Source: a virus. Taken from it: 31,722 nt of DNA. Location of the stretch: IMG/VR virus record IMGVR_UViG_3300028837_000761, positions 1-31,722 of that record; one strand, written 5' to 3'. The notes beneath the pieces were generated by a model. It made no database searches, had not been told where the DNA came from, and saw only the letters and a program-made list of their open reading frames with translations. A program made the position numbers and the translations under genes. Positions 1 through 31,722 of this stretch are shown here, in pieces; position 1 is the stretch's first letter; each line of letters opens with the position of its first letter.

Positions 1-4
1 AGAG

Positions 5-265
5 TTGACTGCGCTCGTCGAGAAACTCGAAGCCCAACTGGAGGCTGCGAAGGGGTTGGTCAAGGAGCAGGACGAAACTATCCAACGCGGGATTGATTTC
101 TGCGACGAACGGACGAGTCAGCGGGACGAGGCGCGGGGGAGGTTAAGGGATATAGCTAGCGAAGTGTTCATCGGGGGCGGTAGGCAAAGCGATGTGCAAT
201 ACATAGAAACAGCAAAGCTTGCCAAGATCCACCGCCTCGCCACCGCCACCGAGGAAGGAGAATAG
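5..265 (+). CDS. Hypothetical coiled-coil protein, possibly cut by the window edge
   Basis: An 86-residue frame begins with TTG at the very edge of the window, so the true start may lie outside. The product is highly charged. Residues 5-50 are rich in Glu, Lys, Arg and Gln with Leu and Val spaced as in a coiled coil. No family is recognised. It is the first of three small plus-strand genes that run towards the minus-strand lysis genes. Its last codons contain the SD sequence (GGAAGGAGA) of the next gene, which starts 1 nt after its stop, so the two are probably co-transcribed. The frame is probably real because of this tight spacing. Confidence 0.5.
   Translation: MTALVEKLEAQLEAAKGLVKEQDETIQRGIDFCDERTSQRDEARGRLRDIASEVFIGGGRQSDVQYIETAKLAKIHRLATATEEGE
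243..261 (+). repeat. 19-bp ribosome-binding-site repeat, copy 1
   Basis: The 19 bases CCGCCACCGAGGAAGGAGA occur here just before the start at 267 and again at 630-648 before the start at 654. The unit contains the SD core and also encodes the last residues of the upstream gene. Two successive genes therefore share an identical translation-initiation segment. Confidence 0.75.
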
Positions 266-266
266 A

Positions 267-620
267 ATGGGAAGCCACAGAGACCTCGACTCACCGATTC
301 CGTTTGCTGAAGGAATCAGCAGCGAGGAGATCGCCGAAAAGATGGAGAGCCTTCGGAAACGTGCCGAGAGGCTGACAGTGAACAAACAGAATGAGATCAC
401 GGCCGGACAGGACGGCGAGAGGGTTCTTTTTGAATCCGTCCGCCGTGGTGTCCTTATCCGTCGTCTCGAAGATGACCCAGATGGCGTGTTGCGAATCAGT
501 ATCGGCGAAGCCCTCTACGCTGCAGGAAGTGCTTACTGCACCTTTCGTGGGTCGCCGGAGTCAATCGAGCGGTTGCTCCAAAAGGCGCTACGTGCTGTAC
601 GTAGAAGCATCAACGGCTGA
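267..620 (+). CDS. Hypothetical protein
   Basis: 117 residues. ATG 267 is chosen over upstream in-frame codons because a strong SD (GGAAGGAGA) sits just before it and it follows the preceding stop by 1 nt. The N-terminal 45 residues are acidic and helical (EEIAEKMESLRKRAERL). The C-terminal half has a mixed alpha/beta pattern ending in a basic helix (residues 100-117). No Cys-pair, membrane segment or known motif is visible. It belongs to a co-oriented trio of small genes. Function unknown. Confidence 0.6.
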   Translation: MGSHRDLDSPIPFAEGISSEEIAEKMESLRKRAERLTVNKQNEITAGQDGERVLFESVRRGVLIRRLEDDPDGVLRISIGEALYAAGSAYCTFRGSPESIERLLQKALRAVRRSING

Positions 621-629
621 TACCTGCGA

Positions 630-648
630 CCGCCACCGAGGAAGGAGA
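630..648 (+). repeat. 19-bp ribosome-binding-site repeat, copy 2
   Basis: Perfect second copy of the segment at 243-261. Here it lies in the 33-nt gap between the genes at 267-620 and 654-1067 and ends 5 nt before the start codon at 654. Confidence 0.75.
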
Positions 649-653
649 GGGAG

Positions 654-1067
654 ATGAAATCCGGTGAAGTGACAGTAGATCTAGAAACACACAACCGATT
701 AGTAAGCAAGAACGCCGACCTCCGTCGCCAGCTCGAAGAGGCGAAGGCTGAGCTACTTCAGCAAGCCGAGAACTACCGGGAGATGGATAAGCGCGACCGC
801 TTCGCCGACCTCCAGGCCGAGGTCGAGCGGCTGAACACGGTCATCAGCAACCGCGACGACCTACACTCCGCGATGCTGGAAGCGGCTTGTGAGGAAGCCG
901 AGCGGCTGCGGGAGAAGGCAACGAAAGTCGTCGATGCCCTAGACGATACTTGCGGCAAGGGTTACTGCATGATGGTCGATGCTTATGAAGCGATTGCTGA
1001 TCTCCGCGCCGCCCTCGCCCAGCCCGAGTCAGAGCAGCAAGACGAGCCCGACGCAGGCGGCGACTAG
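654..1067 (+). CDS. Hypothetical coiled-coil protein
   Basis: 137 residues, ATG preceded by GAGGAAGGAGAGGGAG. Residues 15-90 form a long charged heptad-rich region (NADLRRQLEEAKAELLQQAE and onward), so a coiled coil is likely. The tail is acidic (SEQQDEPDAGGD). It resembles the small coiled-coil proteins of unknown role common in phages, but no family is recognised. Its last 39 nt overlap, in the opposite direction, the end of the minus-strand membrane gene at 1029-1298. No terminator hairpin is visible at this convergence. Confidence 0.6.
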   Translation: MKSGEVTVDLETHNRLVSKNADLRRQLEEAKAELLQQAENYREMDKRDRFADLQAEVERLNTVISNRDDLHSAMLEAACEEAERLREKATKVVDALDDTCGKGYCMMVDAYEAIADLRAALAQPESEQQDEPDAGGD

Positions 1068-1298
1068 GCCGCCGATGCCCCAGGCGGCGGCCTCGATCCA
1101 GCGGTGCGCGTTCATCACCGGGTCGTCATCCCAGTGCTGCCGCCATTCGCGAGCCCACCCGCCGAGAAAGAGCAGCGGCGGCATCGCGAAGGGGATGGCA
1201 GCAGTCCATGACGGGCCATCTGCCACGACCATCCCACCGACCACGACGCCCGTGATCCCAGCCCCGCCGAGCCCGTGCCAGAGCCAGCCGAGGTCCAC
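1029..1298 (-). CDS. Small membrane protein, holin candidate
   Basis: 89 residues, GTG start overlapping the TAG stop of the upstream gene (TAGTG). Three hydrophobic stretches are visible at about residues 10-26, 33-47 and 68-89, separated by a charged loop (AREWRQHWDDD, about 49-59). Small proteins with two or three membrane segments next to spanins are often holins, which form holes in the inner membrane, but phages also carry other small membrane proteins here. It is the last minus-strand gene in the window. Holin function is inferred from size, topology and position only. Confidence 0.5.
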   Translation of the reverse strand: MDLGWLWHGLGGAGITGVVVGGMVVADGPSWTAAIPFAMPPLLFLGGWAREWRQHWDDDPVMNAHRWIEAAAWGIGGLVAACVGLVLLL

Positions 1299-1558
1299 TA
1301 CTTCAGTCTCCGTTCTGCCATCTCAGCGTAGGCCACTGACTCCGAGAGCCGGAAGAGGAGCCCTTGGTAGTGGAGGACCCGCTCAGCCGTCAGCGTCCTC
1401 GGGTCGGGCAGGAGCGTCCCCACCTCCTCCATGTCCGCTTCTGTCGCGATCTCCCTCTCCGGGGGCGGGATCGCTGCGATCTTGACGGTTACGCAGCCAG
1501 CCACGAATGGCAGCAGCGCGCACGCGGCGGCGAGCCTTGAGATAGTCCTCGGTCGCAT
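1298..1558 (-). CDS. Outer-membrane spanin lipoprotein (Rz1-like)
   Basis: 86 residues. The N-terminus is a lipoprotein signal: basic start, hydrophobic core (LAAACALLPFVAGC) and lipobox V19-A20-G21 with Cys22 as the predicted lipidated residue. The ATG has a strong SD (GGAGGAGGAACG). The first 176 nt lie inside the i-spanin gene (1383-1733) in another frame and the rest runs past its end, which is the known overlapping Rz/Rz1 architecture. In that system the lipoprotein sits in the outer membrane and pairs with the inner-membrane spanin to fuse the two membranes at the end of lysis. At about 65 mature residues it is within the usual o-spanin range. Confidence 0.75.
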   Translation of the reverse strand: MRPRTISRLAAACALLPFVAGCVTVKIAAIPPPEREIATEADMEEVGTLLPDPRTLTAERVLHYQGLLFRLSESVAYAEMAERRLK

Positions 1559-1733
1559 TCTGGCGTTCCTCCTCCAGATCGTCCTTGATCTCCCGTTCCT
1601 TCCGGGCTGCGCCGCCGGATCGGATGTACCAGACGGTCAGGCCGATCAAGGTCAGCGCGCCACCGACGATCGCCCCCCACTTCGCGAAGGGGGCAAGAAC
1701 CTCGGCGATCTCCTGGCCGATGACCAGGATCAC
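1383..1733 (-). CDS. Inner-membrane spanin (Rz-like)
   Basis: 116 residues, GTG start in a GTGA overlap with the upstream stop and no strong SD, so translation is probably coupled. A single transmembrane helix (about residues 18-36, WGAIVGGALTLIGLTVWYI) is followed by a charged coiled-coil-like region (REIKDDLEEERQNATEDYLK, about 47-66) and a polar low-complexity tail. This N-in, periplasmic coiled-coil layout is that of an i-spanin. The C-terminal low-complexity part coincides with the out-of-frame lipoprotein gene, whose lipobox region probably constrains it. Confidence 0.7.
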   Translation of the reverse strand: MILVIGQEIAEVLAPFAKWGAIVGGALTLIGLTVWYIRSGGAARKEREIKDDLEEERQNATEDYLKARRRVRAAAIRGWLRNRQDRSDPAPGEGDRDRSGHGGGGDAPARPEDADG

Positions 1734-1990
1734 TGAGCGGCCGGATCGTTCCTCGCCTTCAGCCAGTTCACCGCGAGGAAATCAACCACCCGCATCACCC
1801 AGGTCTTGACCGGCCCGCCCTTCGAGCTGACGAAGGACGACACCAGGCTGGAGCCCAGCACGACTGGAGCGATCATCTGAACGACAGCCCAGATCATGCT
1901 AACGATGCCGCCCGGCTCGTCGCCGAGTTGGGTCTGCGCGAAGGCCGCGAGCGGGAAGAAGACTACGAGAAAGATGACGAAGAAACGCAT
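1730..1990 (-). CDS. Small exported or membrane protein in the lysis module
   Basis: 86 residues. The start at 1990 is chosen because GGAGGT lies just upstream and the N-terminus (MRFFVIFLVVFFPLAAFAQT) is a textbook signal sequence or first membrane helix, with a possible cleavage site after AFA. A second hydrophobic segment follows at about residues 29-53. The frame stays open upstream, but that extension overlaps the NlpC/P60 gene and is Arg-rich shadow sequence. A holin or holin-accessory role is possible given the neighbours (cell-wall hydrolase upstream, spanins downstream), but no family is recognised. Confidence 0.6.
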   Translation of the reverse strand: MRFFVIFLVVFFPLAAFAQTQLGDEPGGIVSMIWAVVQMIAPVVLGSSLVSSFVSSKGGPVKTWVMRVVDFLAVNWLKARNDPAAQ

Positions 1991-2007
1991 AGCTACCTCC
2001 TGTGGCA

Positions 2008-2436
2008 CTAAGGATGGAACGGATCGACGAATCCCGCAACCGTCCCTCGTCCCTCGATGGGCCGCACCTTGACGAAGGCGTTGTGTAGGATGGCGTCGGC
2101 CTCGGTGCGGGTGCCGCTGCCTCCCCCGCTGGCCCCGATCGACAGCTCGTTGCCGATGCAAAACTCGATGTGTCGAATGCGCCCTGAGCCAGTCTTCCAG
2201 AAGACCAGGCGGCCCGGCGCAGCCTCGTCCGCGCGCAGAGCCGAGAACCGATCCCAGAGCGCCGCGGCTGTCCAGTCTCCTCGCGGCAGGATGCCGACGC
2301 TCTGGAGGATCTCGATCACGAAGCCAGAGCAGTCGAAGCCCGCGATGGCGTCGTCGCCGCCCCAGACGTAGGGCTTCCCGTAGCTCGCCCAGGCGACGCG
2401 AACGGCGACCTCGCGGAGTCGATCTAGTGTGCTCAT
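2008..2436 (-). CDS. NlpC/P60-family cell-wall peptidase (endolysin candidate)
   Basis: 142 residues. The NlpC/P60 papain-like fold is indicated by GKPYVWGGDD followed by GFDCSGF with catalytic Cys36, and by RIRHIEFCIG with His89 as the second catalytic residue. This family cleaves peptide bonds in the peptidoglycan stem, typically gamma-D-Glu to diamino acid. There is no signal peptide, so export through a holin would be needed for an endolysin. It starts in an ATGA overlap with the upstream membrane gene and lies in the lysis module. A virion-associated tail hydrolase is the alternative role. Confidence 0.82.
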   Translation of the reverse strand: MSTLDRLREVAVRVAWASYGKPYVWGGDDAIAGFDCSGFVIEILQSVGILPRGDWTAAALWDRFSALRADEAAPGRLVFWKTGSGRIRHIEFCIGNELSIGASGGGSGTRTEADAILHNAFVKVRPIEGRGTVAGFVDPFHP

Positions 2437-2705
2437 GGCTTGGGGTGCCTTTCGTCGCAGAGGGCTGTGCGGGCGGCGATGTCAGTCGTGTTCTTGCGAC
2501 CGATACCATTGAGCTTCTCGACCGCGGCCTCGATTCTCTTATGCGCCGCATCGTTGCAGTCGTTCAGGTTGTCGATCCGCTTGTGGACGTTGGTCAACTC
2601 CTGCTTGTTGGTCCTGAAGCCGACGTAGCCCTGGACGAGGAGGCCCACCATGCCGCTACCGAGTAGCGCTTGGGCGAGAAGGCTGCCAGCAAGAGGGTCA
2701 GGCAT
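2433..2705 (-). CDS. Membrane-anchored coiled-coil protein
   Basis: 90 residues, ATG preceded by AGGAG. An N-terminal hydrophobic segment (about residues 8-30, LLAQALLGSGMVGLLVQGYV) is followed by a charged helical region with heptad-like spacing (about 33-72). Small phage proteins with one membrane helix and a cytoplasmic or periplasmic coiled coil include holin-associated XhlA-type proteins and i-spanins. As a spanin pair is already present, a holin-associated role is more likely. The gene overlaps the peptidase gene by an ATGA. Family not recognised with certainty. Confidence 0.55.
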   Translation of the reverse strand: MPDPLAGSLLAQALLGSGMVGLLVQGYVGFRTNKQELTNVHKRIDNLNDCNDAAHKRIEAAVEKLNGIGRKNTTDIAARTALCDERHPKP

Positions 2706-2713
2706 GCTTGCTC

Positions 2714-3505
2714 CTATGGCACAGCGATAATCATCATGTCATCGAGTTGGATACCGACGTGATCTGCCACGTCGCCATAGCTGATCCAGCCTGCCTCTAC
2801 GTGCGCGCCTCCGTTGCAATCGTTTTGCGTCACGTTGCCGGTGGCTCCAGCACACCATGTGCCGCTGGCAGGATCAATGGCGACGTAGCAGTCGTCGTCC
2901 TGCTTGTACCAGGCGCAGACTTTGTAGGTCGTGCCTGGTGTGATGACCGTGGCGAGTAATGATCCAACCGTACACTTGGCCCTTATCTGGTTCACGCTTG
3001 GACGGTAAGCTGCTTCGCATAGAGAGGTGCCCGCATCACTGTAGATTCCGCCAACTGCCTCAGTGACGGCTGCACCAGAGTCGTTTGCAATGTTCATGTA
3101 GAAGGTCAGAACACAGTCTTCATTGGTGGCGCAGATGGTTGCCGAGCCGGTGCCATCAACGGGATACCATCCAGTGAAATCGGAGGTGCCGTCGTTTGTT
3201 GCTGCGAAATCGTAGGTGCCGTCGAGGGGAGCGACGGCATTGGCACAGTCGGGGCTTCCCCCGACATAGCCGATTTCTCCGAGGGCGTTGATAGTTCCGT
3301 AGGCTTTTGCGAGAGCACAGTTGGATTGGTTCTCCTCGAAATCTTGGCAGAGGCCAGCGCCCGCTGCTCCTGGGCTGTCGCAGAAGTCTCCGACAAACGC
3401 GCCGGCCGGCCAGAGCTGTCGGTCGGTTTCGGGCCAGGGCTCAGTGAGCCCGGCAGTTAGACTCAGCGCTATAAGAAAGAGAGCCAGGGTGAGAACGTGT
3501 CGCAT
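2714..3505 (-). CDS. Secreted Cys-rich protein, beta-sandwich or lectin-like candidate
   Basis: 263 residues with a clear signal peptide (MRHVLTLALFLIALSLTAG) and SD GAAGGA. The mature part is acidic, rich in Gly, Asp, Thr and Cys, with about a dozen cysteines (for example 42, 53, 63, 87), as expected for a disulphide-bonded extracellular protein. The pattern GTYDFAATNDGTSDFTGWY and the later strand-rich region suggest a laminin-G or concanavalin-like jelly roll that binds glycans, though this is inference. It starts 1 nt after the stop of the metallophosphoesterase gene and belongs to a run of four exported proteins. Confidence 0.6.
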   Translation of the reverse strand: MRHVLTLALFLIALSLTAGLTEPWPETDRQLWPAGAFVGDFCDSPGAAGAGLCQDFEENQSNCALAKAYGTINALGEIGYVGGSPDCANAVAPLDGTYDFAATNDGTSDFTGWYPVDGTGSATICATNEDCVLTFYMNIANDSGAAVTEAVGGIYSDAGTSLCEAAYRPSVNQIRAKCTVGSLLATVITPGTTYKVCAWYKQDDDCYVAIDPASGTWCAGATGNVTQNDCNGGAHVEAGWISYGDVADHVGIQLDDMMIIAVP

Positions 3506-3506
3506 T

Positions 3507-5603
3507 CTATGGTCCTTCGATGAGGATAGGAAAGCCGCCTGCGGTGCTGCCGTGAAGTTCTGGATTGTCGACGTAGCCGTTCACGATGAAGTCGATTGCC
3601 AGCTCGGTGTTACCGCTGCTGCTTTCCGCGGCTGGTTCCATTGTGATGATAGAGAAGCCGCGGTGCTCGCTGCCTACTTCGTCGTTTGGATTCTGGCTGC
3701 CCGCGGGTTCGTAGCTGCTGCCGTATCCGAGAGGGCCGTAGTGACGACGATAGGCAGGGATGCCGTCGTCGTCGTAGTCGTATCGCTTCTCGTGGTCAGG
3801 GCTTGTGCCCCAGCCAGACATGAAGGAGCCGCCGATCTGGCTGCCGTGATAGGTATAGACGCCGGCGCTGCCCTTCTCGCCGAAGGTAGTCTCGTGGTCA
3901 TGGCCCATCAGCCAAAGGGCAACGCCTGAGGCGCGCGTGACCATCGCGGCTGCGGCAGCATGGATGGACTGCATTTCCGGGTGGGCGTAGTCATCGGAGC
4001 AGTCCTGGGTGCTACAAACGCCTGCGCCGCAGTCGGCATCGACAATGCAGTCTGCTCCACCGATGACACAGGTCGTGTCGACCTCGCAGAGCCCGCCGCG
4101 TCCGTAGGAGTAGCCGATATTGTCGTGACCCCCGACTCCGCTGTGGGTGAGGAGCAGGAGGATCTCGACGTTTTCGTAGGCCCCGCCGCCGTTCTGGATC
4201 TCGGCGATGTCCGCCAGTATGCCGGCGAGCTGGTCGGTGCCGAAGGACCAGCCGCAGTCCGCGCCGGAGGCACGACCGTCGACGGGGAAGCGGACGGGTT
4301 CGTTGACACAAGCGCCGAGGCCGCTGAAATCGTACTCATCCAGGTTGATGAGTAGGACGTAGTCAGAGAGGAGAATTGGACCCATGACATGATCTTCGGC
4401 GGTGGCCCCGCCCCAGCCATGGGGGAAGACGGAGTTCTGGAGGGGAAGGTACTCCGCGATGACGGCCTTTGAGGCGCTCTGCATGTCGCTTCCGCGCAAG
4501 AGCGTGGCCGTGCCCGAGCCACCAGCCGATCCCGTGCAGCCCGCCGCTATGGCGGTGTAGGCCAGGCGGAAGGTATCGTCGCTGATCTTGCGGACGTACC
4601 ACTCGTTCCCATCGTCGGTTGCGGCCCTGCTGCCGCCGCAAGACGACATGGTGGGTTCTGTGATCGCGTCGGGTGGGTTGTTACCGGTCCAGCGGTATGG
4701 GCCGTCTCCGTCGTCCATGCCGTGCCCGACTTCGGTGAAGAGCCCGTTGGAATGATCGGTTTCCAGGTCCACATCGATGTCGGTCACGACCCACGGGCGC
4801 GAGCGGAGCTGCCAGTGGTGGGCGTTGTTGTAGGTCCAGTTGCCGCCGAAGCTCCCGCCTGCATCGTGGTTGCCGCGGCTCCAGATCGAGGGCATGAAGC
4901 GGAGGAAGACGTGGAACCTGCGAAGGACGAAGGAGTGCCTCGCTTCTGCAAAGGCGTCTTCCTGGGCCTGGGTTTGGGCGCTGTGTGTGATGCTGTAGTC
5001 ACCGAAGGAGCGTCCGAAGTCGTCGCTTTGGGAGTAGCCGCCCGCTTTGCGGTAGTGGATCTGGAAGGTGTCGCCGCCGTCGATGTAGGCATGGGCATCA
5101 TGAATGCTGGAGATCAGATGGATACCCTTGATGGTGCGGCCTGCCATCGTGGAGCCACCTTCTGCGCCTGAGTTCGACACGTCGCCGAAATAGTGTGCAT
5201 CGGTTCCGTAGACGACCTTCAGTGTGCCGCCGCTGGACGGGGTGGTCGTGAAGTGGCCGCGCCAGCCTCGTTTCCACTTGCTGTTTTCCGAGCATTCGAC
5301 CAGCCAGTAATAGCGGGTAGCAGCCGACAGGCCCGGGAGGGTGAACCCTCCCCGGGTGTCGGCGTTGATGGACTGGCCGCCTGCGCCGCCGTCGGCATAG
5401 GTCACCAGCTTGTTGGGGCTGGTGCCGTAGCGGAGGCGGAAGGTGGTCGTTGCCGTGGGCCGCATGGAGATGATCTGCTCGTCGGGTTGGGGCGTGCCCG
5501 GGATCGGGGGTAGGTACATTCCGACGGCGCACTCGCTGGGGATGTCTCTGTAGAAGCCAAGGAGAGGCAGGAGGGTTGCGATGAGCAGGAGCCAGCGTGC
5601 CAT
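3507..5603 (-). CDS. Exported calcineurin-like metallophosphoesterase with inserted tail-type domain
   Basis: 698 residues. ATG 5603 is chosen because GAGGAA precedes it and it begins a signal peptide (MARWLLLIATLLPLLGFY). Residues 40-120 look like the fibronectin-like N-terminal domain of purple acid phosphatases. The metallophosphoesterase core follows, with metal ligands visible in order: GTDAH (133-137), GGD (176-178), GNHD (244-247), THS (486-488) and GHDH (567-570). Between GNHD and THS lies a segment (about 280-370; FTEVGHGMDDGDGP and WYVRKISDDTFRLAY) resembling the FCCH-type beta domain seen in phage tail proteins. A Cys-rich loop lies at 506-535. Predicted to hydrolyse phosphate esters outside the cytoplasm or on the virion; the substrate is unknown. 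Confidence 0.75.
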   Translation of the reverse strand: MARWLLLIATLLPLLGFYRDIPSECAVGMYLPPIPGTPQPDEQIISMRPTATTTFRLRYGTSPNKLVTYADGGAGGQSINADTRGGFTLPGLSAATRYYWLVECSENSKWKRGWRGHFTTTPSSGGTLKVVYGTDAHYFGDVSNSGAEGGSTMAGRTIKGIHLISSIHDAHAYIDGGDTFQIHYRKAGGYSQSDDFGRSFGDYSITHSAQTQAQEDAFAEARHSFVLRRFHVFLRFMPSIWSRGNHDAGGSFGGNWTYNNAHHWQLRSRPWVVTDIDVDLETDHSNGLFTEVGHGMDDGDGPYRWTGNNPPDAITEPTMSSCGGSRAATDDGNEWYVRKISDDTFRLAYTAIAAGCTGSAGGSGTATLLRGSDMQSASKAVIAEYLPLQNSVFPHGWGGATAEDHVMGPILLSDYVLLINLDEYDFSGLGACVNEPVRFPVDGRASGADCGWSFGTDQLAGILADIAEIQNGGGAYENVEILLLLTHSGVGGHDNIGYSYGRGGLCEVDTTCVIGGADCIVDADCGAGVCSTQDCSDDYAHPEMQSIHAAAAAMVTRASGVALWLMGHDHETTFGEKGSAGVYTYHGSQIGGSFMSGWGTSPDHEKRYDYDDDGIPAYRRHYGPLGYGSSYEPAGSQNPNDEVGSEHRGFSIITMEPAAESSSGNTELAIDFIVNGYVDNPELHGSTAGGFPILIEGP

Positions 5604-5604
5604 T

Positions 5605-6015
5605 TTATTCCTCGTTCCAGCCGCCCGTGTTAGAGATGACCCGAGCGGAGTTGTCGACCCTGGACATGGCGCAGACGACATCGCCCTCGACGGTCGAGAT
5701 CAGGTAGTCCCCATTTGTATCGGTGGCCGGGGAGAGAAATCGATCCGTAGTGTGTGGGTCAACCGTGAAGCTCTCGTCCGCGTCGTTGACGAAGCAGAAC
5801 TCCATTCCGACCTGGAAGACGGGCAGCTCGATCTCGATGGCTCCGGTAGCGCCTCGGTTCGTGATGACGGTGTTATACATACACGAGGCGGGCACGTTGC
5901 CGTTGGCCGTGAAGACGCATTCGGTGCGCCTGCCGGTCGGGCTCTGGTAGGGCCACGGCCCCATGAGGAACGACGCGAGGACCAGCAGGGCTAGCGACAT
6001 GATCGCGCGACGCAT
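5605..6015 (-). CDS. Exported protein of unknown function
   Basis: 136 residues. ATG 6015 is chosen because it opens a signal-peptide-like N-terminus (MRRAIMSLALLVLASFLMGP); the longer open frame upstream is Arg- and Asp-rich and overlaps the previous gene. The rest is beta-rich, with Cys at about 31, 42, 73 and 111, and reads like the small beta-sheet domains of phage fibre or decoration proteins (IELPVFQVGMEFCFVNDADE). It ends 1 nt before the metallophosphoesterase start. No family recognised. Confidence 0.6.
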   Translation of the reverse strand: MRRAIMSLALLVLASFLMGPWPYQSPTGRRTECVFTANGNVPASCMYNTVITNRGATGAIEIELPVFQVGMEFCFVNDADESFTVDPHTTDRFLSPATDTNGDYLISTVEGDVVCAMSRVDNSARVISNTGGWNEE

Positions 6016-6017
6016 GG

Positions 6018-6503
6018 CTACTCCGCCGTCATCGTCATCACGGCATCCTTGCCGTTCGTATCCGCGCTGGTCACGTCGAAGTAGTACGACCCCGGCCCGA
6101 CGCGCAAACACATATCCTGAGTGGCGGACGCGCCGGCCGTTCCGTCTAGGCTGGCATCCAGGATGCCTTCGCACTGGTGGGTCGGATCCGCCGCGGGCTT
6201 GAAGCCGATGTGACAGCGACGGATCATCACCTCGGCCGTGGACGTGCCGGCCGCGGCAACGTCCGGGTCGAGGCAGAGTAGGGCGGACGGAGAGATCACG
6301 ACGAACCCACCGCTGTCAGTTGCGTCGTCGAACTCATAGCACGCCTGCTCGCCGCGCTTCCGCATCGTAGGCGGTGGGATCGCCGTGCCCCGGCAGTTCG
6401 AGAACCCCAGCGTTGCAGCGTAGGCGTTGGGGGTTAGATCCCCCACCAGACCAGCCAGGCCCAACAGGACGATCCCGACGATGAAAATGATTGCTTCCTT
6501 CAC
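6018..6503 (-). CDS. Exported Cys-containing protein of unknown function
   Basis: 161 residues, GTG start with a very strong SD (TAAGGAGG). The N-terminus (MKEAIIFIVGIVLLGLAGL) is a signal sequence with a likely cleavage after AYA near residue 29. The mature part has several cysteines (NCRG, QACYEF, LLCLD, RRCHIG, QCEGI, DMCLRV), fitting a disulphide-bonded secreted protein. The C-terminal half (GSYYFDVTSADTNGKDAVM) looks beta-rich. It heads the four-gene exported cassette (6503 down to 2714) that follows the large virion proteins. Function unknown. Confidence 0.6.
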   Translation of the reverse strand: MKEAIIFIVGIVLLGLAGLVGDLTPNAYAATLGFSNCRGTAIPPPTMRKRGEQACYEFDDATDSGGFVVISPSALLCLDPDVAAAGTSTAEVMIRRCHIGFKPAADPTHQCEGILDASLDGTAGASATQDMCLRVGPGSYYFDVTSADTNGKDAVMTMTAE

Positions 6504-6513
6504 GGTGGCCTCC

Positions 6514-8724
6514 TTAGGGAGAGGGGATAGCGGTTCTGGCTTCTCCGAACGCGCCCGCGCGCCGTTCGGCCTGCTGCTTAGACCCGCCCGCCTTCCTGGC
6601 TGCCGGGTCTACCTCGTGCTTCGTACCGTCTGGCATCACGACCTCGAACGGGATGTCGTGGGCGTAAGACTCGCGCATCATCTGTGCCATCCACCGGACC
6701 GCGCCGGATGCCGGAACCTTGCCGCTGATGCCGCGAGCGAAGCTGCGAACGACAGTGGGGTTCTTCAGCATCATGGCGAGGGCCTGGGGTGCCAGAAGGA
6801 ATGCGACTGGGGTTGACCAGCCACCAGTCCGCTCGCGGAGGTCGCTACTAAACATCGACGCAACAGCGCCGGCCTGCATGAGCGTGATGACCGTCGTGCC
6901 GGCGGCCCCCTTCGGGATGTCCTGGACGGCGGCGAGGGCGTTCGCGAAGTCGCGTAGGCTGGCCTGCTCGGTCTTGCTGAACAGCTCCGGGACAGTCTCG
7001 CGGGCCACTCGGTTTTTCACGATGCGATTGTAGAGGGTATTCCCATTGATGATCCCGGTCCGGGCACTCGACATTGAGGCAATGAGGTGTTCGTTGAGCC
7101 AGTTCCCACGGACGCCATCCCACAGTTCCTCGCCGGTCAGGCCAGCGAGCCCCTCCCTTCGTCCCATGTCCGTTACGACAGAGGCGTACCGCGGATCGTG
7201 AACCACCCGCTTGACCACCCGCAGCATCTCTGGGGACTTCGCTCCCTGCACCACCGCAGTCTCGAACTGCTCCTTTGTGGCGAGCTTGAGGGCGGGTCCG
7301 AGCACGGACTCGTTGAATACCTCGTGACCCTCCTTTGTGAGGGACTTCGCCCGCTGGAACAGCTCTGTGAGCGTAGGACCTGCCGCGCCTTCCTCCAGCG
7401 ACTCCGCACCAGAGCGACCCATGTCCTCCCATGCGTACCGGACGTTGGCAGGGATCTTTCTGCCAGCCGCCTCGATCTCCGCGTCCATCATGTGAACGAC
7501 GCGCTTGGACATTGACTTGACGCGCCCTGGCATCATGTCCTCGACCTGCGACGCGCCCTCTCGAATCGTCGACATGAGGAGGTGTGCGTCCTCGAAGGTA
7601 ACGTAGTCACCGGACTCCTTGATGGCGTTATAGATCCGCATCTGTCCCTGTCGCATGTCGGCTCCAGGGTGTCCGGGCTTCGCCCACTTCTCCGCTTCGT
7701 AGGCGATTTTTCGGAGGTCGACCATCACCCGGTCCCGCCCGCGCTGATAGGCGGCCTCTTCCGGCCTCCACCACGTCGCACCCACGGCGGGCTGCGACCG
7801 GCGTGCGGCCACGTCATCGAGCCCCCGGTCGAGGGTCTTCCAGGCACTCCGGGTGGCTACGCGGTGTAGCTGCGCGCTCCCCGTGATGACGGCTTCGAGC
7901 ACGGCGGTCACGTCCTCGGGGCGCGGGCCGTTCTTCATCAGCTCGTCTACGATGTGCCACCCTTCCCCACTGAGCGTCTTGACGCCTTTCCGCTGTGCGA
8001 CCCACAGGGGAGCGCCAAGTAGTGAGTTTCTTACCCCACCCTCGATCTGCTCGATCAGGTGGTTCTCCAGGGTCTGCGCCAAGCTGATGTAGCCACCGTG
8101 TCCGCGTCCCTCTGCCGAGAGACGGTGCAGTAGCTCGACCGCCTCGTCGGCACCGACGCGCTGCTCTCCCCCAACCCCACCAGGGATGCCGACGCGCTGA
8201 AGGAACTTCGCTCCCTTCTGGAGGCCGACTCTATTCAGCGCCCAGATTGCGAGCTTCCCCGCGGCGTGTCCAACCGGGGTCAGCCCCTGCACCGCAAGCT
8301 CCGCGCCGCCCGCCAGCATGGCGTGGCCCCCGGGCGACAGCTCCTCGTGGGGGTTGAGGAAGTGGCGGTATCCGTACTCCGCACCGGCCGCGCCCAGGGT
8401 GGCACTCGGGGCGCGTGCGGCAGAGCGAACCGCTGCGCTCTTGACGCCGGGCTCTCCATAGAGCGCGGACAGAAGGCTGGGGGCGCGTTTGCGGGCACCG
8501 CGCCGGGCGAGGCTCAGCCCATAGGCACCCATGCCGGCACCCCCGATCATCGACGGGGCCACATCCGCGGCCAGCATGGCTCCTTCTTTCAGCATCTCCC
8601 CCCCGCTCTCTATCTTCTTGGTGTAGTCCTCCCACATCACGTCTTCCAGGGGTCGACGCGGCGGACCAGCCACGCGGGGACTTCCCATCTGTAGGGGGGT
8701 CGGAGGAGCTTCTCTTGCGCCCAT
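6514..8724 (-). CDS. Large virion protein, probable internal/DNA-ejection protein
   Basis: 736 residues. The start at 8724 overlaps the TAA of the upstream gene (TAATG). The first 200 residues hold several Ala/Gly-rich amphipathic or weakly hydrophobic segments (for example MLAADVAPSMIGGAGMGAYG, and GGHAMLAGGAELAVQGLTPV). The middle (about 230-600) is long, charged and alpha-helical, and another hydrophobic stretch lies near residue 640. Podoviruses carry large helical internal proteins here that are ejected with the DNA to span the cell envelope. The role is inferred from size, composition and position after the tail genes; no specific family was recognised. Confidence 0.55.
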   Translation of the reverse strand: MGAREAPPTPLQMGSPRVAGPPRRPLEDVMWEDYTKKIESGGEMLKEGAMLAADVAPSMIGGAGMGAYGLSLARRGARKRAPSLLSALYGEPGVKSAAVRSAARAPSATLGAAGAEYGYRHFLNPHEELSPGGHAMLAGGAELAVQGLTPVGHAAGKLAIWALNRVGLQKGAKFLQRVGIPGGVGGEQRVGADEAVELLHRLSAEGRGHGGYISLAQTLENHLIEQIEGGVRNSLLGAPLWVAQRKGVKTLSGEGWHIVDELMKNGPRPEDVTAVLEAVITGSAQLHRVATRSAWKTLDRGLDDVAARRSQPAVGATWWRPEEAAYQRGRDRVMVDLRKIAYEAEKWAKPGHPGADMRQGQMRIYNAIKESGDYVTFEDAHLLMSTIREGASQVEDMMPGRVKSMSKRVVHMMDAEIEAAGRKIPANVRYAWEDMGRSGAESLEEGAAGPTLTELFQRAKSLTKEGHEVFNESVLGPALKLATKEQFETAVVQGAKSPEMLRVVKRVVHDPRYASVVTDMGRREGLAGLTGEELWDGVRGNWLNEHLIASMSSARTGIINGNTLYNRIVKNRVARETVPELFSKTEQASLRDFANALAAVQDIPKGAAGTTVITLMQAGAVASMFSSDLRERTGGWSTPVAFLLAPQALAMMLKNPTVVRSFARGISGKVPASGAVRWMAQMMRESYAHDIPFEVVMPDGTKHEVDPAARKAGGSKQQAERRAGAFGEARTAIPSP

Positions 8725-10256
8725 TACTGTGCCCCCGCTGCGCGCTCGCGCACCTGGCTGGCGTGCAGGCCCTGGAGCTGTTCGACCGTGTTCTCTCCGA
8801 GATTCCGTGCCACCCACCTGTCACCCAACGTCTCGATGTCGATCCCGTACTCCGTCTGGAACTGCTCGCGTGTCCGCTCCTTGGCCTCGGAGTCGGTGAA
8901 CTCCTCTCCTGTGTCGACGCCCATCTGCTGATACATCTTATCGGCCCGTCCCAGCATCTCCCGCCGGAACTCCTGGAACGTCATTTGCTTCCCCCACTCC
9001 TTACCGCTCGTGATCTCCTCGGCCTTGAGCACGCCCTTCTCCAGGATCAGCCGATTCCGGGCCAGTGCCAGATTATTGAAGTATGCACTCCGCATGAGCT
9101 TCGCGATAAAGATGTCGGGATCGTCTCCTACGTTGATCTCCTGAACCATCAGGCGATCCGCTTCGGCCTTCGACATCTGCGCGCCCGTCATCAAGCGGAT
9201 CATGTCATTCGTGACCTTGGCGACACCCGCGATCCCCAGGCCCCGCTCGAAATAATCCATGCGCTGCTCAGGCGTCAGCGTTCCGAGCTTCGACCCGATG
9301 CTCAGCAGCATTCCCTGGACACGGCCTCCCCAGGTGAGCCACCTCGGATCGAACATATCCTCGATGAGGTCGAGCTGATCGCGCAGCTCCATCAGCTTGA
9401 TAGTCTGATCCTCGACCGTCTTCCTCACGGTGTCGTGCAGCTCGCCTGTCCGCACCTCACTCTTTTCCACGTCCTTGATGTAGCGACCCTTGTCCTTCTT
9501 GAGGTGTTCCAGCGCCTGCGCTTCCGTGAAGTTGACGAGCCGCTCGGGCGAGCCCTCGTCCGCCCAGGTGTCGATGTAGTTCCAGGACACCAGCTTGTCC
9601 TCGCGCGGGTTGCGATAAACCGGCTTCCCTGTAATGGGATCGATCGCGACGCTCGAAGGCGGGACGTTGTGGAAGCCCCTTGGCGCGTGCGGCACCTCCA
9701 GCATCTCCCCTTCCTTTTCTAGGGCTTCCAGAGCGCTCCGGGGCGCGTATACATCACCGGGCTTAAACGTCTCTCCCTCTCGGGGCTCGGCGACTCCCAG
9801 GTAGGCCCGCTTCGCCGCGGCCACTTGCTCGGGGTCCTCCAGCGCGATGCGCGGGTCCGCTACATACGCTTGGGGGTAACGATGCCGGAGTGCCATTAGC
9901 TGATAGAGAGACAGCTTACTGATGTACTCGTTCGCCTCCTCTTCTGTGTACTGCCCCTTCTCTATCAGCGCGCGGCGCAGGACCGGCGGTGTGTACGCCT
10001 CGGAGAACGGGGTCGGCTTCTGCGGTTGTCCGCCAAACAGACTGCCGATGTTCTTGACGGCAGACCCTCCCCACGTCGGCGAGCCGGGATACTCCGTCTC
10101 CTTCAACGGGGGCAAGCCACGCTGCTCCCGGTTCAGATTCATGTCCTCCTCAAGCTCCTCGCGAACCTGTGTCATAGAGGTACGCCCAAAGACCTCCGCG
10201 TCGCCCTCTCTCCCGTAGCCCAGGCCACTAAATACCATGTCTACCGGGTCGCCCAT
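8724..10256 (-). CDS. Large helical virion protein, probable internal/ejection protein
   Basis: 510 residues, ATG with SD TAGGAGG. Almost entirely charged alpha-helix, Glu/Arg/Lys-rich, with no signal peptide or clear membrane helix. An N-terminal region (about 1-90) is polar and Gly/Pro-containing, and a long helical region spans about 250-500. It is translationally coupled to the 736-residue protein downstream and preceded by a 248-residue protein, a trio resembling podoviral core or ejection protein operons. Assigned by context only. Confidence 0.5.
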   Translation of the reverse strand: MGDPVDMVFSGLGYGREGDAEVFGRTSMTQVREELEEDMNLNREQRGLPPLKETEYPGSPTWGGSAVKNIGSLFGGQPQKPTPFSEAYTPPVLRRALIEKGQYTEEEANEYISKLSLYQLMALRHRYPQAYVADPRIALEDPEQVAAAKRAYLGVAEPREGETFKPGDVYAPRSALEALEKEGEMLEVPHAPRGFHNVPPSSVAIDPITGKPVYRNPREDKLVSWNYIDTWADEGSPERLVNFTEAQALEHLKKDKGRYIKDVEKSEVRTGELHDTVRKTVEDQTIKLMELRDQLDLIEDMFDPRWLTWGGRVQGMLLSIGSKLGTLTPEQRMDYFERGLGIAGVAKVTNDMIRLMTGAQMSKAEADRLMVQEINVGDDPDIFIAKLMRSAYFNNLALARNRLILEKGVLKAEEITSGKEWGKQMTFQEFRREMLGRADKMYQQMGVDTGEEFTDSEAKERTREQFQTEYGIDIETLGDRWVARNLGENTVEQLQGLHASQVRERAAGAQ

Positions 10257-10265
10257 GGCGTCCTC

Positions 10266-11012
10266 CTAGATCCACATATTCCAGCCACCAGACTGGCTCG
10301 TGGTCGCGAGCTGCGGCATCGTGGTCTGCACACCCATCCCGAAGAGGTTCATCAGGTTCTGGATCTCCTGGTTGAACTGCGCCATCCCCCGCTCGATCCC
10401 CATGTCTGCGATCAAGCGCGGGAGCTGCGTCGCCGAGAGACGATCGACGAGGTTCCCGATCTCCGCTGCGTCGATCCCGCGCCGCGCAGCGGCCTGACCC
10501 TCTTCCCCGGCAGCAGCCGCCTCTTGTATGTCCCGCTCGTGCAGGTAGATGTCCGTACCCGCCTTCGCGATGGCGTCTACGCGGGACTTCTCCCTGATCG
10601 CCTCGGAGCGCTGGAACGGGGAGCTGTCCTGAACGCTATGGCCGGCACCCGTGAACGCGCCGACGTTCTGGAGTGTCCCTTCGTCGAACGCCTCGTTGAT
10701 CGCCGTGACCCAGGGCTTGAAATGCTCGGTCGGGACCAGGTTCTCACCGCGAAGGGTGGCGAGACGCGCATTCATGGCGGCCCGCTGGGCGGGACTGACG
10801 GCAGCGCCACCGTAGCCGGAGATTTGGTTCACCAGACCCTGCTCCTCGGACGTGATGCCGGCAACGGTAGGACCCTGGTAGCCCTCAGAGATGTTGGCGA
10901 AGGCGGGCACGTCTTCCCCGAATATCTTCGCGAAGTCGTCCCTGAGCTGGGTGTACTGCGCGGGCGTCATGTCGTGTTGGGAGCTAGTAGCCTCGTTCGA
11001 TCCACCACCCAT
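10266..11012 (-). CDS. Probable virion protein of unknown function
   Basis: 248 residues, ATG with SD AAGGAGGA. Polar and helical, Gln/Ala-rich. An Ala/Glu/Arg-rich helix lies at about 140-185 and a C-terminal segment (about 205-248) contains MAQFNQEIQNLMNLFGMG and ends in Gly-Trp-Asn-Met-Trp-Ile. A compact hydrophobic, Trp-containing terminus like this is common in phage assembly proteins. It lies between the GNAT-like gene and two large virion genes, so a structural or core role is inferred. No family was identified. Confidence 0.5.
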   Translation of the reverse strand: MGGGSNEATSSQHDMTPAQYTQLRDDFAKIFGEDVPAFANISEGYQGPTVAGITSEEQGLVNQISGYGGAAVSPAQRAAMNARLATLRGENLVPTEHFKPWVTAINEAFDEGTLQNVGAFTGAGHSVQDSSPFQRSEAIREKSRVDAIAKAGTDIYLHERDIQEAAAAGEEGQAAARRGIDAAEIGNLVDRLSATQLPRLIADMGIERGMAQFNQEIQNLMNLFGMGVQTTMPQLATTSQSGGWNMWI

Positions 11013-11014
11013 GA

Positions 11015-11461
11015 CTAATCCTCCTTCGTGTCTCCGAGCTGAACGATCGTGGGAACGCTCGCGCCGAGATGAACGGCGAGGCGCTCGAATCCCTGGTCTT
11101 CCTTATGAGACGTGTTGAATGCGTAGCACCGATCGTATCCGTTCTCCCGGAACCACTCCTGGCACATTCGGCACAGACCCTCGGTCGTCTCCCAGTGCTC
11201 TGAGAAGATATAGAGCAGCCACGGCAGGAGCGAGAAGACCCCCGTGCGAACGCTCGCGACCAGGAGCCCCTGGAGCCTCGCGTCGCCCCCGACGGCGACG
11301 AACAGGGCAACCTGGGGATCGGCAAGGTTCTCCCGCAGCCACTCGGCCACCTTCTCGGGCTCGGGGAAGAGATCCTCGCGGGACGCCAGGGCGCGGTCCA
11401 GGAGATCCAGGAATATCTCCTGGGACAGGACGCTGGGGTTCCGGATGCGGAAGACGCTCAT
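11015..11461 (-). CDS. GNAT-like acetyltransferase-fold protein
   Basis: 148 residues in an ATGA overlap with the upstream gene. The order of elements fits a GNAT fold: an N-terminal helical part, strand ALFVAVGGDARLQGLLVAS (about 52-70), a hydrophobic segment, a helix (TEGLCRMCQEWFRENGYDRC, about 92-111), strand CYAFNTS, then ERLAVHLGASVPTIVQLG. The usual pyrophosphate-binding Q/RxxGxG/A loop is not clear, so catalysis is uncertain. GNAT-like proteins are often encoded beside internal virion protein genes in T7-like and related podoviruses, which supports the call. Confidence 0.6.
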   Translation of the reverse strand: MSVFRIRNPSVLSQEIFLDLLDRALASREDLFPEPEKVAEWLRENLADPQVALFVAVGGDARLQGLLVASVRTGVFSLLPWLLYIFSEHWETTEGLCRMCQEWFRENGYDRCYAFNTSHKEDQGFERLAVHLGASVPTIVQLGDTKED

Positions 11462-11907
11462 GGTGCCCCTAAGTGGAGGATCTGCCAGGCCGAGCTGCGA
11501 TCCGAGATCAAGGCGATCAGCTCGTACTGCGCGGACAGGGCCTTGCTTGCCGCCCCGTCGATCGTGTCTGCGCCCGCGCGCTGAACCGTAACCGCGTTGC
11601 CTCCCGCATCGATCTTCTTGACCCGGAAGACGTGGGGCTCGGCGTCAGACGCAGCCGGCAGAGTGATCGTCACCGGGGCCGCGGTGGCGTCCACCAGGAG
11701 ATTCCGGTCGGTATCATACATCGTGTAGGCCGCAGAAACCGAGCGCACAAAGTCCGAGATGGTGATGACATCGTCATTGATCGCTCCTCCATACTGGAGG
11801 AACACCGCGCGCAGCGCCCGATCGAGGTCGATCAGGTGCCCTCGGTTCGGACCTTCCTCGACCCGCGAGGGCAGCATCGGGCTCTCTTCTACGGGCTCAC
11901 GCCCCAC
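11458..11907 (-). CDS. Probable tail or head appendage protein (beta-rich C-terminal domain)
   Basis: 149 residues. GTG 11907 is preferred because CGGAGGA precedes it at proper spacing; ATG 11877 is an alternative with a weaker SD. The C-terminal part (about 60-148) has the strand pattern of a small beta domain seen in many phage fibre and decoration proteins: TAAPVTITLP, then a Val/Lys strand, then NAVTVQRAGADTIDGA, then YELIALISD and AWQILHLG. It overlaps the Cys-motif gene upstream by 11 nt and the GNAT-like gene downstream by 4 nt. Confidence 0.6.
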   Translation of the reverse strand: MGREPVEESPMLPSRVEEGPNRGHLIDLDRALRAVFLQYGGAINDDVITISDFVRSVSAAYTMYDTDRNLLVDATAAPVTITLPAASDAEPHVFRVKKIDAGGNAVTVQRAGADTIDGAASKALSAQYELIALISDRSSAWQILHLGAP

Positions 11908-12097
11908 GGCATTCCTCCGCGTGGGCCTGGATTCCGGCCGGGGTTCCGGTGATGAGCTTGCCGCAGCACAGACAGTTGACCCGCCAGTCGTCCATGCCGA
12001 CGACTTGCCGATTCAGCTCCTCGGCCCTATCAGGCGTCATTCCATGCCGGCGGGAGAGTGTTCGCTGCGCCGCCTTGCGCCGTCGCTCGATGCTCAT
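11897..12097 (-). CDS. Small Cys/His (putative zinc-binding) protein
   Basis: 66 residues. ATG 12097 forms an ATGA overlap with the tail nozzle gene and has AGGAGGGAG upstream, so it is favoured over the codon 7 residues earlier. The N-terminal half is basic and helical. The C-terminus holds NCLCCGKLITG and HAEEC, giving a C-x2-C plus H-x3-C arrangement like a single zinc finger. Its place between nozzle and appendage genes is unusual for a DNA-binding protein; function unknown. Confidence 0.6.
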   Translation of the reverse strand: MSIERRRKAAQRTLSRRHGMTPDRAEELNRQVVGMDDWRVNCLCCGKLITGTPAGIQAHAEECRGA

Positions 12098-14010
12098 CGT
12101 CCCGCTCCCTCCTGGCATAGGACAGCGTAGCCCGCCACCTCGAAGTGCCCACCCAGGGCGTTCGTGCCGAACTGGATCTCAGCGTAGCGTGTCATCTTGC
12201 GGAAGCTCGCGAAGCGGTTGCCTGAATAATCGAGCGCGAAGTCCTGGCTCTGAAGGAGCACGGGGAGCCGGTGCGCGGCGTCGGCTCCATAGAGGCTGAT
12301 TTTGAGGTCCGCCGCGGCTCCGGGCCTCTCCAGCGCGAACGGCGTGACCCGCCTGACGAGCCCCTTTCGTTCCCCGTCGATCACCGGGAAGCGCCGGAAC
12401 CGGCCATAGGACTCCACCGCGACCGCAGTCGACGCGCCTTCGATCTGGTCGGTCGAGGCCCCGAGAACGTAGATGTATCCATCCTCGGTCCCGAAGAGAT
12501 TGAACGGATAGGTCGTCTCTAGCCAGCGGTCGTTCCACCGGAAGTTGACGCTTTGCCACTCGACGACCAGATCAGCGAAGGTGAGCGTGGTGCTGCGCTC
12601 GAAGTACCCGGTCGCGGTCGCGGGTAGATCCCGGATCGTCATCGGGACGAACCCCCCCTGGCCGTGCAGCGTGGCGTTTTCCAGATAGTGCTCCGTGTAG
12701 GCGATCTTGGCCCCCGCCGTTTCATCGGCCGCACCGTCCGAAATCTGCGGGACGATCCAGTGGGATTCTCCGCTTTCCTCGTCGATGTGAGTGATCGTCC
12801 GCAGGATGCGGTCCGGGGACATGCGCCGTAGCACCTCATGGAAGACGTGGCTCCCCACCTCCTCGATCCCTACCCCGTTGAACTCGTAGGCAGCATCGGC
12901 CGCCAGAAACTCGTGAAAGTCGCCGAAGTCCGTGATTGCTCCTGTGGCAATCGGGCCAATGCCGGGCACGGCGGTTCGGATGACGAAGACGAACGGAAGT
13001 CCCACGAACTGCAACAGGTTAATCGAGCGCTCGTGGTAGGCTGTCATCATGTCCCCGATGGGGATCATCTCCAAGAGCCCGTCGATCGCATCGGTCGCGA
13101 TGAACTCGCTCGCTAGGCCAGTGGTCACATCCTGCGGATTGGCAACGTTGCTGTTGCGAATCGAGGAGGGCTTGTTCTTCCCGGACTCCAGCATATTCCC
13201 GTACAGCAGCATGTTCTTGTGGAGCCGCAGAACCCGGCAGGTAAAGCCCGGGTCGAAGCGAACTGCCGTCAGGTCACTCCCGTTCCAGTAGACAGGAGGG
13301 TCTGTCCCTTGGGTGGCATACCACCGATCCTCAGCCGCCGGAAGCGCGTTCATAAATGTCTCGGTTGACCATTTATCGAAGACGCCCCCGTCGAAGCACT
13401 GGCGGATCGTGTAGGCCCCCGTCGCCTCGGCCGAGGCATCGCCATGGACTACGAGGTGAGTGTCGTCGGTGATCGATTTGATCTCGTACCAAGAGCTGTC
13501 CTGGGTGACGTAGTTCGCGTCTCCGAAGTGGATATAGTCCCCCGCTCTGGCGTTGTCACGACTCAGCACGGCGGTTGCCCAGAGTGTTCCGTTGCCCGTC
13601 ACGGTAGAGTCGTCTGGGCCGGCTCCGTTGTAGGCGATGTTCGTGGTCGTGCCCGTGTCGTAGTGGGGCGTCAGGAATTTCACATCGTCGTTGATCTGAT
13701 CGAATCGGTAGAGGTCGTAGATCGTTCCGAAGATCAGGGTCTGAGAGCCGCCTGAGGTAAAGAACTGGTCGATCAGCGTCGGCTGGTTGTTGTCCAGGTT
13801 GATCGGCGTCGCCCCGATGGGAAAGGTGTCCCACCCCATGTTCTCATTGCGGATGGCCTGTTCCTTCACGCGGACGTTCAGACAGTCGACCATACCTCCC
13901 TTCGGGACGTGAATGCCGGGCCGTCCAAGGAACACTCCGAGGTTGAGCGGCGTCGCGACCTCGCGGCGCTCCTTCGGGATCGTGGCCTGTACCGCTGCCG
14001 GGGCTGTCAT
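12094..14010 (-). CDS. Tail nozzle or tail-tube protein (podoviral)
   Basis: 638 residues. Beta-rich throughout. A characteristic stretch (about 315-345: GLLEMIPIGDMMTAYHERSI followed by NLLQFVGLPFVF) matches the pattern in podoviral tail tubular protein B and P22 gp10-type proteins, where a beta-propeller ring forms the distal tube. Other blade-like repeats include LIFGTIYDLYRFD, RVLRLHKNMLLYGN and AYEFNGVGIEEVGSH. The ATG directly abuts the upstream stop (TAAATG) with no strong SD, suggesting coupled translation. It lies with the adaptor and fibre genes. The role is inferred from pattern and order. Confidence 0.7.
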   Translation of the reverse strand: MTAPAAVQATIPKERREVATPLNLGVFLGRPGIHVPKGGMVDCLNVRVKEQAIRNENMGWDTFPIGATPINLDNNQPTLIDQFFTSGGSQTLIFGTIYDLYRFDQINDDVKFLTPHYDTGTTTNIAYNGAGPDDSTVTGNGTLWATAVLSRDNARAGDYIHFGDANYVTQDSSWYEIKSITDDTHLVVHGDASAEATGAYTIRQCFDGGVFDKWSTETFMNALPAAEDRWYATQGTDPPVYWNGSDLTAVRFDPGFTCRVLRLHKNMLLYGNMLESGKNKPSSIRNSNVANPQDVTTGLASEFIATDAIDGLLEMIPIGDMMTAYHERSINLLQFVGLPFVFVIRTAVPGIGPIATGAITDFGDFHEFLAADAAYEFNGVGIEEVGSHVFHEVLRRMSPDRILRTITHIDEESGESHWIVPQISDGAADETAGAKIAYTEHYLENATLHGQGGFVPMTIRDLPATATGYFERSTTLTFADLVVEWQSVNFRWNDRWLETTYPFNLFGTEDGYIYVLGASTDQIEGASTAVAVESYGRFRRFPVIDGERKGLVRRVTPFALERPGAAADLKISLYGADAAHRLPVLLQSQDFALDYSGNRFASFRKMTRYAEIQFGTNALGGHFEVAGYAVLCQEGAGR

Positions 14011-15006
14011 TTATCGCCACGCTCTCACGATCGTTTCCCATTTGCTTTCATCGACGGCGGTCCAAAGACAGTTAGCAACCCTGTCCATAATAATCAGAGC
14101 ACGACCAACGCCTACAACGATGCCAACGTGAGTTGCGTTTGCGAAGCACCCCAGCCCCTCATTCGAGTGATCCCCGATCCTGGGAGAATATGACGACACC
14201 ACAATCTCGTCGCCAACTGCGTAGCCAAGGTCGGTAGAGATGCAGACAAGAGAAACCAGGAACACACGAGGGACTCCTCCGAGTCCGTGCGCGAACGTCG
14301 TAACGGAGTCGGCGGCACCTATGGCGGTTGAGGCACTCTGGTAATATCTGCCCGCGACCGTGGCGTCAGCAGAGAGCAGCAGGTCCGTCCCCTCGTATCC
14401 GTCCACGGTGTCCGCGTCGCCCTTGTTGCCCGCGTGGTAAATCTGCTTCTCGCCCGCACCGTAATCGACGACGAACTGCTCCTCCGGGTCGGCGTTGTCG
14501 GAAGCCGCCTTGAGGATCGCCTTCGCGATCCCGCCAGCGGTGGACTCCCCCACGATCAACTCATCGCTCGCGTCGAGACTGATGAGGTCAAGATAGGCCG
14601 CTTCCGCGGTGTCGTGTCCCTGTAGCTGGATGCCCTTCCCGAGTAGGACGTTCGCGAGCGCCTTGCGGTTGATCTCCAGGGAGCCAGCCAGGAGCGAGAG
14701 CACGCCGTAGAGGTAGCCCGCCTCCGACACCTGGATGATGTCGCCAGCGGACTCCTCCTGGAGGAACGCCTCGGGCTGGCCTCCGTGGTCCTTGCAGTAG
14801 AGCGCCATGTGACCCGCGCCGGGATCGGGATTAGCCGCGGCCCAGGGTGTCTCGTTCAGCGTCACGACATCGTGGTAACCGTCGGTCAGCTCGTGATTGA
14901 CCTCGAAGGCATTCTTCTTGGCGGTTCGCGCAGCCCGCTCATTGCTCGGGAAGTCGGAGATGTAGTCATTGTCGGCCGGCGCGGTTTCGTCGAAGTCGTA
15001 GGCCAT
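14011..15006 (-). CDS. Tail fibre protein
   Basis: 331 residues, SD AGGAGGA. The N-terminus (MAYDFDETAPADNDYISDFP, then SNERAARTAKKNAF) is like the virion-attachment end of many phage fibres. Residues 190-210 contain IYHAGNKGDADTVDGYEGTD, matching the widespread fibre motif in which HAGN is followed by ADTVDGY. The C-terminal third is Gly/Val/Ser-rich and beta-like, as expected for a receptor-binding tip. It lies between the adaptor and nozzle genes. The receptor cannot be predicted. Confidence 0.75.
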   Translation of the reverse strand: MAYDFDETAPADNDYISDFPSNERAARTAKKNAFEVNHELTDGYHDVVTLNETPWAAANPDPGAGHMALYCKDHGGQPEAFLQEESAGDIIQVSEAGYLYGVLSLLAGSLEINRKALANVLLGKGIQLQGHDTAEAAYLDLISLDASDELIVGESTAGGIAKAILKAASDNADPEEQFVVDYGAGEKQIYHAGNKGDADTVDGYEGTDLLLSADATVAGRYYQSASTAIGAADSVTTFAHGLGGVPRVFLVSLVCISTDLGYAVGDEIVVSSYSPRIGDHSNEGLGCFANATHVGIVVGVGRALIIMDRVANCLWTAVDESKWETIVRAWR

Positions 15007-15008
15007 GG

Positions 15009-15728
15009 TTACATCCTCCTCTGCGTATAGGCGGCTCTCACATCACGCCGCGGCCGAATGCGGCCGTGCTGCTTGCGGAACCGCCTGCGCTTGTCCGCTC
15101 GCTTGGCGCGCAAGTACTCGCCCTTTGCCATGATCTCGTACTTGATGTACTCGGGATCGCGATTGAAGTTCAGCACACGCGCCGCGGCCCGAAAGACGAG
15201 ATAGTCCTCCAGATGCGTGGTCCACCAGTTACTCGTCCCGGCTGCGCCCAGCGTCGCGAGTCGCTTGTAGTATTTCAACCAGATCGTGTAGGTCGCGTCC
15301 GGGACCGGCAAGACCCAGATTTGATCCAGCATGGGCCAGTGAAAGAGCGCCTCCGGCTGGCCGCGCAGGCTCGGATTGGGGTTCATGAGCGAGTGCGGAT
15401 ATACCTTGACGGTTTCCTCGTCCGGCTCCACCCAGTCGAGCGGAGGGAGGTCCGCACCCTTCGTCGGCCCCGTGGGGTCCAATAGAAAGGACCGCCCGTG
15501 CGGCTCGATCCAGTCGGTTGGCATGGTCGCCTGGAGAATCGGCACACCCACCCCCACCGTCGGATTCGGCTGAACCTGCGTCTCTTGGACGATGAACTTG
15601 TAGGACATCTCCTCCAGGTCGGACTGCGCCTTCTTGATCTCGGGGACGATGCGCGCCGCGGCGTCGGCGTTGTCATCGATGAGGATGCCCGCCACCCGAG
15701 CTTCCAGGGCCGACCTCAATACCGCCAT
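15009..15728 (-). CDS. Head-to-tail adaptor (tail tubular protein A / gp4-like)
   Basis: 239 residues, SD TAGGAG. Helical N-terminus with an acidic patch, then a beta region (about 45-110), then the pattern WPMLDQIWVLPVPDATYTIW followed by LKYYKRLATL and NWWTTHLEDYLVFRAAARVL (about 140-190). This is the arrangement seen in podoviral adaptor proteins that sit under the portal and receive the nozzle. The C-terminus is very basic (RAKRADKRRRFRKQHGRIRP). Its position between capsid and tail genes agrees. Confidence 0.65.
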   Translation of the reverse strand: MAVLRSALEARVAGILIDDNADAAARIVPEIKKAQSDLEEMSYKFIVQETQVQPNPTVGVGVPILQATMPTDWIEPHGRSFLLDPTGPTKGADLPPLDWVEPDEETVKVYPHSLMNPNPSLRGQPEALFHWPMLDQIWVLPVPDATYTIWLKYYKRLATLGAAGTSNWWTTHLEDYLVFRAAARVLNFNRDPEYIKYEIMAKGEYLRAKRADKRRRFRKQHGRIRPRRDVRAAYTQRRM

Positions 15729-15745
15729 GCTGTGCTCCTAATACA

Positions 15746-15778
15746 AAGGGCGTGCAGCCTTGCGGGCCGCACGCCCTT
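15746..15778 (-). terminator. GC-rich hairpin upstream of the adaptor gene
   Basis: A perfect 10-bp inverted repeat (AAGGGCGTGC / GCACGCCCTT) with a 13-nt loop. On the minus strand it is followed by TTTGTATTAG, a weak U-rich run, just before the adaptor SD. It may be a partial terminator or an mRNA-stabilising or processing structure inside the structural operon; a strong intrinsic terminator is less likely. Confidence 0.45.
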
Positions 15779-15811
15779 GCGATCTTCCCGCCGGGCCTCT
15801 TGCCTGGGCGG

Positions 15812-15856
15812 CTATCGCCCGCGACCGCCCCGGCGTCGCCTGCGTCCTCGCGCCAT
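15812..15856 (-). CDS. Possible 14-residue Arg-rich micro-peptide
   Basis: ATG 15856 opens a 14-codon frame, MARGRRRRRGGRGR, ending in TAG. It starts 6 nt after the upstream stop, and a GGGGGG run lies 10 nt before the ATG. It fills part of an otherwise gene-free 134-nt gap. A frame this short and Arg-rich can arise by chance in GC-rich DNA, so support is weak; a similar basic micro-frame lies at 24550-24600. Confidence 0.2.
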   Translation of the reverse strand: MARGRRRRRGGRGR

Positions 15857-15862
15857 GGTTCT

Positions 15863-16363
15863 CTACCCCCCTGCTACCGCCTCTTCCTCTTCGGCGGCGG
15901 CGGCATCGCTGATGAACTGGTCGGCGTCCTTCTTCGAGAGCCCGTCCGCGATCACGTCGCCCGAGGCATCCTCCACACGGTAACGCCCCCCCCCGCGATG
16001 CACTGCCTGGAGAGAGGCCCCCTTCTGAACGTGGACCTCGTCCTGGGCGTCGCCCGCCGGGGTGGGCTCGGCTTTGCGTGTGGCCTCTTCGCCTTCCACT
16101 TGCTTCTCGATCTCGGCCTCTTCCGCGGCGATCTGCTCCGCGATCTTCCTCTCGGCATCGGCCATCAACTCGCGGCGTCGCCTCTCCTTGCGGCCCGCCA
16201 CCACATCGAAGCCGGCCTGGACGGGCCAATCCTCGTTCTCGACCACCTCGCCGCTGATCGTGTAGTAGACGCCGGGCTGCTCGTTGTACTCGACCACCTG
16301 GACGCCCGAGGTCGGCACCCGACGCACGCATCGTCCCGTATCGAAGACCCGCACGTTCGGCAT
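15863..16363 (-). CDS. Probable head-associated protein with coiled coil
   Basis: 166 residues, ATG 16363 one nt after the upstream stop. N-terminal 55 residues form a beta-like region (VQVVEYNEQPGVYYTISGEV). Residues 58-98 are a charged helix (RKERRRRELMADAERKIAEQ and onward) likely to be a coiled coil. The C-terminus (about 125-152) reads YRVEDASGDVIADGLSKKDA, a short two-strand-plus-helix unit, followed by an acidic tail. It sits in the head-gene block; exact role unknown. Confidence 0.5.
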   Translation of the reverse strand: MPNVRVFDTGRCVRRVPTSGVQVVEYNEQPGVYYTISGEVVENEDWPVQAGFDVVAGRKERRRRELMADAERKIAEQIAAEEAEIEKQVEGEEATRKAEPTPAGDAQDEVHVQKGASLQAVHRGGGRYRVEDASGDVIADGLSKKDADQFISDAAAAEEEEAVAGG

Positions 16364-16364
16364 G

Positions 16365-16664
16365 TCAGCGCGCTCCCTGTCCGACCGCGAACCACTCGAC
16401 CACGGACCACGGAGTCGTGGCGTCGATCAGCGTCACGTCATTGACAGCGGTCGGCTTGAGGCACACGACCGTAAGCGTCGCCCCGGACCAGGTGCAGTAG
16501 GTGATGATGTGGGTCTGTGTCGGGAGGCCGCCGAACCCCACCACGGCGGCACGGATCGACTCCAGGCCGGTCGCGATGGCGGTCGAGGCCGCCGTAGGAG
16601 TGAACGACCCGTGCGCCAGCCTCTCGCCCGACAGTTGCGCGGCGAGCGCGCCTGAGAGAGCCAT
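16365..16664 (-). CDS. Small head protein, decoration candidate
   Basis: 99 residues, ATG with SD AAGGAGG. Ala/Thr/Val/Gly-rich, beta-type composition with no long helices (THIITYCTWSGATLTVVCLK). Small beta proteins next to the major capsid gene are frequently decoration, cement or head-completion proteins. No family was recognised. It is followed 1 nt later by the 166-residue protein. Confidence 0.5.
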   Translation of the reverse strand: MALSGALAAQLSGERLAHGSFTPTAASTAIATGLESIRAAVVGFGGLPTQTHIITYCTWSGATLTVVCLKPTAVNDVTLIDATTPWSVVEWFAVGQGAR

Positions 16665-16679
16665 GGTAGACCTCCTTGG

Positions 16680-17108
16680 CTAGACGGTATACGCCACCGG
16701 GGCCTGGAGCGTCGGGGCCTGCCCCGTGTCGGCCCAGGACAGCGGCGTGTACTCGACCCAGACGATGCCGTCGCCTGCGGTGGCGGCCTGCTTCACCTCG
16801 ATGATGAGTGCGAATCCGGGGTAGACGCGAGTCGCCTCGGCGTTCCCGATCGGCCTGTGATGGACCGTTCCGACGGCATCGGTTCCCGCCCCGGTGAGCG
16901 TTGCGATCTCGACGCGGGCACCGGCCCCCAGCGGGTCGTAGTCGAGCGACAGGATGAGCGCCGTGGTGTTGTCCAGCGATACCGTGACCATGTAGCCGAA
17001 GCGCACCGGCAGGATCGGGATGCCGGGGTAGAACGTGTGTCGATCGGCGGCCCCATCCAACGCCACTGCCGCGGCCGGCCCCGAGAAGAGGTTCTGTCCG
17101 AATCGCAT
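16680..17108 (-). CDS. Small beta-rich structural protein downstream of the capsid gene
   Basis: 142 residues. ATG 17108 is chosen because AGGAGG lies upstream. The protein is beta-rich (YPGIPILPVRFGYMVTVSLD, then ALILSLDYDPLGAGARVEIA) with few charges. The first gene after the major capsid gene often encodes a capsid decoration or head-fibre protein, which is the best guess here. No domain recognised with certainty. Confidence 0.5.
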   Translation of the reverse strand: MRFGQNLFSGPAAAVALDGAADRHTFYPGIPILPVRFGYMVTVSLDNTTALILSLDYDPLGAGARVEIATLTGAGTDAVGTVHHRPIGNAEATRVYPGFALIIEVKQAATAGDGIVWVEYTPLSWADTGQAPTLQAPVAYTV

Positions 17109-17125
17109 GATTTTCTCTGCCTCCT

Positions 17126-17156
17126 GCGACCGTGCCCAACGGCGGTTTCCGGTCGC
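17126..17156 (-). other. Hairpin between capsid and following gene
   Basis: A perfect 7-bp inverted repeat (GCGACCG / CGGTCGC) with a 17-nt loop, lying after the capsid stop and just before the AGGAGG of the next gene. It has no U-tract. It could stabilise the capsid message or reduce translation of the next gene. Confidence 0.35.
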
Positions 17157-17166
17157 GAAATCGTGC

Positions 17167-18117
17167 CTACGCGCTGTCCCAGAAGCAAACCCGCGCATTC
17201 GCCGCGGAGTCGCCCCAGGTGTTGCCCGCCTCAAGCGTGCCGACCCAGCCGAACTCGCGGAAACGACCGAGATCCTCGGTGAGCCCCACCCGTAGCTCGG
17301 GGTTCCGAACCACCGCGAGGAAGCCCGCGTCCGCCCCGAAGAACACGGCCTGGCCGGTCACGTCCCCGGTCCCGATCGTGTTATCGAGCGCGTCGTAGTG
17401 GTTCGTTTCGATCAACATGAAGTTCTCGACATCCTTGAGCCGGCCCGTGATGAACGGCTCGGAGGTCGAGGGGGCCTGCCAGTCCTTGTACTCGGGATCG
17501 GACTTGATCCCGCGCGCCGACCGCGTCGAGAGGATGCCGATGTACTTGCCGTTCCTGAACGGCGGGGCCTTCTGGTTGCCGGCCAGCTCGTCGTGGATGG
17601 CGCGCAGATGCCCGATGTCCAGGTTGACGACCGCCGTCTGGGTCGTCGCGTCTCCGGGGTTCGTCTCGTCGGCGATGGTGCAGCCGTTGTAACCGGCTGC
17701 CGTCCCGGTGGCCCGGAGCACGCTGAGCTTGAAGGCGTCGGCCGCCATCTTGTCCATCGTGAGCCGGAGCTGGTCGCGCAGCTTCTGCTGCCGCCGATCC
17801 TGGAGGTTGAAGTGGGTGAGGTCCGCCTCGAACTGCGTTCCCTCGATCTTGAAGCCCCACTCCTGCACGGCCTTCTGGATCGTGTCCACGACCGGGGTTC
17901 CGCTCGGGAGCCGATCTGTCTCGGAGACGGGGCCAGCCAGCGGCAGGTTGTGCATCCTGGTGATCGTCACCGATGCGCCACGTCCCTTGCCGTAGCCCTT
18001 CTCCGGTGTCAGGAACCGCATGAACTGCGAGTCTGCGACCGCGGCCTCGCGGATCTTGCTCGACAGCGCGTGATTCTGGTAGGTGCCCGTCGGCGCGTTC
18101 CACATCCATGAACCCAT
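17167..18117 (-). CDS. Major capsid protein (HK97-fold)
   Basis: 316 residues, ATG with SD AAGGAGA. Features match phage major capsid proteins of the HK97 fold, most like the N4 gp56 or P22-type branch: an N-terminal arm, MRFLTPEKGYGKGRGASVTI (about 33-52), a spine-helix region (QKAVQEWGFKIEGTQFEADL, then KLRDQLRLTMDKMAADAFKL, about 81-131) and a P-domain-like centre (HLRAIHDELAGNQKAPPFRN, then YIGILSTRSARGI). The closing TGQAVFFGADAGFLAVVRNP, then DLGRFREFGWVGTLEAGN is also typical. It directly follows the scaffold gene. Confidence 0.82.
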   Translation of the reverse strand: MGSWMWNAPTGTYQNHALSSKIREAAVADSQFMRFLTPEKGYGKGRGASVTITRMHNLPLAGPVSETDRLPSGTPVVDTIQKAVQEWGFKIEGTQFEADLTHFNLQDRRQQKLRDQLRLTMDKMAADAFKLSVLRATGTAAGYNGCTIADETNPGDATTQTAVVNLDIGHLRAIHDELAGNQKAPPFRNGKYIGILSTRSARGIKSDPEYKDWQAPSTSEPFITGRLKDVENFMLIETNHYDALDNTIGTGDVTGQAVFFGADAGFLAVVRNPELRVGLTEDLGRFREFGWVGTLEAGNTWGDSAANARVCFWDSA

Positions 18118-18135
18118 GACAGTCTCCTTTTGGAG

Positions 18136-18894
18136 TTACATGATCCCCAGATTTGCCTGATCCTGGGAAATCTGGTCGATCAAGTCAGTCACCTTCTCCT
18201 CTGCCGGTGCAGGCGAGCGACGACGACGGGGTCCGCTGCCGCCCCCCAGGCCAGCAGCGCGACCGCCGCGCCGTCTCGGCGGGGGATCTCCCTCTGGCTG
18301 CGCGTCGACCGGAATCCCCAGCACCACGAGCTGCTCGATCACCTTCTCGAAGATCCTCGCATCCGGGTCGGTGGGGCGCAGGCCGGCGCGGCGGCTTGCC
18401 AGCTCCACTACGTCCCGCTTGTCCGCCATGGAGGGGTACTTCGCGACGAACCTGGAGAAGAGATCGTTCGCCCGCGTGTTGGTCTGCATCTCGCGCTGCA
18501 TCCCGGAGATGGCGCGATTGAACTTGGCCTCGGCGTGCGCGTCGCGCTTGTTGAGCCAGGCCGCGAACTGCTCGGGCTCGCGAGCCGCATCCGGCATCGC
18601 TCCGGGGTCCTCGGGCTCGGCGTCGGCGGGAGCTGTGCGGCCCAGCATCTCGCGCATGAGTGCGTTACTCTGATCGACCTGTTCCCGGGCAGTTTTCGCC
18701 GCGTCCTCGGCCGTCTCGATGCGGGCCAGGTCGGACTCGTACTGCTCCTGGGTCGGAGCCTCCCATTCGCCTTCATCGCCTTCGGGCTGCGCCCCGGCAG
18801 GGGAGGGATCGTCGGTGGGCTCGGGGTCTTCCATGAAGGGAAGGGGGGGCGTCGGGTCGAAGTCCTCGGTGCCCGGCTTGGGTGTGTTCCCCAT
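18136..18894 (-). CDS. Scaffolding protein
   Basis: 252 residues. The first 60 residues are acidic and Pro-rich, followed by long charged helices (about 50-180: DLARIETAEDAAKTAREQVD, then MQREMQTNTRANDLFSRF), an Arg/Gly-rich linker (about 205-230) and a short C-terminal helix (VTDLIDQISQDQANLGIM). This is the usual build of a podoviral scaffold, which co-assembles with capsid protein and leaves. The gene immediately precedes the capsid gene. No SD precedes the ATG, whereas a promoter-like element ends 7 nt upstream (see the promoter entry), so the message may be leaderless. Confidence 0.75.
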   Translation of the reverse strand: MGNTPKPGTEDFDPTPPLPFMEDPEPTDDPSPAGAQPEGDEGEWEAPTQEQYESDLARIETAEDAAKTAREQVDQSNALMREMLGRTAPADAEPEDPGAMPDAAREPEQFAAWLNKRDAHAEAKFNRAISGMQREMQTNTRANDLFSRFVAKYPSMADKRDVVELASRRAGLRPTDPDARIFEKVIEQLVVLGIPVDAQPEGDPPPRRRGGRAAGLGGGSGPRRRRSPAPAEEKVTDLIDQISQDQANLGIM

Positions 18895-18901
18895 GGGGAC
18901 G

Positions 18902-18931
18902 GATCTACCACAGCATCTGGTAGACAGTCAA
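18902..18931 (-). promoter_or_regulatory. Sigma70-like promoter for scaffold and capsid genes
   Basis: Minus-strand TTGACT (plus 18926-18931) and TAGATC (plus 18902-18907) are separated by 18 bp. The -35 matches 5 of 6 consensus bases and the -10 is weaker. Seven bases separate the -10 from the scaffold ATG, so transcription would start at or next to the start codon. The element lies in a 95-nt gap between genes. Operator-like palindromes overlap and flank it. Confidence 0.5.
18905..18923. promoter_or_regulatory. Operator-like palindrome 1 (TACCA-N7-TGGTA)
   Basis: CTACCA and TGGTAG are perfect 6-bp inverted arms separated by 7 bp. The palindrome fills the spacer of the candidate scaffold promoter and overlaps its -10, the position expected of a repressor site. 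A second copy with the same arms and spacer lies at 18940-18958. Confidence 0.6.
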
Positions 18932-18939
18932 CCCCGCGG

Positions 18940-18958
18940 GTACTACATATAGTGGTAC
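18940..18958. promoter_or_regulatory. Operator-like palindrome 2 (TACTA-N7-TGGTA)
   Basis: GTACTA and TGGTAC form inverted arms (one mismatch) with a 7-bp spacer. The site begins 35 bp from the equivalent position of palindrome 1 and lies just upstream of the -35. No other TACYA-N7-TGGTA site was found by eye in the window. Confidence 0.55.
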
Positions 18959-18989
18959 GCCGTATCGTCTGACTCAGAAGCGCGAGGGA

Positions 18990-19370
18990 TCAGGCGTGCG
19001 GAAAGGGGCTCCGGCGCGGCCTCTCGGCGGGCTCTCCGGGCGCTTCGAGCTTCCCTACAAGCTCCTCGCCGGCGGCCTCTCCGAGCTGGATTCTCCTGCG
19101 TAGATGCTGCTCTAGGCGATGCACCGCATGTAGCTCCAGCCAGGACTGAACTGCCATGTCTCCCGAGAGGGGCTCGCCGCTCTTTAGGCGAGCGAAGACG
19201 CGCTTCTCGATCTCGGCGCGTCGCTTCGTCAGCTCCTCGCCCAGTGTCTTCGCGACCAGCTCCGCATCGTGTCCCTGCGCGATCGTCTCCGAGAGGTCGG
19301 GCTGGCTCTTGGCCGGCCCAGGCCCTCTTCGGGTTGTCAGTCCCGGAATCCGCTCTGCTCCGCTCATCAT
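18990..19370 (-). CDS. Small helical protein between portal and scaffold
   Basis: 126 residues, start in an ATGA overlap with the portal stop, SD GGGGAGAG. Mostly helical and charged (TIAQGHDAELVAKTLGEELT, then KRRAEIEKRVFARLKSGEPL, about 28-68), with a further helix (LHAVHRLEQHLRRRIQLGEA, about 78-98) and a basic Pro-rich tail. It ends before the scaffold promoter region and so closes the packaging gene group. A head-assembly role is inferred from position; no family recognised. Confidence 0.5.
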   Translation of the reverse strand: MMSGAERIPGLTTRRGPGPAKSQPDLSETIAQGHDAELVAKTLGEELTKRRAEIEKRVFARLKSGEPLSGDMAVQSWLELHAVHRLEQHLRRRIQLGEAAGEELVGKLEAPGEPAERPRRSPFPHA

Positions 19371-21292
19371 ACTCTCCCCGGCGTGCCTGGGCCGGCCGGA
19401 GCTTGCGGGGGCCTGCCTCCCGCAATGCCTGGGATCTGGCTCCCCCCGGCACCCGCCACCATGGCCTGCTGCGCCTCGACCTTCTTCTCAACCTCGGTCT
19501 TCTCGATTTTGCTGATCTCAATGCCGGCGTCGATCATAATCTCCTCCAGCACCCGATCGATACTGAACCGCTTAAGGAACGCCGCGGACATCATCTCGTT
19601 CTGTGCCAGGAGCCCCAGGATACTGATGAGATTCCGTAGTCGTTCATTCCGCTTGATCGCACCTGTGATCCCATGAGCCTGGAAGCGAAAGCGCCTCTTG
19701 CGGAACCCCTCGCGCTGGGACACGAGCATGTTCGTCAACTCCTCGCCCAACTCCCCGGCAAGGGCTATGTCCCGCTGCGGATCGAAGTGCTGAAGCCCCG
19801 TCATCCACACCAGCTCCAGCGTCGGGGACAGCAGCAGGTCCTCCGTATCCTTCGCAATCGAGCGCACCAGCTCGCTCTGGTGACTATCGACGCGATCCAC
19901 CTCGGTCGCCGTGATGTCCCCCTTCGGCGGGATCTGTCCCATGCTGATCTCGTTCTGGGAGGCGGCGTCACGGACCATGCCCTGAATCGCGGTCCACACC
20001 TGGACCGAGCCGCTGCCCAGGCGGCCGGCGTCGATGCTCTTGACGAAGTCTTGCCCCGGGGGCCAGTCCTCGTCGGCCAGGAAGGTCTTGCCAGGCCACC
20101 AGTCTTGCGCCTCGGAGGGATCGTCGAGCGCGTCCGGGTACAGCATGAACATTCGCAGGGCGTCCACAAAGGCCGCATCGAGGATGAGGTTCGTCATCTC
20201 GACGAACGTCGATACGAGCTGCCGGAACCCCTCGACGAAGCTCTTGCCGTACACACTGAAGGGGACGCTGATCGTGGGCGCGAACACGATCCAATCGTGC
20301 CCGTGCCAGAACGGATTCGGCTCGGGGCCGCGGATGATGACCCGCTCGTTTGCCACCATCACGAGCTGGTTTCGGCCGACCAGCTCCCCCTCGTTGTCGA
20401 TGATGTCGCAGAGGAACTCATCGATCACGATCGGCTTGCGCCCAGTGCTCTCATCCACCGTCTCAGTGCCAGAAAGTCGCGCGCTGGCGTCGCGCCCCTC
20501 GTCGTCTGATCCGGCCTGAAGGTCGAGAATCGCGTCTACGTCGTAGACCTCATTCCCGGCGTCATCCTCGGCTTGGGCCAACTCCAGGAGGTCGTGGTGG
20601 TCCATCTCGTAGGTACGAACACGGAAGAGGCCGCGCCCCGTCGGGTCGTAGTGCAGCTCCCGCGGATCGATCGCGGCGACCTTGACGCGCCGAGTCCTGG
20701 GGTCCCAGGTCACGCCACTTGCCATCGCCATGAGCGCGCCGCTTTTCACGACCTGTCCGAAGGTGTGCTCGAAGTTGATCGGCTGCCCGCTCGCGTTCGT
20801 GCCCGACTCGGCCAGGAGGAGGTCTACGAACTTCTTGACGAACTCCATCAGTGTGCCCATCCGGTCCAGCGGATCGTCGATGCTGTACCAGTCGGAGCGG
20901 CTCATCAGCGCGCCGCGGACCGAAGCCGCAAAGCGATCGACGTTATTCTGGATCTCCGGGAGTGTCTCTTGGGCCTGCCAGTCGGCCTTCTCCTTCGTCT
21001 CGTAACGGGACCAGTAGGCGTCTACGTTCGCGTCCCAGGTCGAATCCCGATCCGAGAGCCCGCTCTTTTTCGCGAGCATCCCCACGTTTTTGTAGTCCAT
21101 CAGAACCTGGAGAAGCTCGTCGTCGTCGATCTCGATCCGTAGCCCCTCGTCTGTCTCGGGGATGTCGAGGGGGTCGATCTCCTGGAGTATTTCTTCCAGC
21201 TCGGGCGGCAGCGCCTCGGGCTTCGGGGGCGGGGTCAGGAGCGGCGGCGGGCCGGGCGTTCCCAGCCCGAAAGCGGTCGGGTCAGTTGCCAT
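19367..21292 (-). CDS. Portal protein
   Basis: 641 residues. ATG 21292 is chosen for its SD (GAGGAGGGA); an in-frame codon upstream has none and adds a basic tail. A Pro-rich acidic N-terminus (about 1-50) leads into the helical portal core (ETLPEIQNNVDRFAASVRGA; HDLLELAQAEDDAGNEVYDV), a wing and stem region (VPFSVYGKSFVEGFRQLVST, then FVEMTNLILDAAF) and C-terminal helices ending in a Gly/Pro-rich tail. Portals form the dodecameric DNA entry channel at one capsid vertex. The gene lies directly after the large terminase and before scaffold and capsid, the canonical place, and the length suits podoviral portals. Confidence 0.8.
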   Translation of the reverse strand: MATDPTAFGLGTPGPPPLLTPPPKPEALPPELEEILQEIDPLDIPETDEGLRIEIDDDELLQVLMDYKNVGMLAKKSGLSDRDSTWDANVDAYWSRYETKEKADWQAQETLPEIQNNVDRFAASVRGALMSRSDWYSIDDPLDRMGTLMEFVKKFVDLLLAESGTNASGQPINFEHTFGQVVKSGALMAMASGVTWDPRTRRVKVAAIDPRELHYDPTGRGLFRVRTYEMDHHDLLELAQAEDDAGNEVYDVDAILDLQAGSDDEGRDASARLSGTETVDESTGRKPIVIDEFLCDIIDNEGELVGRNQLVMVANERVIIRGPEPNPFWHGHDWIVFAPTISVPFSVYGKSFVEGFRQLVSTFVEMTNLILDAAFVDALRMFMLYPDALDDPSEAQDWWPGKTFLADEDWPPGQDFVKSIDAGRLGSGSVQVWTAIQGMVRDAASQNEISMGQIPPKGDITATEVDRVDSHQSELVRSIAKDTEDLLLSPTLELVWMTGLQHFDPQRDIALAGELGEELTNMLVSQREGFRKRRFRFQAHGITGAIKRNERLRNLISILGLLAQNEMMSAAFLKRFSIDRVLEEIMIDAGIEISKIEKTEVEKKVEAQQAMVAGAGGSQIPGIAGGRPPQAPAGPGTPGRV

Positions 21293-21470
21293 CGTCTTCC
21301 CTCCTCGTGGGATCGAGATGCTCGCGCAGGGTCTTGATCTCATCCCTCATCGCCAGGAACGTATCGGTCGCGAGCTTCTGGTCATTCAGCAGCGCCGGCA
21401 GCAGCGTCCGCCCCTGCACGAAGTTCTCGACCAGCTCCCGCCGCCTCCTCACCCATTGGGACTCACTCAT
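21282..21470 (-). CDS. Small helical protein between terminase and portal
   Basis: 62 residues. ATG 21470 forms an ATGA overlap with the terminase stop and has CCAGGAGG upstream. The product is one or two charged helices (VRRRRELVENFVQGRTLLPA, then TDTFLAMRDEIKTLREHLDP) and overlaps the portal start by 11 nt. Tight coupling on both sides makes it a real gene. It may assist packaging or portal assembly; no family recognised. Confidence 0.6.
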   Translation of the reverse strand: MSESQWVRRRRELVENFVQGRTLLPALLNDQKLATDTFLAMRDEIKTLREHLDPTRREDDGN

Positions 21471-22909
21471 ATCTCCCTGGCCTCCTGGGGTAGATGCTTC
21501 CCCGGCCTCTCGAACCCCAGCACGGGTCCTCTGAAATAGCGAGGGCGGGTCCCCTTCCTCTCTTGCGGGATCGGCTTCTTCTGGCGCTGTGCGCCCAGCG
21601 GGAAGAAGCGGGAGGCCCCGTAGCGCATGGAGTCCCCTGCGTGTGAATAAGTATTCTTGACGGGCGTCGTCCCGGTGACGCCCCCCGCACGGGTCGGGTA
21701 GTGCCAACCTCCGCGCAGCGCGTGCCAGACCGGCTTGCTGAAACGGCGATCGACCTGGATCACGCCCCTCCCGTTGCTTCTAATGCGCGACAACACCGCG
21801 TTGAGAGGATCGATCCCAGCCGAGGGAGCTTCCGCACCCGGATAGCAGGAACCGCCCAGCATCTCGCGAATCGCGCGTACAGGCGTATTCTCCTTCGAGG
21901 TCTGGTCACGGTAATCGCCTGCCGGATCGTGCGTATGGTCCCAGGTGTAGCCCGGGAAGCGCTCGGCGAGGCGGGGCGCGACCGCCTGCTCGATGTGCTC
22001 GATCGTGCCCACGTCCTCGCCCTGGAGCGCCTCTAGGATATTCCAGTGTCCGCTCGGCGGGAGCTGCGTAATCGTGCAACAGGGCGTGAGCCCGAAGTCC
22101 CAGAGGAGGTGTAGCGGCACCGAGCGGATGGGCTCCAGCGCGTCGGCGACGTGGACCGGGTCGCTCCAGGCTGGCGTCACGGGACGGCCCCGCCGCTGGA
22201 AGCCGTAGGTCCCCTCGACGAAGCGGTCGATGAGATCCTGGCGGTCGGCGTAGGCGTCGCGGAGGTTCTCATAGTAGTGGGGCGGCAGGTTCGCCAGATT
22301 CTCCGGGTCGCGCGTCTGATGAGTAACGTATTCCTCTGTCCCTGGATCAACAAACGTCCGATAAGTCCAGTGAACCTCGTCGGGGTTGTTGGCGGCGAGC
22401 TTCGCGGCGTACCAGTTCATTCCTTTCTGACGCAGCCGGCTCATCGCGGTGGTGAAGATCAGCTTTGCAATACCGCCACTCTCAGCGGCCGGCGCGGGTT
22501 CGTCCATCGCAAAGCCCGCGAGCGGAAGGGATTGGAGCTTGCTCGCATCCTTCTCCTCGTCGAGGCCACGGAAGAGTACTTCCCCGCGAATCTCGGCGTT
22601 GTTGGCGTTCATGCGCCACTTGAATGTGCGCGTGCTCGCGACGTAGTCGCCACAGATCCCAGGCGGGAACCACTCGAAGAACTCGACCTGGGTCGTCTGC
22701 TGGAGATTCTCCCAGGTATCCCGGACGAACAGCCAGCGCGCCCCGGGGTTGTGTAGCGTATGGTGAAAGCAAGCCCAGCAGAGTGCGGCGCTCTTGCCCT
22801 CTCCCATGCGTGCCGAGAAGAAATCCGCCCGAGCCCGGGAGTGGATAAACTCCCGCTGGACCGGATTCGGCTTGAAATCGATGCGGATGATGTCCTGATC
22901 TTCGCTCAC
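21467..22909 (-). CDS. terL: Terminase large subunit
   Basis: 480 residues, GTG start in a GTGA overlap with the small subunit. The ATPase domain has a Walker A-like SARMGEGKS (32-40) and Walker B LAGFAMDE (130-137, with Glu137 catalytic). The nuclease domain shows LLWDFGL with Asp271, HDPAGD with Asp328 and Asp332, and a C-terminal HAGDSMRYG, matching the RNase-H-like metal-binding acidic residues. The enzyme cuts and pumps DNA into the prohead through the portal. Length is normal. Order small subunit, large subunit, portal is standard. Confidence 0.88.
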   Translation of the reverse strand: MSEDQDIIRIDFKPNPVQREFIHSRARADFFSARMGEGKSAALCWACFHHTLHNPGARWLFVRDTWENLQQTTQVEFFEWFPPGICGDYVASTRTFKWRMNANNAEIRGEVLFRGLDEEKDASKLQSLPLAGFAMDEPAPAAESGGIAKLIFTTAMSRLRQKGMNWYAAKLAANNPDEVHWTYRTFVDPGTEEYVTHQTRDPENLANLPPHYYENLRDAYADRQDLIDRFVEGTYGFQRRGRPVTPAWSDPVHVADALEPIRSVPLHLLWDFGLTPCCTITQLPPSGHWNILEALQGEDVGTIEHIEQAVAPRLAERFPGYTWDHTHDPAGDYRDQTSKENTPVRAIREMLGGSCYPGAEAPSAGIDPLNAVLSRIRSNGRGVIQVDRRFSKPVWHALRGGWHYPTRAGGVTGTTPVKNTYSHAGDSMRYGASRFFPLGAQRQKKPIPQERKGTRPRYFRGPVLGFERPGKHLPQEAREI

Positions 22910-23520
22910 GACGCCGCCGGAATCTCTATGTGAAAGCCGTCGACTTCCTTTTCGTCGCGGACCGGCCCTCCCTGGTCGTAGTTGATGACCACGAGCGCCG
23001 CGTTCGACCCCTTGAACCCAGCGCTCCCGCGCGGGTCAACCCGGTGCTGGCGTGTCAGATGCTTCACCATACCGAGGCGCACGGAGCTATCCGGGAAGAA
23101 GTCCCAGTCTTTCTCCTCTGGGTTCCACTTCGCCTCCATGGCGTGCAGGAGGAGCTTCGATACCCGCGCGATCGTCTGAAGATCGAGTCCCTCGGCCTCC
23201 AGCAGGAGCTGCCAGGCGGACGCAACCATCTCGCCCGTCTTGCTCGGGATCTTGCGGCTGATGAGGGACCGAACGTAGGTGTCCGAGAACCCGCTCTTGC
23301 GCGCCGCGGCCGAGACACTTTCTGAGGTGAGGAGATTCTTTAGGAGCTTCCGATACTTGACCGGGAGCGCGGGGAGCGGGTCCCTCGGCCGCCTCTTCGC
23401 AAGGCGGCACGCCCGACACATGAGCGCGCCGCCATTCTGGGGTCGCTCGCCTCCGGTGCGAGCGAAGTCCTCCAGCGGCTTGTCGAGCTGGCACACCGGG
23501 CAGTAGTCCAGAATCTCCAC
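22906..23520 (-). CDS. terS: Terminase small subunit with N-terminal zinc ribbon
   Basis: 204 residues, GTG start overlapping the previous TAG, SD CGAGGA. Four cysteines in two pairs (C7-x2-C10 and C35-x2-C38) form a putative zinc ribbon. A helix-turn-helix-like region follows (about 65-92: SESVSAAARKSGFSDTYVRS), as in small terminases that recognise phage DNA, then a helical oligomerisation region (about 95-135). The C-terminus (about 155-204) is a mixed segment that could contact the large subunit. The call rests on position plus the HTH; the zinc ribbon is an unusual addition. Confidence 0.7.
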   Translation of the reverse strand: MEILDYCPVCQLDKPLEDFARTGGERPQNGGALMCRACRLAKRRPRDPLPALPVKYRKLLKNLLTSESVSAAARKSGFSDTYVRSLISRKIPSKTGEMVASAWQLLLEAEGLDLQTIARVSKLLLHAMEAKWNPEEKDWDFFPDSSVRLGMVKHLTRQHRVDPRGSAGFKGSNAALVVINYDQGGPVRDEKEVDGFHIEIPAAS

Positions 23521-24137
23521 TAGATCCTCGGGGTGCGGGGCCTGCGCCGATCACGCAACCTCCCGCGACTTCCCACCTTACGGGCCTGGCTCGCGGCCGG
23601 GGCGGCTCGCCGCGGGGTGGGCTTCGGGGTCGAGAGGCCGCGATACTGATCCGCCTGAGATTTCATCTTCATCGCCCGCTGCATCGTGTCTCCGGTGTCC
23701 CGGACGCGCTTCCGCACCCTCGCAGCGGATGCGGCTCTCTTGGCCGCCGCCGCGCGGCCCGCCTGAGCGCGAACCGCCGCTCCCGCCCGCGGCATCACGG
23801 CGGGCTTGGCTGCCGGCTTCGCGGCCGTTCCGAAGGCACCGCCCTTCCGGGGACCCGGCTTCGCGGCCGTTCCGAAGGCACCGCCCTTCCGGGGGGCCGG
23901 CTTCGCGGCCGTTCCGAAGGCACCGCCCTTCCGGGGGGCCGCACCCGTGTTCTTCGGGGGACCCTTCACGGTGGACCGGGCTCCCTTCTTTACGGCTTGT
24001 TTGGCTCCCTGCTTGGCGATCTGCTTGGTCCCCTGTGTGGCCGCCTTCTTGGCCGCTTCTTTGGCCGCCTTCTTGGCCGCTTCTTTGGACGCCTTCTTGA
24101 TTGCCGTGCTGAATACGCCCGAGATGATGCTGGTCAT
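23520..24137 (-). CDS. Histone H1-like Lys/Ala-rich basic protein with tandem repeats
   Basis: 205 residues, extremely basic. The N-terminal 55 residues are Lys/Ala repeats (KKASKEAAKKAAKEAAKKAA) of the kind found in the C-terminal tails of histone H1 and bacterial H1-like or AlgP-like proteins. Residues 67-107 hold three copies of a 14-residue unit (PRKGGAFGTAAKPA/G). The C-terminal 80 residues are Ala/Arg-rich helix then an Arg/Pro tail. It probably binds DNA or RNA by charge, perhaps to compact phage DNA or aid packaging, as it lies beside the terminase genes. Low-complexity composition makes homology calls unreliable. Confidence 0.6.
   Translation of the reverse strand: MTSIISGVFSTAIKKASKEAAKKAAKEAAKKAATQGTKQIAKQGAKQAVKKGARSTVKGPPKNTGAAPRKGGAFGTAAKPAPRKGGAFGTAAKPGPRKGGAFGTAAKPAAKPAVMPRAGAAVRAQAGRAAAAKRAASAARVRKRVRDTGDTMQRAMKMKSQADQYRGLSTPKPTPRRAAPAASQARKVGSRGRLRDRRRPRTPRI
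23813..23938 (-). repeat. Three 42-bp tandem repeats inside the H1-like gene
   Basis: Units at 23813-23854, 23855-23896 and 23897-23938. The last two are identical and the first differs in its final two bases (AC for GG). Each encodes 14 residues (PRKGGAFGTAAKPA-type). High nucleotide identity implies recent expansion by slippage or recombination. Confidence 0.85.
24039..24086 (-). repeat. Two 24-bp tandem repeats (Lys/Ala segment)
   Basis: The 24-bp unit GGCCGCCTTCTT-GGCCGCTTCTTT occurs twice in a row and a third, diverged, partial copy follows. It encodes the repeating Lys-Lys-Ala-Ala-Lys-Glu-Ala-Ala pattern of the H1-like protein. Confidence 0.75.
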
Positions 24138-24505
24138 CGCTGTCGTCCCTCTCTCTTGTTGACGGCCCGCACGGTGCCCGGCTTCTTTTTCCGGGCCGCG
24201 CGCCTGCGGGCGACGAGTTCCTCATCTGAGGTCTTGGGAATCTTCAGGCCGACGTGGGGGTTGCGGCCCTTCGGCTTGCCGGATTTGGTGACGGTGGGGC
24301 CATTGTCGAGGACCTTGCCGAGCTTCTTTACGAACCTCCTGGCCGCACGCTTGGCCGCCTCCATGCCGTCGGGGCCGCTGGAGTCGATGGTCTTCCGTAT
24401 CTGGTCGACCTCCTTCTTGGACATCTGCGCCCCGTAGACCTCGCGCGCTACCTTGTGCGTCCTGCTCGACTCCGTGGACTTCTTTCTTGCCTTCTTGGCC
24501 GCCAC
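24134..24505 (-). CDS. Small basic protein of unknown function
   Basis: 123 residues, GTG start with SD GGGAGG. Very Lys/Arg-rich at both ends (MAAKKARKKSTESSRTHKVA; VARRRAARKKKPGT). A central helical region is also basic (EAAKRAARRFVKKLGKVLD, about 49-67). It overlaps the H1-like gene by an ATGA, so the two basic proteins are made together and may act together on nucleic acid. No family recognised. Confidence 0.55.
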   Translation of the reverse strand: MAAKKARKKSTESSRTHKVAREVYGAQMSKKEVDQIRKTIDSSGPDGMEAAKRAARRFVKKLGKVLDNGPTVTKSGKPKGRNPHVGLKIPKTSDEELVARRRAARKKKPGTVRAVNKREGRQR

Positions 24506-24549
24506 ACGCGCCTCCCGCGGGACACTGGAAACAGAAACGGCCAGCAGAG

Positions 24550-24600
24550 CTATCGCTTCCGCCGGCCGCCTCTCTTCTTGCCCTTCTTGCCGCAGGGCAT
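24550..24600 (-). CDS. Possible 16-residue Lys/Arg-rich micro-peptide
   Basis: ATG 24600 opens MPCGKKGKKRGGRRKR, ending in TAG. A GGGGGA run lies about 9 nt upstream of the ATG. It occupies a 110-nt gap between the Cys-motif gene and the basic protein gene. Very short basic frames are found in phage gaps but can be chance; support is limited to SD placement and the gap. Confidence 0.25.
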   Translation of the reverse strand: MPCGKKGKKRGGRRKR

Positions 24601-24615
24601 GATCGTGTCCCCCAT

Positions 24616-24807
24616 CTACGGGGCTTTATACCCCCCTGGGGGCGTGCTGACAACTCCTTTCCGCCCACCCCGGACTGCGCGATTGAAGCAGTCGTCGCAG
24701 AAGACGATCCGCTCCCCCTCCAGATGGAGGATGTGGACCCCCTTCTTGTAACACCGGGAAGGCGGTTTCAAACGGCGTCCCTGGCAGCGGTCGGCACCCT
24801 TCGTCAC
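24616..24807 (-). CDS. Small zinc-ribbon-like protein
   Basis: 63 residues. GTG 24807 forms a GTGA overlap with the stop of the metallopeptidase gene and has GCGGAGGG upstream; the longer open frame is a shadow of that gene. Cysteines at 8 and 19 and a C-x2-C at 37-40 (FCDDCFNRA) look like a four-Cys zinc site. Between them is CYKKGVHILHLEGERIVFC, the strand pair of a typical ribbon. A role in nucleic-acid or protein binding is likely; function unknown. Confidence 0.65.
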   Translation of the reverse strand: MTKGADRCQGRRLKPPSRCYKKGVHILHLEGERIVFCDDCFNRAVRGGRKGVVSTPPGGYKAP

Positions 24808-25139
24808 CCCGAGAGCCCCTCCGCGATCCACAGCATAGCCTCGGGGTTGTCGGTCCAGACCGCGGCCAGGCCGCCGCCCATCGTCCCCACCAGGCGCTCC
24901 TCCTGATCGCCGCGGTCCATGTAGAACTCGTGGTACACGGCATGGAGAATCTCGTGGAGCAAGATAAACGCCGCGTATTTCCGATCGAGCGACGTGCTGA
25001 GCCGGATGCGCTTCAGATCCTTTGAGCAATCCCCGTGACGGCGCATGTCATCCGCCTCGGCCGCACCCCAGTCCTCGACCCGGTAATGCCACGCGCCGAC
25101 CTTGATGCGCGTCGGCCGCGTCCGGTTACCCACCAACAC
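24804..25139 (-). CDS. HExxH zinc metallopeptidase-like protein
   Basis: 111 residues. The motif LLHEILHAVYHEF (about 61-73) contains H62-E63-x2-H66, with acidic residues at 80-81 (DQEER) that could supply the third ligand. Such small phage proteins resemble the HExxH part of ImmA/IrrE-type or SprT-type metallopeptidases, without other domains. GTG 25139 is the assigned start; no SD is evident because a strong hairpin (25141-25174) occupies that place, so expression may be controlled by RNA structure or coupling. Substrate unknown. Confidence 0.6.
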   Translation of the reverse strand: MLVGNRTRPTRIKVGAWHYRVEDWGAAEADDMRRHGDCSKDLKRIRLSTSLDRKYAAFILLHEILHAVYHEFYMDRGDQEERLVGTMGGGLAAVWTDNPEAMLWIAEGLSG

Positions 25140-25440
25140 ACGTCCCGAGCGGGCTGCCGGGCAGGCTCGGGACGCACGCGCAGCCTGGTCCCGTGCCGCA
25201 GCCCGTGCCGAGAACGCAGCCCCCGTAGCAGTTACCGGGTCGCTGGCACTGTGCCTCCGGGGCGGCGAAGATCGCGAAGAGCAGAAAGATCGCGATGAAC
25301 GCCGCGGTAACGTAGATCCAGACCCGGGCGCGGCGAGTCGCGATGTCGCTCTCGCAGTACGCGCAGCCGCATTGGTCGCGCCCTACGATTTGCGCGATGC
25401 AGAACTGCCTCTCCTCGTCCGTTCGCGGTCGTGTCTGCAT
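25126..25440 (-). CDS. Membrane protein with two Cys clusters
   Basis: 104 residues. A first cluster C14, C24, C26, C29 (QCGCAYCE) could bind zinc. A transmembrane helix follows (about 41-60, WIYVTAAFIAIFLLFAIFAA). The C-terminus holds seven cysteines (65, 71, 75, 81, 87, 89, 101) in a Gly-rich tail and would be extracytoplasmic if the N-terminus is inside. The start overlaps the upstream stop (TGATG) with a weak SD. No family recognised. Confidence 0.55.
   Translation of the reverse strand: MQTRPRTDEERQFCIAQIVGRDQCGCAYCESDIATRRARVWIYVTAAFIAIFLLFAIFAAPEAQCQRPGNCYGGCVLGTGCGTGPGCACVPSLPGSPLGTCVGG
25141..25174 (-). promoter_or_regulatory. Strong hairpin at the metallopeptidase start
   Basis: A perfect 10-bp GC-rich inverted repeat (CGTCCCGAGC / GCTCGGGACG) with an inner 4-bp stem (CTGC / GCAG) and 3-nt loop. 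It lies within the end of the membrane-protein gene and ends 1 nt before the GTG of the metallopeptidase gene on the minus strand. It would hide the start region. There is no U-tract, so a terminator is less likely than translational control. Confidence 0.55.
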
Positions 25441-25754
25441 CAGTTCAGCTTCCCGTTCTGCTCCTCGGTGGCCTTGTCGATCTCCTGGATCAGCGCGGGA
25501 GCGTCGCTGCTGTCTAGGCGCTCACAGATCGCCAAGGTGCAGAAGTAGAGCGACGCGGCGAGGTACTGGGCGATCGTCACGAAGCCCATCGCGACCTGCG
25601 CTGGGCCGTCCATGAGCGGCAACTGCGCCTGGTTCCTCGCCGCCGCCGCTCCGTCCGTATTCGACCTCGCCGCCAGATCCTTGAGCTGGACCACCCTCCG
25701 CGGAGGCGTGGGTGCTGACTCAGGAGCGATGCGCTCCCTGATCTCATCTGCCAT
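25440..25754 (-). CDS. Small protein of unknown function
   Basis: 104 residues. ATG 25754 is chosen for its AAGGAG and because the upstream extension overlaps another gene. Residues 1-55 are polar with Pro and basic patches; residues 56-85 contain a moderately hydrophobic helix (AQVAMGFVTIAQYLAASLYF), then an acidic helix (SSDAPALIQEIDKATEEQNG). Possibly membrane-associated. It ends in a TGATG with the Cys-rich membrane gene. No family recognised. Confidence 0.5.
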   Translation of the reverse strand: MADEIRERIAPESAPTPPRRVVQLKDLAARSNTDGAAAARNQAQLPLMDGPAQVAMGFVTIAQYLAASLYFCTLAICERLDSSDAPALIQEIDKATEEQNGKLN

Positions 25755-25896
25755 GTGTGAACTCCTTTTTGAGTCGCCTGAGTCTGGAATGGAACGTCGC
25801 GAGCCGCTCATTCACGCGTCGCGGCTCGACAAAGGCTGCCCTCGCATCGTGGGCCAGCAGCGCCTTGCGTAGCTGGCGCACGCGGGACTTTCTCAT
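25744..25896 (-). CDS. 50-residue basic helical protein
   Basis: ATG 25896 lies in an ATGA overlap with the Cys-motif gene, with AAGGTGAG upstream, and its end overlaps the next start by 11 nt. Sequence begins MRKSRVRQLRKALLAHDARA and continues as a basic helix rich in Arg and Leu. Overlaps on both sides give good support despite its size. Possibly nucleic-acid binding; function unknown. Confidence 0.55.
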   Translation of the reverse strand: MRKSRVRQLRKALLAHDARAAFVEPRRVNERLATFHSRLRRLKKEFTHGR

Positions 25897-26189
25897 CGGC
25901 TCACCTTCTTGCGTAGATCGATCAGCTCGAATCGGGCGCGCTCCCGGAAGGAGGAGTGCCTACAGCGGAAGTCACAGTAGCGCTGGTTGGCGCGATCCGG
26001 CCGGAACCACTCGTTGCACCACTGGCAGCGGTGATACCACTTCGAGACGACCTCATTGATGATCCGGGGACGCCGCCGGATGCCAGAGGGGCTCACCGAG
26101 GGGTTTCTCTTGACCTGCACCACCCGGATCGTGCATTTGTCCTCAGGAATAGGCTTGTGGATCGGCCTGGGCCGCTTCTTCTTCGTCAT
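25893..26189 (-). CDS. Zinc-finger-like protein (CxxC...CxxxC)
   Basis: 98 residues, start in an ATGA overlap. A basic N-terminus (residues 1-45) precedes WYHRCQWCNEWFRP, then NQRYCDFRCRHSSFRERAR (about 51-86). The spacing C-x2-C, then C-x3-C, with F.P and RYC, is that of a treble-clef-type ribbon used in many phage and bacterial small proteins for nucleic-acid or protein contact. It lies downstream of the HTH protein and is probably co-expressed. Confidence 0.65.
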   Translation of the reverse strand: MTKKKRPRPIHKPIPEDKCTIRVVQVKRNPSVSPSGIRRRPRIINEVVSKWYHRCQWCNEWFRPDRANQRYCDFRCRHSSFRERARFELIDLRKKVSR

Positions 26190-26614
26190 TCGCTCGCGCC
26201 TTGCTTTCCTCGCTTGCTTTCATAGAAAGCCACGACACTCTGCCAGCTCTGCACCAGAACCCAGAGCTGCCACCTCACTGACTTCGGAATGTCCGCACAG
26301 CGCATGATCGCAATGCGTATATCACCCCAATGTGTGTCGTGGGTGTTCTTCTGGGCCGTCTGGGCGTTGACGAGCTGCTCTCCGAAGCCCACCCAGTCGA
26401 TCAGGCGCATCAGGGGGTCTTCGATCCGCCCCCCGCTCGCCCCGGGGTCCTCTTCGTGCGCCAACACACGAAATACCCAGTTTTTCCCGCTCGCGCCGAT
26501 GATTTCTGCGAGCTGATCGAGCGAAAGCCCCTCGACCTCCATCTTCGCACGCGCATAGCGCGCCAGAATGGTCAAAAAGTGTCTCCGACGCACCGTGAGC
26601 TGCCCGTCGTCCAC
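26186..26614 (-). CDS. XRE-like helix-turn-helix protein
   Basis: 142 residues, GTG start with GGGAGG upstream. The region around 28-80 (GLSLDQLAEIIGASGKNWVF, then DPLMRLIDWVGFGEQL) resembles a Cro/CI (XRE) helix-turn-helix followed by the usual final helices. A C-terminal helical part contains Trp and Arg (RWQLWVLVQSWQSVVAFYES). It could be a transcription regulator of the phage, and the tandem palindrome at 18905-18958 is a candidate site, but that link is speculation. Confidence 0.55.
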   Translation of the reverse strand: MDDGQLTVRRRHFLTILARYARAKMEVEGLSLDQLAEIIGASGKNWVFRVLAHEEDPGASGGRIEDPLMRLIDWVGFGEQLVNAQTAQKNTHDTHWGDIRIAIMRCADIPKSVRWQLWVLVQSWQSVVAFYESKRGKQGASE

Positions 26615-26617
26615 GAA

Positions 26618-26815
26618 TTACACCTCCCAGGAGTCGATCAGGCGCTTTTCGAGCGCCCCAATCTCGGTTTCAACCTCTTCGATCTTCGCATCGATGCGAT
26701 CTCGGGTCTTGAACGCCCCCGCTCGTTGCCACCTATGATGCAGAGGCGCGATTTTCCGCCGCGTGGCCCGCAGCTCCTGCTCTAGCGCGTGTAGCTCCTG
26801 AATGCTCAGTCCCAC
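26618..26815 (-). CDS. Small coiled-coil protein
   Basis: 65 residues. GTG 26815 is chosen for its SD (TTGAGGAAAG) and because it starts 10 nt inside the upstream gene; the longer open frame is Arg-rich shadow sequence. Nearly all residues lie in charged helix with heptads (LSIQELHALEQELRATRRKI, then RIDAKIEEVETEIGALEKRL). Likely forms a coiled coil with itself or with the related-looking helical product upstream (26806-27006). Function unknown. Confidence 0.5.
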   Translation of the reverse strand: MGLSIQELHALEQELRATRRKIAPLHHRWQRAGAFKTRDRIDAKIEEVETEIGALEKRLIDSWEV

Positions 26816-27006
26816 GCTTTCCTCAACTGCGCCTCGATGATCGGAAGCTCCGCGTCCGCCTCCTGGATCAGGGCTTCGTTCTTGTAGAGCGTGTCGCTCA
26901 CGCCACCTTTTCCGTGTCGCTCCAGGTATCCCTGAGCGCGCTTGCGCTGCCGCATCAGCTTGACGTGGCGGCGTTTCAGGGCCACAACCTCTGCGCGCGT
27001 CAGCAC
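26806..27006 (-). CDS. Small helical protein
   Basis: 66 residues, GTG start with AGGAGGG. Two charged helices (LTRAEVVALKRRHVKLMRQR; EALIQEADAELPIIEAQLRK) around a Gly/Lys turn, giving a helical hairpin. It overlaps both neighbours by a few bases. Its layout is like the next small coiled-coil gene, suggesting a paired complex or old duplication. No family recognised. Confidence 0.5.
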   Translation of the reverse strand: MLTRAEVVALKRRHVKLMRQRKRAQGYLERHGKGGVSDTLYKNEALIQEADAELPIIEAQLRKAWD

Positions 27007-27224
27007 GGTCCCTCCTGTCGGAAAAGTAGCTTGCGTAGGTCGTCGTCGAAGCGAACCGCACCATCATGCTCTAGGTGGTCGGCGAGGTTACGGATCGCCT
27101 CTACCACCGTGGACCCAACCCCGGGGGTCGCGTCGCTCTGGGCACCGAGCGTCACAAGGATGAGATCCTTCGGGCGGTCGCGAACGAGCTTGATATAGAT
27201 CCGAACGGGCGACACGTCCTTCAC
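27000..27224 (-). CDS. Small alpha/beta protein
   Basis: 74 residues. GTG 27224 makes a GTGA overlap with the upstream stop and has TTTGGAGGAG before it; codons further upstream lack this. The pattern VRIYIKLVRDRPKDLILVTL, then STVVEAIRNLADHLEHDG, suggests strand-strand-helix. No recognised motif. It sits in the early small-gene block. Confidence 0.5.
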   Translation of the reverse strand: MKDVSPVRIYIKLVRDRPKDLILVTLGAQSDATPGVGSTVVEAIRNLADHLEHDGAVRFDDDLRKLLFRQEGPC

Positions 27225-27352
27225 TCGTGCTCCTCCAAATAGCTGCCACACCGCGCGCAGCGGTACACCTTGAACCCGCAGAACTGGCCGACGAGTCGCC
27301 AGGCTCCGTGCTGATGCACCATGTCGCAGAAGTTCTGCATCGCGTTTCTCAC
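27221..27352 (-). CDS. 43-residue Cys-motif protein
   Basis: GTG 27352 lies in a GTGA overlap with the upstream gene and gives MRNAMQNFCDMVHQHGAWRL, then VGQFCGFKVYRCARCGSYL, ending in EEHE. The CARCG pair plus upstream Cys and His residues suggest a zinc site of rubredoxin or ribbon type. The longer frame upstream is Arg-rich shadow sequence. An internal ATG 12 nt on is an alternative start, as the SD is weak in both cases. Confidence 0.5.
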   Translation of the reverse strand: MRNAMQNFCDMVHQHGAWRLVGQFCGFKVYRCARCGSYLEEHE

Positions 27353-27882
27353 TTCGTCGGCGGCCTTCCCCGCCAGGGGCGTAGATCCACGTCGGCGCCC
27401 GGTAGCCGGTACACGATCTCCAGTAGCTGCGGTTGCCAGATCGGGTGCGCGCCGGCCGGGATGTCGCCGAGGGCGTTCTGTAGTTCGGTGGCGGTGCGGT
27501 TTGTCCACCAGCACATCATCCCCACCTTCGCAACCGACTCCATCGACTTCACGAGCATCTGGAGTCGCGTCTCCTCTGCGCTGAAGTGCTCCTGAGCCCA
27601 GGACAGCACGTCACAGGGCGCGTCGAGCGCAGCCTGGAGCGCGTCGATGAAGTCCTGCATCCACTCCCGGAAATTCGGGTGCTTCGGCTCGAACAGCATG
27701 ACCCGCTTGTTGTTGTACGTCACCTCGAAATCCATTTGTCCGCCCATGGCGCGGCCCGAGATCTCGACGTGAGCCGGCGGGATGACGCCCCAAGGATCGG
27801 CCCCTTCGTCGTCCCAGGAGAAGTGGGTGCCGCGCATCGGGATGATCCAGGTGCGGCGTAGGAGTGTCAGGGGCTGACTCAC
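27349..27882 (-). CDS. Hypothetical protein
   Basis: 177 residues, GTG start in a GTGA overlap with a GGGGGG SD-like run upstream. Contains Trp-rich segments (TWIIPMRGTHFSWDDEGADP; PNFREWMQDFIDALQAALDA) and a helical region (about 100-125). The mix of strands and helices suggests a globular enzyme or binding protein, but no motif is recognised. It lies between an acidic protein and the 43-residue Cys-motif gene. Confidence 0.5.
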   Translation of the reverse strand: MSQPLTLLRRTWIIPMRGTHFSWDDEGADPWGVIPPAHVEISGRAMGGQMDFEVTYNNKRVMLFEPKHPNFREWMQDFIDALQAALDAPCDVLSWAQEHFSAEETRLQMLVKSMESVAKVGMMCWWTNRTATELQNALGDIPAGAHPIWQPQLLEIVYRLPGADVDLRPWRGRPPTK

Positions 27883-28283
27883 GGTCCCCCCACGACATGC
27901 TGAAGCAGTCGGATTATCTCCAGCACCCTGCGTCCCGACTCGTTATCGAACTCGATGTCATACAGGGCGTTTCCCAGATCGATGATCGCCTTGGGGGCGT
28001 CGCCCACGAGACTGTGGTCCCCGTCGTACTCCAGCGCATCCTTCACGGCAGGCGAGAACCTCTCCACCACACCCTCGGGCTCGGGCGGCTGCTCGGGTAG
28101 CTCTGCTGCCGCGGTTTCGTCCTCCTTTGTGGGCACGGGCGAGAGGTAGATCGTCCTATCCTCCTTCGTCGCCTTCTCTGCCGCGTCGTACAGCGCCTCC
28201 GACAGCGCGATGGCGGTTTCGGGCGTGAAGGTCTGACCGAGGCTAGTGCCCGCAATCTCCAAGATGACAATCGGCTTGCTCAT
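27879..28283 (-). CDS. Acidic hypothetical protein
   Basis: 134 residues. ATG 28283 is chosen for its strong SD (CTAGGAGGAG), and the upstream extension lies in the non-coding gap. Acidic overall, with strands at the N-terminus (KPIVILEIAGTSLGQTF), a Pro/Glu-rich linker (about 60-75) and C-terminal helices (IIDLGNALYDIEFDNESGRR). It is the first gene after a 240-nt gap, so it may open a separate transcription group. Function unknown. Confidence 0.55.
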   Translation of the reverse strand: MSKPIVILEIAGTSLGQTFTPETAIALSEALYDAAEKATKEDRTIYLSPVPTKEDETAAAELPEQPPEPEGVVERFSPAVKDALEYDGDHSLVGDAPKAIIDLGNALYDIEFDNESGRRVLEIIRLLQHVVGGP

Positions 28284-28523
28284 CACTCCTCCTAGTTGTG
28301 TGTTGCGGGGCTGTGGGCCATTAAACGGATGAGATTCCCTAGCGGATCTCGTCTCACCAGGGGGAGCGGTCCGCCCAAGCATGGCCCACCTTTTCCGAGC
28401 TGCCCCGCTCGCCCAGTGGGACTATCCGCTCCGCGTTTCACATCGAATCTCCTACCGCGGGACGCGAGGGCGAATAGAGGGGAAGGGAAAGAGCCCCCCG
28501 CGCCCCGCGGCATCATCGGGTTG
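28284..28523 (-). other. 240-nt gene-free gap with inverted repeats
   Basis: This is the longest gap inside the minus-strand gene row. No convincing gene is present: a 74-codon open frame (28292-28516) lacks an SD. The gap holds an imperfect 20-bp palindrome (28331-28350), a 9-bp inverted repeat (GTGGGCCAT 28313-28321 and ATGGCCCAC 28381-28389) and a short palindrome (28366-28374). No strong sigma70 promoter is visible. It probably has a regulatory role for the genes from 28283 onwards. Confidence 0.45.
28331..28350. promoter_or_regulatory. Imperfect 20-bp palindrome
   Basis: GAGAT...ATCTC arms around a central CTAG, with mismatches at two positions. It lies about 50 nt upstream of the start at 28283 and is a candidate protein-binding site. 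It shares no arms with the palindromes at 18905-18958. Confidence 0.35.
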
Positions 28524-28946
28524 TCAGAATGGGATCGGCTGCCGCAGATCCCTCGCGAGCTGCCTCAATCCCTTCATCGTGTTGGCAATCTCGGTGACTT
28601 GGAAATCCAGGAGACGCTCGATTTCGGTGGCAATCCAAAGGGTCGCAGTCGACCCTGGTCCATGACGGGTTGCGGCCCTACGCCACGATGGAAATGCGGT
28701 CCGTTCCTGTTCGAGTCGCACCCCAGGCGTCGGACCCGGGATCACCTCGCTCGTGTGTGGATCACCGTCCGCGCCACAAGGGGGTGGAGGCTGGACCCCC
28801 AGCTCCTCCCGCACCCGATCCCGCAGCACATCCAGCGCGCCAGCGACCGGCTCGCCAGGCGCGACCTCGGCCGTCATCTCAACCGCCTGGTGAGAGAACC
28901 CGGGGCCGCTCTTCAGCTCGCGATAGGACACCTGGTTGATCCTCAT
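28524..28946 (-). CDS. Hypothetical protein interrupted by a 60-bp repeat
   Basis: 140 residues. ATG 28946 makes an ATGA overlap with the Acb2-like gene and has CCGGAGA upstream. The N-terminal part (SYRELKSGPGFSHQAVEMTA, then helix LDVLRDRVREELG) looks like a compact domain. A polar Pro-rich segment follows (51-75). Residues 85-103 (FPSWRRAATRHGPGSTATL) are encoded by a perfect copy of the 60-bp sequence also found at 29198-29257, here read in a different frame. The C-terminus (IATEIERLLDFQ to IPF) is helical. The repeat may have inserted here. Function unknown. Confidence 0.5.
   Translation of the reverse strand: MRINQVSYRELKSGPGFSHQAVEMTAEVAPGEPVAGALDVLRDRVREELGVQPPPPCGADGDPHTSEVIPGPTPGVRLEQERTAFPSWRRAATRHGPGSTATLWIATEIERLLDFQVTEIANTMKGLRQLARDLRQPIPF
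28636..28695. repeat. 60-bp direct repeat, copy 1
   Basis: Identical over 60 of 60 bases to 29198-29257. Starts CAAAGGGTCGCAGTCGACCC and ends CCACGATGGAAAT. It contains a perfect hairpin (GGGTCG-CAGT-CGACCC, 28640-28655). Flanking DNA shows no further similarity. The copy lies in the coding frame of the 28524-28946 gene. Confidence 0.95.
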
Positions 28947-29167
28947 CGCGTCTCCGGGTTCCTGGCGACCGCCGCGGAGGCCCACATCTTCGCCTCCTCC
29001 AGCTTCGTCATCACGAGCGCCTTCTCGCGCCCGTCTGGGCAGATCGCCTCGATCGCCTCGGCCAGGATGATGAACTCCTGTGTCAGCCGCTTATGCTTCT
29101 GTGCGCCCTTCTCGCTGGGCGCGTGGTAGCTGAAGCGGTCTTGGATCTCGTTCATGGTCAGCGCCAT
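28943..29167 (-). CDS. Acb2/Tad1 hairpin-domain protein (predicted anti-CBASS cyclic-nucleotide sponge)
   Basis: 74 residues, SD CAGGAGAG. The whole protein matches the small helical hairpin family known as Acb2/Tad1 (formerly an uncharacterised phage DUF): RFSYHAPSEKGAQKHKRLTQ (11-30) followed by a long helix and ICPDGREKALVMTKLEEAKM, then WASAAVARNPETR. Acb2 proteins form oligomers that bind the cyclic di- and trinucleotides made by CBASS and so block abortive infection. Tyr14 and Lys26 lie where Acb2 ligand-binding residues (Tyr and Lys) are expected. It is encoded among early genes between a nuclease-like gene and an unknown gene. Family assignment is good; ligand range is not known. Confidence 0.82.
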   Translation of the reverse strand: MALTMNEIQDRFSYHAPSEKGAQKHKRLTQEFIILAEAIEAICPDGREKALVMTKLEEAKMWASAAVARNPETR

Positions 29168-29168
29168 A

Positions 29169-29672
29169 CTACTCTCCTGTGTTGGTCACGATGTCAGCAA
29201 AGGGTCGCAGTCGACCCTGGTCCATGACGGGTTGCGGCCCTACGCCACGATGGAAATCGAGCAGGTACTGATGCTTCTCCCAGTCCTCGCGAGTCGCGTA
29301 CCCACACGCGGTAATCGTTGCCGGGGCTGAACGAAGACAGAGCACGGCCAGATCGAAGTCGCGCGCACCCTGGTACACCGGGATAATGAGTCTCCCGCCG
29401 CCGTAGATCGTCGCCTTCACCTCTACTCGCCTACCATCCGGGAGTACGAGATCGACGCCACCGTCACCGCCGGCCCCGTGGTCCTCGAATACCGGGTCCT
29501 CGGGGATGCCGACCCACTCGCAGACCGCCCACTCCGAAGCGACCCCGATACGCTCATTCCGCACTCGATCCGGGCCGACCGTCCGGGTTTGCGGATGGTT
29601 CGCAATGCGGCGGTCCGCCTCCGTCACGATCCGCTCAACCTCGGGCCATGAGAACCTACGCTCGAATCTCAT
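29169..29672 (-). CDS. PD-(D/E)XK nuclease-like protein
   Basis: 167 residues from ATG 29672 (ATGA overlap; a GTG 4 codons earlier is an alternative). The core shows an early Glu47 in ASEWAVCEW, then GGVDLVLPDGRRVEVKAT with Asp74 and Glu84-x-Lys86, the D and E-x-K residues of the PD-(D/E)XK fold. This fold is used by restriction, Holliday-junction and host-DNA-degrading nucleases. Residues 140-158 (FHRGVGPQPVMDQGRLRPF) are encoded by copy 2 of the 60-bp repeat. The product could degrade host DNA, process phage DNA or act in defence or counter-defence; which is unknown. Confidence 0.7.
   Translation of the reverse strand: MRFERRFSWPEVERIVTEADRRIANHPQTRTVGPDRVRNERIGVASEWAVCEWVGIPEDPVFEDHGAGGDGGVDLVLPDGRRVEVKATIYGGGRLIIPVYQGARDFDLAVLCLRSAPATITACGYATREDWEKHQYLLDFHRGVGPQPVMDQGRLRPFADIVTNTGE
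29198..29257. repeat. 60-bp direct repeat, copy 2
   Basis: Identical to 28636-28695 and in the same orientation, 562 bp away. It lies near the 3' end of the nuclease-like gene and includes the hairpin (29202-29217). The frame used here differs from that in copy 1. Confidence 0.95.
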
Positions 29673-29908
29673 TCTGGCACCCACTCGATCTCGACGTAGA
29701 CCTCTCTACGCAGAACCTTGTGACAGACGTAGAGCACCTCATGCACATCGTCGTCATCCTCGGCCTGAGCCAGGTCGACGTTCTCGCCCACGCGCGGGGC
29801 TGCATCCACGGCATAGGAGCCGATCTGGCGGCCCTCCAGGTCGGGGTGCCTCGACAACTGCAGCGGGGACGCCCCCGCGTGATCGCGACACCAGACGACG
29901 AGTCTCAT
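29669..29908 (-). CDS. Small hypothetical protein
   Basis: 79 residues, start in an ATGA overlap with the deoxyribosyltransferase-like gene. Strand-rich: MRLVVWCRDHAG at the start, a Gly/Ala middle (IGSYAVDAAPRVGENVDLAQ), an acidic patch EDDDD (about 51-55) and VLYVCHKVLRREVYVEIEWV at the end. The pattern suggests a small beta-barrel or alpha/beta fold. No family recognised. Coupling on both sides supports it as a gene. Confidence 0.5.
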   Translation of the reverse strand: MRLVVWCRDHAGASPLQLSRHPDLEGRQIGSYAVDAAPRVGENVDLAQAEDDDDVHEVLYVCHKVLRREVYVEIEWVPE

Positions 29909-30345
29909 AGGCGCAGCGCCTCCACCACCTCATCCATGTCCAGGCAGAGGTGGTCGATGAGCCCGTACATCAGCTCGGGCTCGCCGTTCGCGAGCAGCGC
30001 GACAGTGCGCTTGTGCGCGCCGGCCATGAATCCGATCTCCAGGTGCGAGGAGCTGCCCGCCGGCAGCACCAGCAGCCCAGCGTCGCAGCCCAGTAGCGCC
30101 TGGAAGTCCCGCCGGAAGCCATCCTGTGCGACCGGGTGATTCAACCCTTCGCGAAGCTGCTCGGGGCTCCACCCCCTCCAGTCCGGGTCGATCTCCGACC
30201 AGTGGAAGCCCTCATTGCCGGGCGCGGGGTGTCGGAAGTCGTAGACCCCGAACCCCTCCGAGCGCAGCCGCATTACGACGGGCTCCTGGATCGGATTGCG
30301 CCAGGACGACGCGACGTAGATCAGCGGTCGAGCGAGGTCGCCCAT
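29905..30345 (-). CDS. Nucleoside 2-deoxyribosyltransferase-like protein
   Basis: 146 residues. ATG 30345 overlaps the upstream stop (TGATG) and has AAGGAGGT before it; the longer frame upstream is Gly/Arg shadow sequence. IYVASSWRN (9-17) is the family's N-terminal strand motif, VYDFRHP follows (34-40), and LLVLPAGSSSHLEIGFMAGA (91-110) holds the expected catalytic Glu103. These enzymes transfer deoxyribose between bases or hydrolyse nucleotides; in phages they may alter nucleotide pools, support base modification or act on signalling nucleotides. Reaction and substrate cannot be fixed from sequence. Confidence 0.72.
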   Translation of the reverse strand: MGDLARPLIYVASSWRNPIQEPVVMRLRSEGFGVYDFRHPAPGNEGFHWSEIDPDWRGWSPEQLREGLNHPVAQDGFRRDFQALLGCDAGLLVLPAGSSSHLEIGFMAGAHKRTVALLANGEPELMYGLIDHLCLDMDEVVEALRL

Positions 30346-31016
30346 CAGCTCGTCACCTCCTTCACCTGGGCCAGGAAGTTGTCCAGGATCTCCCGGCGAG
30401 CCCGAAGCTGCACCTCGCGCTCCTGGCCGACAGCGACGGCCTCCGCGCGCTCGATGCGGAGGTCCCGCAGGTCCGACAGGACCCGGCCGTGCTCCAGCTC
30501 GACGGCGCGCTTGAGCTTCGCGACCGCAGTCTCGATCCCGGCTGCCAGGTCGAGCGCCTCGGTCGACACGCGGTCCCAGGGGTGGTCCGCCACCGCCTCC
30601 TGAGCCTCCGTGACGTGGACGATCATGCCGTACTCGGTGTGCTCGATCCCTGCGACCTGCAGCGAGCGCTGCCCCTGATCCGGCGCGAGGCCGTGCAGGA
30701 TCACCCCCCGAACGCGCTCCGACCCCCGGGGGTCGATCTGGGGATCGCGGCCCGTCACGTCGTCCGAGCACCTCCCCGGTGCGGGCAGCGGCTCGGGCTC
30801 GTCCGAGAGGACAGCCGTCTCGAACCCCCACCCCGAGGCGAGCACCCGGGCCGGGCGGCCCACCAGCTCCCGGAACGCCGCGTTCACCGCGTTCCGCATC
30901 GGGAGGTCCGGGCCGACCATCGCCGGATTCTCAGCCAGGCCCGTTCTCTCCGCGGGCGACACCGGCCCGACCTTGCACCCCCAGTACGTCTCCTGAGGTA
31001 GATCCTCTTTCTCCAT
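30345..31016 (-). CDS. Hypothetical early protein
   Basis: 223 residues. ATG 31016 overlaps the stop of the first operon gene (TGATG), with a G-rich SD-like run upstream. The N-terminal half has PDLPMRNAVNAAFRELVGRP, then VLASGWGFETAVLSDEPEPL, which reads like a small alpha/beta domain of unknown family. The C-terminal half (about 150-220) is a long charged helix (LDLAAGIETAVAKLKRAVEL, then SDLRDLRIERAEAVAVGQER) likely to form a coiled coil. Function unknown. Confidence 0.55.
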   Translation of the reverse strand: MEKEDLPQETYWGCKVGPVSPAERTGLAENPAMVGPDLPMRNAVNAAFRELVGRPARVLASGWGFETAVLSDEPEPLPAPGRCSDDVTGRDPQIDPRGSERVRGVILHGLAPDQGQRSLQVAGIEHTEYGMIVHVTEAQEAVADHPWDRVSTEALDLAAGIETAVAKLKRAVELEHGRVLSDLRDLRIERAEAVAVGQEREVQLRARREILDNFLAQVKEVTS

Positions 31017-31180
31017 CAGCCGCCCCCGCCCTGGCTCGGCAGCGAGGCGTCGATCGCAGTGGCGATCTCGTCCTGCGCCGCGCGCAGCCAGCTCCGGTAC
31101 TCCTCCGGCGTGCAATGCACCGCGGCCATCTCACTCAGGAACTTCTGAGTGATCGCGTCGAATTGCTCATCCAACCCCAT
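31016..31180 (-). CDS. 54-residue early protein, first gene of the minus-strand unit
   Basis: ATG 31180 with a strong SD (CAGGAGGAG) about 25 nt downstream of the predicted transcription start of the right-end promoter. Begins MGLDEQFDAITQKFLSEMAA, contains a helical PEEYRSWLRAAQDEIATAID and ends in Gly-Gly-Gly-Gly. It couples to the next gene by TGATG. Small acidic early proteins of this kind often inhibit or redirect host proteins, but no family is recognised. Confidence 0.6.
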   Translation of the reverse strand: MGLDEQFDAITQKFLSEMAAVHCTPEEYRSWLRAAQDEIATAIDASLPSQGGGG

Positions 31181-31211
31181 TTGGCTCCTCCTGCCGTTTT
31201 ACGTCTGATTG

Positions 31212-31240
31212 TGCATACGAAACTTCCAGACGGTTGTCAA
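31212..31240 (-). promoter_or_regulatory. Sigma70-like early promoter
   Basis: Minus-strand TTGACA (plus 31235-31240), a perfect -35, is followed after exactly 17 bp by TATGCA (plus 31212-31217), a -10 matching at the first three positions. Upstream of the -35 an A-rich tract (plus 31244-31283, with runs of eight and five A on the minus strand) resembles an UP element. Transcription would begin near 31205 and reach the first SD about 15 nt later. Host RNA polymerase could therefore start the early genes. Confidence 0.65.
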
Positions 31241-31530
31241 CGCCTTGGCTTTTCGTTCGTTATTTTTCGGTTTTTTTTGGTGCAAAAGCGAAACTGCGGC
31301 GTAAGTGAGGCGAAAGAGGGGGCGGATAGGAAGGGAGGCCCCTGGCCTTGGCCTCGACCCCATGGGACCCATCGGGGGGTCGCCCCCGGGGGAGTCGAGA
31401 AAGCTGAGTAAGGACGGGTAGTTACGGATCTTCGCCAGAGTGCCGCCCCTGGACCCCCGCGGGAAACAGTCAGTGCCGACTGCCCCGAGGGATGCGCTTT
31501 CCGTTCGTGTCCCCCCGGGTAAGCTACGGT

Positions 31531-31665
31531 TAGCGCCACGCCAGCGCTTTAGACTGCCCGATAGTGACACGCCAGCGGTACAATCGGAGGCTAGTGTTAC
31601 GCTTCTGGAGCAGAAGCGATACAGGCTCCGATCGGCCAAACCGACCCGGATCGGTCAACGCCAGC
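31531..31665. repeat. Spaced imperfect repeats (TAGyGnnACGCC type)
   Basis: Related blocks start at 31531 (TAGCGCCACGCCAGC), 31562 (TAGTGACACGCCAGC), 31592 (TAGTGTTACGCTTCT) and 31651 (TCGGTCAACGCCAGC). Three share ACGCCAGC exactly. Spacings are 31, 30 and 59 bp, near multiples of three helical turns, so sites would face the same side of the DNA. This suits an array of protein-binding sites. Confidence 0.55.
31600..31618. other. Perfect 8-bp stem hairpin in the leader
   Basis: CGCTTCTG and CAGAAGCG form a perfect stem with a GAG loop, sitting on the third spaced repeat. No U-tract follows on either strand, so it is not a clear terminator; it could be a protein-binding palindrome. Confidence 0.5.
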
Positions 31666-31722
31666 ACACGCGAAACGTTTGTAAACGGGGACACGTTGGG
31701 GCGTACCATTAAACCCATATAC

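Follow-up and report, generated by a model that had tools for sequence, protein, structure and literature searches.

Genes and features of the locus

The window analysed here is the whole of one IMG/VR virus record, a single contig of 31,722 bp from an uncultured tailed phage. It contains an accessory cassette of three genes, P0002, P0003 and P0001 from upstream to downstream, which carries two copies of a 60-nt sequence (Table 1). All genes around the repeat, including the two that host it, lie on the minus strand.

Table 1. Coordinates in the window of the cassette, its genes and the two copies of the 60-nt repeat
Feature	Position	Strand	Remarks
Accessory cassette P0002-Acb2-P0001	28507..29671	-	Swapped in the nearest relative for other DNA (see text)
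P0002	29169..29672	-	167 aa; PD-(D/E)XK nuclease-like accessory gene with GVDL...VEVKAT motif; likely repeat donor
Copy B of the 60-nt repeat	29198..29257	-	3' end of nuclease-like P0002, read as FHRGVGPQPVMDQGRLRPF
P0003	28943..29167	-	74 aa; Acb2 anti-CBASS sponge homologue, between the copies
P0001	28524..28946	-	140 aa; function unassigned; predicted structure with folded N-terminal domain, disordered linker carrying copy A, and C-terminal helix
Copy A of the 60-nt repeat	28636..28695	-	Inside P0001, read as FPSWRRAATRHGPGSTATL; in the linker predicted to be disordered

P0003 matched Pfam family PF24729 (E 1.4e-15; 57.7 bits, above the curated cut-off of 27), phrog_1454 (E 8.9e-22), and PDB entry 9ptq, "Acb2 homolog 43" (E 0.0016). 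With its homologues it has in common the invariant R-E-x-x-L-x-x-T-x-L-E and W-A residues of the Acb2/Tad1 hairpin family. Judged by these matches, P0003 is a clear homologue of Acb2 anti-CBASS sponges and is predicted to sequester cyclic nucleotides and thereby block CBASS. A previous sequence-only reading of this DNA had recognized the repeat itself and had overlooked the Acb2 gene between its copies.

The two genes that host the repeat are less readily placed. P0002 starts with an ATG at 29672 and carries the D...ExK motif of PD-(D/E)XK nucleases; this motif and the order of secondary-structure elements are the basis for describing it as nuclease-like, and sequence searches of Pfam, PHROG, NCBIfam, and PDB returned no match. 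Its structure, predicted without an alignment, had a pLDDT of 40, too poor for placing copy B in the fold. P0001 had no match in Pfam, PHROGs, or NCBIfam. Residues 55-116 of this protein, which include copy A, are predicted to be disordered, and the copy A stretch has a pLDDT below 50. Homologues of either gene were sought by tblastn in phages (and, for P0002, in plasmids), as well as among 36 terminase relatives and 80 Acb2 loci, and none turned up. Scans for peptide patterns in viral contigs (and, for P0002, in genomes) were empty or gave chance matches. Candidate homologues of these genes in L003 and L032 were rejected as short chance matches.

An exact repeat read in two frames

The two copies are 100% identical over 60 nt and lie in direct orientation at a spacing of 562 nt. 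The match ends sharply on both sides, and the flanks of the two copies have no further similarity, just as the sequence-only reading had described. Given the length and composition of the window, about 4e-26 such exact pairs would be expected by chance (BLAST E-value within the window, 8e-26), and a chance origin is excluded. The window holds these two copies and no third. Copy B lies nine residues from the C terminus of P0002, and about 30 nt separate it from the start codon of Acb2 downstream.

P0001 and P0002 read the repeat in different frames, as had been noticed before, and shared protein ancestry is thereby ruled out as its cause; the earlier argument that protein homology fails to account for the repeat holds. 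Two other points required adjustment. The 60 nt do amount to 20 codons, but the claim that the host frame was kept applies only if the event was an insertion, and it may instead have been a replacement. A hairpin is also present, with a 7-bp stem and a 4-nt loop rather than the 6-bp stem first described, and its folding is unexceptional (z -1.5; an equally good fold was reached by 14 of 200 shuffled sequences).

A possible exchange slot in a close relative

The nearest relative found, L004, has a terminase 90% identical in protein to that of the window. Its alignment to the window runs to the stop codon of the gene that precedes P0002 and resumes at about 28506. Between these points (L004:1-549), unrelated sequence of about 520 bp takes the place of the cassette and carries an RyR-domain gene (PF02026, E 2.7e-11). 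According to a recent report, RyR-domain proteins of phages degrade ADP-ribose immune signals or sequester them (PMC13232231). Since one of these two genomes carries an Acb2 cassette in this slot and the other an RyR-domain gene, the slot looks like a possible site at which genes that counter nucleotide-signal immunity are exchanged.

Other features of the window were also observed. A gap of about 230 bp between P0001 and the next gene (28292-28516) is partly conserved in L004 (CCTCGCGTCCCG...CTGGGTGAGCGGGGC) and is perhaps a regulatory region. The stretch 29905-30345, which lies two genes upstream of the block with the repeat, encodes a nucleoside deoxyribosyltransferase-like protein (phrog_12607, E 2.9e-43); the long open reading frame that reaches 30831 at this gene probably has a wrong start. 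At 23812-23941, three tandem 42-bp units lie in a gene for a small basic Ala/Lys-rich protein, and L004 has a similar yet different low-complexity gene at the matching site.

Age and direction of copying

Sixty sites without a difference place the divergence between the copies below 4.9% per site (95% upper bound), whereas most segments shared by the window and L004 are 69-87% identical, that is, 13-31% divergent. By this comparison, the copying event long postdates the split from L004, unless some constraint that is not apparent here has kept the repeat conserved. The proposal of a recent DNA-level copying event, made when the repeat was first noticed, is supported by this bound.

The direction of copying was assessed with a coding score based on codon statistics, for which 12 confident genes served as the training set; a typical in-frame segment scores about 0.39. 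Read in the P0002 frame, the repeat has a score of -0.29, among the lowest 2% of in-frame segments, and its GC by codon position is 0.84/0.47/0.58. In the P0001 frame, it scores -0.71, which falls in the bottom 0.4% of true in-frame segments and is like out-of-frame DNA, and codon position 2 is abnormally the GC-richest. The N and C parts of P0001 have coding-like scores in one common frame (0.37 and 0.35, respectively), and the linker scores -0.28. These codon statistics favour P0002 (copy B) as the donor and P0001 (copy A) as the recipient. The repeat scores low in P0002 as well, and its antisense frame is the best of all (0.04), so an origin outside the two genes is possible for both copies. 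With no homologue of either gene found in the searches above, codon statistics are the whole basis for this direction, and the event may have been an insertion or a replacement.

Origin of the repeat

We consider it probable that the repeat arose in a recent, single, short-range DNA copying event, most likely from the 3' end of P0002 into the disordered linker of P0001. The 60 nt of copy B would have been copied from the nuclease-like gene by a template switch during replication or repair and would have landed, as copy A, in the linker region of a gene two positions downstream. There the copy would have been tolerated because its length keeps the frame, the new frame is free of stops, and the target is a disordered linker. 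A dedicated function for the repeat would not be needed. The analysis found no further copy, promoter, terminator, Rfam family, or unusual hairpin, and a single event therefore fits better than a mobile unit or a conserved site. Counting against the copying model, the repeat junctions have no direct microhomology. A 10-bp inverted match between the copy A flank and the copy B junction (28616-28625; GCTCGATTTC) was considered as an explanation and set aside as weak, as 2% of random placements reach it and alone it fails to explain a direct copy.

The placement of the copies invites a different explanation, which we regard as doubtful: that they have been kept since they allow recombination to remove Acb2 or to amplify it in tandem. 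The copies do lie in direct orientation around an anti-defence gene. In computed recombination products, deletion removes Acb2 together with the N part of P0001 and leaves the nuclease readable through the repeat into a new tail, while unequal exchange multiplies Acb2 in a unit that retains the gene and its upstream region. A plausible prediction is that such exchange between the copies might remove Acb2 or raise its copy number. In phage T4, amplification of tifA, within the dmd-tifA segment, has been attributed to recombination that likely used short homologous sequences flanking the locus (PMC9391042). Two tandem Acb2-family genes are also present in L049 (L049:2464-2999), the sole case among the 80 Acb2 loci. 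However, direct repeats of at least 20 bp around Acb2 were found in none of the 80 other loci, the deletion product would break P0001, and neither a deletion nor an amplification variant was observed. That the copies form a recombination-ready frame, by which the lineage drops its anti-CBASS gene or raises its copy number, with read-through fusions on either side, is in our estimation unlikely.

There is similarly a slim chance that a small mobile or repetitive unit of outside origin entered P0001 and P0002 in separate insertions. The low coding scores in both gene frames, the higher antisense score, the exact identity of the copies, and the length of 20 codons are all in keeping with such a unit. 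A small dispersed mobile repeat would have multiple copies in one or several genomes, but the exact 60-mer had no match in 2.9 million IMG/VR contigs, and its 28-nt core, with one free position allowed, was absent from the same contigs and from 84,980 prokaryote genomes. The 36 terminase relatives and 80 Acb2 loci likewise contained no copy; a survey of direct repeats in the relatives found tandem coding repeats only, and a distant blastn search with the region of copy A met nothing but chance matches in plasmids and phages. The flanks have no visible target-site duplication or terminal inverted repeats. With only two copies known, the mobile unit that the sequence-only reading had suggested, and the further copies that it would imply in phage genomes and metagenomes, find no support in these collections. 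A bacterial intergenic repeat, suspected from look-alike peptides, was dropped after the 28-mer scan of the 84,980 genomes proved empty.

We also give little credence to copy A as a chimeric join from metagenome assembly. The window is a single IMG/VR contig, no second genome with copy A was found, and repeats of about 60 nt fall within the k-mer range of assemblers. On the other hand, P0001 is coding-like in one frame on either side of copy A, as expected of one real gene. Typical sequencing reads are longer than 60 nt, so the repeat should be resolvable in assembly. Judged from the assembled sequence, an assembly error at copy A is unlikely.

Least of all do we expect a constrained functional site, whether a regulatory element, a packaging or recombination site, or a CRISPR-repeat mimic RNA: copy B does lie a short distance upstream of Acb2, a hairpin can form in each copy, and phages encode solitary CRISPR-repeat mimics (Racr) close to anti-CRISPR genes (PMC10651486), but the hairpin energy is ordinary, no promoter- or terminator-like site was found in the repeat, an Rfam search of the repeat gave no RNA family even at E 5, no gene starts after copy A, 60 nt exceeds the usual CRISPR repeat length, and no relative conserves the repeat, so that the constrained site proposed earlier is very improbable.

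Meaning and comparison with known systems

On present evidence, the repeat is a modest curiosity that points to neither a new mobile element nor a new signal. Its setting is a fast-changing gene slot, in which the copies flank a small anti-immunity gene and sit within two unrelated genes. If it is a copying accident, it would be a clean, datable case of a phage gene gaining 20 residues through an old sequence read in a new frame, and it would show how short direct repeats around counter-defence genes can originate.

Several known systems offer points of comparison. Rickettsia palindromic elements are short DNA segments that occur in frame within protein-coding genes, and the repeat resembles them in this respect. 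It is shorter, however, with two copies only and no family in the genomes searched. Racr solitary CRISPR-repeat units are, like the repeat, short hairpin-bearing phage sequences near a counter-defence gene (PMC10651486). A unit of this kind would be expected to match a known CRISPR repeat and to lie between genes, whereas the repeat in the window lies inside coding sequence, measures 60 nt, occurs in two identical copies, and matches no CRISPR repeat family in Rfam. The T4 dmd-tifA locus likewise has short direct homologies around a counter-defence gene as a possible driver of its gain and loss; amplification there was observed in experiments (PMC9391042), whereas the window shows just the repeat and one Acb2 gene, and no variants were seen. 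If Acb2 did prove to be lost or multiplied by exchange between the copies, the locus would be a natural counterpart to the T4 tifA experiments. Short templated duplications are a known outcome of template switching or illegitimate recombination. Although the junctions here are without clear direct microhomology, unlike those of such duplications, the repeat has in common with them an exact short copy, a short distance, sharp ends, and a lack of element-like features.
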